DNA of 64,000 nucleotides from an uncultured Acetatifactor sp. (lineage in GTDB: Bacteria > Bacillota > Clostridia > Lachnospirales > Lachnospiraceae): positions 166,530 to 230,529 of the forward strand of contig CANPWA010000001.1 in assembly GCA_947581865.1 (NCBI GenBank). Direction: 5' to 3'. A model generated the notes under the pieces. It was given only the letters and a program-made list of their open reading frames with translations. It ran no database searches and had not been told where the DNA came from. The stretch's first letter is position 1. Each line of letters opens with the position of its first letter. A program made the translations under genes and the position numbers. Shown one piece after another: positions 1 through 64,000 of the stretch.

Positions 1-453
1 GATATCGATCTGTCCACAAATATCAGGCATCTCGGGGAGGCGATACATATCTTTCAGACCGTCCCGGAGGTGGAATACATCAACGGAAGCCGCTTTGCCA
101 AAGAATCCGATACCCGGGGCAGAAAATGGTATCGTAAGATCACATCCCGGGGACTATTGATCTTGTTGAAGGTCTTTCTGGGAATGAGATCCACGGATGC
201 CATCTGCGGTTTTACCTTTGTCAGGAGACAGACCGCGCTCTCTTTAGTGGAGGGCTGCAGTCAGGACAACGGCTGGTTTTATATGATCGAGTTTCTGCTG
301 CGGGCAGAAAAGCGGGGTGTGGAGATCCTGGACTATCCCGTGGAGTGGCAGGAGGATTACAACACCACCGTGAAGGTATTCAAAACGGTGTGCAATTACC
401 TGGTGCAGATCGCGAGACTGTTTTATGAGTTCCGGATCAGAAAAAATATATAG
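1..453 (+). CDS. GT2 family glycosyltransferase (DPM1-like), C-terminal part, truncated by window start
   Basis: Frame 1 is open from base 1 (DIDLSTNIRHLGEAIHIFQTV...), with the DPM1-type D-x-D-L-S-T motif and SxxGxxFxRR-like region; the 5' end lies outside the window. Confidence 0.8.
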   Translation, partial: DIDLSTNIRHLGEAIHIFQTVPEVEYINGSRFAKESDTRGRKWYRKITSRGLLILLKVFLGMRSTDAICGFTFVRRQTALSLVEGCSQDNGWFYMIEFLLRAEKRGVEILDYPVEWQEDYNTTVKVFKTVCNYLVQIARLFYEFRIRKNI

Positions 454-508
454 GAAAACGGATCAGTGGCACAAAAAATATGCGGGATAGATTGTGGAGT
501 GAGAGAAA

Positions 509-1645
509 ATGAGCGGACATATCAAAAGAATTGACCTGGCAAGAGATTATGAGCGCCATGAGGAGGCATACCGGGAAGCGATCGGGAGGGTCTGTCGGGA
601 GACCGCCTTCTCAGGTGGGAAATACGCCGATAAGTTTGACGAGGAATTTGCCCGGTATGTGGGCACCCGTTATGCCTGCGGCGTGAACAACGGCACCTCT
701 GCGCTGCATCTTGCCATGCTGGCGCTGGGCGTGGGGGAGGGGGATGAGGTCATCGTTCCCGCCAACACCTATATCGCCACGGCGTGGGGCGTGAGCTATA
801 CCGGGGCAACGCCGGTTTTCGTGGACTGTACGGCGGACACCTGGGAGATTGACCCTGCGAAAATAGAGGAAAAGATCACATCCCGCACCAGGGGGATCAT
901 CGGGGTGCATCTCTACGGGCAGCCCTTTGATTTCGGAGCGGTAAAAAAGATTGCGGACAGGCACGGATTGTTCGTCGCGGAGGACTGTGCCCAGGCGCAC
1001 GGTGCAAAGTTTGAGGGAAGGAATGTGGGAAGTCTGGGGGAGATCGCCTGCTTTAGTTTTTATCCCGGAAAGAATCTCTACGCCTTCGGCGAGGGCGGAA
1101 GCGTGACCTGTGACAGCGAGGAATATTACAGACATATGACGCGGCTGAAGAACCAGGGGTGCGACGTGCGCTACTACCACGATGAGATCGGCTATAACTA
1201 CCGTCTGGAGGGGATGCAGGGAGCCGTGCTCTCCGTGAGTCTGGGATTTCTGCCGGAATGGACCGGGCGCAGACAGGAGATCGCAAAACGGTATTTGAGG
1301 GAGATCACCAATCCCCTGATCACCATGCAGGCCCATCCGGGGAATACGGAGAGCGTTTTTCATCTGTTTGTCATTCAAGTGCCCGATCGGGATGATTTTG
1401 TGAGATATATGGCGGAGGCGGATGTGGAATGCAACCTGCATTATCCCGTTCCCTGTCATTTACAGAAAGCATATGCGCATTTAGGTTATCGGAAGGGAGA
1501 CTGTCCCAATGCGGAGAAGCTTGCGGCACATTGCGTGACCCTGCCTCTTTTCCCTGAGATGCGCGAGGAGGAGATCTCCAGAGTCATTGCGCTGTGCAAT
1601 GCCTATCAGGGGGAGAGGAGCGCCGGTTTGACCGGCAGGATGTGA
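509..1645 (+). CDS. DegT/DnrJ/EryC1/StrS family PLP sugar aminotransferase (FdtB/QdtB-like)
   Basis: NNGTSALHLAMLALGVGEGDEVIVPANTYIATA, VAEDCAQAHGA, CFSFYPGKNLYAFGEGG (Schiff-base lysine motif). Confidence 0.92.
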   Translation: MSGHIKRIDLARDYERHEEAYREAIGRVCRETAFSGGKYADKFDEEFARYVGTRYACGVNNGTSALHLAMLALGVGEGDEVIVPANTYIATAWGVSYTGATPVFVDCTADTWEIDPAKIEEKITSRTRGIIGVHLYGQPFDFGAVKKIADRHGLFVAEDCAQAHGAKFEGRNVGSLGEIACFSFYPGKNLYAFGEGGSVTCDSEEYYRHMTRLKNQGCDVRYYHDEIGYNYRLEGMQGAVLSVSLGFLPEWTGRRQEIAKRYLREITNPLITMQAHPGNTESVFHLFVIQVPDRDDFVRYMAEADVECNLHYPVPCHLQKAYAHLGYRKGDCPNAEKLAAHCVTLPLFPEMREEEISRVIALCNAYQGERSAGLTGRM

Positions 1646-1651
1646 GGGATC

Positions 1652-2203
1652 ATGAAGGGAATCTATCGGGATGAGGAGGCGGGCATTTATCTGCGTCTGA
1701 TGACGCGGGAGGATACGGATCTGATCGTAGCCTGGAGAAACAGCGATGGGGTGCGCAGAAACTTCATCTATCAGGAAGCATTCACCCGGGAGGGGCATGA
1801 GGAATGGATCCGGACCCAGATAGAGCCCGGGCATGTAGTGCAGACGATCATCTGTGAGCTGGGTACGGACAGACCGCTGGGAAGTGTCTATATCCGTGAC
1901 ATTGACAGAAAAAACAGCAAGGCAGAGTATGGTATCTTTATCGGTGAGGCGTATGCCCGCGGCAGAGGGATCGGCACGGCGGCGGCAAAACTGATGCTTT
2001 GTTACTGTTTTGAGGAGGAGAGACTGCACCGCGTCTATCTGCGTGCCCTGGCAGAAAACGGGCAGGCGATCCGCAGCTATGAAAAGGCGGGGTTTGTGCG
2101 GGAAGGGTATCTGCGGGAGGATGTCTGCATCGACGGCAGGTACCGGGATATTGTATGGATGGCTGCGGTGGCCGGGCAGCAGCCGGAAAGGTTGCCAAAA
2201 TGA
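1652..2203 (+). CDS. GNAT family N-acetyltransferase (RimJ/RimL-like)
   Basis: YGIFIGEAYARGRGIGTAA acetyl-CoA loop and LRALAENGQAIRSYEKAGFVREG motif; directly follows the aminotransferase. Confidence 0.88.
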   Translation: MKGIYRDEEAGIYLRLMTREDTDLIVAWRNSDGVRRNFIYQEAFTREGHEEWIRTQIEPGHVVQTIICELGTDRPLGSVYIRDIDRKNSKAEYGIFIGEAYARGRGIGTAAAKLMLCYCFEEERLHRVYLRALAENGQAIRSYEKAGFVREGYLREDVCIDGRYRDIVWMAAVAGQQPERLPK

Positions 2204-3141
2204 AAATGGTGAGTTTTGTAATTCCCTGTTACCGATCCGAGCACACATTGGAGCATGTGGTGGCGGAGATCAGGGAGAAAATGAGTACGCTTGCGAAGTA
2301 CAGCTATGAGATCATACTGGTCAACGACTGTTCTCCGGACGGGACGTTTTCCGTCATCCGCAGACTGTGTCAGGAGGATGCCCGGATCAGAGGGATCAGT
2401 TTTGCCAAAAATTTTGGGCAGCATTCCGCGCTGATGGCAGGGCTGCGCCAGGCGGCGGGAGATTATGTGGTCTGTTTGGACGATGACGGCCAGACGCCTG
2501 CGGATGAGGCGGATAAGCTGCTGGAGAAACTGGAGGAGGGATTTGACGCAGTTTATGCCAGATATGAGCACAAAAGGCACTCGGTCTTCCGCAATCTGGG
2601 AAGCAGGGTCAATGAGCTGATGGCGCGCATCATGCTGGATAAGCCCAAGGCGCTGTATGTGTCCAGTTATTTTGCGGTGCGCCGTTTTGTGGCGGAGGAT
2701 ATGATCCGCTATGAGAATTCCTATCCCTATGTGATCGGGCTGGTATTGCGGGCTACCAGGAATATTGCCAATGTGGTGGTGCAGCACAGGGAACGGGAGG
2801 AAGGAAGATCGGGATATACTTTCAAAAAACTGCTGGGGCTGTGGTTCAACGGATTTACGGCGTTTTCTGTCAAGCCCCTCCGGATCGCGACTACGGTGGG
2901 TGTCTTCAGCGCCAGTGTGGGATTTTTGTATGGGATCTATACGATAATCAAGAGACTGATCAATCCGGATGTTCCCATGGGTTTCAGCGCACTGATGGCA
3001 GCGCTGGTGTTCTTCGGCGGGATGATCATGATCCTGTTGGGACTGATCGGCGAGTACATCGGAAGAATCTACATCAGTATGAACAATTCACCCCAGTATG
3101 TGATCCGTGAACGCGTCAACTGCGGGACGGAGGAAGCTTAA
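2200..3141 (+). CDS. GT2 glycosyltransferase with C-terminal TM helices (GtrB/ArnC/DPM1-like polyprenyl-P-sugar synthase)
   Basis: MKMVSFVIPCYRSEHTLE..., LDDDGQTPADEADKL, KNFGQHSALMAGL, two C-terminal hydrophobic helices; ATGA overlap with the upstream stop suggests start at 2200. Confidence 0.88.
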   Translation: MKMVSFVIPCYRSEHTLEHVVAEIREKMSTLAKYSYEIILVNDCSPDGTFSVIRRLCQEDARIRGISFAKNFGQHSALMAGLRQAAGDYVVCLDDDGQTPADEADKLLEKLEEGFDAVYARYEHKRHSVFRNLGSRVNELMARIMLDKPKALYVSSYFAVRRFVAEDMIRYENSYPYVIGLVLRATRNIANVVVQHREREEGRSGYTFKKLLGLWFNGFTAFSVKPLRIATTVGVFSASVGFLYGIYTIIKRLINPDVPMGFSALMAALVFFGGMIMILLGLIGEYIGRIYISMNNSPQYVIRERVNCGTEEA

Positions 3142-3237
3142 GAAGCCGGGAGGCAGAAAGGCGGCAGCGGGATCACCGGATCGCGCCGGAAACGGCGGCG
3201 GACTGCAGATAAGGGTTATGGAAGGAATCGGTTGTAC

Positions 3238-4905
3238 ATGAAAATGCGGGCACGGTTTTTGGATTGGTGGAAACAGGATGAGCGGTATCTGACACTGTGC
3301 AGGGCGGCGCTTCTGGCTCTTCTGCCCCTTCTGTGCTGTGTGGTTTCCTGTGCCATGCAGGGGAGAAGTATAGGGGAGATTTATCTGCCGTCTTCAGAGT
3401 GGAATGACGAACTGTTTTATTATAAGCAGGTGGAGAGCATTGTGGAGTACGGCTATCCCCAGGGATATTTCGGATTTAACGAGAGCCATGGGCTGAAGCT
3501 GTCCTTCGCGGCGTGGAGCCCGGTGCTGGTGCTTCCCTGGATCGTGTGGGGATTCTTGTTCGGCTGGAATCTGTTGTCGCCCATTGTGTGCAATATTGCG
3601 CTGATGACGGCGGCAGTCTTTTTGTTTGCGTGGATGGTCAGACCCACATGGAAACAGATGGGGGTACTGACACTGCTGTTTGCCCTCTACACGCCTTTTG
3701 TGCGCTATATGCTCTCAGGTATGCCGGAAATCATATGTATCAGCCATCTGATCGTGTTCTACGGGCTGGCGGTGAGCTATCTGCAAAAGGAGCGGGGATG
3801 GAAACTGGCGGGGATGTTTGTCCTCTCGGGGCTTCTGACCCTGATGCGTCCCTATATGCTTTTGTTTCTGCTGCTTCCGATGTGCCTGTGGGTAGGCGCG
3901 GCGCGCAGAAAGGGGAAACTCTGGCGCGGGATCCTGGGCGCAGGGATCGTTTTCGGCGCGGTTGTCGCCTGCTACGCCATGATCAAGCATTTCTTCGGAG
4001 CGGAGTATTTTCACCCGCTGTTTTTCACGGACTGGATCACCACGTTTTTTACGGACGGGCTTGGAGCAGGTGTGCGCAATTTCTTCGGCACGCTCTACTG
4101 GAAGGGGAAAGATTTTTATGCCCACACCGTGCAGGGCTTACGGACGGGGCTGGCGTCCGGAGCTTTTTTTGCGGGTTACCTTGCGACCATGGCGGTGCTG
4201 ATCTGGCAGAGCGCGGCGGACTATGGAAAACTCAGAAAGAGGATCCCCCCTTCCTCAGAGAGCGGCATGCCCGAAGAAACAAACGACGGAATGCGGCGGG
4301 AGCAGACAAAGAAACTGCGGGCGCAGCTTGTCATTGAGGCACATCTTGCCTTTTCCTTTATAGGGATGTTGTTTGCACTGCTTTTGATGTATAAGCTCAC
4401 CGAGGGAAGCAAACATCTTCTGACCTTTATGGCGGTGGGAGTGTTCGTGGCGGCGCTGATGGAGACCAGATTTTATAAGAAGGCGGTGCTGCTGGGTGCG
4501 GTGTTCGCTTACCTCTACATTTATATGGCGTCGGATCCGTACGATTATCAGGTGCCGTATGTGGATGTGGCAAGACAGGCGCAGGTGGAAGAGTGGGAGA
4601 AAACATTTGAAAGTACATTAGAGCTGACACAGAAAAATACACCCAGCTATGACAATGTTGTCATATGGGTGTTCAACGAGCAGGACGCCTCCCAGGAGAC
4701 CATGAAATGGCAGCTTCTGTATGCCCTGCCAAAGGGCTACGGGATCAGCTGCTGCCAGAAGGAATATGTGCTGGAGCATCTCGAGGAGCTTAACAGCCGT
4801 TATGTGGCAGCCGCAGGCGGCGCGCAGGTGGATCAAAGCTGCGCCGCTGCGGGGTATACGGAACTGGCAAGGGATGAGGATATGGTGCTGTACCAAAGAT
4901 ATTAG
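3238..4905 (+). CDS. Polytopic membrane protein, GT-C-like, function unknown
   Basis: Long ORF with multiple hydrophobic segments and extracytoplasmic acidic motif SSEWNDELFYYKQVE; ATG at 3238 preferred over the TTG at 3232. Confidence 0.65.
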   Translation: MKMRARFLDWWKQDERYLTLCRAALLALLPLLCCVVSCAMQGRSIGEIYLPSSEWNDELFYYKQVESIVEYGYPQGYFGFNESHGLKLSFAAWSPVLVLPWIVWGFLFGWNLLSPIVCNIALMTAAVFLFAWMVRPTWKQMGVLTLLFALYTPFVRYMLSGMPEIICISHLIVFYGLAVSYLQKERGWKLAGMFVLSGLLTLMRPYMLLFLLLPMCLWVGAARRKGKLWRGILGAGIVFGAVVACYAMIKHFFGAEYFHPLFFTDWITTFFTDGLGAGVRNFFGTLYWKGKDFYAHTVQGLRTGLASGAFFAGYLATMAVLIWQSAADYGKLRKRIPPSSESGMPEETNDGMRREQTKKLRAQLVIEAHLAFSFIGMLFALLLMYKLTEGSKHLLTFMAVGVFVAALMETRFYKKAVLLGAVFAYLYIYMASDPYDYQVPYVDVARQAQVEEWEKTFESTLELTQKNTPSYDNVVIWVFNEQDASQETMKWQLLYALPKGYGISCCQKEYVLEHLEELNSRYVAAAGGAQVDQSCAAAGYTELARDEDMVLYQRY

Positions 4906-4924
4906 CTTCAGGTCTCTGTCACGG

Positions 4925-6361
4925 TTAATCCCTGGACGCGATCGGGGCCAGCAGTTTTGCGATCCCCTGCGCCATGGTATATCTGGTTTTCTCGTTCGGA
5001 TGGCAGCCGTCCAAAAGATACTCTGTGTGGTTGGTGCCGTCTATCCCCAGTCTGTTGTAGCTGTCATAGAGAAGCAGCCCTTTTTCTTCGCTGAGGGAGG
5101 AGACGGCGGCGACATAGTCGGGCATCATTCCGCCGACATCGGACTGGGGCTCCAGACCGTTTGCAAAGTAAGAAGTAAAATTGGGGGTCATCAGTACGAT
5201 CACCGCGTCGGGATACGCTGTCTGCAGTTTTTCCACGGCGGTGCGCAGGGCGCCCGCATAAGTGTAGACATCATAGGGGTCATCGCTTTTGACCGGATAG
5301 CCGGAGAAAAAGTCATTCAGCCCGAAGTTTATCACAAAACATTTCTGTCTCCGTTTCCTGGAATGTTCCATATAGTCCGGCATTCCGACGAGGATCTGGG
5401 AGCCCTCGTCAAAAATGCTCAGATCTTTTGCAAGAAAGGCGTCTACAGTGCTGCAGATCCCTTTGGAGCTGTTGGGGTTTTCCGTGGCGCTGGTGCCCCC
5501 CTGACCGCAGTTGTAGGTGTGGGCTCCGGTGATGCCCGCCAGCGCTCCGGGGATGGAGGAGGTCTCAGAGAAGGCGATCACACTGTCGCCGAAAAACACG
5601 ATATCCCATTTGGACAGATCGGGATATTCCGGTTCCTCCTGTGCCCGGCAGTTTGTCACCAGCGTCTCAAAATCTTCCAAAGCCTCTTCATAGTTTTCCA
5701 AAGTGAGCTGATAGCCGTGCCCGCCGTCCGAGTACATGGACAGGATATGGGACATCCCCTCATTGAGATTGAAATCGCTCTCATAATTGGCAGGATTGCC
5801 CACCAGCCATTCCGTGGAACCGTAAAAGTACAGGGACAGTCTGCCCTGCAGCCATTCGTTATCCTCTAGGGAATGGATCATGGACCGGATAAAATCCGTG
5901 TAGGAAGCAAGCACAGCGGGATACTCTTCCTCGTCAAGCTCCTTCCAGTATTCCAGAGAAGGGTATGCGATGATGACCTCGAAGTGTTTGTCCTCCCAGG
6001 TATCGACCAGGGTCAGAAGATCATCCGCGGTGATGATATCCGGGCGCACGCCCAGATACACCGTTTCCACTTCGTTCAGGGTGTCGTTGACCCTGGTGAA
6101 ATATTCGTTCAGGGTTTCCATATCCGGAATGCAGTAAGACGCCTTCAGGGGATAGATCTCCCGGTAGTATATAAAATCATCCTCCGTGTAATGCTCAATG
6201 GGGAAGGTAGAGAAAAATACGGCAGTGTACTCCTCGGCTGCGATCCTCTCATAATCGTCTCTCAGGGGGGCATATTTTTGATATTCCATATAGCGGTATA
6301 CGCACACCCCGATCACTGCAGCCAGTACAAATACGAACAGAACGTGTATTATTTTTTTCAT
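4925..6361 (-). CDS. Membrane-anchored SGNH/GDSL-like hydrolase
   Basis: N-terminal TM segment; VFFGDSVIAFSE (block I), CGQGG, FVINFGLNDF (block III), LLDGCHPN (block V). RBS AAAGGAG upstream. Confidence 0.8.
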   Translation of the reverse strand: MKKIIHVLFVFVLAAVIGVCVYRYMEYQKYAPLRDDYERIAAEEYTAVFFSTFPIEHYTEDDFIYYREIYPLKASYCIPDMETLNEYFTRVNDTLNEVETVYLGVRPDIITADDLLTLVDTWEDKHFEVIIAYPSLEYWKELDEEEYPAVLASYTDFIRSMIHSLEDNEWLQGRLSLYFYGSTEWLVGNPANYESDFNLNEGMSHILSMYSDGGHGYQLTLENYEEALEDFETLVTNCRAQEEPEYPDLSKWDIVFFGDSVIAFSETSSIPGALAGITGAHTYNCGQGGTSATENPNSSKGICSTVDAFLAKDLSIFDEGSQILVGMPDYMEHSRKRRQKCFVINFGLNDFFSGYPVKSDDPYDVYTYAGALRTAVEKLQTAYPDAVIVLMTPNFTSYFANGLEPQSDVGGMMPDYVAAVSSLSEEKGLLLYDSYNRLGIDGTNHTEYLLDGCHPNEKTRYTMAQGIAKLLAPIASRD

Positions 6362-6390
6362 AACGGGCTCCTTTGGTCTGGAATACAGTC

Positions 6391-6419
6391 ATTTTATCAC
6401 AGGAGCGGGGAAAAGTAAA
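6391..6419 (-). promoter_or_regulatory. Putative sigma-A promoter for the SGNH hydrolase
   Basis: Minus strand reads TTTACT - 17 nt - TAAAAT upstream of the 6361 start. Confidence 0.45.
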
Positions 6420-6428
6420 ATACTTGTA

Positions 6429-6457
6429 TTGATTCCGCCGGAAAGAAAAGGTATAAT
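6429..6457 (+). promoter_or_regulatory. Putative sigma-A promoter for the GtrII-like gene
   Basis: TTGATT (6429-6434) - 17 nt - TATAAT (6452-6457). Confidence 0.55.
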
Positions 6458-6466
6458 GATTTTCAT

Positions 6467-8197
6467 ATGGAAAAAATGAAAATTGATCTGAAAAAAATCT
6501 ATCTCAATAAGATTTATCTGTGTCTGGCTGCCCTGACTGCCGCCTGTGGTTATGGCTTTAAGACTGTCCATCCGGTCATAGGGATCGATGACACACCTTA
6601 TGCTTATTATTTTGAGGAGGGGCTGGCGGCTGTCGTGGGGCGCTGGGTCCTGTTTGTGCTGAATAAATTAGTGCATCTTTCGGATTTTGCCCCCTTCCTG
6701 ACGGATTTTGCCGCGGTGCTGATCCTGATGGCGGCAGCAGCGGTATGGGGCGCTTTGTTTTACAGTGTCTTCGGGGAAAAGATCCCCGTTTACGGATACT
6801 GGTTTTTCTCCTGCATCTTCCTGTCCTGTCCGCTGATCGCGGAAGTGTTCACTTATTATCTGCACAATGGCATTGCCATCGGGTATTTGTCCTGCGGCGT
6901 GAGTCTGTATCTGTTCAGGGAGGGGCTGGACGCTTTGGAGCAGGGACGGGGGAAACAGGGCAGAAACCGGCCGGCGGCAGGAAAGTTTGCGGCATCGGCA
7001 GCTGCCATGGTGATCGCCATGGGATGCTATGAGTCCTTCATGGTGGTCTGGCTGGTGGGGCTGCTGTTTATCCTGCTTGGGGAGCGCATGGCGGGTGTGC
7101 GCAGAAACGTGTTTTTCAGTTTGCTGACCGGGGCGCTGACGGCAGTCTGCGGAATGATTCTCAGGTCGGTCGTTATCAGACTGGTGGTGACGGTATTTGG
7201 GCTGTCCAGCCTGCAGGCGGATGCGGGGCAGCGCTCGGTGACAGAGCTTGTACAGTGGATGCTTGCGCCGGGGGCATGGGCAGAATTCGGCATGATCCTC
7301 AAGCGGCTTTTTGTGATGTACGGGGTGTTTGCCTATGCGTATTATCCCATAAAGATCTTTGTGGCCGCGTCGGCGGTGATCGTGCTCTACAGTCTGTGGA
7401 GAAGTTTCCGGCAGAAGGATTTGTGGATCGCGGTGCTGATGATCGGAAGTTTTCTGGCGGCGTTTTTGCTGGCGCTGGTGGAGGGCAAGGCGACGCTCTA
7501 CCGTTCCGCCCAGTTCCTGCCCCTGGTGTGCGGTTTCGGTATTTTGCTTGCCGCCCGTGCCGTGGAGGGGATCTGCGTACGGCTGAGGGGCTCCGTAAGA
7601 CTAAGCGGGGGGGAACAGAGCCTGCAGAGACGGCGCCGGGCACAATGGCTGGAAAAGGGGGTTTCGGCGCTGTATCTGTTTGCGGCAGCCGTGATCTTGT
7701 GGAATCAGTGTACGGAGCTGAACAAATGGTTCTATGTGGATTATCAGAAATACGAGTATTCCAAAGAGTATATGCTGCGGGTGGCATATGAACTGGAGAA
7801 AAACTTTGACACCACAAAACCGGTTGTCTTTACCGGAGTCTGGGAGAATCCGAAGAGTATCGTGGAGGACGCCTATGTGGATTATTCCTCGGATACTTTT
7901 TACCGTATGAAACGCATAACCGATCTGGTGGACGAGCATCTTCTGGAAAAGTTTTATCGCGGTCACGGAGTGTGGGTGGCGCAGACGCCTTCCCTGTCCG
8001 TGGTGAGCTGGGGGAAATATGCCTTTGATACGGATGAGGAGCTGATCCGCTTTCTTAAGATGCACGGGCACGAATTCAGGGCGCTTCCGGACACTTCGCT
8101 TTATGAGACGGCGGAGCGGTATTCGTTAGAGCTGCCCTCTTTTCCCATGGAAGGCTCCATTGTGGATATGGGAGATTATATCATTGTACATTTTTAA
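6467..8197 (+). CDS. GtrII-family (glucosyltransferase-like) polytopic membrane protein
   Basis: GIDDTPYAYYFEEGLAAVVGRWV extracytoplasmic acidic motif followed by many TM helices, as in GtrII-type GT-C proteins. Confidence 0.7.
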   Translation: MEKMKIDLKKIYLNKIYLCLAALTAACGYGFKTVHPVIGIDDTPYAYYFEEGLAAVVGRWVLFVLNKLVHLSDFAPFLTDFAAVLILMAAAAVWGALFYSVFGEKIPVYGYWFFSCIFLSCPLIAEVFTYYLHNGIAIGYLSCGVSLYLFREGLDALEQGRGKQGRNRPAAGKFAASAAAMVIAMGCYESFMVVWLVGLLFILLGERMAGVRRNVFFSLLTGALTAVCGMILRSVVIRLVVTVFGLSSLQADAGQRSVTELVQWMLAPGAWAEFGMILKRLFVMYGVFAYAYYPIKIFVAASAVIVLYSLWRSFRQKDLWIAVLMIGSFLAAFLLALVEGKATLYRSAQFLPLVCGFGILLAARAVEGICVRLRGSVRLSGGEQSLQRRRRAQWLEKGVSALYLFAAAVILWNQCTELNKWFYVDYQKYEYSKEYMLRVAYELEKNFDTTKPVVFTGVWENPKSIVEDAYVDYSSDTFYRMKRITDLVDEHLLEKFYRGHGVWVAQTPSLSVVSWGKYAFDTDEELIRFLKMHGHEFRALPDTSLYETAERYSLELPSFPMEGSIVDMGDYIIVHF

Positions 8198-8212
8198 CCG
8201 GGAGAGAGACAA

Positions 8213-9958
8213 ATGACTTCCTGTAATCGCTTTATCAACCGTCTGGACCGAAGCCCCCTGTGGTGCGCCGGCTTTGTGCTGTTGCTTTTTGTGCTGCTTC
8301 CGAATCTGGCGCTGGGAGAAGGCAGCGTGTTTACCGTACATGACCAGATGGATGAGTCCATGATGAATTATGTGCTCACGGCGAGGCATCCGGGCAAAGA
8401 TGTCATACCGGAGATGCTGGGAGGTATCAATGCCAGCGGGCTGGCGCCTTCCGCGGTGCTGTTTGTCCCTCTGTACCGGATGATGCCGCCTTTTTACGCT
8501 TTCCTTTGTACATATGGGCTGATGATCCTGTGCGGCTATCTGGGGATGTATTTTGCCGTGAAGGAACTGACGGACAGCAGCATCCTGGCGTGTATCCTGT
8601 CCGGAATTTTCTGTATGCTGCCTCTTTATCCCGTATACGGATTGTCTCAGATGGGGATTCCCCTGATTCTCTATGCGTTCCTGTGTCTGTGGAAAAAAAA
8701 GCATATTGTTTTGGCGCTTGGTCTGACGATCCTGTTTGGTCTGACAAGTCATCTGGTCTATACCGGTTATGTGGTGCTGGGGCTGTGGCTGCCTGCCCTA
8801 TTATCTGCCCGGAAGAAGGGCCGGTGGTGCGGTGTGGGATTTGTGCTGCTTCTTCTGACCTATGTGCTGAGCAATCTGAGCCTGATATCGGAGATCCTGC
8901 TCGGCAGGACATTGACGGGGCAGCCCTGCTATGTGAGTCACCGGGAGGAGATGGTTAACGGCGCCATGCCTTTTTGGAAGACAGTGGGAGATGTGTTCCT
9001 GCACAGTGCGCAGCATGCCCCTTCCTGTCATGAAGGGCTGGTGCTTCCCGTTCTGATTCTTCTGATCGCGGGAGGGGTTTTTTACAAAAAACTGGATGAC
9101 AAGGCAGCCGGGCGGTATCGCCTGGCTCTGGGCGGGATGGCAGCCCTGTTCCTCATCGCCGTATTTTACGGGATCTGTAAGTCCGGGCCCGTGACGGCAT
9201 GGAAGAACAGTGTAACGGGATTCCTGCACTATTTTCAGATGGAGCGCTTTTACTGGCTCTATCCCGCGGGATGGTATCTGGAGTTTGCGCTGTGTTTTTC
9301 CGTATGGTGGACGGCATCCGGAAAACGGCGTCTTCTGCAGGGGGCAGTACTTGTGCTCCTTTTGCTGCCCACGGTCAGAACGGTGTTGTATGCTCCCGGT
9401 TCCGGGTTTTACATGAATGTGAACCAGAAAAACAATGGTTCGGGTATTACCGGATACATTTCCTGGGAAAGTTATTATGCGGAGGATCTGATGACACAGA
9501 TTGAGAAGGCGATCGGCAGGGATATGGGCACCTACCGCGTGGCACATCTGGGGATCAGCCCTGCGCCCTCCCTGATGCACGGGTTTTACACCGTGGACGG
9601 TTATTCCAACAATTATCCTCTGGCATATAAACATGCCTTCCGCAAGGTGATCGCGGCAGAGCTGGACAAGGCGCCGGAGACAGCGGTGTATTTTGATACC
9701 TGGGGAAACCGCTGTTATCTGTTCAACTCCCAGACGGGAAATTACTGGATGCTGGGGAAGGGAAACGGCGTGGTGTACGAAGGGCTGGAATTTGACATGA
9801 CTGCTCTGGCCGGGCTGGGATGCGAGTATCTGTTTTCCGGCGGGGAGATTGCGGATGCCGGCAGGATGGGTCTTGAATACATGGGATACTTTGAGACAGA
9901 GGACAGCTATTGGGGAATCTGGCTCTATAAGTTGGCGCAAAACGGGGAAAACGGGTAA
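8213..9958 (+). CDS. Polytopic membrane protein, DUF6044-like
   Basis: VHDQMDESMMNYVLTARH, LYPVYGLSQMGIPL and DGYSNNYPLAYKHAFRKVIA motifs shared with the ORF at 25222-26985. Confidence 0.65.
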   Translation: MTSCNRFINRLDRSPLWCAGFVLLLFVLLPNLALGEGSVFTVHDQMDESMMNYVLTARHPGKDVIPEMLGGINASGLAPSAVLFVPLYRMMPPFYAFLCTYGLMILCGYLGMYFAVKELTDSSILACILSGIFCMLPLYPVYGLSQMGIPLILYAFLCLWKKKHIVLALGLTILFGLTSHLVYTGYVVLGLWLPALLSARKKGRWCGVGFVLLLLTYVLSNLSLISEILLGRTLTGQPCYVSHREEMVNGAMPFWKTVGDVFLHSAQHAPSCHEGLVLPVLILLIAGGVFYKKLDDKAAGRYRLALGGMAALFLIAVFYGICKSGPVTAWKNSVTGFLHYFQMERFYWLYPAGWYLEFALCFSVWWTASGKRRLLQGAVLVLLLLPTVRTVLYAPGSGFYMNVNQKNNGSGITGYISWESYYAEDLMTQIEKAIGRDMGTYRVAHLGISPAPSLMHGFYTVDGYSNNYPLAYKHAFRKVIAAELDKAPETAVYFDTWGNRCYLFNSQTGNYWMLGKGNGVVYEGLEFDMTALAGLGCEYLFSGGEIADAGRMGLEYMGYFETEDSYWGIWLYKLAQNGENG

Positions 9959-10017
9959 AAATTCTTGTGTTTTTCTTAATATTTTCGTAGTTTTTTTCTG
10001 AAAATTATCCCAAAAGT

Positions 10018-10046
10018 TTTACGCCGTCCAAAATATGTGGTAAAAT
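10018..10046 (+). promoter_or_regulatory. Possible sigma-A promoter
   Basis: TTTACG - 17 nt - TAAAAT upstream of the GT gene at 10156. Confidence 0.35.
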
Positions 10047-10083
10047 GTGCACGATGGCAGAAGCCGTGCCGGGATCCCGGAAG

Positions 10084-10139
10084 GCGCGGGCGCAAAACGC
10101 TGCGCAGGCGCAAAAGGCACAGCGCGGGCGCAAAAAGCA
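10084..10139 (+). repeat. Three short imperfect direct repeats GCGC[G/A]GGCGCAAAA in the leader
   Basis: Copies begin at 10084, 10102 and 10122 (spacing 18 and 20 nt). Confidence 0.6.
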
Positions 10140-10155
10140 CAGGAGAACGGGCGCG

Positions 10156-11244
10156 ATGAAGGAAAGAATTTATGTCTGTCACACCTACTATCATGTGTAT
10201 GTGACTTTTTTGAAGGAGCTGAAGCTCCCCATAGAAAAACATGGTCAGGCGACGCTGGTGCTCTCGAAGATGTCCAATGACTTTGAGGAGTTAAAGAGCC
10301 GGGTGGAGAGCACGGGGCTGTTTGCCGAGGTGCTGGAATTTGATGAGAAGAACGAAAAGTGTTTTCCGGAGCTTGCAAAGTACCGGAAGGATTCCGGAAA
10401 TTTTCTGGGCAATCTCCTGCGGCGGATTCAGTTTACAAGACGGCTGGCAAAAGCCCAGGAGCCCTATGTCCCGGTGGATTTTGGGGAGTACGGCGACGTC
10501 TATGTGTACTGCGACTCCGACCCCATCGGCTATTATCTGAACCGGCGCCGCATTTATTATCACGCGCTGGAGGACGGGCTCAACTGTCTGAAAAACTTTG
10601 ACGCGGCGCGGTATGACAACCGGGGGCACTTTGGGCTGAAAGCCTTTTTGTCCCGCAGGCTGAATCTTATCTTTGTGCAGAACGGATACGGAAAGTATTG
10701 TCTGGACATGGAGGTCAACGACATCTCCCTGATCCAGTACCCCTGTCCCCGCTATATCGAGGAGCCCAGGCAGGCGCTGGCGGACAGGCTCACGGAGGAG
10801 GACAGGCAGATCATCTTAAAGGCCTTTATCCGGGACAAGGAGACGCTGGAGCGGCAGATCGCCGAGAGCAGCGCGGTATCGGACAAAATATTGATTTTAA
10901 CCGACCCTCTTTGTACGCTGGATGTGAGGGAGCGCATTTTCCGGGACATCATAGAGACCTATGAAAAAGAGGGAACCATCTTTATCAAACCCCATCCCAG
11001 GGACGAGCTGGACTACCGCGCTCTGTTCCCCCAGTATCCGCAGTTTGACGCCACGGTGCCCATGGAGCTTCTGAACTATTTCCGGGGGCTGCGGTTTAAG
11101 AAAGTGGTGGCGGTGCTCACGGAGGTTAAGGCGATCCGGTTTGCGGACGAAATCGTCCGGCTGGGGGAGGATTTCATGGACAAGTACGAGGATCCCCTGA
11201 TTCACAGACAGAATGAACAGGTGGGAATCGAGAGGAAAAAATAA
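10156..11244 (+). CDS. Sialyltransferase/polysialyltransferase-like glycosyltransferase (GT52-like fold)
   Basis: N-terminal MKERIYVCHTYYHVYVTFLKEL, FIKPHPRDELDYRALFP phosphate/CMP-binding-type motif; sits upstream of CMP-nonulosonate genes. Confidence 0.6.
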   Translation: MKERIYVCHTYYHVYVTFLKELKLPIEKHGQATLVLSKMSNDFEELKSRVESTGLFAEVLEFDEKNEKCFPELAKYRKDSGNFLGNLLRRIQFTRRLAKAQEPYVPVDFGEYGDVYVYCDSDPIGYYLNRRRIYYHALEDGLNCLKNFDAARYDNRGHFGLKAFLSRRLNLIFVQNGYGKYCLDMEVNDISLIQYPCPRYIEEPRQALADRLTEEDRQIILKAFIRDKETLERQIAESSAVSDKILILTDPLCTLDVRERIFRDIIETYEKEGTIFIKPHPRDELDYRALFPQYPQFDATVPMELLNYFRGLRFKKVVAVLTEVKAIRFADEIVRLGEDFMDKYEDPLIHRQNEQVGIERKK

Positions 11245-12992
11245 TGTTGCAGATTATCAAGAAACTTCGTGTCCTGTTGGACAGAAAACAAAAGACTGCC
11301 ATGGCGGGACTGATAGTGCTGATGGTGATCGGCGCGTTTCTGCAGACCGCGGGGGTGGGGCTTCTGGTCCAGGTGGTCAATATCGTCATCGATCCCGAGG
11401 CGGTGCAAAAAAGCAGGATCGCCTCCTGGATCTATGAGCTGTCCGGCAGCCCGGACTATGAGACCTTCGCGGTGTCCGTCATGGCGCTTCTGATCGCGAC
11501 TTTTATTGTAAAGAACATCTTTCTCTATGTGCAGCAGAAGCTGACTTTTGCCTTTGTCTACACCAATCAGTTCCGCACCTCGGAGCGGATGATGCGCAAT
11601 TATCTGCGCAGGAGCTATGAGTTTTATCTGAACGCGGACACGGCGGTGGTGCAGCGGAGCATCACCTCGGACGTAAACAATATGTACGCCCTGATCCTGG
11701 CGCTTTTGCAGATGCTGTCGGACGGCGTGGTATCCCTGTTTATCATCCTTTATTGTTTTGCCACCAACGGGACCATGACCATGCTTTTAGCTGCGGTGAT
11801 GCTTCTTTTGATGTTCGGGGTCAAGGTGGTCTTGAAGCCTGTCATGTATAAGGCGGGCAAGGACAATCAGGATTACTACAGCGGGCTGTTCAAATGGATC
11901 TCCCAGACGGTGCAGGGGATCAAGGAGGTCAAGATCGCGGGCAAGGAACAATATTTTGTCAACGAGTACAAAAAATGCGGGCAGGGATATGTGAATGCCG
12001 TGCAGCGCTACAGCCTCTATAACAATATCCCCAAGCTCCTCATCGAGGCGGCGTGCGTGGCGACCATGGTGGGGTACATGATCTATCTGGTGGTGACAGG
12101 CGTCCCCACGGAGAATATGCTGACGGTGTTCTCCACGCTGGCGGCAGCCGCCTTTGTGCTTCTGCCCTGTGTGAACCGCATCAACAACCAGATCAATTCC
12201 ATCGCCTATTTCGAGCCCTTTTTCATGGGGGTCAGCGACAATCTCCAGGATGAGATCAACGGCGAGAAGGTGGATATGAGCTTTGCCACGGACGAGGAGG
12301 AAAAGCTTCCCGTGGAGCATACGATCGAGCTTAAGGACATCACCTATGCCTATCCCAACACGGAGAAGCTGATCTTTGACCATGCGGATCTTATCATTCC
12401 CGTGGGAGCCTCCGTGGGGATCGTGGGCACTTCCGGGGCGGGAAAGAGCACGGTGGTGGACATCCTGCTGGGGCTTTTGGAGGTAAAGAGCGGGGTGGTT
12501 CTGGCAGACGGCGTGGACACGAAGACCCGGTATCGCAAATGGCTGAAAAATGTGGGCTATATTCCCCAGATGATCTTTATGCTGGACGACACCATCCGGA
12601 AAAATGTCGCCTTCGGCGTGCCCGAGGAGCAGATCGACGAGGAGAGGCTCTGGGAGGTGCTTAGGGAGGCGCAGCTTGACGAGTTTATCCGCACCCTGCC
12701 CGAAGGGGCGGACACAGGGATCGGCGAGAGGGGGATCCGCCTCTCCGGCGGTCAGAGACAGCGCATCGGCATTGCCAGGGCGCTGTATAATGATCCGGAA
12801 GTCCTGATCCTGGACGAGGCCACTTCGGCGCTGGACAATGACACCGAGGCGGCGATCATGGAGGCGATCAACAGACTCCATGGCAGAAAGACATTGATCA
12901 TCATTGCCCACAGACTGCAGACCATTGAAAAATGCGACCTGGTGTACCGGGTGGAAAATGGGAAAGCCTGTCTGGAGAGGGGCAGCCTATGA
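11244..12992 (+). CDS. ABC transporter, fused permease/ATPase (MsbA/PglK-type)
   Basis: Walker A GTSGAGKST, signature LSGGQRQRIGIARAL, Walker B VLILDEATSALD, H-loop IIIAHRL; N-terminal TM domain. Confidence 0.93.
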   Translation: MLQIIKKLRVLLDRKQKTAMAGLIVLMVIGAFLQTAGVGLLVQVVNIVIDPEAVQKSRIASWIYELSGSPDYETFAVSVMALLIATFIVKNIFLYVQQKLTFAFVYTNQFRTSERMMRNYLRRSYEFYLNADTAVVQRSITSDVNNMYALILALLQMLSDGVVSLFIILYCFATNGTMTMLLAAVMLLLMFGVKVVLKPVMYKAGKDNQDYYSGLFKWISQTVQGIKEVKIAGKEQYFVNEYKKCGQGYVNAVQRYSLYNNIPKLLIEAACVATMVGYMIYLVVTGVPTENMLTVFSTLAAAAFVLLPCVNRINNQINSIAYFEPFFMGVSDNLQDEINGEKVDMSFATDEEEKLPVEHTIELKDITYAYPNTEKLIFDHADLIIPVGASVGIVGTSGAGKSTVVDILLGLLEVKSGVVLADGVDTKTRYRKWLKNVGYIPQMIFMLDDTIRKNVAFGVPEEQIDEERLWEVLREAQLDEFIRTLPEGADTGIGERGIRLSGGQRQRIGIARALYNDPEVLILDEATSALDNDTEAAIMEAINRLHGRKTLIIIAHRLQTIEKCDLVYRVENGKACLERGSL

Positions 12993-14023
12993 GACTGAGC
13001 GTCATTGTTCCGGTGTACAATATGGCGGCGGACGACAAACTGACTTACTGTCTGGACTCTCTGGTAAACCAGACTTTGCAGGAGCCCTATGAGATCCTCG
13101 CGGTGGACGATGCGTCCACGGACGATTCCCTGAAGATATTGAGGGAGTACGAGGCGCGGTATCCCGGTCTGGTGAAAGTGATCCCCTGTGAGGTCAACAG
13201 ACGTCAGGGCGGCGCCAAGAATACAGGGCTGAAAGCCGCAGCAGGAGAATGGATCGGCTTCATCGACAGCGACGACTGGGTGACGCCCGACTATTATGAA
13301 AAGCTTTTAAAGAGGGCGGATGAGACCGGAGCGGATCTGGTGGGCTGTGACTACAGCCTGGTGGACCGGCACACCATGGAGACCGGGCAGGTGGTGCGCA
13401 GCAATTTCCCGGAACAGACGGGCGTTATGGACGAGGAGAAGCACAGACTGCTGTTCATGCGCCCCGGAAGCATGGTCATCAAGATCTATAAGCATCAGGT
13501 GATCCTGGAGAATCATCTCGGGTTTCCGGAAGAGATATTTTATGAGGATAATTGCGCGGGTCCGTTGTGGTCTTTGTATTTCACCCGGTTTGAGCGGGTG
13601 GAGGAACCGCTGTATTATTATTATCAGCACAGCGTGTCCACGGTGCATCACATTACGGAGGAGAAATGCAGAGACCGGATGAGGGCGGCAGAACTTCTCT
13701 ATCAGGAATGTGAGCGGCGGGGATTTTTAGAAAAGTATCACGATGAGATAGAGTATCGTTTTTGTGAATTGTACTATGTGATCACCCTTTTTTCTTATAT
13801 GTCCGGCGTAAAGCATCCCGGGCTGTCCTTTGTGAGGAGGATGCGCCGGGAGGCGGAGGAGAGATTTCCGGCGTTTCGCGCCAACCGGTATTATCTGCAG
13901 TATACCGGGGAGGAAGAGAAAAAGCTGATCGCCCTGCAGGCGGGATCGGATTTAATATTTTACTGGTATTACCGGCTGAAGCTGTGGGTGAGGAAAATCC
14001 GCACAGTGAAGAACGGGCAGTGA
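12989..14023 (+). CDS. GT2 family glycosyltransferase
   Basis: MRLSVIVPVYNMAADDKLTYCLDSLVNQTL, VDDASTDDS, GWIGFIDSDDWV-type DxD; ATGA overlap with upstream ABC gene. Confidence 0.92.
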   Translation: MRLSVIVPVYNMAADDKLTYCLDSLVNQTLQEPYEILAVDDASTDDSLKILREYEARYPGLVKVIPCEVNRRQGGAKNTGLKAAAGEWIGFIDSDDWVTPDYYEKLLKRADETGADLVGCDYSLVDRHTMETGQVVRSNFPEQTGVMDEEKHRLLFMRPGSMVIKIYKHQVILENHLGFPEEIFYEDNCAGPLWSLYFTRFERVEEPLYYYYQHSVSTVHHITEEKCRDRMRAAELLYQECERRGFLEKYHDEIEYRFCELYYVITLFSYMSGVKHPGLSFVRRMRREAEERFPAFRANRYYLQYTGEEEKKLIALQAGSDLIFYWYYRLKLWVRKIRTVKNGQ

Positions 14024-14037
14024 GGAAGGCAGAGGAT

Positions 14038-14736
14038 ATGGAACGGAAAAAAATTGCGATCATCACGGCGCGGGGAGGGAGCAGGCGCATTCCCCGCAAA
14101 AACATCAAGGAATTCTGCGGGAAGCCGATTTTGGCTTATTCCGTTCAGGCGGCGGTCAAAAGCGGGCTGTTTGACACTGTGATGGTGTCCACCGACGATG
14201 AAGAGATCGCCCGGATCGCGGAAGAATACGGCGCGGAGGTTCCCTTTTACCGGAGCGCGGAGACGGCGGACGATCATGCCACCACCAACGATGTGCTGCT
14301 GGAGGTGCTGGCGGAATATGAAAAGCGGGGACAGAAGTTTGACCTGGCGGTGTGCCTCTATCCCACCGCGCCCTTTGTCACGGCGCAGAAGCTGAAGACG
14401 GCGGTGGAGCGGCTTGAGGAAAGTGACGCGGACACGCTGATCCCCGTGGTGGCGTTCTCCTATCCGCCCCAGCGCGCCATGATCGTGGAAAAGGGCAGGC
14501 TGGTGTTTGAATATCCCCAGTATCTGGACAGCCGTTCCCAGGATCTGACGCCCCATTATCACGATGCGGGACAGTTTTATGTGTTCCGCACCGACGCATT
14601 TTTGACAAACAGGAAATTGATGATAGGAAATATCCTGCCCATGGTGATGTCGGAGCTGGAGGTACAGGATATCGACAACGAGACGGATTGGGCGATCGCC
14701 GAGATGAAGTACCGTCTGATGCAGGATAAGGCATAA
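14038..14736 (+). CDS. pseF: CMP-nonulosonate synthetase, pseudaminic acid cytidylyltransferase-like
   Basis: AIITARGGSRRIPRKNIKEFCGKPILAYSV, SRSQDLTPHYHDAGQFYVF (PseF-type motif). Confidence 0.85.
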   Translation: MERKKIAIITARGGSRRIPRKNIKEFCGKPILAYSVQAAVKSGLFDTVMVSTDDEEIARIAEEYGAEVPFYRSAETADDHATTNDVLLEVLAEYEKRGQKFDLAVCLYPTAPFVTAQKLKTAVERLEESDADTLIPVVAFSYPPQRAMIVEKGRLVFEYPQYLDSRSQDLTPHYHDAGQFYVFRTDAFLTNRKLMIGNILPMVMSELEVQDIDNETDWAIAEMKYRLMQDKA

Positions 14737-14747
14737 AGGAGTCTGTT

Positions 14748-16412
14748 ATGGGAGAGCAAAAGGGCGGCAGCCGGATCGCGCTGCTTTCCAATGTGAATAT
14801 GAACGCCGTTATTCGGGCTCTAAATAGCCAGACTCAAATTTATGAGCCGGAGGGCTACGGCAATGAGCTGGGGATCCTTTTGAACCCGGCGTCCTCCTAC
14901 CATGCCTTTGCGCCCCGGATCACGTTTTTGGTGCTGGATCTGCTGGAGCTGACAGAGCATGAACTGACAGAGCGGGGGGCAGCTTTGCGGATGGACGCAT
15001 GGCTGGGGGATTTTGAGAACGCCCTGCGGCCGGACGGCATCTATTATGTCAGCGACGCCTATCTGTGGGGGGAGGAGCTGGACGCGGCCCGGATGCTGAC
15101 GGAGCGGACAGAGCTGGAGAATCTGTGGAACGAAAAGCTTAAGGAGTTCTGCGGGCGGCATTCCAATGTGCGGATCCTGCCCTATCACCGCATGATCTGC
15201 AGACTGGGAGAGGAAAACGCGTTCTCCCGGAAGATGTGGTACATGGGAAAGATGCCTTTGGGAAACGAGGCGGGAAAACGTCTGGCAGAGCTGATTTTGG
15301 AGAAAACCGGGCTGGAGAGCCGCACGCCCAAAAAGGTGCTGGCGCTGGATCTGGACAACACGCTCTGGGGAGGTCTTGCGGGAGAGCATGACCATCGCCC
15401 CATTCTTCTCTCGGAAGAACACGGCGGGCTCGCCTACAAAAATCTGCAGCGGGTGATCCTGCAGATGCAGAGGCAGGGAGTGATCCTGGTCATAGTGTCC
15501 AAGAACAATCCGGGGGACGTGGAGGAGCTTATGAGCAGCCATCCCCATATGGTGCTCCGCCCGGAATGCTTTGCGGCGCGCCGGATCAACTGGGAGCCAA
15601 AGCATGAAAATCTCATGGAGCTTTCAAAAGAATTGAATCTGGGGCTGGATTCCTTTGTGTTCTGGGACGACAATCCCCAGGAGCGCATGCTGGTGAGCCG
15701 TCTACTCCCCCAGGTGACGGTGCCTCCGTTCCCGGACAGCCCGGAGGAGCTGGCCCCGGCCATGACGGAAATTTACCGGGCCTATTTTGAAAAGCCCGCG
15801 CTCACCCGGGAGGATCTGGACAAGACCGGACAATATGCGGACAATGCAAAGCGGGAGGCCGCCCGGCAAAGGGCTCAAAGCTTTGAGGATTATCTCAAAG
15901 CGCTCAGGATCGTGGTCACAAGGGTGGACGCGGCAGACTGTGCGGGCAGGCTGGAAGCGTTGTTCAACAAGACCAATCAGTTTAACCTGACCACGAAAAG
16001 ACATGCTCCCGGAGATCTGGAGCGCATGGTGCGGGACAAAAACAGGATCGTCTATGCCTACCGGGTGGAGGACTGTTTCGGGGACAGCGGCATCGTGGCC
16101 GCGTTGACAGTCTGCACCGAGGATTCTGTCCCGGTGATCGAGGAGTTTGTTATGAGCTGCCGGGTCATGGGCAGGAATATCGAGCAGGGGATTCTTGGGG
16201 ATGTGGAGAGGAGCCTGCAGGAACAGGGATACAAAGCCGTCAGGGGAGTTTATATACCCACGGACAAAAACAAACCTGTCGCAGAGCTGTACCGGAGGCT
16301 GGGATATAAGAGAGCCGCATCGGGCAGGGAGCCGGAGGGCGGCGCACAGATTTATGAACTGGAACTGGACAGGGCGCCTGTCCGGGAATTTATCGGAGAG
16401 ATCAAAAATTAG
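14748..16412 (+). CDS. FkbH-like HAD-IIIC family protein with C-terminal acyltransferase-like region
   Basis: LALDLDNTLWGGLAGE, VIVSKNNPGDVEE, INWEPKHENLMELSKELN, FWDDNPQER, FNKTNQFNLTTKR. Confidence 0.9.
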   Translation: MGEQKGGSRIALLSNVNMNAVIRALNSQTQIYEPEGYGNELGILLNPASSYHAFAPRITFLVLDLLELTEHELTERGAALRMDAWLGDFENALRPDGIYYVSDAYLWGEELDAARMLTERTELENLWNEKLKEFCGRHSNVRILPYHRMICRLGEENAFSRKMWYMGKMPLGNEAGKRLAELILEKTGLESRTPKKVLALDLDNTLWGGLAGEHDHRPILLSEEHGGLAYKNLQRVILQMQRQGVILVIVSKNNPGDVEELMSSHPHMVLRPECFAARRINWEPKHENLMELSKELNLGLDSFVFWDDNPQERMLVSRLLPQVTVPPFPDSPEELAPAMTEIYRAYFEKPALTREDLDKTGQYADNAKREAARQRAQSFEDYLKALRIVVTRVDAADCAGRLEALFNKTNQFNLTTKRHAPGDLERMVRDKNRIVYAYRVEDCFGDSGIVAALTVCTEDSVPVIEEFVMSCRVMGRNIEQGILGDVERSLQEQGYKAVRGVYIPTDKNKPVAELYRRLGYKRAASGREPEGGAQIYELELDRAPVREFIGEIKN

Positions 16413-16424
16413 AAGGAGATTGCC

Positions 16425-16661
16425 ATGGCAGACAAGGTTACGCAGAGAGACATACTGGATCTGATCGAAGAACTGCTGAAGGTGCCCGCGGGCAGCATCA
16501 CTGCGGACACACAGATCGGGGATGTGGAGGAATGGGATTCTCTGATGCACGTGATGATCATCGGAGAGCTGGAGAGCAGGCTGGGAGTGGTCATCCCGCT
16601 GGAGGACGCGGTGGAAGTGACCTGCGTGAGAGAACTTTTAGAGAGGGCAGGCTGTCTATGA
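16425..16661 (+). CDS. Acyl carrier protein
   Basis: 78 aa, acidic, EEWDSLMHVMIIGELE (DSL phosphopantetheine serine motif). Confidence 0.9.
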   Translation: MADKVTQRDILDLIEELLKVPAGSITADTQIGDVEEWDSLMHVMIIGELESRLGVVIPLEDAVEVTCVRELLERAGCL

Positions 16662-17215
16662 GTGTGACTTTGCGCGACATCCGGGAGGACGATCTGGAAC
16701 AGATCATGAACTGGCGCATGATGCCGGACATCACCCGTTATATGAACACCGATCCGAAGCTGACGCTGGAGGGACAGAAAATCTGGTTTGCCTCTGTCCG
16801 GCAGAACCCTGACGTGCGGTACTGGATGATCGAGGCGGACGGCGAGGCTGCCGGAGTCATCAATCTCACCGGGCTGACCAGGGAGGACGGCATTCTCGGC
16901 TGGGCCTACTATATGGGGGAAAAGAGACTGCGCAGCATACAGACGGCTCTGGCGCTGGAGATGAGTCTGTATGACCACGCGTTTCTGGAGCTGGGAAAGC
17001 GGGCGGTGTACAGCGATGTCTTTACGTTAAACGCCGGAGTGATCACGCTGCACAGGCTCTGCGGCTGTGAGGTCGTGGAGGAAAAAAAGAACGCCGTGAC
17101 AAAGAACGGTGTGTCTTATGATGTGACCTATCTGCGCATGACGGCAGAAAACTGGTTTGCCCTCAGGGAGGGCAAACGGTATGAGAAAATTTCCTTTCCC
17201 GGAAACGAGAGATAG
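16658..17215 (+). CDS. pseH: GNAT acetyltransferase, PseH-like
   Basis: NWRMMPDITRYMNTDPKLTLEGQKIWF start region and DVFTLNAGVITLHRLCGCEVVEE; located between ACP and pseI; ATGA overlap with the ACP gene. Confidence 0.75.
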   Translation: MSVTLRDIREDDLEQIMNWRMMPDITRYMNTDPKLTLEGQKIWFASVRQNPDVRYWMIEADGEAAGVINLTGLTREDGILGWAYYMGEKRLRSIQTALALEMSLYDHAFLELGKRAVYSDVFTLNAGVITLHRLCGCEVVEEKKNAVTKNGVSYDVTYLRMTAENWFALREGKRYEKISFPGNER

Positions 17216-17261
17216 CGGGAAAGGCAGATGCAGAACATTCGTCAGGAATCCGGAGGAGAGC

Positions 17262-18323
17262 ATGAACAAGGAAATCAAAATCGGAAGTCATATCATCAGC
17301 AGGACATCCCCCACCTTCATCATCGCGGAGATGTCTGCCAATCATCTGATGGACTATGAACGCGCGGTGGCTATCATGCGGGCGGCGAAGGAGGCGGGCG
17401 CGGACGCGGTGAAGATTCAGACCTACACGCCCGACACCATCACATTAAACTGTGACGATCCCTGTTTTCAGATCACCCAGGGGACGATCTGGGACGGCAC
17501 CACGCTCTATAAGCTGTACCAGACCGCATACACGCCCTGGGAGTGGCAGCCGAAACTCCAGGCTGCCGCGGCGGATCTGGGGCTGGAGTTTTTCTCCTCC
17601 CCCTTTGACTTCTCCTCCGTGGACTTTCTGGATAAGATGAATGTGCCTGCCTACAAGATCGCGAGCTTTGAGATCAACGATATCCCTCTGATCCGAAAGA
17701 TCGCGAAGCTGGGGAAACCCATGATCTTTGCCACGGGCGTCGCCAGACTGCAGGATATTGAGATGGCGCTGCAGACCTGTAAGGAAGCGGGCAATGAGGA
17801 CGTGATCCTGCTGAAATGTACTTCTTCCTATCCCGCGCCCTACGAAGACATCAATCTGAGGACCATTCCCTCCATGGCGGAGACCTTTGACTGTATCACG
17901 GGGCTGTCCGATCACAGCATGGGGCATGCCGTGGCGGACGCTGCGGTGGCGCTGGGGGCGAAGGTGGTGGAGAAGCATCTGACCCTGTCCCGGGCGGACG
18001 GGGGCGCGGACGCCGCCTTTTCCATGGAGCCGGAGGAATTCCGGACCATGACGGAGGACATCCGCAGGATCGAGAAGGCGCTGGGAAGCGTCACCTATGA
18101 GCTGACGGAAAAACAGACCCGGGAGAGGGAGCATTCCCGTTCCCTCTTTGTGGCAAAGGATATGAAGGCGGGGGAAGTCTTCACCCCCGAAAATCTCCGC
18201 TCCGTGCGTCCCGGATGCGGGCTGCACACGATGTATTATGAGGAGATTTTGGGAAAAAGGATCACGAGAGACGCGAAACTGGGAACTCCCATGAGCTGGG
18301 AGCTGGTAGATTTTGGAGAGTAG
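17262..18323 (+). CDS. pseI: Pseudaminic acid synthase (NeuB superfamily, SAF domain)
   Basis: FIIAEMSANHLMDYERAV, KIQTYTPDTITL, FFSSPFDFSSVDFLDKMNVPAYKIASFEIND, GLSDHSMG, KHLTLSRADGGADAAFSMEPEEF. Confidence 0.92.
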   Translation: MNKEIKIGSHIISRTSPTFIIAEMSANHLMDYERAVAIMRAAKEAGADAVKIQTYTPDTITLNCDDPCFQITQGTIWDGTTLYKLYQTAYTPWEWQPKLQAAAADLGLEFFSSPFDFSSVDFLDKMNVPAYKIASFEINDIPLIRKIAKLGKPMIFATGVARLQDIEMALQTCKEAGNEDVILLKCTSSYPAPYEDINLRTIPSMAETFDCITGLSDHSMGHAVADAAVALGAKVVEKHLTLSRADGGADAAFSMEPEEFRTMTEDIRRIEKALGSVTYELTEKQTREREHSRSLFVAKDMKAGEVFTPENLRSVRPGCGLHTMYYEEILGKRITRDAKLGTPMSWELVDFGE

Positions 18324-18325
18324 AT

Positions 18326-19402
18326 ATGCTGATCATTCGTGCGGACGGAAATGCAAAAACGGGAGCGGGGCATCTTATGCGGTGTCTGACCATTGCCGAG
18401 GCGGCAGCGGAGCGTGAGGGCACAGAGGAGATACTTTTTTTGTGTGCGGATCAGGATTCTGCCGGGCTGGTCAGAAACAGCGGATTCCGGGCACAGGTAT
18501 TCGGGACGGATTACCGGGATATGGAGTCGGAGCTGTGGGCGCATACGGATGGAAAGAGCAGAAAAAACCGATATGCCAAAAAAGGAGATGCCGGGAATCT
18601 GTGGGATCTGTGGGTGACCGGCTCGCAGAATTGTATTCTCGTGGACAGCTATTATGTCACGGAAGAGTACCTGGAGGGGCTTAAGCGCTACGGGAAAGTG
18701 TGGCTTCTGGATGATATGCAGGACCATGCCTATCCTGCGGACGGTATCATCAACTATCATGTGTTCGCGGATCCGAAGATCTATGAGAGATTATACCGGG
18801 ATGCCGTGCCGCAGCTGTGCCTGGGAGCCTCTTATATCCCGCTGAGAAAGCAGTTTGAAAACCTGCCCTATCAGGTGGGGCGGCAGGTCAGAAATATCCT
18901 GATCACCACCGGGGGCGGCGACGCGGAGAATCTTGCGGAAAAAATACTGACTGCTCTTGAAGACCCGGAAAGGATCTTTCATGTGCCGGTGGGGCGTTTC
19001 AGCCCCCATCTCGAAAGATGGAAGTTGTTGGAGCAGCAATACGGGAATGTGCGCGTCTATCACGATGTAAAGGATATGGCAGAGCTGATGCAGAAATGCG
19101 ACCTGGCAGTCACGGCGGGGGGCAGTACCCTGTACGAGCTGGCGGCAGTGGGGGTTCCCTTTGTCTGCTTTTCCTGCGCGGGCAATCAGGAGGCATTGGT
19201 GGAGTACATGGGCAGTGCGGATGCGGGCGTGAGCGCCGGGGCGTGGCATCAGGATGCGGAGGGCACGTTAGTGAGAATTTCAGAGGGAGTGGAGCGGCTG
19301 TGCCGGGATGAAAAACTCCGCCATAGCTGCAGCGAAAAAGGCAGGAGCCTGGTTGACGGGCAGGGGGCAAAGAGACTGGCACAGGTGCTGGGCGATCTAT
19401 AG
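18326..19402 (+). CDS. pseG: UDP-2,4-diacetamido-2,4,6-trideoxy-beta-L-altropyranose hydrolase (PseG-like)
   Basis: IIRADGNAKTGAGHLMRCLTIAEA, LVDSYYVTEEYLEGL, LLDDM, LITTGGGDAENL, AVTAGGSTLYELAAVGVP. Confidence 0.9.
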   Translation: MLIIRADGNAKTGAGHLMRCLTIAEAAAEREGTEEILFLCADQDSAGLVRNSGFRAQVFGTDYRDMESELWAHTDGKSRKNRYAKKGDAGNLWDLWVTGSQNCILVDSYYVTEEYLEGLKRYGKVWLLDDMQDHAYPADGIINYHVFADPKIYERLYRDAVPQLCLGASYIPLRKQFENLPYQVGRQVRNILITTGGGDAENLAEKILTALEDPERIFHVPVGRFSPHLERWKLLEQQYGNVRVYHDVKDMAELMQKCDLAVTAGGSTLYELAAVGVPFVCFSCAGNQEALVEYMGSADAGVSAGAWHQDAEGTLVRISEGVERLCRDEKLRHSCSEKGRSLVDGQGAKRLAQVLGDL

Positions 19403-19413
19403 CGGAGGAAGAT

Positions 19414-20265
19414 TTGGGCAGAGAGAGACGGAGGAAGTCGAAAATCATATATGGAATCCTCGCAGCCCTGGTGTTTGTGGCCCTTGCGGGAGTTACCTTT
19501 CCCCGCGGGCAGAGGAAGATTCAGAGGACGGAATATCCGGTAGTGATACTGGGGGACAGCCTGTTGGGGCTGTGCCGGGACGAAACTTCCGTGTCAGAAA
19601 TCCTGAGCAGACGGCTGGGAAGAGAAGTGTTCAACGGGGCCTTCGGCGGGACCTGTATGGCGGTACAAAATCAGCATACGGGCGATATTTATACCACGGA
19701 ACTGTTGAGTATGGTGAGTCTGTCTAAGGCTGTGGCGGCGGACGATTTCGGTGTACAGCAGACTGTCCGCGGCAGACGGGAAGTGATGGACTATTTCATG
19801 GATACGGTGGATGAGCTGGAATGTGTGGATTTTCGGAAGGTGGAGATTTTGATCCTGGAATTTGGGATCAATGACTATCACGCCGGAATCCCCTTGGAGA
19901 ACGAACAAGACCCTTTCGATGAGACCACTTATGCGGGAGCGCTCAGGAGTGTGATCCATACGCTGCGAAAGAGTAATCCGGACATGAGGATCATACTCGC
20001 CACCCCTACCTACTCCTGGTATCCCTCCCATAAGCTGACCTGTGAGGAGTATGTGACAGGGGATGTATTTCTGGAGGCATATGTGGAGAAAGAGAAGGAC
20101 GTGGGGGAAGAGATGGACGTGGAGGTGATCGACCTGTATCATGGGATGTACGAACACGAGGTCTGGGACGATTGGAAGACCTACACGATAGACGGGCTGC
20201 ACCCCAATTTAGATGCGAGGGAGTGGATCGCCGGCAGGCTGGAGGCGGCGATCCTTGACAGATAA
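19414..20265 (+). CDS. SGNH/GDSL-like hydrolase with N-terminal membrane anchor
   Basis: VVILGDSLLGLC, NGAFGGT, ILEFGINDYHAG, TIDGLHPNLDAREWI; TTG start. Confidence 0.8.
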   Translation: MGRERRRKSKIIYGILAALVFVALAGVTFPRGQRKIQRTEYPVVILGDSLLGLCRDETSVSEILSRRLGREVFNGAFGGTCMAVQNQHTGDIYTTELLSMVSLSKAVAADDFGVQQTVRGRREVMDYFMDTVDELECVDFRKVEILILEFGINDYHAGIPLENEQDPFDETTYAGALRSVIHTLRKSNPDMRIILATPTYSWYPSHKLTCEEYVTGDVFLEAYVEKEKDVGEEMDVEVIDLYHGMYEHEVWDDWKTYTIDGLHPNLDAREWIAGRLEAAILDR

Positions 20266-20299
20266 CATACCAAGAGGGGCAGGGAAAGAGGAACGTGAC

Positions 20300-21862
20300 A
20301 TGGCGATGACGGAGAAGACGCCCACCGGCTTGCTGACAGCATGGCGGCAGGGCATACCAAAAGAATATAAGACGGCGTTTGTCTCGGCGTTTGTCCTGGG
20401 GCTTTTGATCCATATGCCGGTGCTTTTGTCGGATATTCCCAATCATGACGGTCTGGGGAGTATGTATTTCGACCAAAATATGATCACCTCCGGCAGATGG
20501 TTTCTCACGGTTGCCTGCGGATTTTCTTCTTATTATACCGTTCCGTGGGTCATCGGTCTGTTGGGGCTGTTCTTTCTGGGGCTTGCGGCAGCGGCGCTTG
20601 CGGCGCTTCTGGAGATACGGGATCCGGTGACGGCCGCGCTGCTGGCAGGGCTTTTAGTGAGTTTTCCCGCCCTGGCGTCCACCTTTGCCTATGTGTTTAC
20701 CATGGACGGCTATATGCTGGCGCTGCTTCTGGCAGTGCTCTCCGTGCTCTGTACGAAGAAGTGGCGGAAGGGCTTCCTGCCGGGCGCGCTGTGTCTTGCC
20801 TTCAGCATGGGTACCTATCAGGCATATCTGCCCTTTGCGATTCTTTTGTGCTGCTACGAATCGCTTATGATCTTTATGGAGGAGGGGAAACCGGGCAGAA
20901 AAGCGGCAAAGATACTGCCCTATTTCTATATGGGTGTATTGGGAGTGGTCTTCTATTATGTACTCCTGCGCATTTTGTTGTTGATACAGGGAAAAGAGCT
21001 TGCCTCCTATCAGGGCATCGACGGTATGGAGGGCGGCTCCTCCGCTTTTGGACCGGACGCTTTCTCTCATATATATCGGGATTTCGCAAGTTTTACCCTG
21101 AAGGGCAATGTGTTTTTCCAGAATGTGTTCTCCGCGGCGGCGGTGCTGGCGCTGGCGATTCTGACTCTGTCTGTGCTGGGCGGGCTTGCCAGGAAAAGAA
21201 AATGGTGGAAGTGTCCCGGATTTTTCGCTATAATAGCTTTGACGGCAGTGATACTGCCTCTTGCAGCCAATGTGATCTTATTGATTTCCCCGGATGTGAC
21301 TTATCATCTGCTCATGCGTTATCAGTGGGTGCTCCTTCTCATTCTTCCGCTGGCGTTTGTGGACAGGGCGGCGGGCAGGGACCGGGCAGGGAACGTGCTG
21401 CGCAAAGGAGCGCTCCTGGCGGCGGCGGTGCTGGTGTTTCATTACGGGCTGGCCGACAATATCGGTTACTCCAATCTGCAGAAACGCTACGAAAAAACGT
21501 ATGCCTATTGTGTGCGGCTGCTGGACAGGATCGAACAGACGGAAGGGTATTATCAGGGGATCCCCATCGCCATGGTGGGAGTTGTGGGCTACAATCCTTT
21601 TCCTGAGACGGATATCACTTTGCCCGTGACATCCAATATGATCGGTTTAAACGGGGATACCCTTCTCTATACCGGGGAAAATTATGAGGTCTTTATCAAA
21701 AACTATCTGGGGGCGACGCTCAATATCCTGTCCCCGGAGGAGATGGAGGATATCTATTTCTCACCGGAATATATCGAGATGGAGAGTTTTCCCGCGGCGT
21801 CCTCGGTGAAGGTTGTGGACGGCATTATGTATGTGAAGACGGAAAATGTAGGGAGGGACTGA
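20300..21862 (+). CDS. GtrII-family-like polytopic membrane protein
   Basis: DIPNHDGLGSMYFDQNMITSGRWFLTVACG motif followed by many TM helices, as in GtrII-type proteins. Confidence 0.7.
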   Translation: MAMTEKTPTGLLTAWRQGIPKEYKTAFVSAFVLGLLIHMPVLLSDIPNHDGLGSMYFDQNMITSGRWFLTVACGFSSYYTVPWVIGLLGLFFLGLAAAALAALLEIRDPVTAALLAGLLVSFPALASTFAYVFTMDGYMLALLLAVLSVLCTKKWRKGFLPGALCLAFSMGTYQAYLPFAILLCCYESLMIFMEEGKPGRKAAKILPYFYMGVLGVVFYYVLLRILLLIQGKELASYQGIDGMEGGSSAFGPDAFSHIYRDFASFTLKGNVFFQNVFSAAAVLALAILTLSVLGGLARKRKWWKCPGFFAIIALTAVILPLAANVILLISPDVTYHLLMRYQWVLLLILPLAFVDRAAGRDRAGNVLRKGALLAAAVLVFHYGLADNIGYSNLQKRYEKTYAYCVRLLDRIEQTEGYYQGIPIAMVGVVGYNPFPETDITLPVTSNMIGLNGDTLLYTGENYEVFIKNYLGATLNILSPEEMEDIYFSPEYIEMESFPAASSVKVVDGIMYVKTENVGRD

Positions 21863-21865
21863 ACA

Positions 21866-22819
21866 ATGTCGCTGTTATCGGTCGTTTTACCCGCCTATAA
21901 TGAAGAACAGAATATCGCGAACACCGCCGGGGTCCTGTCCGGGCTCCTGGAGAGGGAGGGGATCGACTATGAGCTTGTGTTTATCAGCGACGGCTCGAAG
22001 GACGGCACCTATGCGGAAATACGGAAGGCGTCGGCGCAGAATCCCCGGATCAAGGGGGCGCAGTTCTCCCGGAACTTCGGCAAGGAGGCGGCGATCTTTG
22101 CCGGGCTGGAACTTGCCTCGGGGGATGCGGTGGTGGTCATGGACTGCGATCTGCAGCATCCGCCCCAGACGATCCCGCTGATGTGGGAGAAGTGGAAAGC
22201 GGGCGCGGAGATCGTGGAGGGGATCAAGTCCTCCAGGGGAAAGGAAAGTCTTGGATACCGGCTTTCCGCGGGGCTGTTCTACCGCATCATGAGCAGGCTG
22301 ATCAAGATCGATATGAATGCGTCCTCGGACTTTAAGCTGCTGGACCGGAAAGTGGTAAACGTCCTTCTGGAGCTTCCGGAGAGAAATACTTTTTTCCGGG
22401 CATTGACATTTTGGGCAGGATTTCGCACGGAGAGCGTGGAGTACGAGGTGCAGAAGCGGCAGTTCGGCAAGAGCAAATGGTCTCTCTGGAGCCTGATGAA
22501 ATACGCCGTTACCAATGCCACTTCCTTCAGCACCATGCCGCTGCAGATCGTGACGGTGACGGGAGCGGCGTCGATCGTGGGAAGCGTGATCCTGGCGGTG
22601 CAGACGCTGGTGCGATATCTGATGGGAGCGTCTGTGGAGGGCTTTACCACAGTGATCCTGCTCATCCTGATCATCGGCGGCTTCATCATGCTCAGCCTGG
22701 GGATCATCGGGCATTATCTGGCGCGTATCTATGAGGAAGTCAAAGGCAGACCCAAATACATCATAAGCCGTGTCACGGACAATGTGCCGGAAAATGCCGC
22801 CGGCATCTGGAAACGGTGA
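21866..22819 (+). CDS. GT2 glycosyltransferase with two C-terminal TM helices (GtrB/DPM1-like)
   Basis: SLLSVVLPAYNEEQNIANT, MDCDLQHPPQTIP, SRNFGKEAAIFAGLE, C-terminal hydrophobic pair. Confidence 0.92.
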   Translation: MSLLSVVLPAYNEEQNIANTAGVLSGLLEREGIDYELVFISDGSKDGTYAEIRKASAQNPRIKGAQFSRNFGKEAAIFAGLELASGDAVVVMDCDLQHPPQTIPLMWEKWKAGAEIVEGIKSSRGKESLGYRLSAGLFYRIMSRLIKIDMNASSDFKLLDRKVVNVLLELPERNTFFRALTFWAGFRTESVEYEVQKRQFGKSKWSLWSLMKYAVTNATSFSTMPLQIVTVTGAASIVGSVILAVQTLVRYLMGASVEGFTTVILLILIIGGFIMLSLGIIGHYLARIYEEVKGRPKYIISRVTDNVPENAAGIWKR

Positions 22820-22831
22820 GAGGAGAAGAAA

Positions 22832-23962
22832 ATGATCAACTTTAATGTGCCGCCCTATGTGGAGACGGCTGCGGAATATATTCAGGAATGCGTGAAAAAT
22901 CAAAAGATCTGCGGGGACGGACCCTACACCGCAAAGTGCAGCCGCTGGATCGAGGAACACACGGGGACGGCAAAATGCCTGCTCACCACCTCCTGCACCC
23001 ATGCCACGGAGATGGCAGCGCTTCTGACCGGAGTGGGAGAGGGAGACGAGGTGATCATGCCCTCCTACACCTTTGTGTCCACGGCCAACGCTTTTGTGCT
23101 GAGGGGAGCGGTTCCGGTGTTCGTGGACATCCGCCCGGACACCATGAATATCGACGAGACAAAGATCGAGGCGGCAATCACGGATAAGACAAAGGGAATC
23201 GTCCCCGTACATTACGCGGGAGTTTCCTGTGAGATGGATACCATCATGGAGATCGCCGGAAGACATGATCTGTGGGTGGTGGAAGATGCGGCCCAGGGCG
23301 TGATGGCCTCCTATAAGGGGAAGGCGCTGGGAAGCATCGGGGACTTCGGCTGCTTTAGTTTCCATGAGACGAAAAACTACAGCATGGGCGAGGGCGGCGC
23401 GCTGCTCATCCGGGACGCGGCTTATGTGGAGGAGGCGGAGATCATCCGTGAGAAGGGCACGAACCGCAGCAAATATTTCAGAGGACAGATCGACAAATAT
23501 TCCTGGGTGGGACGCGGATCCTCCTATCTGCCCAGCGATATGAACGCGGCGTATCTGTACTCCCAGCTGGAGATCGCGGAGAAGATCAACGAGGCGAGAC
23601 TGGCGTGCTGGAGGCGGTATTATGAGAATCTGTCGCCGCTTCGGGACGCGGGGAAACTGGAGCTTCCGGTGGTTCCGGAGGGCTGTACCCACAATGCCCA
23701 TATGTTTTATATCAAACTTAAGGATCTGGAACAGCGGGAAGCGCTGAAGGCGTTTTTGTATCAGAACGGGATTTTGGCAGTCTTTCATTATGTGCCCCTG
23801 CACACCGCGGCGGCAGGGAAAAAGTACGGGCGTTTCCACGGGGAGGACATCTACACCACGAAGGAGAGTGAGCGCCTGCTGCGTCTCCCCCTGTATTATG
23901 GGCTGAGTATGGAAAATGTGGACTATATCTGTGGCAGGGTCAAAGAGTTTCTGGGAGCGTGA
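22832..23962 (+). CDS. rffA: dTDP-4-amino-4,6-dideoxygalactose transaminase-like (WecE/RffA)
   Basis: MINFNVPP...CGDGPYT, GDEVIMPSYTFVSTANAFVLRGA, PDTMNIDETKIEAAITDKTKGIVPVHYAGVSCEMDTIM, FSFHETKNYSMGEGGA, IREKGTNRSKYFRGQIDKY; matches the remembered E. coli WecE sequence along most of its length. Confidence 0.92.
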   Translation: MINFNVPPYVETAAEYIQECVKNQKICGDGPYTAKCSRWIEEHTGTAKCLLTTSCTHATEMAALLTGVGEGDEVIMPSYTFVSTANAFVLRGAVPVFVDIRPDTMNIDETKIEAAITDKTKGIVPVHYAGVSCEMDTIMEIAGRHDLWVVEDAAQGVMASYKGKALGSIGDFGCFSFHETKNYSMGEGGALLIRDAAYVEEAEIIREKGTNRSKYFRGQIDKYSWVGRGSSYLPSDMNAAYLYSQLEIAEKINEARLACWRRYYENLSPLRDAGKLELPVVPEGCTHNAHMFYIKLKDLEQREALKAFLYQNGILAVFHYVPLHTAAAGKKYGRFHGEDIYTTKESERLLRLPLYYGLSMENVDYICGRVKEFLGA

Positions 23963-23983
23963 CGGGATACAAAAGGAGTGTTT

Positions 23984-25225
23984 ATGCGGAAAGTGCTAAA
24001 GGGCTGCACCGGGGTGATCCGCGGGGTGATCTTCATAGGCTTCAGCGTCCAGATCGTTCTGGGAATTCTCTGGATGTTCAATGCTTTTGCGAGGCTGCAC
24101 AGCCTGGGCAGAGGCATTGTCTGCGTGGGTCAGATTTTTGCGGCTGCCCTTGCAGTTTTCTTTTTCCTGAGATGTGCCGGGGGAGAGCGGCGCAGGCTCA
24201 ATCTTTGGCAGAGCGGTTTTGCGGTGCTGGCTGTTCTTACGTTTCCCATGGTGATGCAGTGTCTGACGGAGCCGGACAGAAGAGTATTTGCCGCCGCGCT
24301 TCTTTTGGGGGAGAGCGGCTGTATCTGCGGCAGGCTGTGCCGGGAAGAAAGCGGCGGACAAAAAGGTTTTCCCATTCTCGGGGCATGCTGCTGGCTTGCG
24401 GCAGGGCTGCTTTTGGGGGAATATCTCTGGCTGGGACTGTTTCCCATGCTCTGTTATATTTTTCTGGAGAGGGGCTGCCCGGACCGGGGAATGGGGTTTG
24501 TGTTGGGAAAGGTGATGCCGGTTCTCGCCGTGGGAGGGCTGATCGGGGGAATCGGCAGTTTTTATCGGGAGCCGGACGATTTCGCGGCAGTGATGGCGGA
24601 CCGGGTTGCCTGGACCACCCTCTATTCGGATTATTCCCGGCTGCCGGAAGAGTACCGGAAAATGATTCCCTATGACGTGCTGACGGAGAGCACCTATGAG
24701 GTGACAGGCGTCAAAACGATCCTGGTGCCTGCCCTGGAGGAAAAACTGGGGATTGACGGGACGCGTCAGATCCTGTGGGAGCTGAGCGCGGCTGCATGGA
24801 AAGGCAGCAAAGCGCGGATCGTGAAGGAAATGGTCTGGGATGCCGCGGGATATCTGATCCCTGCGACAGTGGTTCCCCTGCAGCTTGAGGGAAGGGCGTA
24901 CGACTCTTATACGGGAATCAATTACCGGCAGCTTCTGCTGCCCGCTCCCCGTCTGGGGAAATGGTATATGGATTATGGCTGCTGGTGGTTTGGGACCGCC
25001 CTGATCCTGCGCATGGCTTTGTGGCTGCTCACAGAACGCCGGGTGGAGCGGAAAGCATTGCTTGCGGCGGGGGGAACGATGCTGTTCTGCGCCATATGGT
25101 ACGCCTTGAGCGGCGCGGGCAAGATGGATTATAAAAATACAATGTATGGGCTTAGTCTGTGGATGCTGTGGTTTGCGCCGGCGGCTTTTGATGCCGCAGA
25201 GGCGGGCGGGGAGGATTTACCATGA
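23984..25225 (+). CDS. Hypothetical polytopic membrane protein
   Basis: Multiple TM segments around a long extracytoplasmic loop; RBS AAAGGAG before ATG. Confidence 0.6.
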   Translation: MRKVLKGCTGVIRGVIFIGFSVQIVLGILWMFNAFARLHSLGRGIVCVGQIFAAALAVFFFLRCAGGERRRLNLWQSGFAVLAVLTFPMVMQCLTEPDRRVFAAALLLGESGCICGRLCREESGGQKGFPILGACCWLAAGLLLGEYLWLGLFPMLCYIFLERGCPDRGMGFVLGKVMPVLAVGGLIGGIGSFYREPDDFAAVMADRVAWTTLYSDYSRLPEEYRKMIPYDVLTESTYEVTGVKTILVPALEEKLGIDGTRQILWELSAAAWKGSKARIVKEMVWDAAGYLIPATVVPLQLEGRAYDSYTGINYRQLLLPAPRLGKWYMDYGCWWFGTALILRMALWLLTERRVERKALLAAGGTMLFCAIWYALSGAGKMDYKNTMYGLSLWMLWFAPAAFDAAEAGGEDLP

Positions 25226-26985
25226 AAAGAGAGAGGGTTCTTTTTGCGGCAGGTTTTGCCGCCGTGGCGCTTCTTTCACTGCCCTGTATGCTTCTCGGAG
25301 AGCAGGCAGTCTTTACCTATCACGACCAGCTGGACGGGGAACTGCCCGCATATATCCTGCAGGCAAAGCACCTTTGGGACGGTGACGTTCTGCCTGAATT
25401 TTTGGGAGGGGCGTCCAAGACCGCGCTGATGCCGCCTGCCCCGGGCTGTGTTCTCCTGTTTCGGGTATTGTCTCCGCTGACTTCGCTGATCCTCATGCAG
25501 CTTGCGGGCAGCCTGGCAGGGTATGTGGGAATGTATCTGTTGTGCAGGAAGGCAGCGGGAAATGAGACCGCGGCGCTGATCGCGGGGGGCTTTTATGCCG
25601 CCCTGCCTTTTCTCCCGGTGTACGGGCTTTCCCAGTTTGGGCTGCCCCTGCTTTTGTGGTGTGTGCTCTGCGCCCGGGATGGGAAGGGGGGCAGGTCGCT
25701 TGCGGGGGCGGCGCTTTATGGGCTGGTCTATGCCTTTCATTCCTCTTTGGTCTTGGTGGGATTTGGCGTGCTGGGCGTGCTGGCGCTGTGGATTTTTTGG
25801 GAGTTGTCCGGTGTGTTCAGGGAGCCCTCCGAAAAAATAACGGCAAAACGCGGCGGGCTGCGCATGGGAGTGCTCTGGCTGTGCCTGTGCATCCCCTATC
25901 TTCTGTGCAATCATGACCTCATCGCTCAGCTGTTGGGCGCGGGGGATGCCGCAAGTTCCCACAAGGAGGAATATGTGCTTTCCGGCACGGGGCTGTGGCC
26001 GGGCTGGTGGTCCGCCCTGCTTCACGGGGGTCAGCACAGCGAGGATTATCACCTGGGTTTTGCCCTGTTTGTGGCAGCGGTTCTGGGGCTGTGCATTTTC
26101 CGCAGACATCGGGACTCTTCTCGGACGGATATCCGGCGTGTCATGACCACAGCGCTGACAGGGATCCTGCTGCTGGCAGGTATTTCCGCTCTTTGGAATA
26201 CTTCTGCGGCAGTCTCTCTCCGGGGACGAATGGGCGCCTTGGGCGCCTTTCAGCTGGATCGGCTGTTGTGGCTTTGCCCCTGTCTCTGGTATCTGCTTTT
26301 GGGGTGTGCGCTGGCGTATGTCATGCGCCTGCTTCGGGAGGAGAAAACCTTCGCAAGGGCTTTGGGTGCGGCCGGCTGTATTCTGGCAGTGGTCTCTTTG
26401 GGAGTGACCGGGCTGGGGATCTTGAAAAACAGCGATGTCAAGTCGAACCTGCAGAAGCTCTGCAATGCGGATTATCCTGCGTTTAGCTACGGTGATTATT
26501 ACGCGGTGGGCGTGATGGAACAGGTGCGGGATTTTATGACGGAATATACGGGGGAGGAGCCGGAGGCGTACCGGGTGGTGAGCTTAGGGATCGACCCGGC
26601 AGCCGCCCTGTATCACGGATTTTACTGTCTGGACGGTTATTCCAACAATTATTCCCTGGAATATAAGCACCGCTTCCGCAGAGTGATCGCTCCCGCGCTT
26701 GAGGAAAGCGAGTATCTGCGGGATTATTTTGACGACTGGGGCAATCGTTGTTATCTCTTTGGCACCGAGAGCCCGGGGTATTACACCATCGAAAAGAACG
26801 GATTTTATTTTCAGCATCTGGAGTGTGACACAAAGGCGCTCAGAGAGCTTGGGGGGAATTATCTTTTTTCTGCCGCCTATATCGCCAACAGTGACGAGCT
26901 GGGGCTGACGCTTCTGCGGGAGGAGCCCTTTGAGACCCAGGAGAGTTACTATCGCATTTTTGTCTATGAGGTGGCAGAGCCCTGA
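25222..26985 (+). CDS. Polytopic membrane protein, DUF6044-like (paralogue of 8213-9958)
   Basis: TYHDQLDGELPAYILQAKHL, PVYGLSQFGLPL, LDGYSNNYSLEYKHRFRRVIAPALEES, WGNRCYLF; ATGA overlap. Confidence 0.65.
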   Translation: MKRERVLFAAGFAAVALLSLPCMLLGEQAVFTYHDQLDGELPAYILQAKHLWDGDVLPEFLGGASKTALMPPAPGCVLLFRVLSPLTSLILMQLAGSLAGYVGMYLLCRKAAGNETAALIAGGFYAALPFLPVYGLSQFGLPLLLWCVLCARDGKGGRSLAGAALYGLVYAFHSSLVLVGFGVLGVLALWIFWELSGVFREPSEKITAKRGGLRMGVLWLCLCIPYLLCNHDLIAQLLGAGDAASSHKEEYVLSGTGLWPGWWSALLHGGQHSEDYHLGFALFVAAVLGLCIFRRHRDSSRTDIRRVMTTALTGILLLAGISALWNTSAAVSLRGRMGALGAFQLDRLLWLCPCLWYLLLGCALAYVMRLLREEKTFARALGAAGCILAVVSLGVTGLGILKNSDVKSNLQKLCNADYPAFSYGDYYAVGVMEQVRDFMTEYTGEEPEAYRVVSLGIDPAAALYHGFYCLDGYSNNYSLEYKHRFRRVIAPALEESEYLRDYFDDWGNRCYLFGTESPGYYTIEKNGFYFQHLECDTKALRELGGNYLFSAAYIANSDELGLTLLREEPFETQESYYRIFVYEVAEP

Positions 26986-27018
26986 GGAACAAAGTTCCAA
27001 AGAAGCAAGAGGAGACAG

Positions 27019-28842
27019 ATGGGAAAAGAAGATAGAAAGCCGCTTGCCGGAAAAGTAACTGCATATGGACCGGAGTTTTTGGTCATCCTGCTGTGCGCGG
27101 TGCTTTTGCTGGGCGATATCAGTCATAAAAAGGGTTACCACATGGATGAACTTTTGAGCTTTGAACTTGCAAATGCGCTGTTTAATCCGTGGATCGTGCC
27201 CACCCAGCCCCAGGGAAGGCTGGCGAAATTTGTGGAAGATGAGCTGCGGGGTGAAACCTTTGGGGAAACCTGTAAAAACCTTGCGGATACGGTGCAGGAT
27301 ATCCTGCAAAACCGCGGGAACAGCAAGATCCTGTCCTATCAGGCGGATGTGTATCCGGAGCCGGTGTGGATCACCAGACAGCAGTTCCTCGATTATATCA
27401 CGGTGGATGACGGGGATGCCTTCCAATATCTGTCGGTATATTTTAATGTAAAGGACGACAATCATCCCCCTCTGCACTTTATGGCGCTGCATACGGTATG
27501 CTCCCTTTTCCGGGGACGGATCACACCTCTGATGGGATGCGGGATCAATCTCGTGTGTGTGCTGGGTGTCATGGGCATGCTGATGTGGCTGGGACGCAGA
27601 CTGCTGGCCGGGGAGTATTCCGACGGCTCAGAAAACAGCTATGGAAGGTGGACGGGGCTTTTCGCGGCAGCGCTCTACGGGCTGTCCGCGGGGGCGCTCT
27701 CCACCACACTTTTGATCCGGATGTACGCCATGGTGACATTCTTTTGTGTGGCATTCTTTGCCATACACATAGACAGGCTCTATGGCAGGCATGGTTTTGC
27801 GAAGGGCAATAAACTCCTGTTTGCAGTGACAGTGCTGGGATTCTGGACACAGTATTTCTTTCTGTTCTATTGTCTGATCCTGGCGGCAGTGACGGTTGTG
27901 GTCTTATGGCGCGGAAAACGCAGAAAAGAGCTGTGGGCGTATGTCAGAACGGAGCTGTCTGCCGCTGTGGCGGGAGTACTGGTATTTCCGTTCTCCATCC
28001 CGGACGTGTTCTCCAGCGGAAGGGGAGTGGAGGCATTGACAAATCTCTCCTTAGGGCTTTCCGGCTATGGGGAGCGGCTTGCCGCATTCGGGAAAATTCT
28101 GACGGAGCGTCTGGGCGTGGGCTGTGTGGCTCTGATGCTGGCAGCCCTGGCGGCAGAGCTTGTCCTTTTGTTTTGCAGGAGAAGGAATACGGATCAAAGC
28201 GGCGGCAGGGACAAAAAGCCTGCCTCTTCCCGCACGGCGGAGAAGATCTGTGTGTGTGTTCTGCCGGCGGCAGGATATTTTCTGCTGGCGGCGCGCATGT
28301 CCCCCTATCTGGTGGACAGATATATCATGCCCCTGTTTCCCTTTGCGGTCCTTTTTATGGTAACGGCAGTGATGTGGCTTGCCGTGCGGCTGAGAGGGAC
28401 AGGAAGCTTACGCCCCGCACTGGGTAAGGTGCTGCCTGCGGCAGTGCTTCTGGCGGCAGTGGTCTGCCAGCTTTGGGATCCTCTGCGGTATCAGGACAGC
28501 TATCTCTATGAGAACTACCCTGTCCAGGAGGCGATCGCGGAGCAATACGCCGGGCTGCCCTGCATCTGTGTGGGGGAGGGTGTGGGGTATTACGAAAATC
28601 TCCTGGAGTTCACCCACTATGAGAAAACCCTGATCCTGACGCCCGGGGAATTGGAAAACCGCAGAGAGAGAGCCTCCCTCGACTCTCTGGAACAGGCGGT
28701 GCTGCTCCTGAAGGACGGGACGGACCGGGAGGCGGTGTGTGATATTCTGGAGAAAGAGTACGGGCTGTCTCCCCGGGAGACGCTGCTGGAGACCGGGAGC
28801 GTGTACGGCGACAGAATCCTATTGTTAAAACGGAGAAAATAG
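27019..28842 (+). CDS. GT39/ArnT-like (PMT_2) glycosyltransferase-type membrane protein
   Basis: HMDELLSFELANALFNP, DNHPPLHFMALH motifs and many TM helices. Confidence 0.7.
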   Translation: MGKEDRKPLAGKVTAYGPEFLVILLCAVLLLGDISHKKGYHMDELLSFELANALFNPWIVPTQPQGRLAKFVEDELRGETFGETCKNLADTVQDILQNRGNSKILSYQADVYPEPVWITRQQFLDYITVDDGDAFQYLSVYFNVKDDNHPPLHFMALHTVCSLFRGRITPLMGCGINLVCVLGVMGMLMWLGRRLLAGEYSDGSENSYGRWTGLFAAALYGLSAGALSTTLLIRMYAMVTFFCVAFFAIHIDRLYGRHGFAKGNKLLFAVTVLGFWTQYFFLFYCLILAAVTVVVLWRGKRRKELWAYVRTELSAAVAGVLVFPFSIPDVFSSGRGVEALTNLSLGLSGYGERLAAFGKILTERLGVGCVALMLAALAAELVLLFCRRRNTDQSGGRDKKPASSRTAEKICVCVLPAAGYFLLAARMSPYLVDRYIMPLFPFAVLFMVTAVMWLAVRLRGTGSLRPALGKVLPAAVLLAAVVCQLWDPLRYQDSYLYENYPVQEAIAEQYAGLPCICVGEGVGYYENLLEFTHYEKTLILTPGELENRRERASLDSLEQAVLLLKDGTDREAVCDILEKEYGLSPRETLLETGSVYGDRILLLKRRK

Positions 28843-29937
28843 ATGGAAAGTATGCCCTTAGTGATTCGGATCTTCATAATGGCGCTGTGGCTGTCCGTCA
28901 TCCCTGCGGCGGCGGGAGGCTGCTTTCAGAGAGTTTTAAAGCGTGACGGCGCTTCGGGGAATCCCGCGGCGGCGCGGGTGGTTTTTGGCTGGGTGAGCGG
29001 TCAGATGCTGCTCTGGGCGGTGTTTCAGGCATTGTGTGTTCCCTGTGTGCTCCGGGAGTCAACTTTTGACAAGGTAGTCCGCCTCTTTGAAGCGGCAACA
29101 GCCGCGCTTGTCCTTGCGGGGGCAGTGATCATGATCGTACAGAGGGAAAAAATAAAGCCTGTGCCCGGCCCGGAACGCTCCGGAAAAAACCGGGTGCAGA
29201 CAGGGCTGTGGCTCTGTTTCTTTGTTCTGCTGGGGCTGCAGCTGGTACAGGCGCTGCGCCTCACCTACGCGGACGGCGATGACGCCTACTATGTGGCGGT
29301 CTCCACCATCACGGAAAATGCAGAGACCCTGTACCGCAAGCTCCCCTATACGGGGGGAACCACCAGCGTGGACATAAGACATGGTCTGGCGCCCTTTCCC
29401 ATCTGGATTGCCTTTCTGGCAAGGGTAAGCGGCATCCCCACAGTCAGCGCCGCACACATTGCCGTGCCCCTGATGCTGATCCCCATGACTTACGGAATCT
29501 TTTATCTGCTGGGCAGACGGATGTTGAAAGGAAAGAAAAACGCCCTGCCCTTGTTTCTGATCTTTACGGAGCTGCTGACGCTGTTCGGTGACTACTCATT
29601 TTATACGGTGGAAAACTTTATGCTGGCGCGCAGCAGACAGGGAAAGGCAGCTCTGGGGAGCATCATCTTTCCCATGCTTTTGCTGCTTTTGCTGGTGTTT
29701 GCCGAAAGGATTTCGGAAGGGAAAAAGAGCGGTGCATCCTACTGGATTTTGTTGTGCTCTGTCATGACGGCAGGATGCCTTTGCAGCACCGTGGGATCGT
29801 TTCTTTCATGCCTGTTTGTGGCGGTTTCGGGAATCTGTATCGCTGTGGCTTACCGCCGGTTTAAGGTGCTGCCGCCCCTTGCGCTGTGCTGTGCGCCCTG
29901 TGTCTGTTATGCGCTGCTTTATCTGACCCAGCCATGA
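28843..29937 (+). CDS. DUF6077-like polytopic membrane protein (N-terminal part?)
   Basis: Hydrophobic ORF with YADGDDAYYVAVSTITENAETLYR extracytoplasmic motif; ends at TGA TAA. Confidence 0.55.
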   Translation: MESMPLVIRIFIMALWLSVIPAAAGGCFQRVLKRDGASGNPAAARVVFGWVSGQMLLWAVFQALCVPCVLRESTFDKVVRLFEAATAALVLAGAVIMIVQREKIKPVPGPERSGKNRVQTGLWLCFFVLLGLQLVQALRLTYADGDDAYYVAVSTITENAETLYRKLPYTGGTTSVDIRHGLAPFPIWIAFLARVSGIPTVSAAHIAVPLMLIPMTYGIFYLLGRRMLKGKKNALPLFLIFTELLTLFGDYSFYTVENFMLARSRQGKAALGSIIFPMLLLLLLVFAERISEGKKSGASYWILLCSVMTAGCLCSTVGSFLSCLFVAVSGICIAVAYRRFKVLPPLALCCAPCVCYALLYLTQP

Positions 29938-29961
29938 TAAAAAGCCGTTTGCTGCGGCGGA

Positions 29962-30750
29962 ATGCGAGGAAGTATGGAAAATCATGCCATTGTGCTCTTT
30001 CGTGAATATATGGGAACGGGACTCATTGTGATGTGGTTTCTGGTCTCTTTAGTCTATCTGTTCCTGAAGGAAGAGAAAAAGCAGATCCGGGTGCTGTTTC
30101 TCTATGTTCCGCTGGTATTGCTGTTATTGTTTTTCAACCCCCTGTTTGGTTTTCTGATGAGCAGATACATGGGGGATGATATTTCTTACCGTATCCTGTG
30201 GCTTTTGCCGGTGACGGTGGTGATCGCCTACACCTGTGTGTCGGTCTACGGCCGCCTCGCGGGGCGGAAGCGCATTGCTTTCAGTGTGCTGGCGGTCTTT
30301 CTGGTCATGGCATCGGGAAAGTGGATTTATTCCAACAGCTTTTTTTCCCGGGCGGAGAATCTCTATCATGTGCCTGACAGCATTGTGCATATCTGCGATG
30401 CCATAGAGGTGCCGGGGAGAGAAGTCACCGCAGTGTTTCCGCTGGATATGGTGCAGTATGTGAGGCAGTATTCCCCGGTGGTCTGCATGCCCTATGGCCG
30501 GGAGATTCTTGTGGAGAGCTGGAATGAGTGGGCGATTCAGAATCCTCTCTGCGATGCCATGGAGGCGGAGCAGATAAACGCTGCCCGGCTCTGCGCGCTG
30601 GCAAAGGAACAGGGCTGCATCTACATTGTGCTGCCCGGGGACAAGACCATCGCAGGAAGCATGGAGGAGGCGGGGTACGGGCTGTTTCTGGAGACCGACG
30701 GGTATAGAGTGTATAAGGATAAGGCTTTTGATGCCGCTTCCTCAATTTAA
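29962..30750 (+). CDS. Membrane protein, possible C-terminal half of the preceding gene
   Basis: Same reading frame as the preceding ORF; RYMGDDISYRILWLLPVTVVIAY; no clear RBS. Confidence 0.5.
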   Translation: MRGSMENHAIVLFREYMGTGLIVMWFLVSLVYLFLKEEKKQIRVLFLYVPLVLLLLFFNPLFGFLMSRYMGDDISYRILWLLPVTVVIAYTCVSVYGRLAGRKRIAFSVLAVFLVMASGKWIYSNSFFSRAENLYHVPDSIVHICDAIEVPGREVTAVFPLDMVQYVRQYSPVVCMPYGREILVESWNEWAIQNPLCDAMEAEQINAARLCALAKEQGCIYIVLPGDKTIAGSMEEAGYGLFLETDGYRVYKDKAFDAASSI

Positions 30751-30766
30751 TTTTCTAAAAATCTGC

Positions 30767-30794
30767 TTGCATATTTTTATCAGAAGCTTATAAT
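30767..30794 (+). promoter_or_regulatory. Putative sigma-A promoter
   Basis: TTGCAT - 16 nt - TATAAT upstream of the Rpn-family gene. Confidence 0.5.
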
Positions 30795-30843
30795 GAAAAG
30801 TACAGACAGATTTCCCCTGCCAACATTCGACAAAGGAGAATTT

Positions 30844-31644
30844 ATGGCAAAAAGGAAATTTGAAGACCTGAACTTAAAAGACGCGTTTTTGTTTGGTGCT
30901 GCGCTGGAGGACGAGGAGACCTGCAGGCTGTCCCTGGAGCTTATGCTGGGGAGAGAGATTTCCTCCGTGACGGTGCACGCCGAACACACCATTTTCTACA
31001 ACTCCGACTACCGCAGTGTCCGGCTGGACATCTTTGCGACGGACGAGGAGCAGAGCCGCTACAATGTGGAGATGCAGGGGGTGAGCCGGGGAAACCTCGC
31101 CAGGAGAAGCCGTCTGTATCAGGCGCAGCTGGATGCCTCGGCGTTAACCCCGGGGGAGAGCTTTGAAACGCTGCCTCCCGGATATGTCATCTTTGTGTGT
31201 GCATTTGACCCCTTCGGGAGCGGGCTGTACCGCTACACCTTTGAAAACCGCTGCCTGGAGACGGGGATGCCCCTGGAGGATGGAGCAAGGAAGATATTTC
31301 TAAGCACCAGGGGGACGGATGACTCCGGGGTGCCGGAAGGGCTGGTGCACTTTCTGAAGTATGTGGAGGAGAGCACGGAGAGCTGTGCGAGGAGCCTGGG
31401 GGACGAGACGGTGAACCGGATCCACCGGCGCGTGGAGGAGTTGAAGAAGAGCAGAGAATGGGGGCAGAGGTACATGAAGTTTGAAGAGCTGTTAAAGGAT
31501 GCGAGGGAAGAGGGCATGGAAGAGGGAACCGCCCGTATGCAGCGTCTGATAGAGCGGATGACAACCGCCGGCGAGGCGCATCTGACGGCAAAGCTTTCCG
31601 ATACGGATTTTTTGAACGAGATGTACGAAAAGCATCAGATCTGA
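30844..31644 (+). CDS. Rpn family recombination-promoting nuclease / PD-(D/E)XK transposase-like protein
   Basis: NLKDAFLFGAALEDEETCRLSLELMLG, RLDIFATDEEQSRYNVEMQ (D...E-x-Q nuclease core), RRSRLYQAQLD; RBS AAAGGAG. Confidence 0.85.
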   Translation: MAKRKFEDLNLKDAFLFGAALEDEETCRLSLELMLGREISSVTVHAEHTIFYNSDYRSVRLDIFATDEEQSRYNVEMQGVSRGNLARRSRLYQAQLDASALTPGESFETLPPGYVIFVCAFDPFGSGLYRYTFENRCLETGMPLEDGARKIFLSTRGTDDSGVPEGLVHFLKYVEESTESCARSLGDETVNRIHRRVEELKKSREWGQRYMKFEELLKDAREEGMEEGTARMQRLIERMTTAGEAHLTAKLSDTDFLNEMYEKHQI

Positions 31645-31838
31645 GGCTTTGCCCGGCACCGTGTCTGCCCGTGCTGCGCTTGCCGGCGCGGTAATGTATC
31701 GTGTTATGCCCGGTTTATGTTGTATCTGAAATTCCTGTCCTGATGTTTCTAATGGATGCGTTCGGCATCCGATTACCCCACAACAGATCCGGCAGGGGAA
31801 TCCGTCTGTGAGCGACCCCTTCTGTTATCGTTTTATAT

Positions 31839-31850
31839 TGAAGCGCTTCA
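31839..31850. promoter_or_regulatory. Perfect 12-bp palindrome TGAAGCGCTTCA, LacI-family/cre-like operator candidate
   Basis: Perfect inverted repeat with central CG, ~235 bp upstream of the giant pectinase start. Confidence 0.45.
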
Positions 31851-32083
31851 TTGAGAGACTCCAGAAAAAGTCTTGTCAACTTTGCCAAATTTCACTGAAA
31901 TTAGTTGTATAATTTGTTGAAAAACTGTTCAAAGCGCATAAAAAAATTGAAAAATCCATTGACAAATGCTATGCTAGAAATAGCCTATTAAAATATCTAT
32001 ACTAGCGTCAGTGTGTGTGTACCGGCACGGAAGTTAGGGAGGATATCAGCAAAAGGACACTATAAAAATGGGAGGAAAGGAAC

Positions 32084-35000
32084 ATGAGCAAAAAGCTTAA
32101 AAAGCAGCTGGGTAAAATAATGTCCGTTATTTTATCGGTTGCAATGCTTGTAGGGACGCTTCCGGCAGATCTGCTGGGAGGGATTGCAAGCGTAAGTGCG
32201 GCTGAGAATGCAGATGCTGCAGCCAAGATCACCTATGAACAGGGTGAATGGGCGGCAGACGGAGAGACTCAGAGCCGTACCACAACTTGGGAATTCGTCA
32301 CGAAATCTCAAGAAGCTGGCGACTCCTTTACGGGCGCTACGATTAACGAGGGCGATACCGCCTGCGGGATCACGGCGCTGGCAGGAAAGGTCAGTGTAAA
32401 GATGACAGGGCAGGGCTTTACTTTGGGTGCAGATGCGTCGGCATCTTTGCCTTTGGATAAAGACACCACTTCTGTTGTATTGAAAATAACAATGGCAAGT
32501 ACCAGTAGCGGCAGGGCGATCACGGTGGGTGATGCCGAATCCGTTGTCTTAGCCCATGGCAAAGAACTGAAAAAAGGTGAGGAATATACGTCAGAAGCAC
32601 TGGGCGCCGGGTACATGACCGTTGCGGATGATGGTACTAAGACATTAAAGCTGACTAACGGAATTGTCGAGGGAGGCTCGGCCGGCGATAGCAAGATTGG
32701 TCAGATCACTATCGTGGAGACCAAAGCTGCCGGAGGCAGTGAAGAAGGCGGCGGCGGGGAGTCCGGCGGCGGTGGTGACACCGGAAACACCGATACCGAG
32801 TCCAAGACTTATGTACTGGAAAGCAAAGACCTGGCTGCTTTTGCGCAGAACGCAAAGCAGGACAGTGAGACGGAGACTGCGGGTACGGACGGTTTCTTTA
32901 CCCTTATATACAGTACAAAATCTGCGATCAATGAAAGCTCAAAAACCTGGACGGATGGATATACGTCCGGACAGAGGATTAACTTTGGCGGTAAGGCTGA
33001 TGTTAAAAAGAATTCCATCAAGTTTACCACGACCAATGCTGCGACGGTGAAGATCTGGTTTGTACAGGGTGGATCTGATAACCGCCAGATGGTAATCCTG
33101 AATGAGGGCGGCACAGAGGTGACAGCTACCGCATTGGAGGGAATGGCACAAAATAGTCCCTACTACGGCGAGCTGGAACTGGAGGATGCCGGTACCTATT
33201 ATTTGGGAGGAAAAACCGGTAACAACTATATATATAAGGTAGAGGTAGATGTTGCCGGCGAATCCGGCGGAGAGACCCCTGCCAATGTTGAAGCAACCGT
33301 GACCGTGGAAAATAAGGAGCTGCTTTCCGAGGGAGACACCATCAAGCTGGTGGATGCTGAAGGAAAAGAAGTTGCTGTAACCGATGGCGGAAAGGTTACT
33401 TTGACAGTAGGCGCTGCTTATACCGCAGCTGTTAAGACTGCGGAGGGAACGGCGAAGGAAGGCTTTGGCGCCAAGATCAACGGTGAAAACAGCGTTACGG
33501 CGGCTGCGGATACCACGGAGCTGAAGATTACGGTGATATCCACCAAGGCTGAGGTGACTCCTTCCATCACGTTCGCTGAGGGAAGTGATTTTGGCACGAA
33601 CAAGCTCTACGCTGTAAACGGTACAAAAAAAGAGGTAGAGCTGAAAAACGGCGAAGCTGCTTTGCTGGAGAAGGAGACACTCTACAGCCTTGTTGTAAAG
33701 GATGCAGAGGGTAAGACTCTCGCGGCATGGAAAGCAGATGCAAACGCAAGCGGCAAGGCGGAGTTTACGACTTCTGCGGAGGAGAAGCAGACCGTTGCGA
33801 TTGTTCTGACGAAAGTTGCCAATGTAAAAGTGACTCCTGTTATCGAGGGCAAGGATCTGCTGGGTACCAGCAACAAGGTTGTCCTGACGGTAGGGGGGGA
33901 CAGCGTTGAAGTTGTCTCCGGAAAGGAGCTTTCGCTTCTTGCCAGCACAACATATGATATTGAGATCAAAGATGCCAATGGAAAGAAAGTAGACTCTCTT
34001 GAGGCTCTTGTGGATTCCAAGAAGACATACACTACCGGTGCGGAGGATGGCGCTGAGGTGACCATCGTTGTAAATGTACCCGTAACCAAGAAGACCACCT
34101 GGGATAAATTTGCAAAGACCGACGGAACACCGGAACTCGGGCAGGAGCTGCCTTCTAATCCCGGTATTTTGTATCAGGAGAGGGGAACCAGTTCCGGATG
34201 TTCCTACGACGGAACGCTTCGTTTCCGTCCCGGAGTTGTGCTGTATCTGCTTCTGCAGGACAGTACCACGAAAGTGACATATGCCCAGACCTGCAGCGCT
34301 ACCAATGCAGGCAGACCTACCTATGTAGGAGGCAAGGACAGCGGTTATCAGGTGGAGATGACCTCCACAGAGAGTTCTGTCACCATTGATGACGTCACGG
34401 ATCTGGTAGTGACACTGGATGGCAAGAGATATCTGCCTATCGAATCCGGCGGTGACGTAAAGATCAAGTCCATTACTCTGACAGAGTACAGCCCCGTAAA
34501 CGAAGTGACCGTGAGCGGTACGGTCAGCGGAGTAAGCGGCAAGAACATTACAGAGATCAAGTTCAAGAATCTTGACAATCCCAAGGCAGAACTTGTGAAG
34601 GCTGTTTTGGACGGGAGCGGAAAGTACACCGCGAAACTGAGACGTGTTGCCGGAAGGACCAATTATGCGGCAGTTATCTCCGCAGTGGGCTACAAGATCG
34701 ATGACGCAAACGATGCGGATAAGTTCACCCTGCTTGGAAACGATGCGACTGCAACACAGGATTTCTCCATCGCAGAGGCACCTGTGGCTACCGTTTCCGG
34801 TAAGATCACCGGTATCACCGATGTGAAGGGTGATTTGGGCGTTTCCCTGATCCCTGATAATACTGCGCTTGCGCCGATCGAGCTGACAGTGACGAAGGGC
34901 GCGAATAATGAGTATACCTATAAGGATGCTGTGCTGGAGGCTGGCAGAAAGTATACTGTCGAGCTGACCAACGCGGATGACTTTGAGGTAACCGGAGAGT

Positions 35001-38000
35001 TTTCTGTTGCAAAGGATGAGACCACTCATGATATTGCGGCAACTCCCAGGACCACATATGAGGTGAGCGGTAAATTAGTGACTTCCGACAAGAAAACAGC
35101 GAATGTCACCAAGATTACCTTTACCAATATGGACAAAAAGGAGTATTCCTACACCTTCGATGTGAAGGACGGAGCGTATACTGCCAAGCTTCGCACGGCA
35201 GAGTATGAGACCAGTGTGGATGGCAGCGATTATACCGCGTTCGACCATGTGAGCGTGAAGGATGCTGCAGTTACAAATGATGTATATCTGCAGGGTGCGG
35301 TTGACACCTCCGCTGTAGAGTACAAGGCAGAGGTTACTGTGGGCGAGGGCAAGGATTTCTCCACCATCGCCGAGGCAGTGGCTTATATCTCCCGGATGAC
35401 CAGAACGGATGATCAGAGAGTGACCATCGTTTTGGAAAAGGGTAAAGTTTACAGGGAGCAGCTGGTGATCGATACTCCCAACATTACCATTAAGGGTAAT
35501 GGCTCTACCATTACCTGGTACTATGGCGTGGGCTTCTCTTACTACAGCGCGAAGCTTTCCTCAGATGGCAAGAGCGCATATTACGACGAGGCTTATGCAG
35601 TAGATAAGTATACCAAGACCACGATCTCCCAGAATCCCGGCCACTGGGGAGCTACCGTAAATCTGCTCGCAGGCGCTAAGGGCTTTGCGGCAGAGGATCT
35701 GACCTTCGAGAATTCCCTCAACAGATATATGACCAAAGAGGAGATTGCGGACGGTGCGGATGGCAATACGGATGCAGGCGTAACCAGAAGAACGGATGAA
35801 AATATTGATGTCCTTTCCAAGAAGGCGAAGGAGAGAGCGTGCGTTCTTTACATTCAGGCGGATGACACCACCTACAAGAACTGTAATCTGCTGAGCAGAC
35901 AGGACACCCTGTATACCGGTGATGCAGATGAGAATTCCTATTTCCTGAATTGTACCATTGAAGGTAATGTGGATTATATCTGCGGCGACGGCAACCCCGT
36001 GTTTGATAAGTGTACCTTGAGCATGTATGGATATCCGGAAGCTTCAACGGGCGCATACATCGTTGCAAACAAGGCAAAGGCAAAACACGGATATCTGTTC
36101 AACAACTGTAAGATCGTACAGTCCAGCCAAAAGGGGCTGCTCCCTACCACCGAAAACATTCTGGTGCGTGCATGGGATGCCGGTACCGTGGTATGGCTGA
36201 ACACAGAAGTGGCTACGGCGGACATGATCAGCGCTGTGGGTTATGCAGACATGAATGCAACCGTGGCAGCCTCTCATTATTACGAGTATAATACCCATAC
36301 GCCCGACGGCAAGGCGGTTGATGTCAGCGGACGTCCTGCGGCAGGTGTTACCATCATGACCAAGGCAGAGGCGGAGGCGGTTGAGCTGACCTCTTACTTT
36401 GACGGATGGAAGCCTCTGTACTATGAAGGCAAGATCATGCTCAATGATCTGAACCTTAAGATTACTGCACCTGTGGCAGGGGAAGCTCCCGATACCTCTG
36501 TGAGTCTGAGCCAGACGGGCGTGACCCTGAAGTCCCAGAATGTGACCTGGTATGAGGAAGGCGCTTCCGAGGCATTCACAGGCGCAGCCTTTGGCGATGA
36601 GACAGTGTATGTTGCCAAAGTGGATCTGCAGCTTGACAGCATCTATGGCTTTGGTCCCAAGCTGAATGTGGCAGGAGACAGCGCCGCATTGGGCGTGGAT
36701 TACACAGAGAATAAAGACGGAAGCGTCACTGTCAGCGTGCGTTATGCGACAGGCATTACCGGGCTTTATGATATTGATCTGAGCCAGGGGCTTAAAAAAG
36801 GTGTGGAGTATCCCGGCGGCATCTCCGTGCTGGAGGATATGGCTGCCAAGGGTAATACCACTGTAGACGGTGTGGAGTATCCCCATACTGTCCAGGGTAC
36901 CGGAAATCCCTCACCGAATAAGGGCGAGATCCCTGCGTCAGGTGCCGTGCTTGTGCTGAACGCGGAAAAAGACGGCAAACTGACGGTGGTTTCCACCACG
37001 ACAGGCAAGACCCTGCACTTTGTTCATGGATCGGATAAGACGGATGAGCTGAATACATCGCCTTCTGCTGCCGCAACCTATACGTTCAGTGTCACGAAGG
37101 GAGAGACCTATTACTTCTACGGCGACGGAACGAAGGTGGTACTGGCAAGCATTGTGGTAAATTACAGCGATGCAAAACCCGGCGACTGGAGTAAAGTTGC
37201 CGCTCCGGAGATTGTTGACGTGGCGGTAGGTCAGATCGGCGCTGCGGACACCAACGGTGCAAAACCCGGAGAGATCAAGGTTCGCGCAAAGGGTCTGATC
37301 AGCCTCAACGGCGGCGACAAGATCGAAGTGGATATGATCGATGCCCGGGGCAATGTTGTGGATACCCAGATCAATGGCGCTAAGAACTATACTGCAAAGG
37401 AGCCCGTTGCCGAGGTTACATTTACTCCCACGGCTTCCGGCGAGTATACCTTCATCGCGAGACTGGTGAGATCCGGCGAGAAAGACAAGACAAGCGCTGA
37501 GTCGAAAGCGGCAGCCTTTGTGCTTCCCATGGGGCATGCTGTGATCGCCAGCGTGACCAATAAGTGTGCGGCAGCCGATGCAAAAGACGGCGATCTGACA
37601 GGAGCGCTGGAAGTTGTATGGAGCAAAGTGCCCGAGGCTAGAAGCTACACCGTGACTGTTGTCACTTCCGCAAAGACCTATACTGTGGATACCACATCTC
37701 TCAGCACGGTTGTAAAAGAGCTGCCCGTGGGCGAGACCGTGACGGTTTCCGTGACGGCCCATGGCGGAGATGAGAAGAATGTATCCGTACCCAGCAAGGA
37801 AGACAGAGACCTGGGCGAATACAAAGTTACCAACCAGAACAACAGAACCTGGACCTATGCTGCATTTGGAAGCGGCGTTGATACCAAGAATAACAGCGCG
37901 ACGCCTAAGTTTGGCGCGGACGGCAATCTGGAGTCCGTAAACGTAAAGAGTACCGGCGGCAAGGGTAAGATCGTGCCCGGTTCCACGGACGGTCTGGCAT

Positions 38001-41000
38001 ACTACTACACGGCGATCGATCCTGCGACAGAAAACTTCACGCTGACCGCAAAAGTAAGTGTGAATACATGGACGCTTTCCAACGGTCAGGACGGTTTCGG
38101 TATGATGGTTGCCGATGCGGTAGGCGAAGACGGCAACGGTACGGCATTCTGGAACAACTCCTATCAGCTGCTCTCCAGCAAGATTGAGTATTACTGGGAT
38201 GCAAGTGCAAATGAAGGAAAAGGTGCGGTGACCACCTCCTCCGAATATCCGAAGTACACCATGAAGCTTGGTCTTGGATGGACGGCAAAAGAAGGCACCA
38301 CATTGACGGATGTCAATAAGATTGCGGCAGGTCAGCAGTCCATGCCTGCGAACTTCTCCACCACTTCCGGAACATTGGAGACATACGCTCCTCAAAACGG
38401 TAAGGATAAAGGTGAGTACAATATCGTAGGTAAGAGAACGGCTCTTGCGGACAAATCTGCTGAGGCAACACAGAAGGAGAAGGATATTCTCTCATTAACC
38501 GAGTTTACTCTTCAGATTCAGAGAAATAACACCGGTTATATCCTCAGATATCTGAATGAGAAGAATGAGGTGATCAACGAGAAGACCTTCTACGATGATG
38601 ACAGAAATAAACTGACCCAGATCGACAAGAAGAATATCTATGTAGGATTCTTTGCAAGCAGAAACGCTGACATTACGGTAAGTGATATTACCCTGACCAC
38701 GATCCTGCCCGAGGAGGATGATGCGGCAGCGGCAAAAGAGATCACTTATGTGGATCCCGATTATAAGATCCTGTCTGCAGTCACTTCCAACTCTGAGGAA
38801 TATGAGCTGGTTTACTACGGCAATGCAGACGGCAAACTGACCATCGTGGATGCCAAGGGCAATCTGCTGGCGCAGAGCCTTGAAGTGAGCGCGAAGAAGA
38901 AGTACAGCTTTGGCTCCAAGCTGGATGAGGGTACGAACAAATTTGAAATCGTATTTGTACCCAATTCCGACTATGTGCCGGGCGACAATCAGAAACTGAG
39001 CAACTATAATAAGTGGGTATCTTCCCATAAAGTAGAGTATCGCCGTCTGGGTGATGTGATCTATGTAGCACCTAACGGACAGAGTACCAATGACGGTTCG
39101 GAAAACAGCCCTGTGGATGTTTATACCGCAGTGGCTTATGCGGCACCCGGACAGACCATTTATCTGGCAGGCGGTACCTACAACTTGGAGGATCCGATCC
39201 TGATCGACAGAGGGCATGACGGTACTGCCAAGCAGCCCATCAAAATGCTGGCAAAGAATACGGATCAGAGCAACAGACCTATATTTAACTTTAGCAATCA
39301 GAAAGACCAGTCCGTCACTTCCTTTACCATGGCAGCTGACTACTGGCATTTCAAGGGATTTGATGTGACGAAGTCGCCCAATGCCCAGAAGGGTATCCAG
39401 GTATCCGGCGACCACAATGTACTGGAACTGCTGAAGACCTATGAGAACGGCAATACCGGTATCCAGATCAGCCGTTATCTGGGAAGCGACAGCTATGCAG
39501 ACTGGCCTTCCTACAACACTGTTCTGAACTGTACCTCCTATCTGAATGCAGATGCGGGTTACGAGGATGCAGACGGATTCGCGGCGAAGCTGACCGTGGC
39601 TGACGGAAACAGGTTTGTGGGCTGTATCGCAGCTTATAACGCGGACGACGGCTGGGATCTCTTCGCAAAGGTTCAGTCCGGCAGCATCGGTTCCGTGACC
39701 ATCGAGAACTGTCTCGCGTTCAAGAACGGTTATGTGATGGATGAAACGCATACGCAGGTGATCAATGCCGGTAACGGTAACGGATTCAAGATGGGCGGCG
39801 ACAGCATGAGCGGTTACCATGTCCTGAAGAATTCCGTGGCCTTTGGCAACAAGGCAAAGGGTATTGATTCCAACAGCTGTCCTGACATTCAGATTTACAA
39901 CAGCACATCCTTTGACAATGAGAGCAACAACGTGGCATTCTACACCAATACTGCAGTAAATACCGATTACTATGCGGAGGGTATTTTGTCCCTGAAGACT
40001 TCCAATGCGGTGGCAGAGAATATCAAGCCTGTTGGTACTCAGAATAACAACAAGATTTACGGCGCAAGCAACTATTACTTTAACGGTTCCAAGTCTGTAA
40101 ACAGTGAAGGTAAAGAAGCAAGCCTTGACTGGTTTGTAAATACCGACATGGAGTCAGGCATCAAGGGGATCACCAGAAAAACAGACGGTACCATCGATAT
40201 GGGTGATTTCCTGAAGCTCAGTGAAAAGGCGCCCGCAAACGTAGGCGCAAGACTCTATGAGAGCACTTCCGCAGATGAGGTTTTGGTTGCATCCGCAGAG
40301 GTAGATGTATACGCGGGAACGGTAAATACTCTGGCAGAAGTAAAACTTCCCGAGGAGCTTCAAGAGGAGGGTTACAGCTGGAAATATCCCGAGACCCTTA
40401 CCTCCGTATTTGCAGGAACCAGCGTAGAGTTCATTGCAGCCGCTGAGAATAAAGCGGACAGGGCAGTGACGGTGAACTTTGTGGAAGTGACCGGTGTTGC
40501 CTTGGAGCTGGATGAGGAGGCGCTGCCTCTGATCGGCGAGGACGAAGTTGAGATTACCGTTGTACCGGTAACGGCGCCTGAGATCGATCTGGAGGATGTT
40601 CAGAATGCGCCTGAGGTTACGCTCACATTGAGCGAGACCAGCAGGCTGGGACTGAGCATTGCCAATGCAGAAGGCAGTAAGGATGTCTGGACGGTAAAGA
40701 GAGCTGCAAACTCCGGAGAGGGTCTTGCAAAACTCACCGCAAAGATCACTGCCGCCAAATCCGGGACGAAGACGGTTACAAAGCAGGTAAGCTGCAGCTT
40801 TATCACCAGAGCGGCGGAGAACACCATCAGCTATAAGATCACAGATCAGACAGACGGCATAACGATTGAAGGAACAGACACCGCGGCAGACAAAGTCACC
40901 ATGACCTCCAAGGATTCCTTCACGCTCAGCGAGCTGAAAGCTTCTTTGACCGGCAAGGCAGCAGCAAACACCAAGGTGAATGTGTCTGTGAGCGATACCA

Positions 41001-42991
41001 AGGTGATCAAAGTTGACGCGGCACACAAAGTAACTGCAGTGGGCAGCGGATATGCGACCATCATCCTGACCGCGGCAGGCGACAAGACAGTGGTGGCGAA
41101 GATCCCCGTGTCTGTGGAGGACGGTCTGTTGAAGACCAACGTGACCACACTTACCGTAGATAAGGCAAAGACTTCCGGAGCACAGTTCGTAGTGGTTGGG
41201 GAGAATGCTGTCACAGGCATTGTTGTGGCTTCCGCTAAGAAGGGCAAAAACGGTGCCGATCAGAAGGATTGCTTTGCGATTGAAAATGTCAACGGCAATA
41301 TCTACACGATCAGCATCAAAGACAGTGGGACGACGATCCCCGTAGGTACCTACACGGTAGAGCTCAAGACCGACAATGAACTGCCCTTCGAGGCAATTAC
41401 TGTCAAAGTGATCGAGACCAAACCTGTTGTAAGCATCAAGCAGCCCAAGAAGGTAAACCTGTTCTACAAGACAGGCAGCCCTTCCGGAAACGGCACACTG
41501 ACCGCTTCTTCCAAACTGGCAGGCGTAACCCTGACCCAGAAGGATCCGGATAAGGATGACTTCAGACTGACGGCTACAAAGAGCGGCTACAATGTGGTCC
41601 TGAAAGGTTCCGCAGCAGGGAAGAAAGCAAACCAGATCAACAAAAAAGTGCCTGTGACCGTAAGCTTTGACGGCTACAAGAGCGCATACAACAAGGATAT
41701 GGTGATCAATGTTTCCATCCAGACGAAGGCTCCCAAGCTGGTTCTGGAGGTAGATAACAGAGTGCTGTATACACAGCTTGGCATCACCAGCACTCCGGTG
41801 CGCATTTTCAATAAGGACGAGAACACTTATGTGAGCGGAGCCGATGTGATCCTGGCAAACTCCAAGGCATCCTATGTGAATGCGAACAAGGCATTCTATC
41901 TTGAGGAGGAGAACGGTGAGTATATCCTCCACGCGGATAAGAGCGGAAGCGCTAAGATCAGCGTACAGGATGCTGACTGGGCACAGGAAGTAGTCATCAG
42001 CCAGCCGATCACTGTGAACAAGAGTAAGCCCAGGGTAACCATCGCGGCTTCCAAGCTGAACGGTTATGCAGACTTTACCGGGCTGGAGCAGTCCACCGCA
42101 GTGATCAGCGTAAAGAACGCGCTGGATTATAAAGTCAAGAATCTGACTCTGACCGGTGCAAACTCTCAGGCAACCGAGCTGTTAAGGTACATGGACTATG
42201 AAGTTGCCGAGAATGACCTCGGACAGCAGGTACTGGTTCTGACCCTGAGCAGACAGCTCCCTGTGGGATACAACGGCAAGTGTATCTTCAACGGAACTTA
42301 CAGATTTACAGCGAATTTCGGATTGAATAAGCTGGGCGACATGAAGGCGGATGTGAGAGTTACCATATCTCCTACCCTGAACATTACCACGAAGCAGAAG
42401 GGCAGCATTGATCTGGTGAACAGAACAGGAAGCTCCATCACCCTGACTCCTGCCATCAGAAACCTCAACGGTATTATTGTCGGCATGAGCCTTGCCGATG
42501 ATGCAAGCAACCAGTTTGATGTGGAATGGGACAGCGCAAAGGGTGCGGCTGTCATAACCGCAAAAGAAGAGATCGATCTGAAGAAGGGGACCAGATATAA
42601 AGTGACTCCGATCTATGAGATCGAGCTGGAGTATGGCACTGTGGAAGTGACCGGAAGATCCTTCAATATTGTTCCCAAGCAGTCCACCGTGAAGACCACA
42701 GCGCTCTCTGTACTGGAGACCAGACTTTCTACCGGCAGCCCTGCAATGACGACAGTTGTTGCAACCTCTCCTGCAAAGGCAGAGATCCTGGGCATGACTC
42801 AGGTGAGCGAGCTTGACAGATTTGAGATCGATTACGATGCACAGAGCGGCAACCTGGCAGTTTATGTACTGGACGGTGCGGCAGTAAAGACGGGTACGAC
42901 CTATAGGATCGCGGTTGAACTTGAGGTGAAGGATGCCGGTGTAAACACCAAGGCACAGAAGATCACCATTCCCGTAAAGGTTGTTCAGTAA
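32084..42991 (+). CDS. Giant secreted bifunctional pectinase: CE8 pectin methylesterase + PL9 pectate lyase + accessory and Ig-like domains (3635 aa)
   Basis: Signal peptide MSKKLKKQLGKIMSVILSVAMLVGTLPADLLGGIASVSAAE; CE8 motifs VGEGKDFSTIAEAV, QDTLYTGD, VDYICGDG, LVRAW; PL9 motifs YVAPNGQSTNDGS, DADGFAAKL, NADDGWDLFAK; RBS GGGAGGAAAGG. Confidence 0.88.
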   Translation: MSKKLKKQLGKIMSVILSVAMLVGTLPADLLGGIASVSAAENADAAAKITYEQGEWAADGETQSRTTTWEFVTKSQEAGDSFTGATINEGDTACGITALAGKVSVKMTGQGFTLGADASASLPLDKDTTSVVLKITMASTSSGRAITVGDAESVVLAHGKELKKGEEYTSEALGAGYMTVADDGTKTLKLTNGIVEGGSAGDSKIGQITIVETKAAGGSEEGGGGESGGGGDTGNTDTESKTYVLESKDLAAFAQNAKQDSETETAGTDGFFTLIYSTKSAINESSKTWTDGYTSGQRINFGGKADVKKNSIKFTTTNAATVKIWFVQGGSDNRQMVILNEGGTEVTATALEGMAQNSPYYGELELEDAGTYYLGGKTGNNYIYKVEVDVAGESGGETPANVEATVTVENKELLSEGDTIKLVDAEGKEVAVTDGGKVTLTVGAAYTAAVKTAEGTAKEGFGAKINGENSVTAAADTTELKITVISTKAEVTPSITFAEGSDFGTNKLYAVNGTKKEVELKNGEAALLEKETLYSLVVKDAEGKTLAAWKADANASGKAEFTTSAEEKQTVAIVLTKVANVKVTPVIEGKDLLGTSNKVVLTVGGDSVEVVSGKELSLLASTTYDIEIKDANGKKVDSLEALVDSKKTYTTGAEDGAEVTIVVNVPVTKKTTWDKFAKTDGTPELGQELPSNPGILYQERGTSSGCSYDGTLRFRPGVVLYLLLQDSTTKVTYAQTCSATNAGRPTYVGGKDSGYQVEMTSTESSVTIDDVTDLVVTLDGKRYLPIESGGDVKIKSITLTEYSPVNEVTVSGTVSGVSGKNITEIKFKNLDNPKAELVKAVLDGSGKYTAKLRRVAGRTNYAAVISAVGYKIDDANDADKFTLLGNDATATQDFSIAEAPVATVSGKITGITDVKGDLGVSLIPDNTALAPIELTVTKGANNEYTYKDAVLEAGRKYTVELTNADDFEVTGEFSVAKDETTHDIAATPRTTYEVSGKLVTSDKKTANVTKITFTNMDKKEYSYTFDVKDGAYTAKLRTAEYETSVDGSDYTAFDHVSVKDAAVTNDVYLQGAVDTSAVEYKAEVTVGEGKDFSTIAEAVAYISRMTRTDDQRVTIVLEKGKVYREQLVIDTPNITIKGNGSTITWYYGVGFSYYSAKLSSDGKSAYYDEAYAVDKYTKTTISQNPGHWGATVNLLAGAKGFAAEDLTFENSLNRYMTKEEIADGADGNTDAGVTRRTDENIDVLSKKAKERACVLYIQADDTTYKNCNLLSRQDTLYTGDADENSYFLNCTIEGNVDYICGDGNPVFDKCTLSMYGYPEASTGAYIVANKAKAKHGYLFNNCKIVQSSQKGLLPTTENILVRAWDAGTVVWLNTEVATADMISAVGYADMNATVAASHYYEYNTHTPDGKAVDVSGRPAAGVTIMTKAEAEAVELTSYFDGWKPLYYEGKIMLNDLNLKITAPVAGEAPDTSVSLSQTGVTLKSQNVTWYEEGASEAFTGAAFGDETVYVAKVDLQLDSIYGFGPKLNVAGDSAALGVDYTENKDGSVTVSVRYATGITGLYDIDLSQGLKKGVEYPGGISVLEDMAAKGNTTVDGVEYPHTVQGTGNPSPNKGEIPASGAVLVLNAEKDGKLTVVSTTTGKTLHFVHGSDKTDELNTSPSAAATYTFSVTKGETYYFYGDGTKVVLASIVVNYSDAKPGDWSKVAAPEIVDVAVGQIGAADTNGAKPGEIKVRAKGLISLNGGDKIEVDMIDARGNVVDTQINGAKNYTAKEPVAEVTFTPTASGEYTFIARLVRSGEKDKTSAESKAAAFVLPMGHAVIASVTNKCAAADAKDGDLTGALEVVWSKVPEARSYTVTVVTSAKTYTVDTTSLSTVVKELPVGETVTVSVTAHGGDEKNVSVPSKEDRDLGEYKVTNQNNRTWTYAAFGSGVDTKNNSATPKFGADGNLESVNVKSTGGKGKIVPGSTDGLAYYYTAIDPATENFTLTAKVSVNTWTLSNGQDGFGMMVADAVGEDGNGTAFWNNSYQLLSSKIEYYWDASANEGKGAVTTSSEYPKYTMKLGLGWTAKEGTTLTDVNKIAAGQQSMPANFSTTSGTLETYAPQNGKDKGEYNIVGKRTALADKSAEATQKEKDILSLTEFTLQIQRNNTGYILRYLNEKNEVINEKTFYDDDRNKLTQIDKKNIYVGFFASRNADITVSDITLTTILPEEDDAAAAKEITYVDPDYKILSAVTSNSEEYELVYYGNADGKLTIVDAKGNLLAQSLEVSAKKKYSFGSKLDEGTNKFEIVFVPNSDYVPGDNQKLSNYNKWVSSHKVEYRRLGDVIYVAPNGQSTNDGSENSPVDVYTAVAYAAPGQTIYLAGGTYNLEDPILIDRGHDGTAKQPIKMLAKNTDQSNRPIFNFSNQKDQSVTSFTMAADYWHFKGFDVTKSPNAQKGIQVSGDHNVLELLKTYENGNTGIQISRYLGSDSYADWPSYNTVLNCTSYLNADAGYEDADGFAAKLTVADGNRFVGCIAAYNADDGWDLFAKVQSGSIGSVTIENCLAFKNGYVMDETHTQVINAGNGNGFKMGGDSMSGYHVLKNSVAFGNKAKGIDSNSCPDIQIYNSTSFDNESNNVAFYTNTAVNTDYYAEGILSLKTSNAVAENIKPVGTQNNNKIYGASNYYFNGSKSVNSEGKEASLDWFVNTDMESGIKGITRKTDGTIDMGDFLKLSEKAPANVGARLYESTSADEVLVASAEVDVYAGTVNTLAEVKLPEELQEEGYSWKYPETLTSVFAGTSVEFIAAAENKADRAVTVNFVEVTGVALELDEEALPLIGEDEVEITVVPVTAPEIDLEDVQNAPEVTLTLSETSRLGLSIANAEGSKDVWTVKRAANSGEGLAKLTAKITAAKSGTKTVTKQVSCSFITRAAENTISYKITDQTDGITIEGTDTAADKVTMTSKDSFTLSELKASLTGKAAANTKVNVSVSDTKVIKVDAAHKVTAVGSGYATIILTAAGDKTVVAKIPVSVEDGLLKTNVTTLTVDKAKTSGAQFVVVGENAVTGIVVASAKKGKNGADQKDCFAIENVNGNIYTISIKDSGTTIPVGTYTVELKTDNELPFEAITVKVIETKPVVSIKQPKKVNLFYKTGSPSGNGTLTASSKLAGVTLTQKDPDKDDFRLTATKSGYNVVLKGSAAGKKANQINKKVPVTVSFDGYKSAYNKDMVINVSIQTKAPKLVLEVDNRVLYTQLGITSTPVRIFNKDENTYVSGADVILANSKASYVNANKAFYLEEENGEYILHADKSGSAKISVQDADWAQEVVISQPITVNKSKPRVTIAASKLNGYADFTGLEQSTAVISVKNALDYKVKNLTLTGANSQATELLRYMDYEVAENDLGQQVLVLTLSRQLPVGYNGKCIFNGTYRFTANFGLNKLGDMKADVRVTISPTLNITTKQKGSIDLVNRTGSSITLTPAIRNLNGIIVGMSLADDASNQFDVEWDSAKGAAVITAKEEIDLKKGTRYKVTPIYEIELEYGTVEVTGRSFNIVPKQSTVKTTALSVLETRLSTGSPAMTTVVATSPAKAEILGMTQVSELDRFEIDYDAQSGNLAVYVLDGAAVKTGTTYRIAVELEVKDAGVNTKAQKITIPVKVVQ

Positions 42992-43045
42992 TCTGACCGG
43001 AGGCTGTTGATCGGACAGATGTAAGGAAATGATAGTGTAATACGG

Positions 43046-43080
43046 CAGGGGACGCTGCATATGCAGCGTCCCCTGTTTTT
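43046..43080 (+). terminator. Rho-independent terminator
   Basis: Perfect 30-nt palindrome CAGGGGACGCTGCAT/ATGCAGCGTCCCCTG followed by TTTTT. Confidence 0.9.
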
Positions 43081-43143
43081 GTTTGCCGGATAGGAAATTC
43101 TGAGGAAGTGTAATATTTACATGGCAATTTCTTTGGTTATATA

Positions 43144-43157
43144 GTATAATGTTATAC
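43144..43157. promoter_or_regulatory. TATAAT -10 box (43145-43150) embedded in inverted repeat GTATAA-TG-TTATAC
   Basis: IR overlaps the probable -10; the -35 (TGGCAA) is weak. Confidence 0.45.
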
Positions 43158-43252
43158 ACTAGGATATTATGTGGAATGTTTGGCATTATCCGGTTTCAAA
43201 TGGGGTATTCGGGGAATTTATCCCCGAAGCAGAAAAGGAAAGAGAGGGTGAA

Positions 43253-46200
43253 ATGAGAAAAGGAATGATTCAGAAAATGAGGAAAGGCATAGCCTGCCTG
43301 ATGACGGCAGCGATGCTCATGGGGAGCGTCGCGGTGGATAGTCTTGCGCTGACGGCAAGGGCGCAGGCATCGATCGTCGTGACAAAACAGAGGGGTTATG
43401 AGGAGGGCGCCTATGTGGAATGGGAGCCTGTGGAAGGCGCTGACGGCTACATCGTTTATACTTCCACGGATAGTACGGTCTGGCAGGAGATCGACGATGA
43501 ATTGATAAGGAGCTATGGAAGCTATATGCGCGCGGATGCCCTCGGGCTGACTGCGGGCACCTGGCAGATCAAGATCGAGGCGGCGACCTTCGACTCCAAC
43601 AGGCAGAAGACGGGGACTGTGACGGAGCAGATTGTGACTGTGGAGGTGACAGCCCATGACCGCAGCGGATACGCATGGGCAGATGGCGGCACCGCATCCG
43701 GCGCGTACAATGAGGACGGAACGCTTAAGGAAAATGCCAATGTGGTTTATGTGACGGAGGCGACGAAGGATACGGTCAGCCTTGAGGTGGCCGGCGCGTC
43801 AAGCAATCCCTGTGTGGGCGTTCAGGAAATTTTAAACGGCTACAAGAAGAAAAAAGAGACAAAACCCTTGGCGATCCGTATCATCGGAAATGTCACGGAT
43901 CCCACTGTGACGGACAAGGGAGATCTTGTGATAGATTCAAATGCCGGACCCATCACCATAGAAGGTGTGGGTGAGGACGCGGTGGCAAACGGCTGGGGGC
44001 TGCGCCTGAAGAATGCCGTGGATGTGGAAGTCCGCAACCTCGCTTTTATGAACTGCGACAGCAGCGAGGGCGACAATGTGGGTCTGCAGCAGAACAACCG
44101 GCATGTGTGGGTACATCACAATGATTTCTTCTACGGACAGGCGGGCAGCGATGCGGATCAGGTGAAGGGCGACGGCATGCTGGATTGTAAGAAGTCCGAC
44201 TGGATCACCATGTCCTATAACCATTTCTGGGACAGCGGAAAGAGCTGTCTGCTGGGATTGGAAGAGAATGACAATGACCTGCATGTGACCTATCATCACA
44301 ACTGGTTTGACCATTCCGATTCCAGACATCCCAGGATCCGTTTCTTTACCACCCATGTCTACAACAATTACTATGACGGAAATGCCAAGTATGGCGTGGG
44401 AGCAGCCAAGGGCGGAGCCTCCGTGTTTGTGGAGAACAACTATTACAGAAACTGCCCGTATCCCATGCTGATCTCCATGCAGGGTTCAGACCTGTGGGAT
44501 GAAGCAAAGCAGCAGAATGTGGCTGCCAACGGTACCTTCAGCAGCGAGGACGGCAGTATCATCAAGGCTTACGGCAATCTTATCAACGGTCAGGAAGCCA
44601 CCGGAAGCGTGATAGACGAAAACAGCCGGTTTATCGCTTATTTGGCGGAGGATGACCCTGACACTCCCTGGGATGAGTCGGTAGAGTTTGATGCCTATGT
44701 GGCCTCCTCCAGAGATGAGAAGGTTCCCGAGACGGTTAAGACGGTGCAGGGAGAGCACACCTACAATAATTTTGATACGGCAGAGGATTTTTATGAGTAT
44801 ACTCCCGATCCTGCCCGGGATGTACCTGAGATCGTAAAGGCACATGCGGGGCGTGTGGACGGCGGAGATTTACAGTGGACCTTTGACAATGCAAAGGATG
44901 ATACTTCCTATGCTCTCAACCAGGGGTTAAAGGATGCAGTGACAGGTTATACTTCCAAGCTGGTGTCTGTGGGCGGCATTTTGGGAGCTTCCGTGAAGAT
45001 TTATTACACCGTTACTTTTGATCCCGGCAATGGGGAGGCGGTTACAGAGCAGCAGGTAGAGGCGAATCATCCGGTGCCCAGACCCGCTGATCCCCAGACA
45101 TTGCCCGAGGGCAAAGTAAGTTTCGACGGCTGGTACAATGGCAGCACAAAGTGGGATTTTTCCAAGGGTGTGACAGGCGATATGACCCTTGTGGGAAAAT
45201 GGCTGGCGGAGGGAGAAAGCTCCGGAGGCGGTGAAGGCGGAAGCGGTGAAGAGGGCGGTACCGGCGGTACGCCCATCGGCACGGAGACGATCATCCACGA
45301 TTTCACCAAGTCCGGGAAGTCCAGCAAGTATTTTGCAATATCCGGAAATATGAAGAGCAGCGTGGGTACTTCGGGTACTTATGAGAACACGACCTATCAG
45401 GGGAATGGTTTAAAACTGGAAACTGCCACGCAGATCACCTTCACCACGACCACTGCGGCAAAACTGGTTCTGGTGCTTGAGAGCGGTTTTGCCGGGAAAG
45501 TGAAAGTGGACGGACAGTCCCTGACCGCCGCAGCCGGCGTGCTGGAGACGGATATTGAGGCAGGATCCCACAGCATTGCCAAGGGAGGTTCTACCCAGCT
45601 GTATGCCATCTATGTGATTCCCGACGGCAGCCAGCCGGCGCCTTCCGTGGAGTACACTATAACGGTGGATAAAGGGGACGGTTCCGGTACGGTACAGTTT
45701 AAGGTCAAAGAGGGAGAGCAGATCACATTAAAAGAGCTGCCCACACCTGTCAGGGATGGTTATACCTTCCTCCGCTGGGAGAACGAGGCAGGAGAGGAGA
45801 TCGTACTGCCCTACACCCCTGTCGGGGATATGACGATAAAGGCAGTCTGGCAGCAAAATTCCACAGAGGATCCGGTGGATCCCGGTGATCAGGACACGCC
45901 CGAAGAGGGGCTGCATGTGGAGCTGCGCGATCCCGGGGAAGAGTATGTCTACACCGGCAGCGCCGTCAAGCCTGCGATCCTTGTGACCAACAACGGCGTG
46001 GAGCTCACCGAGGGAACGGACTACACCGTGAAGTACAGCGGCAATGTCAAGGCGAGCACGACAAAGAACAAGGCAAAGATCACCGTGACCGGCAAGGGCA
46101 ACCTTACCGGCAGCGCTTCCACCACCTTTGAGATCCTGCCCAAGGACATCAATGACGAGGACGTGGAAGAGGGGACCATCACGGTGGTGAAGAACACCAA

Positions 46201-47479
46201 GCCGGCTCCTGTGCTGGTCTACAACAACATGAAGCTGGGAAGCAAAGACTACACCGTAAAGGACAATCGTAAATTTACGGAGGACGGTCAGATCACCGTG
46301 ACCGGCAAGGGCAACTACACCGGAGAGAGAACGCTCGACGTGACAGTGAAGACGACAAAGAAGGAAGTAAAGAAATTCACCGTCACTCTGCAGAACGTGA
46401 AGCTGACCTACAACGGTGAGGAGCAGAAGATCCCCTTCACCGTGAAGGACTCCGCGAGCAAGGAAGTGCTGACGGAAGGGGAAGACTATCTGGTGCTGTA
46501 TCCGGAGAACGTGACGGATGCGGGGAGCAGGAAGTTCACGGTGGTAGGGACCGGAGACTATACGGGAAGCGTGACCAAGAGCTACACCATCAGACCCCTG
46601 GCTGCGGCGGCAGGAAGCATGACGGCAGAAGGAGTGGATGAGGAAGGCTATGAGTATGTAAGGACCGGCGTGACCGTGGGAGAGGATCTTGTGGTGCGCT
46701 GCACCGCAGACGGTGCGGCTGCGGAACTGACGGAGGGCAGGGACTATAAGATCAGCTATACCAACAACCGCAAGGCGGGAACGGCGAAGTATACAGTGGT
46801 CTTCCAGGGCAACTACAAGGGAACGAAGGCGCTGACGGGAAGCTTCAGGATCCTGCCCGCGACGCTGGAGGAAGCGCAGGTGAGCAGCGCGGACAAGGTA
46901 TACAGCGGCAAGAAGGGGACCTATGTGTCCAAGCCGGTGGTGACCATCGGGGATGTGGCGCTGGGAAGCGGAGATTACACGGTAAAATACTATAAGGACG
47001 CGGCAATGGAGCAGGAGATCACCGGGAAGAACAAGCTGGAGCTGGGAGCGGAAGAGAACGAGGCGACAGTGTATGTGAAGGTGAGCGGCAAGGGCAACTA
47101 TGCGAAGGAAGGCTCGGTGGCGACGGGAGAGTACCGTGTAGTGCGCAGGTCGTCTGCCCAGTATGATCTTTCCAAGGCGAGAGTGACGGTGCTGGATGCG
47201 CAGGGGAAGAAGACCACGAAGGTGGAGTACACGGGAGAGAAGCTGGAGCCCGCAGTCAAAGTAGAGTACAAGATCAAAGGGAAATACGAGACAGTAGGGG
47301 AAGAGAACTACAGCGTGGAATATGTGAACAATGTGAACAAAGGCAGGGCGAGCATCATCCTGACCGCGGAAGGTGAGCAGTATGTGGGAGGAAAGACCGT
47401 GACCTTTAACATCGTGGCAAAGAACGTGAGAAAGGTAACGGATCTGTTCAAGGATCTGTTTGCCCGGCTCGAAAACTGA
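43253..47479 (+). CDS. Secreted PL1 family pectate lyase with InlB-type B-repeats and C-terminal repeated domains
   Basis: Signal peptide MRKGMIQKMRKGIACLMTAAMLMGSVAVDSLALTARA; GWGLRLKNAVDVEVRNLAF, DQVKGDGMLDCKKSDWITMSYNHFWD, TYHHNWFDHSDSRHPRIRF; VTFDPGNGEAV...FDGWYNGSTKWDFSKGVTGDMTLVGKW. Confidence 0.92.
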   Translation: MRKGMIQKMRKGIACLMTAAMLMGSVAVDSLALTARAQASIVVTKQRGYEEGAYVEWEPVEGADGYIVYTSTDSTVWQEIDDELIRSYGSYMRADALGLTAGTWQIKIEAATFDSNRQKTGTVTEQIVTVEVTAHDRSGYAWADGGTASGAYNEDGTLKENANVVYVTEATKDTVSLEVAGASSNPCVGVQEILNGYKKKKETKPLAIRIIGNVTDPTVTDKGDLVIDSNAGPITIEGVGEDAVANGWGLRLKNAVDVEVRNLAFMNCDSSEGDNVGLQQNNRHVWVHHNDFFYGQAGSDADQVKGDGMLDCKKSDWITMSYNHFWDSGKSCLLGLEENDNDLHVTYHHNWFDHSDSRHPRIRFFTTHVYNNYYDGNAKYGVGAAKGGASVFVENNYYRNCPYPMLISMQGSDLWDEAKQQNVAANGTFSSEDGSIIKAYGNLINGQEATGSVIDENSRFIAYLAEDDPDTPWDESVEFDAYVASSRDEKVPETVKTVQGEHTYNNFDTAEDFYEYTPDPARDVPEIVKAHAGRVDGGDLQWTFDNAKDDTSYALNQGLKDAVTGYTSKLVSVGGILGASVKIYYTVTFDPGNGEAVTEQQVEANHPVPRPADPQTLPEGKVSFDGWYNGSTKWDFSKGVTGDMTLVGKWLAEGESSGGGEGGSGEEGGTGGTPIGTETIIHDFTKSGKSSKYFAISGNMKSSVGTSGTYENTTYQGNGLKLETATQITFTTTTAAKLVLVLESGFAGKVKVDGQSLTAAAGVLETDIEAGSHSIAKGGSTQLYAIYVIPDGSQPAPSVEYTITVDKGDGSGTVQFKVKEGEQITLKELPTPVRDGYTFLRWENEAGEEIVLPYTPVGDMTIKAVWQQNSTEDPVDPGDQDTPEEGLHVELRDPGEEYVYTGSAVKPAILVTNNGVELTEGTDYTVKYSGNVKASTTKNKAKITVTGKGNLTGSASTTFEILPKDINDEDVEEGTITVVKNTKPAPVLVYNNMKLGSKDYTVKDNRKFTEDGQITVTGKGNYTGERTLDVTVKTTKKEVKKFTVTLQNVKLTYNGEEQKIPFTVKDSASKEVLTEGEDYLVLYPENVTDAGSRKFTVVGTGDYTGSVTKSYTIRPLAAAAGSMTAEGVDEEGYEYVRTGVTVGEDLVVRCTADGAAAELTEGRDYKISYTNNRKAGTAKYTVVFQGNYKGTKALTGSFRILPATLEEAQVSSADKVYSGKKGTYVSKPVVTIGDVALGSGDYTVKYYKDAAMEQEITGKNKLELGAEENEATVYVKVSGKGNYAKEGSVATGEYRVVRRSSAQYDLSKARVTVLDAQGKKTTKVEYTGEKLEPAVKVEYKIKGKYETVGEENYSVEYVNNVNKGRASIILTAEGEQYVGGKTVTFNIVAKNVRKVTDLFKDLFARLEN
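46079..46315 (+). repeat. Direct repeat ATCACCGTGACCGGCAAGGGCAAC within the C-terminal repeated domains
   Basis: 24-nt copies at 46079-46102 and 46292-46315; protein repeat ITVTGKGN(L/Y)TG. Confidence 0.85.
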
Positions 47480-47527
47480 TTTTTGAAAGAGGAAATGAAG
47501 CGATAAGGTTCCGCGAGGAGAAAGAGA

Positions 47528-50500
47528 ATGGCATTCACCCATCTTCATGTCCATACAGAGTATTCCCTGTTGGACGGTTCCAATAAAATCAAAGAGTATG
47601 TGCATCGTGTCAAGGAGCTGGGGATGGATTCTGCTGCGATCACGGACCATGGCGTCATGTACGGAGTGATCGACTTTTACAGGGCGGCAAAGGCAGAAGG
47701 GATCAAGCCCATTATGGGCTGCGAGGTCTATGTGGCGCCAAACTCCCGCTTCGACAAGGAACTGACCGGAGGTGAGGACCGGTATTATCATCTGGTGCTC
47801 CTGGCAGAGAATAATACCGGTTATGCCAACCTGATGAAGATCGTCAGCCGTGGATTTACGGAAGGGTATTACTATAAGCCCCGCGTGGACATGGAGATCT
47901 TAAACCGCTATCACGAGGGGATCATTGCGACCTCCGCCTGTCTTGCCGGCGAGGTGCAGCGTTATATCGTGAAAGGGCTGACGGACGAGGCGCGCAAGGC
48001 GGCTTTGAAGTATGAGGCATGCTTCGGGAAGGGTAATTTTTTCCTGGAGATGCAGGATCATGGGATTCCGGAGCAAAAGACGGTGAATATGGAGCTCATG
48101 CGCATGAGCAGAGAGCTGGATATTCCTCTGGTGGTCACCAATGATGTGCATTACACCTATGCGGAGGACGCGGATTCCCATGACATCCTGCTCTGCCTTC
48201 AGACGGGCAAGAAGCTTGCGGACGAGGACCGTATGCGCTATGAGGGCGGGCAGTATTTTGTCAAGAGCGAGGAAGAGATGAAGGCGTTGTTCCCCTATGC
48301 CTGGGAGGCGGTGGAGAACACCCAGCGCATTGCCGACAGGTGTAACGTGGAGATCGAGTTCGGCGTGACCAAGCTGCCTCATTTTGAGGTGCCCGAGGGG
48401 TATGACTCCTGGAGCTATCTGAACAAACTGTGCGACGACGGGCTTTTGGAACGCTACGGGGAGGAAGCCCATACGCTCCGGGAACGGCTGGACTATGAGC
48501 TGGGGGTCATCCGGAGCATGGGATTTGTGGATTATTTCCTCATTGTCTGGGATTTTATCAACTATGCCAAGATGAATGATATTCCCGTCGGCCCGGGGCG
48601 TGGCTCCGCTGCGGGAAGCATTGTGGCTTATTGTCTCAAGATTACAAATATTGATCCGATCCGGTATCAGCTTTTGTTCGAGCGGTTCTTAAACCCGGAG
48701 CGCGTGACCATGCCGGATATCGATATTGACTTCTGCTTTGAGCGAAGGCAGGAGGTCATCGACTATGTGAGCAGAAAATACGGCGCGGAGAAGGTGGTGC
48801 AGATCGTCACCTTCGGTACGCTGCAGGCGAAGGGCGTGATCCGCGACGTGGGACGCGTCATGGATCTGCCCTATCAGCTGTGTGATTCGCTGGCCAAGAT
48901 GGTGCCGGCAGAATTGAACATCACACTGGATAAGGCATTGGAAAAGAATCCTGAGATGCGGAAGCTCTATCAGGAGGATGAGCAGGTAAAGCATCTGCTG
49001 GATATGTGTAAGAGGCTGGAGGGTCTGCCCAGACACTCCTCGATGCACGCGGCGGGTGTGGTCATCTGCCCCGAGGCGGCGGAGGAGTTTGTGCCGCTCT
49101 CCAGGGGAAGCGACGGTTCCGTCACCACCCAGTTTACCATGACCACTCTGGAGGAGTTGGGACTGCTGAAAATGGATTTTCTGGGGCTGCGCACGCTGAC
49201 GGTCATCCACGACGCGGTGAAGTTTATTGAGAAAAGTACGGGAAAGCGCATCAATATGGATGCCATTGACTATGATGACAGGGAAGTGCTCGCCTCCATC
49301 GGCACAGGCAGGACGGAGGGGATTTTCCAGCTGGAGAGCGCAGGCATGAAGAACTTTATGAAGGAGCTGCGCCCCCAGAATCTGGAAGACATTATCGCCG
49401 GAATTTCCCTGTATCGTCCCGGTCCCATGGATTTTATCCCGAAGTATATTAAAGGAAAGAACAACCACAGCGATGTCACTTATGCCTGCCCCCAGCTGGA
49501 GCCGATCCTGGCGCCCACCTACGGATGTATCGTGTATCAGGAGCAGGTGATGCAGATCGTGCGCGATCTGGGAGGCTATACCCTGGGGCGCAGCGATCTG
49601 GTGCGCCGTGCCATGAGTAAGAAGAAGCAGTCCGTCATGGAGAAGGAGCGCGCCAATTTCATCTACGGCAATCAAAAAGAGCAGGTGCCCGGCTGTCTGG
49701 CAAACGGCATCAGCGAGGCAGTGGCGTCCCGGATCTATGACGAGATGATGGATTTTGCAAAATATGCCTTTAACAAGTCCCATGCGGCGTGTTACGCGGT
49801 GGTAGCCTATCAGACGGCATGGCTGAAATACTATTATCCGGTGGAGTTCATGGCGGCTCTGCTCACCTCGGTCATTGACAATCCCAAGAAGGTGTCGGAG
49901 TATATTCTGACCTGCCGCAGCATGGGAATCGCGCTTCTGCCCCCCGATGTCAATCAGGGTGAGGCAGGATTTTCCGTGGCGGACGGGAGCATCCGTTATG
50001 CCCTCACGGCGATCCGCGGTGTGGGGCGACCCGTGATCGACAGTCTGGTGGAGGAGAGACGGGAAAGGGGCGCTTTCACCGGATTAAAGGAATTCATCAC
50101 CCGTATGATGCACACCGAGATCAATAAACGGACGGTGGAAAATTTTATCAAGGCAGGGGCGCTGGACAGTCTGAACGGCACCAGAAAGCAGTTTATGATC
50201 ATATACGCACAGCTCATGGACCGCGTTTCAAAGGAGCAGAAGGACAGCCTGGCAGGGCAGATGTCGCTGTTTGATATCGCGGACGAGGAGACAAAGGAGG
50301 AGTTTGACCTTCGGATGCCGGATGTGGGGGAATATCCCAAGGAGATGCTGCTGGCCTTTGAGAAGGAAGTGCTGGGCATCTATATCAGCGGACATCCGCT
50401 GGAGGCGTATCAGGAACTTTGGGAGAGGAACATCAGTAACAATACCGGCGATTTTATGCTGGATGAGGAGATAGGATCTGTCCGTGTCAGAGATCAGGAG

Positions 50501-51076
50501 AGGGTGACGCTGGGCGGTATCATCGCGGGCAAGAATGTGAAATATACCCGGAATGACAAGGTGATGGCATTTTTGACCCTGGAAGACATGATCGGCAGTG
50601 TGGAAGTGGTGGTGTTCCCGCGGCAGTATGAAAAATACAGTGCCGTGCTGGAGGAGGACGCAAAGGTGTTCGTCCGCGGCCACGCCAATGTGGAGGAGGA
50701 TAAGGACGCCAAGCTCATCTGCGATGAGATCAGGACCTTCGAGGAGGTCAGACAAAGCGAGGAGAGGAACAGCCCCCGGAAGGCTGCGGCAAAGATGCCC
50801 AACGGGCTATGGATCCGCTTCGAGGATGCGGCGGATTACGACAGACGCAGGGAAGAGCTGTTCTCTGCCATCGCCGGCTCTGAAGGGGAGGACGATGTGG
50901 TCATTTACCTGAAGAGTACGAAAGCCGTGAAAGTGCTGCCCCAAAATCAACGTGTCAGCGCGGACGAGTTTTTGCAGAAGAGACTGGGGGCTCTTTTTGG
51001 AGAACAGAACATCGGTGTCAGGAACATTCCGGTCAGGAATGAAAATGCTATTGAAAACGGAGTCAAATTGGATTAA
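47528..51076 (+). CDS. dnaE: DNA polymerase III subunit alpha
   Basis: FTHLHVHTEYSLLDG PHP domain; PVGPGRGSAAGSIVAYCL; MPDIDIDF; GQMSLFD; OB-fold. Confidence 0.97.
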   Translation: MAFTHLHVHTEYSLLDGSNKIKEYVHRVKELGMDSAAITDHGVMYGVIDFYRAAKAEGIKPIMGCEVYVAPNSRFDKELTGGEDRYYHLVLLAENNTGYANLMKIVSRGFTEGYYYKPRVDMEILNRYHEGIIATSACLAGEVQRYIVKGLTDEARKAALKYEACFGKGNFFLEMQDHGIPEQKTVNMELMRMSRELDIPLVVTNDVHYTYAEDADSHDILLCLQTGKKLADEDRMRYEGGQYFVKSEEEMKALFPYAWEAVENTQRIADRCNVEIEFGVTKLPHFEVPEGYDSWSYLNKLCDDGLLERYGEEAHTLRERLDYELGVIRSMGFVDYFLIVWDFINYAKMNDIPVGPGRGSAAGSIVAYCLKITNIDPIRYQLLFERFLNPERVTMPDIDIDFCFERRQEVIDYVSRKYGAEKVVQIVTFGTLQAKGVIRDVGRVMDLPYQLCDSLAKMVPAELNITLDKALEKNPEMRKLYQEDEQVKHLLDMCKRLEGLPRHSSMHAAGVVICPEAAEEFVPLSRGSDGSVTTQFTMTTLEELGLLKMDFLGLRTLTVIHDAVKFIEKSTGKRINMDAIDYDDREVLASIGTGRTEGIFQLESAGMKNFMKELRPQNLEDIIAGISLYRPGPMDFIPKYIKGKNNHSDVTYACPQLEPILAPTYGCIVYQEQVMQIVRDLGGYTLGRSDLVRRAMSKKKQSVMEKERANFIYGNQKEQVPGCLANGISEAVASRIYDEMMDFAKYAFNKSHAACYAVVAYQTAWLKYYYPVEFMAALLTSVIDNPKKVSEYILTCRSMGIALLPPDVNQGEAGFSVADGSIRYALTAIRGVGRPVIDSLVEERRERGAFTGLKEFITRMMHTEINKRTVENFIKAGALDSLNGTRKQFMIIYAQLMDRVSKEQKDSLAGQMSLFDIADEETKEEFDLRMPDVGEYPKEMLLAFEKEVLGIYISGHPLEAYQELWERNISNNTGDFMLDEEIGSVRVRDQERVTLGGIIAGKNVKYTRNDKVMAFLTLEDMIGSVEVVVFPRQYEKYSAVLEEDAKVFVRGHANVEEDKDAKLICDEIRTFEEVRQSEERNSPRKAAAKMPNGLWIRFEDAADYDRRREELFSAIAGSEGEDDVVIYLKSTKAVKVLPQNQRVSADEFLQKRLGALFGEQNIGVRNIPVRNENAIENGVKLD

Positions 51077-51130
51077 AATAGGTACTTAGAGTGATTTTGT
51101 ATGATTTTGTTTGATTCTGGAGGTTGTGTC

Positions 51131-52105
51131 ATGGCGAAGGAAATTAAGACGATCGGAGTTTTGACAAGCGGTGGAGATGCGCCCGGCATGAATGCGGCAA
51201 TCCGTGCGGTGGTGCGCACGGCGATTGCCCGGGGAATGAATGTAAAAGGAATTAAGAAGGGCTACCAGGGGCTTTTAAACGAAGAAATCATAGATATGAA
51301 GGGGAAGGATGTCTCCGACATCATCCAGCGGGGAGGCACCATTCTTGGCACGGCGAGGTGCATGGAGTTTAAGACCCCGGAGGGACAGAAAAAGGGCGCC
51401 GATATCTGCAGAAAACACGGTATCGAAGGGATTGTCGTCATAGGAGGCGACGGTTCCTACCGCGGCGCACAGGCTTTGTCCAGACAGGGGATCAATACCA
51501 TCGGGCTGCCCGGTACGATCGATCTGGATATATCCTGTACAGAGTACACCATCGGTTTTGACACTGCGGTGAATACCGCGATGCAGGCGATCGATAAGGT
51601 GAAGGATACTTCCGCTTCCCATGAGCGCTGCAGTATCATAGAGGTCATGGGACGCAATGCAGGTTATATCGCACTTTGGTGCGGGATCGCCAATGGCGCG
51701 GAGGATATTCTGATTCCCGAAAAATACGATTTTGACGAGCAGAAGATCATCAACAATATCATTTCCAACCGCAGAAAGGGCAAGACCCACCATATCATTA
51801 TCAATGCGGAGGGCATCGGGCATTCCGTGTCCATGGCGAGACGTGTGGAAGCGGCTACCGGCATTGAGACGAGGGCAACGATCCTCGGTTATATGCAGCG
51901 CGGAGGATGCCCTACGGCGAAGGACCGCTATTATGCCTCAATCATGGGTTCTTATGCGGTGGAGATCCTGCGTCAGGGAAAGACGAACCGGGTGGTGGGA
52001 TTCAGCAAGGGAGAATTTGTGGATTACGACATCGAAGAGGCGCTGAATATGGTAAAGGGTATCAATGATGTTGAATACGATATCGCCTATCTGCTCTCGG
52101 TATAA
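51131..52105 (+). CDS. pfkA: ATP-dependent 6-phosphofructokinase
   Basis: IGVLTSGGDAPGMNAAIRA, GGDGSYRGA, PGTIDLDI, EVMGRNAGYIAL. Confidence 0.95.
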   Translation: MAKEIKTIGVLTSGGDAPGMNAAIRAVVRTAIARGMNVKGIKKGYQGLLNEEIIDMKGKDVSDIIQRGGTILGTARCMEFKTPEGQKKGADICRKHGIEGIVVIGGDGSYRGAQALSRQGINTIGLPGTIDLDISCTEYTIGFDTAVNTAMQAIDKVKDTSASHERCSIIEVMGRNAGYIALWCGIANGAEDILIPEKYDFDEQKIINNIISNRRKGKTHHIIINAEGIGHSVSMARRVEAATGIETRATILGYMQRGGCPTAKDRYYASIMGSYAVEILRQGKTNRVVGFSKGEFVDYDIEEALNMVKGINDVEYDIAYLLSV

Positions 52106-52121
52106 AAGGAATGTGATCGTG

Positions 52122-52155
52122 AAGCGGTGTTGTCTCCAGACAGCGCCGCTTTTCT
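52122..52155 (+). terminator. Rho-independent terminator after pfkA
   Basis: AAGCGGTGTTGTC-TCCA-GACAGCGCCGCTT (two G-U pairs) followed by TTTCT. Confidence 0.75.
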
Positions 52156-52199
52156 AAATGATGCCGGGCATGGATCCGGCCACGGAAAGAGGAAAGCAT

Positions 52200-52994
52200 A
52201 TGATTACAAGCACGGCAAATCCCCGTGTCAGACAGATCGTCCAATATCAGCTTCACCCAAAGGAGCGGGGCAGGGACAAAGTCTTTGTTGCCGAGGGGGT
52301 CAAAATGTATCTCGAGGCACCGGAAAATCTCATACAGCAGGTCTATATCTCGGCAGGGGTGTTGGAGGAGACAAAGAGACCGGGCAGGCAGAATGTCATG
52401 GACAAGCTTGTGCGCACCGGCTATGAGACGGTTTCCGACGAAGTGTTTGCCAAAATGTCCGATACCAGGACCCCCCAGGGGATTCTGGCACTGATGCGGC
52501 AGCCGGAGTATGAACTGGAACCGTTTCTGCAGAAGCCAGGGGCGCTGTTTCTTGTGCTGGAGGGTCTTCAGGATCCCGGGAATCTGGGAACGATAATAAG
52601 AACCGGGGAAGGCGCTGGAGTAACATGCGTTATTATTGGAGGCGGCGCGGATTTGTTTAATCCCAAAGTCATTCGGGCTACCATGGGATCCATATACCGG
52701 GTTCCCTTTGTGTATAGCCGGGATCTTCCGGGCACCGTGGAAAAGCTGCATGCCGCCGGGATCAGGGCTTATGCCGCTCATCTGCAGGGAGAGGTTTTTT
52801 ATGACAGTGTTTCCTTCCGGGAACCTTCGGCGTTTCTGATCGGAAACGAGGGGAGGGGCTTGAGCAGAGAGCTTGCCGGCGCGGCGGACGCTTATATTAA
52901 AATTCCTATGGAGGGGCAGGTGGAGAGCTTAAATGCCGCTGTGGCTGCAGCGCTGCTGATGTACGAGGCGCACAGGCAGCGGGCAGTCAGATAG
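52200..52994 (+). CDS. TrmH/SpoU family RNA methyltransferase
   Basis: FVAEGVKMYLEA, LEGLQDPGNLGTIIRTGEGAG, FLIGNEGRGLS, IPMEGQVESLNAAVAAALLMYEA. Confidence 0.93.
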   Translation: MITSTANPRVRQIVQYQLHPKERGRDKVFVAEGVKMYLEAPENLIQQVYISAGVLEETKRPGRQNVMDKLVRTGYETVSDEVFAKMSDTRTPQGILALMRQPEYELEPFLQKPGALFLVLEGLQDPGNLGTIIRTGEGAGVTCVIIGGGADLFNPKVIRATMGSIYRVPFVYSRDLPGTVEKLHAAGIRAYAAHLQGEVFYDSVSFREPSAFLIGNEGRGLSRELAGAADAYIKIPMEGQVESLNAAVAAALLMYEAHRQRAVR

Positions 52995-53082
52995 CATGGA
53001 ACGAAAAGAGGAAGCATCATATTAAATAATACACGAAATTAAATGCAGAATGATCTATGGAAAACAGGGAGGCTGGGAGAAG

Positions 53083-53889
53083 ATGGAGACAGGTAAGATT
53101 GGATTTATCGGGCTGGGAAATATGGCTGTGGCAATGATCGGAGGAATGCTGAAAGAGAAGATCATCGAACCAAAACAGGTGATTGGAAAAGCCCGGACCA
53201 GGGAGACGGAAGAAAAAATTAAAAACAGATTTAATATTCTTACGGCAGAGAGTAATGCCCGGGTGGCTGCGGAAGCCGATATTCTGTTTCTTGCCGTGAA
53301 GCCGGTGTATTTTGCCGGGGTGATCGAAGAAATCCGCGAGGCGGTCCGTCCCGGCACACTGATCGTCAGCATTGCCGCGGGCAGAACCCTTTCTTATTTA
53401 AAGAAGGAGTTTGGGAGAGAGGACTGTAAATTCATTCGCTGCATGCCCAACACTCCGGCGCTGGTGCTGGAGGGCTGCACCGGAGTCTGCGCGGAGGAAA
53501 AAGTCACCGGAGAGGAGCTGGACCGTGTCTTAGCGCTGTTAAATGCCTTCGGCAGAGCGAGCGTGGTGCCCGAAAGCCTGATGGATGTTGTGGTCGGCGT
53601 ATCCGGCAGCGCGCCGGCATATGTGTTTCTGTTTATAGAAGCCATGGCGGACGAGGCGGTTGCGGAGGGAATGCCCCGCAGACAGGCGTACGAGTTTGCC
53701 GCGCAGGCGGTGCTGGGCAGCGCCAGGATGGTTTTGGAGACCGGAAAACATCCCGGTGAACTCAAAGACATGGTGTGTTCCCCCGGAGGCACCACCATAC
53801 AGGCAGTGAAGGTTTTGGAGGAAAAGGGGCTGCGGGCAGCGGTGATGGATGCCATGGCAGCCTGTATCGAAAAATCTCGGAATATGTAA
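53083..53889 (+). CDS. proC: Pyrroline-5-carboxylate reductase
   Basis: IGFIGLGNMAVAMIGG, RCMPNTPALVLEGCTGVCA, GVSGSAPAYVFLFIEAMADEAV, VCSPGGTTIQAV. Confidence 0.95.
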   Translation: METGKIGFIGLGNMAVAMIGGMLKEKIIEPKQVIGKARTRETEEKIKNRFNILTAESNARVAAEADILFLAVKPVYFAGVIEEIREAVRPGTLIVSIAAGRTLSYLKKEFGREDCKFIRCMPNTPALVLEGCTGVCAEEKVTGEELDRVLALLNAFGRASVVPESLMDVVVGVSGSAPAYVFLFIEAMADEAVAEGMPRRQAYEFAAQAVLGSARMVLETGKHPGELKDMVCSPGGTTIQAVKVLEEKGLRAAVMDAMAACIEKSRNM

Positions 53890-53921
53890 ATTTTCCGCCA
53901 AAAAATGACAATTTATCACAC

Positions 53922-53950
53922 TTGACAAAACAGTTGCCTTCTGATATCAT
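53922..53950 (+). promoter_or_regulatory. Putative sigma-A promoter
   Basis: TTGACA - 17 nt - TATCAT upstream of 54030 gene. Confidence 0.7.
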
Positions 53951-54029
53951 TTATAAAAAATCTTAATATATTTAACAAATTTGTAACAATTTATAAAAAT
54001 ATTGTTATAATTATATTGGAGGAAAATAA

Positions 54030-55076
54030 ATGACTGAAGGCAGAAAAGTATGCCGAGTCTTTGCATTGGCACTTGCGCTTGCGCTGTCCGTGGGCAGTAC
54101 GGCAGAAGCTTCCGGTACCGGTAATTATCTGGAGGAAATGAATGGCGGCGTGGCCGCGATCCTGGAATCCAATTTTGTGGCAAGACAGAACGGAAAGCCC
54201 GAACCGGTCAAGCCGGAGGAGGAACAGTCCAAACTTGTCATGGCGAATGTCAAAAACGCATTGAATGTGCGCAGCGAACCCAGTGAAGACGCGGAAAAGG
54301 TAGGAAAATTATACAAAGACTGCGGAGGGATCATCCTCGAGAGAATGAACGGCTGGACAAAACTGCAGTCCGGCAATATTGTGGGATGGGCTTCGGATGA
54401 ATATCTTCTCTTTGGTGAGGAGGCGAGAGCTCTGGCAAACGATGTGGGCAGGACGATCGCAACCGTCAACACGGAATCTCTGCGCGTGCGCAAGGAGCCC
54501 GGTGCCGACGCAGGCATATACGGTCTGCTTCCCAAGGGGGAAGTCGTGGAAGTGCTTGACGACGATGACGAGGAATGGGTCACCATCGATTATGAGGGCG
54601 AGGACGCTTATGTGGCTGCCGAGTATGTGGTTGTGGACTTCCAGATCGACGCCGGTGAGACTATGGAAGAGATCAAAGCCAGAGAGGAAGCCGAGAGAGA
54701 GGCGAAGCGCCATGTGAATTACGGCGAGTACACTACAGATGCGGATACCACATTGCTCCTGGCTGCATTGATCCAGTGCGAGGCAGGCGGCGAGAGCTAT
54801 GAGGGACAGCTCGCTGTGGGCGCGGTGGTCATGAACCGTGTCAGAAGCGGTGCCTATCCCGACAGTATTCACGGCGTGATCTATGCGTCAGGGCAGTTTA
54901 CTCCTGCGCTGAACGGAAAAGTAAATGCGAAGTACGAGTCCGGCAGGATTTCCGACAGCTGCAAGAAGGCAGCGGAGGAGGCGGTTTCGGGAGTGTCCAA
55001 TGTGGGCGACTGCACACATTTCCGCCGCAACAACGGCAGGGACGGGATCGTGATCGGCAATCATGTATTTTATTGA
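54030..55076 (+). CDS. Secreted cell wall hydrolase, two SH3-like domains + SleB-type Hydrolase_2 domain
   Basis: Signal peptide; NALNVRSEPSEDAEKVGKL and ESLRVRKEPGADAGIYGLL SH3 repeats; LLAALIQCEAGGESYEGQLAVGAVVMNRVRSGAYPDSIHGVIY. Confidence 0.9.
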   Translation: MTEGRKVCRVFALALALALSVGSTAEASGTGNYLEEMNGGVAAILESNFVARQNGKPEPVKPEEEQSKLVMANVKNALNVRSEPSEDAEKVGKLYKDCGGIILERMNGWTKLQSGNIVGWASDEYLLFGEEARALANDVGRTIATVNTESLRVRKEPGADAGIYGLLPKGEVVEVLDDDDEEWVTIDYEGEDAYVAAEYVVVDFQIDAGETMEEIKAREEAEREAKRHVNYGEYTTDADTTLLLAALIQCEAGGESYEGQLAVGAVVMNRVRSGAYPDSIHGVIYASGQFTPALNGKVNAKYESGRISDSCKKAAEEAVSGVSNVGDCTHFRRNNGRDGIVIGNHVFY

Positions 55077-55137
55077 CCGGACGGTATCCGGACCGCATAA
55101 ATTTTATGGATATTACTGCATATAATAAAGATTGAGG

Positions 55138-55167
55138 CAGGGCGGCATGAAAGTGCCGTCCTGTTTT
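55138..55167 (+). terminator. Rho-independent terminator
   Basis: CAGGGCGGCA-TGAAAG-TGCCGTCCTG followed by TTTT. Confidence 0.7.
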
Positions 55168-55194
55168 GACATCGGGACAATTTTGTAGTACACT
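55166..55194 (+). promoter_or_regulatory. Putative sigma-A promoter for the nfeD-SPFH pair
   Basis: TTGACA - 17 nt - TACACT; the -35 abuts the preceding terminator. Confidence 0.6.
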
Positions 55195-55224
55195 GTAATT
55201 ATTATAGGAAAGGAGTTGCCCGAG

Positions 55225-55686
55225 ATGTTTGGAATAGCGGAATTATTGATTTTCTGGGTAGTGGTGCTGATCGTGATGATCGCCATTGAATTGGCGACGA
55301 TGGGTCTGACCACTATATGGTTTGCGGGCGGCGCGCTGGCGGCTGCGATCGCGGCTGCGTTTTCTCTGCCGTTATGGTTTCAGATACTGTTGTTTTTGGT
55401 GGTATCGCTTCTGCTCATGATATTCACCAGACCCATCGCGGTAAAATACTTTAACAAGGACAGAGTCCGTACCAATGTGGAAAGTCTTGTGGGACGGCAG
55501 GCGATCGTCATCAGCGAGATCGATAATCTGCAGGGCATCGGACAGGTGACGGTTGGGGGTCAGGAGTGGAGCGCCCGCAGCGAGGATGACAAAGTGCGCA
55601 TGGATGTGGGTGCCGTGGTGGACATAGTGGCTGTCAGCGGTGTGAAGCTGGTGGTGCGCATGGATCCTCAGATGCAGAACATCTGA
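55225..55686 (+). CDS. NfeD family membrane protein
   Basis: IAIELATMGLTTIWFAGGALAA, SLVGRQAIVISEIDNLQGIGQVTVGGQEWSAR (OB domain); followed by an SPFH protein. Confidence 0.9.
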   Translation: MFGIAELLIFWVVVLIVMIAIELATMGLTTIWFAGGALAAAIAAAFSLPLWFQILLFLVVSLLLMIFTRPIAVKYFNKDRVRTNVESLVGRQAIVISEIDNLQGIGQVTVGGQEWSARSEDDKVRMDVGAVVDIVAVSGVKLVVRMDPQMQNI

Positions 55687-55778
55687 GAATACGGTGCGGC
55701 TTTTAGCCCGGAGATAAGGAAGCAAACAAAATTAAGAAATGCGCGTGCGGCACGGATCCGCACAGAAAGAGGTGTATT

Positions 55779-56711
55779 ATGGGACCATTACTTTGTCTTG
55801 CATTTGTACTGTTTGTCATTGCGATCTGCCTGTTTTTTACCTGTATCAAGATCGTGCCCCAGGCGCAGGCGTATGTTGTGGAACGTCTGGGGGCATATCA
55901 GGGAACCTGGTCCGTGGGATTTCATTTGAAGTGGCCCATCGTTGACCGGATCGCCCGCCGCGTGAACCTGAAGGAGCAGGTGGCAGATTTCCCGCCCCAG
56001 CCTGTGATCACCAAGGATAACGCATCGGTGAGGATCGACACGGTGGTATTCTATCAGATCACCGATCCCAAGCTGTTCACCTACGGCGTGGAAAATCCCA
56101 TGATGGCGATCGAGAATCTGACGGCGACCACACTCCGTAACATCATCGGTGATCTGGAGCTTGACCAGACCCTGACTTCCCGTGAGATCATCAACACCAA
56201 GATGCGCGCGGCGCTGGATATCGCAACAGATCCCTGGGGCATCAAGGTCAATCGGGTGGAGTTAAAGAATATCATACCTCCCGCGGAGATCCAGAACGCC
56301 ATGGAGAAACAGATGAAAGCGGAACGTGAGAGACGTGAGGCGGTTACCCGCGCAGAGGGTGAAAAGAAAGCGCGCATCCTGGAGGCGGAAGGTGAGAAAG
56401 AGTCTGCGATCCTGCGCGCCGAGGCGGAAAAACAGTCTGCCATCCTGCGCGCGGAAGCACAGAAAGAGCGCATGATCCGCGAGGCGGAAGGTGAGGCGGA
56501 AGCCATCCTGAAAGTGCAGCAGGCGAACGCTGACGGTCTCAAGATGCTCAAAGAGGCGGGCGCGGATGAGGCGGTACTGAAGATCAAGAGTCTGGAAGCA
56601 TTTGAGAAAGTGGCGGACGGCAAGGCGAACACCATTCTTCTCCCCGCGGAGCTGCAGGGGATCGCATCCCTGGGAGCGGCGATCAAAGCGGTTTCCGGTA
56701 AGAGCGAATAA
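55779..56711 (+). CDS. SPFH/Band 7 (stomatin/QmcA-like) protein
   Basis: [44 protein letters not shown]; long [17 protein letters not shown] coiled coil. Confidence 0.94.
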
Positions 56712-56722
56712 AGGAGAAGACC

Positions 56723-57715
56723 ATGGGCAACATTGATTTAAAGGGGAGGGATTTCCTGAAGCTGTTGGATTTTACTCCCGAGGAGATCGTTTATTTTCTG
56801 GATCTGGCAGAGGATCTGAAGGACAAGAAGAAAAAAGGTATTCCCGTGGACATGCTGCGAGGCAAGAATGTGGCGCTGATCTTTGAGAAGACCAGCACCC
56901 GCACCAGATGTTCCTTTGAAGTGGCGGCATATGATCTGGGTATGGGCTGTACCTATCTGGATCCCCTGGGTTCCCAGATCGGCAAGAAGGAGAGCATCGC
57001 CGACACCGCGCGGGTGTTGTCGAGTATGTACGAGGGAATCGAATACCGCGGTTTTGAGCAGGAGATCGTGGAGGAGCTGGCAAAGTATTCCAAGGTGCCT
57101 GTATGGAACGGGCTGACCAACGAATTCCATCCCACTCAGATGCTGGCGGATCTGCTCACCATACGGGAACATTTCGGGCATCTGAAGGATATACGCCTCA
57201 CCTACATGGGAGACGCCCGCTACAATATGGGCAACTCCCTGATGGTAGCCTGCGCTAAGATGGGCATGCACTTTACCGCCTGCACCACTGCCAGATACTA
57301 TCCGGATAAAGCGCTGGTGGAGGAATGCCAAAAGATTGCGGCACAAACCGGAGGAAGCATCCGCCTGACCGAGGATGTGCGGGAAGGTACGAAGGACGTG
57401 GATGTGATCTATACCGATGTATGGGTGTCTATGGGTGAGGCGGATGAAGTTTGGGAGGAACGTATCAGAGAACTTTCACCCTATCAGGTCAATAGGGCAG
57501 TTATGGACAATGCGGGTGAGAAAGCCGTTTTCATGCACTGCCTGCCCGCGTTCCATGATCTGAAGACCAAGATCGGAGCCCAGATGGGAGAACGCTTCGG
57601 CATTACCGAGATGGAAGTGACGGATGAAGTGTTTGAATCCGCCCGGTCCCTCGTGTTCGAGGAAGCGGAGAACCGTATGCACACCATCAAGGCGGTTATG
57701 GCGGCAACCTTATGA
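56723..57715 (+). CDS. argF: Ornithine carbamoyltransferase
   Basis: [56 protein letters not shown]. Confidence 0.96.
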
Positions 57716-58500
57716 AAACATTAACATTAGCGGCGTCCACCCGGTGGGCAGGACGCCCTGTTTATTTTTATGAAAACATAGATTCCACCAATCTTCAGGC
57801 GAAACGTCTCTCTGACATGGGGGCTCCCCACGGAGCCCTGGTGGTCGCGGAAATGCAGACTGCCGGACGGGGGCGCAGAGGACGCAGCTGGGTCAGCCTT
57901 CCGGGCATCAATATTTACTACACGATCTTGTTGAAACCGGAATTTTCCCCGGATAAGTCCTCCATGCTGACTCTGGTGATGGGATATTCCGCTGCAAGGG
58001 CAATCCGTGTGGAGACCGGTCTGAATGCGGGAATCAAGTGGCCCAACGACATTGTGGTAAACGGCAAAAAACTCTGTGGGATCCTCACGGAGTTGAGCGT
58101 TGAGAAGGACAGGATACAGAATGTGGTCATCGGCGTGGGCATCAATGTACATGAACAGGAATTTTCCTCCTACCTTGCGGACAAGGCGACATTCCTGGAC
58201 AGAGAGTGCGGCTTCCGGGTGAACAGAAACCGCCTGCTCTCCGTCATTATGGAGTTTTTTGAGGAGGATTATGAGCGTTTTGTTTCCGCGGGAAACCTCC
58301 TTCCTTTCAAGGATGCCTATGAAAGGATGCTTGTCAACAGGGACAGAGAGGTCTGTGTGGAGGATACTGCCGGAGCGTACGAGGGAATCGCCCGCGGCAT
58401 CACAGAGACGGGCGAACTGATCGTGGAACTTGCGGACAAAAGCAGGAGAGAAGTGTTTGCGGGGGAAGTGTCCGTGCGCGGAATCTACGGATATGTATGA
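57712..58500 (+). CDS. birA: Biotin-[acetyl-CoA-carboxylase] ligase (no N-terminal HTH)
   Basis: [64 protein letters not shown] overlap with argF. Confidence 0.92.
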
Positions 58501-58870
58501 CGAAAGGATTGATATGGATAATGATCGGATCGTGCTCTGCGGCGCAAACGCCTATGAGATGAAATACTATTTTAACGAACAGTTTGCGGGGATTCCGGAA
58601 TCCATCAAGGAAGAACTGCACATTATCTGTGTTCTTTTCACGGAGGAAGTAGGCGGTATCTTTACCATTGGCTTTGAACCGGACGGAACCCTCTCCCTGC
58701 AGACCGATGCGGAGGAGGACGATATCTACTATGATGAAGTTTCCAGCGGGCTTTTAGTGGGTGAGATACGCAGAAAACGGCAGGAACTCTTTGAATCTTT
58801 GAGCCTCTATTACAGAGTGTTCATACGGAAAGAGGATGTATCACAGCTTTTGGATCAGAGCGGAGAATGA
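58493..58870 (+). CDS. Conserved hypothetical protein (DUF6145-like)
   Basis: [48 protein letters not shown]; the start could also be ATG 58514. Confidence 0.7.
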
Positions 58871-58874
58871 GAAC

Positions 58875-59645
58875 ATGATATTAGTCATCGATGTGGGCAA
58901 TACCAATATGACCATGGGCGTGTATGAAGGGGAGAAACTGCGGACGACCTTCCGTCTGACCACGAAGACACCCCGCACCTCAGATGAGTACGGTATTATC
59001 ATCACACAGCTTTTAAAAAATAGTGGCATCGAGCCCAAGGAACTGAGCGGGTCCATCGTGGCAAGCGTGGTGCCGGCGGTGATGCACGCCCTGCAGGGGG
59101 CTCTGGTGCGCTACACAGACACCCGCCCGCTCATCGTGGGTCCCGGGATGAAGACGGGGATCCGCATCACCACCGAAGATCCCCGGGCAATCGGCGCTGA
59201 CCGCATTGTGGACGCGGTGGCGGCGTATGAAAAATATGGAGGCCCCGTGTTGGTGTTGGACTTCGGCACTGCGACGACCTACGATCTGATCAATGGGGAA
59301 GGGTGCTTTACGGCGGGAATTACCGCACCGGGCATCCGCATCAGCTCGGAGGCGCTCTGGACACAGACGGCAAAGCTTCCCGATATAGAGATCAAAAAGC
59401 CCGGGACGATCCTGGCAAAGGAGACCATCACCAGTATGCAGGCAGGGCTGATGTACGGGCAGATCGGGCAGACCGAATATATTATCAGAAAAGTACGGGA
59501 GGAGAGCGGGCTGCAGGATATGAAAGTGGCGGCAACCGGCGGGCTGGGAAGGCTCATCGCGGATGAGACGGATGCCATCGATATCTATGACCCCTATCTG
59601 ACGATGGACGGGCTGCGCATCCTCTATGATAAGAATGCGAGATAA
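58875..59645 (+). CDS. coaX: Type III pantothenate kinase
   Basis: [62 protein letters not shown]. Confidence 0.95.
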
Positions 59646-59674
59646 GAACGCGGGATAACTGAGAGGGATCAGAA

Positions 59675-60640
59675 ATGCCACAACTGACGATCGGAGGAGT
59701 CACCCTCCCTGACAATATTATTTTAGCACCTATGGCAGGCGTTTCCGACCTGCCTTTTCGTCTGTTATGCAGACAACAGGGGGCAGGCATGGTCTGCATG
59801 GAGATGGTCAGCGCAAAGGCGATTTATTACCACAACAAGAACACCGACAGCCTCATGGAGATCCATCCGGATGAGGGATATGTCTCTCTGCAGCTGTTCG
59901 GCTCTGAGCCGGAACTTTTGGGCGAGATGGCAAAACGCATCGAGGAACGCCCCTTTACCTTTCTGGATTTTAACATGGGATGCCCCGTACCCAAAGTGGT
60001 CAACAATGGGGAGGGATCGGCGCTGATGAAAGATCCCCGCCTGGCGGAGAAGATCTTCACGGCGCTGGTGAGATCTACCAGGAAACCTGTCACCGTAAAG
60101 ATCCGGAAAGGGTTTGATGACAGCCATGTAAATGCCGTGGAGATCGCCCGCATCGCCGAGGGATGCGGAGTGGCGGCGGTGGCAGTGCATGGGCGGACCA
60201 GAGAACAATACTACAGCGGGCAGGCGGACTGGGACATCATTGCCAGGGTAAAGGATGCCCTGACCATCCCCGTCCTGGGAAACGGCGACGTGGACAGTCC
60301 TCTCAAAGCCGAGGAAATGCTCAGACAGACCGGCTGTGACGGCATCCTCATCGGACGCGCTGCCCAGGGAAATCCATGGATTTTCCGCGAGGTGACAGGC
60401 TATTTGGAGAGCGGAGTCATACCGCCCCGCCCGGACAACCGGGAGAAAAAAGAACTGATTCTGCGCCATGCTTCATTGCAGCTGCAGTACAAGGGAGAAT
60501 ACACGGGAGTCCGGGAGATGCGCAAACACCTGTCCTGGTATACCATGGGGATGCCCAATTCCGCCCGCTTCCGCAGAGAGATCAACGCTCTGCAGAGTAT
60601 GGAACAGCTCAGGGAGAGCGTGGAGAGGATCTTTGGATGA
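59675..60640 (+). CDS. dusB: tRNA-dihydrouridine synthase
   Basis: NIILAPMAGVSDLPFRLLCRQQGAGMVCMEMVSAKAI, DFNMGCPVPKVV, AVHGRTREQYYSGQADWDII, GNGDVDSPLKAEEML. Confidence 0.96.
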   Translation: MPQLTIGGVTLPDNIILAPMAGVSDLPFRLLCRQQGAGMVCMEMVSAKAIYYHNKNTDSLMEIHPDEGYVSLQLFGSEPELLGEMAKRIEERPFTFLDFNMGCPVPKVVNNGEGSALMKDPRLAEKIFTALVRSTRKPVTVKIRKGFDDSHVNAVEIARIAEGCGVAAVAVHGRTREQYYSGQADWDIIARVKDALTIPVLGNGDVDSPLKAEEMLRQTGCDGILIGRAAQGNPWIFREVTGYLESGVIPPRPDNREKKELILRHASLQLQYKGEYTGVREMRKHLSWYTMGMPNSARFRREINALQSMEQLRESVERIFG

Positions 60641-60676
60641 TCCACATATTTCTCCTGTCACTGCATATAATGGAGC

Positions 60677-61504
60677 ATGGATACGATTGTGATGCTCTGT
60701 TATGAATGCACGCGCTTCAAAAGCGCCAAATACGGCAACCCTTTCCGCGCGGGAAAAATCAGCATGGACAGCAGCTTCCGCGAGGAGCCCGTTCCTCTGC
60801 AGGATTACCAGCTGATACGAGTAGTGCTGAGCGAAACCCTGCCCGAGGGAGGGCGCGGCCCTCTTATCAGACTACTCGGAGGGAAACTGCTGAAAGGATA
60901 CAGACGAAAGGTACAGGATGCCCTCAGGTCGGAACTTGCGCCCCTTTTGGATGAATTTGGCGACAATTATCTCTCCTATGGAGAACGGCTTCCCATAGAG
61001 GAATTTTCGACCCTGCTCCCCCTGCCGGAGTTTGACGCCTTTGAGAATCCCAAGTGGATCCGCAGACTGTTGGAATATGCGCGTCACGACGACTTCATTG
61101 TATTGGGAGACGTACCCTGCCTCCATGCGATTCTCTGCGAGCTGGCGCCCAGGATGAGATCCCTTCTCTGGATCGCGCCGGATTGGGCTGCCCACGAGCA
61201 GATTGAGGATTTCGTGGAGGATTTTTATCAGGAGTACGGGCTTGCCATCAACCTGCAATTTGTGCCGCAGGACAGTACCTACGCCAGAGTGCGCATCCCG
61301 GACAGACCCTTCCACACTCCTGTGAACGTGCTGGATTTCACCCGGGATAAATATCTTCCCGGCTTTGAACTTCCCCGGGGCAGCCTGTGGCTGGACTTCT
61401 TCTCCCATCCGGGAAAGGAGCAGCGCATGGAGTCGAGACAGACGACCGTCAGATACCTTTCCCTGCAGAAACTGTGGAAGTGCTCTAAAAGGATCGCCGG
61501 ATAG
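60677..61504 (+). CDS. Conserved hypothetical protein
   Basis: 275-aa ORF in coding context, no family recognised. Confidence 0.65.
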   Translation: MDTIVMLCYECTRFKSAKYGNPFRAGKISMDSSFREEPVPLQDYQLIRVVLSETLPEGGRGPLIRLLGGKLLKGYRRKVQDALRSELAPLLDEFGDNYLSYGERLPIEEFSTLLPLPEFDAFENPKWIRRLLEYARHDDFIVLGDVPCLHAILCELAPRMRSLLWIAPDWAAHEQIEDFVEDFYQEYGLAINLQFVPQDSTYARVRIPDRPFHTPVNVLDFTRDKYLPGFELPRGSLWLDFFSHPGKEQRMESRQTTVRYLSLQKLWKCSKRIAG

Positions 61505-61525
61505 ACTTATAAACGGCTGCCCGTC

Positions 61526-61554
61526 TTGACACTGCCGGCAAAAATAGGTATAAT
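61526..61554 (+). promoter_or_regulatory. Consensus sigma-A promoter for greA
   Basis: TTGACA (61526-61531) - 17 nt - TATAAT (61549-61554): perfect consensus and spacing. Confidence 0.85.
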
Positions 61555-61675
61555 ACCAAAGGTTAAACGACACACGAAAAATGTCGCTTATGAGACTGCA
61601 CGGACTAAGAAAGTGCAGCCGCAGCATTTTAGATAGGCATAGAGGAAATCATTACAAAAAGAAAGGTGAAACGTC

Positions 61676-62158
61676 ATGCAGGAGAAGAAAAACATCTTAA
61701 CTTACGAGGGGCTTAGGAAATACGAGGACGAATTGCATGATCTCAAAGTTGTGAGACGCCAGGAGGTTGCACAGAAGATCAAAGAGGCGAGAGAGCAGGG
61801 AGACCTCTCCGAGAACGCCGAGTACGACGCGGCCAAGGACGAGCAGAGAGACATTGAGGCGAGAATCGAGGAACTGGAAAAAATCCTCAAAAACGCCGAA
61901 GTGGTGGTTGAGGACGAAGTGGATCTGGACAAGATCAATATCGGTTGTAAAGTCCGGATCCTCGACATCGAGTACAGCGAGGAGCTGGAGTACAAGATTG
62001 TCGGTTCCACCGAGGCAAACAGCCTGAAAGGTAAGATTTCCAACGAGAGCCCTGTGGGCAAAGCGCTGCTTGGCAGGAAAGTGAACGATGTGGTAGAGGT
62101 GGAGACACCGGCAGGCACCTCCTCTTACAAAATTCTGGAGATCCAGAGAAGCAACTGA
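61676..62158 (+). CDS. greA: Transcription elongation factor GreA
   Basis: [82 protein letters not shown]. Confidence 0.97.
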
Positions 62159-62171
62159 TACCCAAACTTGC

Positions 62172-62387
62172 GCAGAGGCAGCAGATGCCAAAAACCGTGC
62201 AGAAGCGGCAGATGCCAAAAACCGTGCAGAGGCAGCAGATGCCGGAAACCGTGCAGAGGCGGCAGATGCCGGAAACCGTGCAGAGGCGGCAGATGCCAAA
62301 AACCGTGCAGAGGCGGCAGATGCCAGAAACCATGCAGAGGCAGCAGATGCCAAAAACCGTGCAGAGGCAGCAGATGCCGGAACCTGC
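62172..62387 (+). repeat. Tandem repeat, 8 x 27 bp, unit GCAGAGGCRGCAGATGCCRRAAACCGT
   Basis: ATG within each unit at 62185, 62212, 62239, 62266, 62293, 62320, 62347 and 62374 (exact 27-nt period); last unit degenerate (GGAACCTGC end). Confidence 0.97.
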
Positions 62388-62442
62388 AGGTGATACGGCG
62401 GAATGCCTTAAACGGATAGTGACAAACGAAGGAATAAGATAG
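62185..62442 (+). CDS. Possible small repeat protein MPKTVQ(K/R)RQ... (85 aa)
   Basis: ORF starting in the first repeat unit with AGAGG 6 nt before the ATG, ending TAG 11 nt before the lysS GTG; coding status unproven. Confidence 0.3.
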
Positions 62443-62453
62443 GAGACAGAGAC

Positions 62454-63956
62454 GTGGCAGAAGAACAGCAGAATGGAAAGGGACAGGCACCCCAACAGGA
62501 TATCAATCAGCTTCTGAAAGTGCGCCGTGAAAAACTGGCTGCGCTCCAGGAGGCGGGAAAAGATCCCTTTCGGATCACCAAGTATGATGTGACCCACCAC
62601 AGTGTGGACATCAAAGACAACTACGGCAGGCTGGAGGGCAAGACCGTCAGCATTGCGGGGCGTGTGATGTCCAAGCGCGTCATGGGAAAGGCTTCCTTTT
62701 GCAACATACAGGATATGCCCGGCAATATCCAATGCTATGTGGCACGGGACAGCATCGGAGAAGAGGCATATGCTGACTTCAAGAAATACGATGTGGGCGA
62801 TATCGTGGGTGTAGAGGGAGAAGTGTTCACCACCAAGACAGGAGAGATCTCCATCCATGCCTCCAAAATAACACTGCTCTCCAAGAGCCTGCAGATCCTC
62901 CCCGAAAAATACCATGGTCTGACCAACACAGATCTGCGCTACCGCCAGAGATATACCGATCTTATCATGAACAGCGAGGTGAAGGAAACCTTCATCAAGC
63001 GTTCCCGCATTATCAAGGAGATCCGCAATTTTCTGGACGGCAGAGGTTTTATGGAGGTGGAGACCCCCATGCTGGTGTCCAATGCCGGAGGTGCGGCAGC
63101 AAGACCCTTTGAAACCCACTACAATGCACTGGACGAGGATGTAAAACTGCGTATTTCCCTGGAACTGTACTTAAAACGACTCATCGTGGGCGGTCTGGAG
63201 CGCGTCTATGAGATCGGACGCGTGTTCCGCAACGAGGGTGTGGACACCCGCCACAATCCGGAGTTTACCCTGATGGAGCTCTATCAGGCATACACCGACT
63301 ACGAAGGCATGATGGAACTGACCGAGAGCATGTTCCGCTACCTGGCGGAGACGGTGTGCGGCAGCGCCGTGATCACCTACAACGGAATTGAGATTGACTT
63401 CGGAAAGCCTTTCGAGCGCATCACCATGACCGACTGTATCAAGAAATATGCGGGTGTGGACTTTGACGCCGTGGAAACGGATGAGGCTGCAAAGTCGCTT
63501 GCCCGGGAGCGCCATATAGAATATGAGGAGCGCCATACCAAGGGCGATATCGTCAACCTCTTCTTTGAGGAATACTGCGAGAAAAATCTGATCCAGCCGA
63601 CCTTTGTCACGGATCATCCCCTTGCCATCTCTCCTCTCACCAAGAAGAAACCGGACGATCCTGAGAAGGTGGAGCGTTTTGAACTCTTTATCAATACCTG
63701 GGAGATGTGCAATGCCTACTCCGAACTCAATGACCCCATAGACCAGCGCGAGCGCTTTGCCGCCCAGGACGCTGCTTTCGCGGCTGGCGACGAGGAGGCA
63801 AACCACACCGATGAGGACTTCTTAAATGCTTTGGAGATCGGCATGCCTCCCACAGGCGGCATCGGCTACGGCATCGACAGACTGGTGATGCTTCTGACCG
63901 ACAGCCCCGCTATCCGGGATGTACTGCTGTTCCCGACAATGCGTCAACTCGATTAA
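62454..63956 (+). CDS. lysS: Lysyl-tRNA synthetase (class II)
   Basis: [115 protein letters not shown] start. Confidence 0.97.
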
Positions 63957-64000
63957 AGAAAGCCAGTAAAATCAAGGGTTTCAGGGGCTTGCGCCAAGTC

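Follow-up and report, generated by a model that had tools for sequence, protein, structure and literature searches.

A predicted secreted pectinase of 3635 residues joining CE8 and PL9 modules in an uncultured Acetatifactor sp.

Pectin breakdown in the gut and rumen frees methanol that feeds methane-forming archaea, and for this reason secreted methylesterases have been proposed as methane-lowering targets (PMC12109409). A CE8 methylesterase and a PL9 lyase on one chain were described in 2025 in PmeC5 of Butyrivibrio fibrisolvens D1T (2089 aa, WP_073390447, PDB 9MM2; PMC12109409), a secreted protein with adhesin-like modules and an annotated glucan-binding (YG repeat) domain. Three further enzymes serve as references for the separate modules. 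PemA of Dickeya (PDB 1qjv/2ntb) is a stand-alone CE8 enzyme with QD, VD[FY] and R.W catalytic motifs and a glutamine at position 153. Pel9A (PDB 1ru4) is a stand-alone lyase, 400 residues in the PDB chain, with the PL9 fold, four calcium-site aspartates and a catalytic lysine, and PelX is an exo-pectate disaccharide-lyase of family PL9 that has no CE8 module.

We analysed a 64,000-nucleotide stretch of DNA (the window) from an uncultured Acetatifactor sp. A preliminary description had reported one 3635-aa open reading frame containing both CE8 and PL9, and this was borne out: the frame is uninterrupted, both modules score above their Pfam cut-offs, and the positions first given for them were correct to within a few residues (Table 1). 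Like PmeC5, the encoded giant protein combines CE8, PL9 and accessory modules on one chain that is putatively secreted, judging the signal peptide by eye. It differs from PmeC5 in length (3635 v 2089 aa), in its longer beta-sandwich blocks, including a C-terminal block of 910 aa, and in that no glucan-binding (YG repeat) domain was found in it. The giant is very probably a secreted modular pectin degrader, a fusion of a CE8 protein with a PL9 protein of the PmeC5 kind, in which CE8 would act before PL9.

Modules and catalytic residues

Just 5' of the ATG of the giant gene is a putative GGAGG-type ribosome-binding site, GGGAGGAAAGGAAC. The first 40 residues are lysine-rich, contain a hydrophobic core and end in ...ASVSAAEN, resembling a Gram-positive signal peptide, and from this translation the protein is probably secreted. 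The hairpin that follows the gene suggests that it is transcribed apart from the next one.

Table 1. Features of the giant gene and its 3' neighbourhood, in window coordinates.
Feature	Position	Strand	Basis
Giant CE8–PL9 ORF, 3635 aa	32084..42991	+	Uninterrupted frame, ATG start
Signal-peptide-like N-terminus, aa 1–40	32084..32203	+	Translation judged by eye
N-terminal modules and CE8, aa 35–1477	32186..36514	+	blastp, 41% identity to G044 CE8 protein
CE8 pectin methylesterase module, aa 1077–1448	35312..36427	+	PF01095; matches to 9mm2, 1qjv, 5c1e
R1251, at PemA Gln153 position (= PmeC5 Arg206)	35834..35836	+	Alignment; PMC12109409
Q1273-D1274 (QDT; = PemA Gln177-Asp178)	35900..35905	+	Alignment
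D1297 (VDYICG; = PemA Asp199, nucleophile)	35972..35974	+	Alignment
R1362-A-W1364 (= PemA Arg267/Trp269)	36167..36175	+	Alignment
Seam between halves, aa ~1477–1571	36512..36796	+	blastp boundaries v G044 and G049 proteins
PL9 half, aa 1571–3635	36794..42988	+	blastp, 49.7% identity to G049 PL9 protein
Fibronectin type III-like module, approx. aa 1820–1915	37541..37828	+	Alignment A2 profile v PDB; AlphaFold model
Pre-PL9 module common to PelX, aa 2135–2320	38486..39043	+	NF041903 match
PL9 pectate lyase module, aa ~2321–2724	39044..40255	+	PF22842; 1ru4; own HMM, aa 2319–2719
D2497 (DADGFA), calcium-site Asp	39572..39574	+	Alignment
D2521, D2522, D2525 (NADDGWD), calcium-site Asp residues	39644..39658	+	Alignment
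K2569 (NGNGFKMGG), candidate catalytic base (Pel9A Lys)	39788..39790	+	Alignment
C-terminal block, aa 2726–3635, tandem Ig/cadherin-like beta-sandwiches	40259..42988	+	Predicted structure
Terminator-like hairpin, 15 pairs, T-rich tail	43044..43077	+	3' of giant gene
PL1 pectate lyase with CBM77 and Listeria–Bacteroides repeats, ORF 1436 aa	43169..47479	+	Pfam

Scanned in isolation, the CE8 module scored 84.5 bits against PF01095 (Pectinesterase; cut-off 27), and its closest solved relative across the entire module was PmeC5 (9mm2; aa 1069–1428, E 4e-26). The motifs QDT, VDYICGDG and RAW, picked out in the preliminary description, hold Q1273-D1274, D1297 and R1362/W1364, which align with PemA and PmeC5, so that the residues defining CE8 membership (the catalytic aspartate pair, the arginine and the oxyanion glutamine) are all present. 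D1274, D1297, R1362 and W1364 are invariant in the alignment of 38 CE8 relatives, and the oxyanion-type Q1273 is kept in 37 of the 38, with lysine in the one exception. The proline of the LGRPW motif is replaced by alanine between R1362 and W1364.

The PL9 module, like the accessory modules, was missed when the whole protein was scanned with Pfam; scanned alone, it matched PF22842 (Pel9A-like) at 55.1 bits against a cut-off of 25.2. Pel9A (1ru4) matches aa 2325–2644 (E 1.6e-41); this E-value and the one for 9mm2 lie well outside what chance would produce. DADGFA, NADDGWD and the downstream lysine had also been singled out before, and the five residues concerned align with those of 1ru4 and are unchanged in 93/93 PL9 relatives; all core catalytic residues of the giant thus find their counterparts. 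Unlike Pel9A, this PL9 module is part of a fusion. The NCBIfam PelX profile (NF041903) matches aa 2135–2711 at 222 bits, short of its equivalog cut-off of 1490; the likeness extends over the PL9 beta-helix as well as the module preceding it, and a match below the cut-off gives no ground for ascribing an exo mode to the giant.

The additional beta-sandwich and Ig-like modules proposed earlier were seen in AlphaFold models and by fold comparison. The region between CE8 and PL9 (aa 1455–2320) is predicted to be all-beta with a mean pLDDT of 82, the same mean as was obtained for the C-terminal 910 residues. Of 13 relatives from the same PL9 clade, nearly all retain the C-terminal block right to the end of the chain. 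By sequence it matched nothing significantly in the PDB, and comparison with solved folds returned generic Ig/cadherin/S-layer-like matches with low TM-scores, so we withhold a specific function for it. The host genome encodes a related block elsewhere too, within an ORF of 1841 aa. Pfam recognised no carbohydrate-binding family in the accessory modules, whether in the whole protein or in isolated modules, nor was a surface anchor recognised in these regions; for that reason we infer wall or cell binding by the accessory modules rather than assign it. Aa 277–375 weakly resemble 8x8h in the PDB (E 0.003), which hints at a binding module; a literature search on 8x8h found no paper. Internal repeats in the giant protein are weak only.

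Arginine at the PemA Gln153 position

The giant's CE8 lacks the Gln153-equivalent of classical pectin methylesterases and has R1251 in its place, an exchange it shares with PmeC5. Arginine occupied this position in 38/38 aligned CE8 modules of the long, secreted type (complete ORFs of 717–4344 aa). Glutamine was kept in 20 other CE8s, of which 17 are complete ORFs of 322–406 aa except for one of 733 aa, and a 390-aa CE8 in the same host genome also retains it; this split between giant Arg-type and short Gln-type enzymes holds for the sampled loci, which were gathered by similarity to the giant protein. The Gln153-equivalent is not needed for membership of CE8, given the arginine in PmeC5 and in each of the 38 giant-type relatives. 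Four further modules in the same alignment have serine here, in a SADA motif, and form a third type (loci L098, L099, L100 and L164); the L164 ORF is 1857 aa long and the other three are cut by locus ends. At locus L156 (genome G070, contig 13), two tandem Arg-type CE8 modules lie in one 2820-aa ORF.

The authors of PmeC5 also remarked on this replacement (Gln153/Arg206); from docking, in which scores were poorer and the substrate was displaced, they inferred that it alters how the substrate is positioned (PMC12109409). Their paper comprises structure and docking, with no activity assay in its method list. These docking results, the arginine at subsite -1 in every giant-type CE8 and the missing LGRPW proline in the giant would all fit an Arg-type CE8 that is catalytically silent, a module for pectin binding or of altered specificity, with PL9 providing the sole chemistry. 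We consider this unlikely: a dead domain would hardly retain both catalytic aspartates, the arginine and the tryptophan in 38/38 relatives and the oxyanion-type glutamine in 37/38. The conserved Gln-to-Arg exchange offers a single-residue test of specificity for an uncharacterised CE8 subgroup.

Fused relatives and proposed mode of action

Our sample, drawn from titled genome records and mostly of Lachnospiraceae, comprised 78 loci with PL9, and in 17 of them CE8 shared the PL9 ORF. Together with one further congener and the giant, these give 19 distinct fused ORFs. CE8 lies upstream of the main PL9 in 19/19, with an extra PL9 in front in three. Two, of 4344 and 4328 aa, exceed the giant in length; three others measure between 3463 and 3553 aa. 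The two longest are Lachnospiraceae ORFs with a PL9–CE8–PL9 layout (L021, 285–13316, and L022, 1016–13999). The giant had been called unusual at its size, a view that the 17/78 fused loci, the two longer ORFs and the PmeC5 precedent (PMC12109409) do not support: neither its size nor its CE8–PL9 pairing is exceptional within the sampled group. Thus, of the idea of a rare, secreted two-enzyme pectin degrader, the enzymes and the probable secretion stand, with intact catalytic residues and a signal-peptide-like N-terminus, and the rarity does not. In Lachnospira multipara and L. pectinoschiza, CE8 and PL9 are on adjacent genes.

We propose that the N-terminal CE8 would strip methyl esters from homogalacturonan, yielding methanol and free carboxylates, and that the downstream calcium-dependent PL9 lyase would then cut the demethylated galacturonan by beta-elimination. 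The FN3/Ig-like beta-sandwiches between and after the catalytic modules would act as spacers and probably as wall- or cell-binding elements. The pectinase neighbour (PL1–CBM77), the fixed order of CE8 before PL9 and the split homologues in congeners support this reading, as do the profile matches, the conserved catalytic residues and the PmeC5 precedent.

A stronger form of coupling, in which the pectin chain is handed from CE8 to PL9 inside one molecule, could likewise draw on two predicted activities sharing a chain and on the CE8-then-PL9 order of all fused relatives. We regard such a processive machine, as the preliminary description had it, as very improbable, given that about 870 residues of beta-sandwich separate the modules, the active sites are about 1200 residues apart, congeners carry both enzymes as separate proteins, and no sequence sign of processivity was found in the giant. 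As congeners hold natural split versions of both halves, the fused protein can readily be compared with separate enzymes.

History of the two halves and genomic setting

The N-terminal half of the giant matches a stand-alone CE8 protein of the congener G044, which has 1920 aa, a C-terminal LysM and no PL9 in that ORF. The PL9 half finds its counterpart in a PL9 protein of the congener G049 that likewise stands alone; the alignment takes in residues 345–2440 of its 2440 and runs to the shared C-terminus. Because the halves match separate congener proteins, the giant looks like a union of two secreted proteins at the seam. An assembly artefact merging two neighbouring genes is scarcely credible, even though the G044 genes for CE8 and PL9 (1627 aa) are adjacent, in the fusion's order and about 350 bp apart (L145, contig 48), as the giant's frame is open and stop-free over 10.9 kb, homologues align to either side of the seam, and the layout recurs in independent genomes, in Butyrivibrio proteins 3463 and 3553 aa long. 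The PL9 of L145 is not the closest relative of the giant's PL9.

In the CE8 tree, the giant and the unfused module of G044 were sisters (100/99), beside fused Butyrivibrio proteins; in the PL9 tree it grouped with eight unfused rows, again beside fused Butyrivibrio proteins. A single clade of all fused CE8 modules was rejected (AU test, P = 7.6e-7), as were a CE8 clade of the giant with L059, L065 and L053 (P = 3e-4) and one of the giant with L059 and L065 excluding the unfused L145 (P = 2e-4), these P-values being optimistic because the groups were picked after the tree was seen. The Butyrivibrio fusion L053 has its CE8 from the other clade and its PL9 in the giant's clade, a mismatch that, together with the rejection of a single fused-CE8 clade, points to module exchange.

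Tentatively, the secreted giant CE8s of gut Lachnospiraceae may form an Arg-type subfamily with an altered pectin preference, and CE8 modules may on several occasions have been attached to PL9, or exchanged in front of it, always in the same order; we think this possible without favouring it. If true, such repeated joining suggests recurrent selection for physical coupling of the two steps. It is also possible that the giant and L059/L065 descend from one fused ancestor, with later fission in G044 and loss of CE8 in the PL9 sister clade.

The giant and the PL1–CBM77 gene are a two-gene pectin island and not a full utilisation locus. The latter encodes a secreted pectinase whose signal peptide suggests that translation begins at an internal ATG, some 80 bases into the ORF. 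Further CE8 genes lie on other contigs of the same genome. Downstream (3') of the pair are dnaE and housekeeping genes, and immediately 5' of the giant gene is a PDDEXK-type (Rpn-like) transposase-family gene (30793–31644, + strand). Further upstream, a run of large DUF6044/DUF6077-type genes and a 607-aa ORF without a Pfam match (25222–29937, + strand) follows a DegT-type aminotransferase gene, and may be an envelope-glycan cluster.
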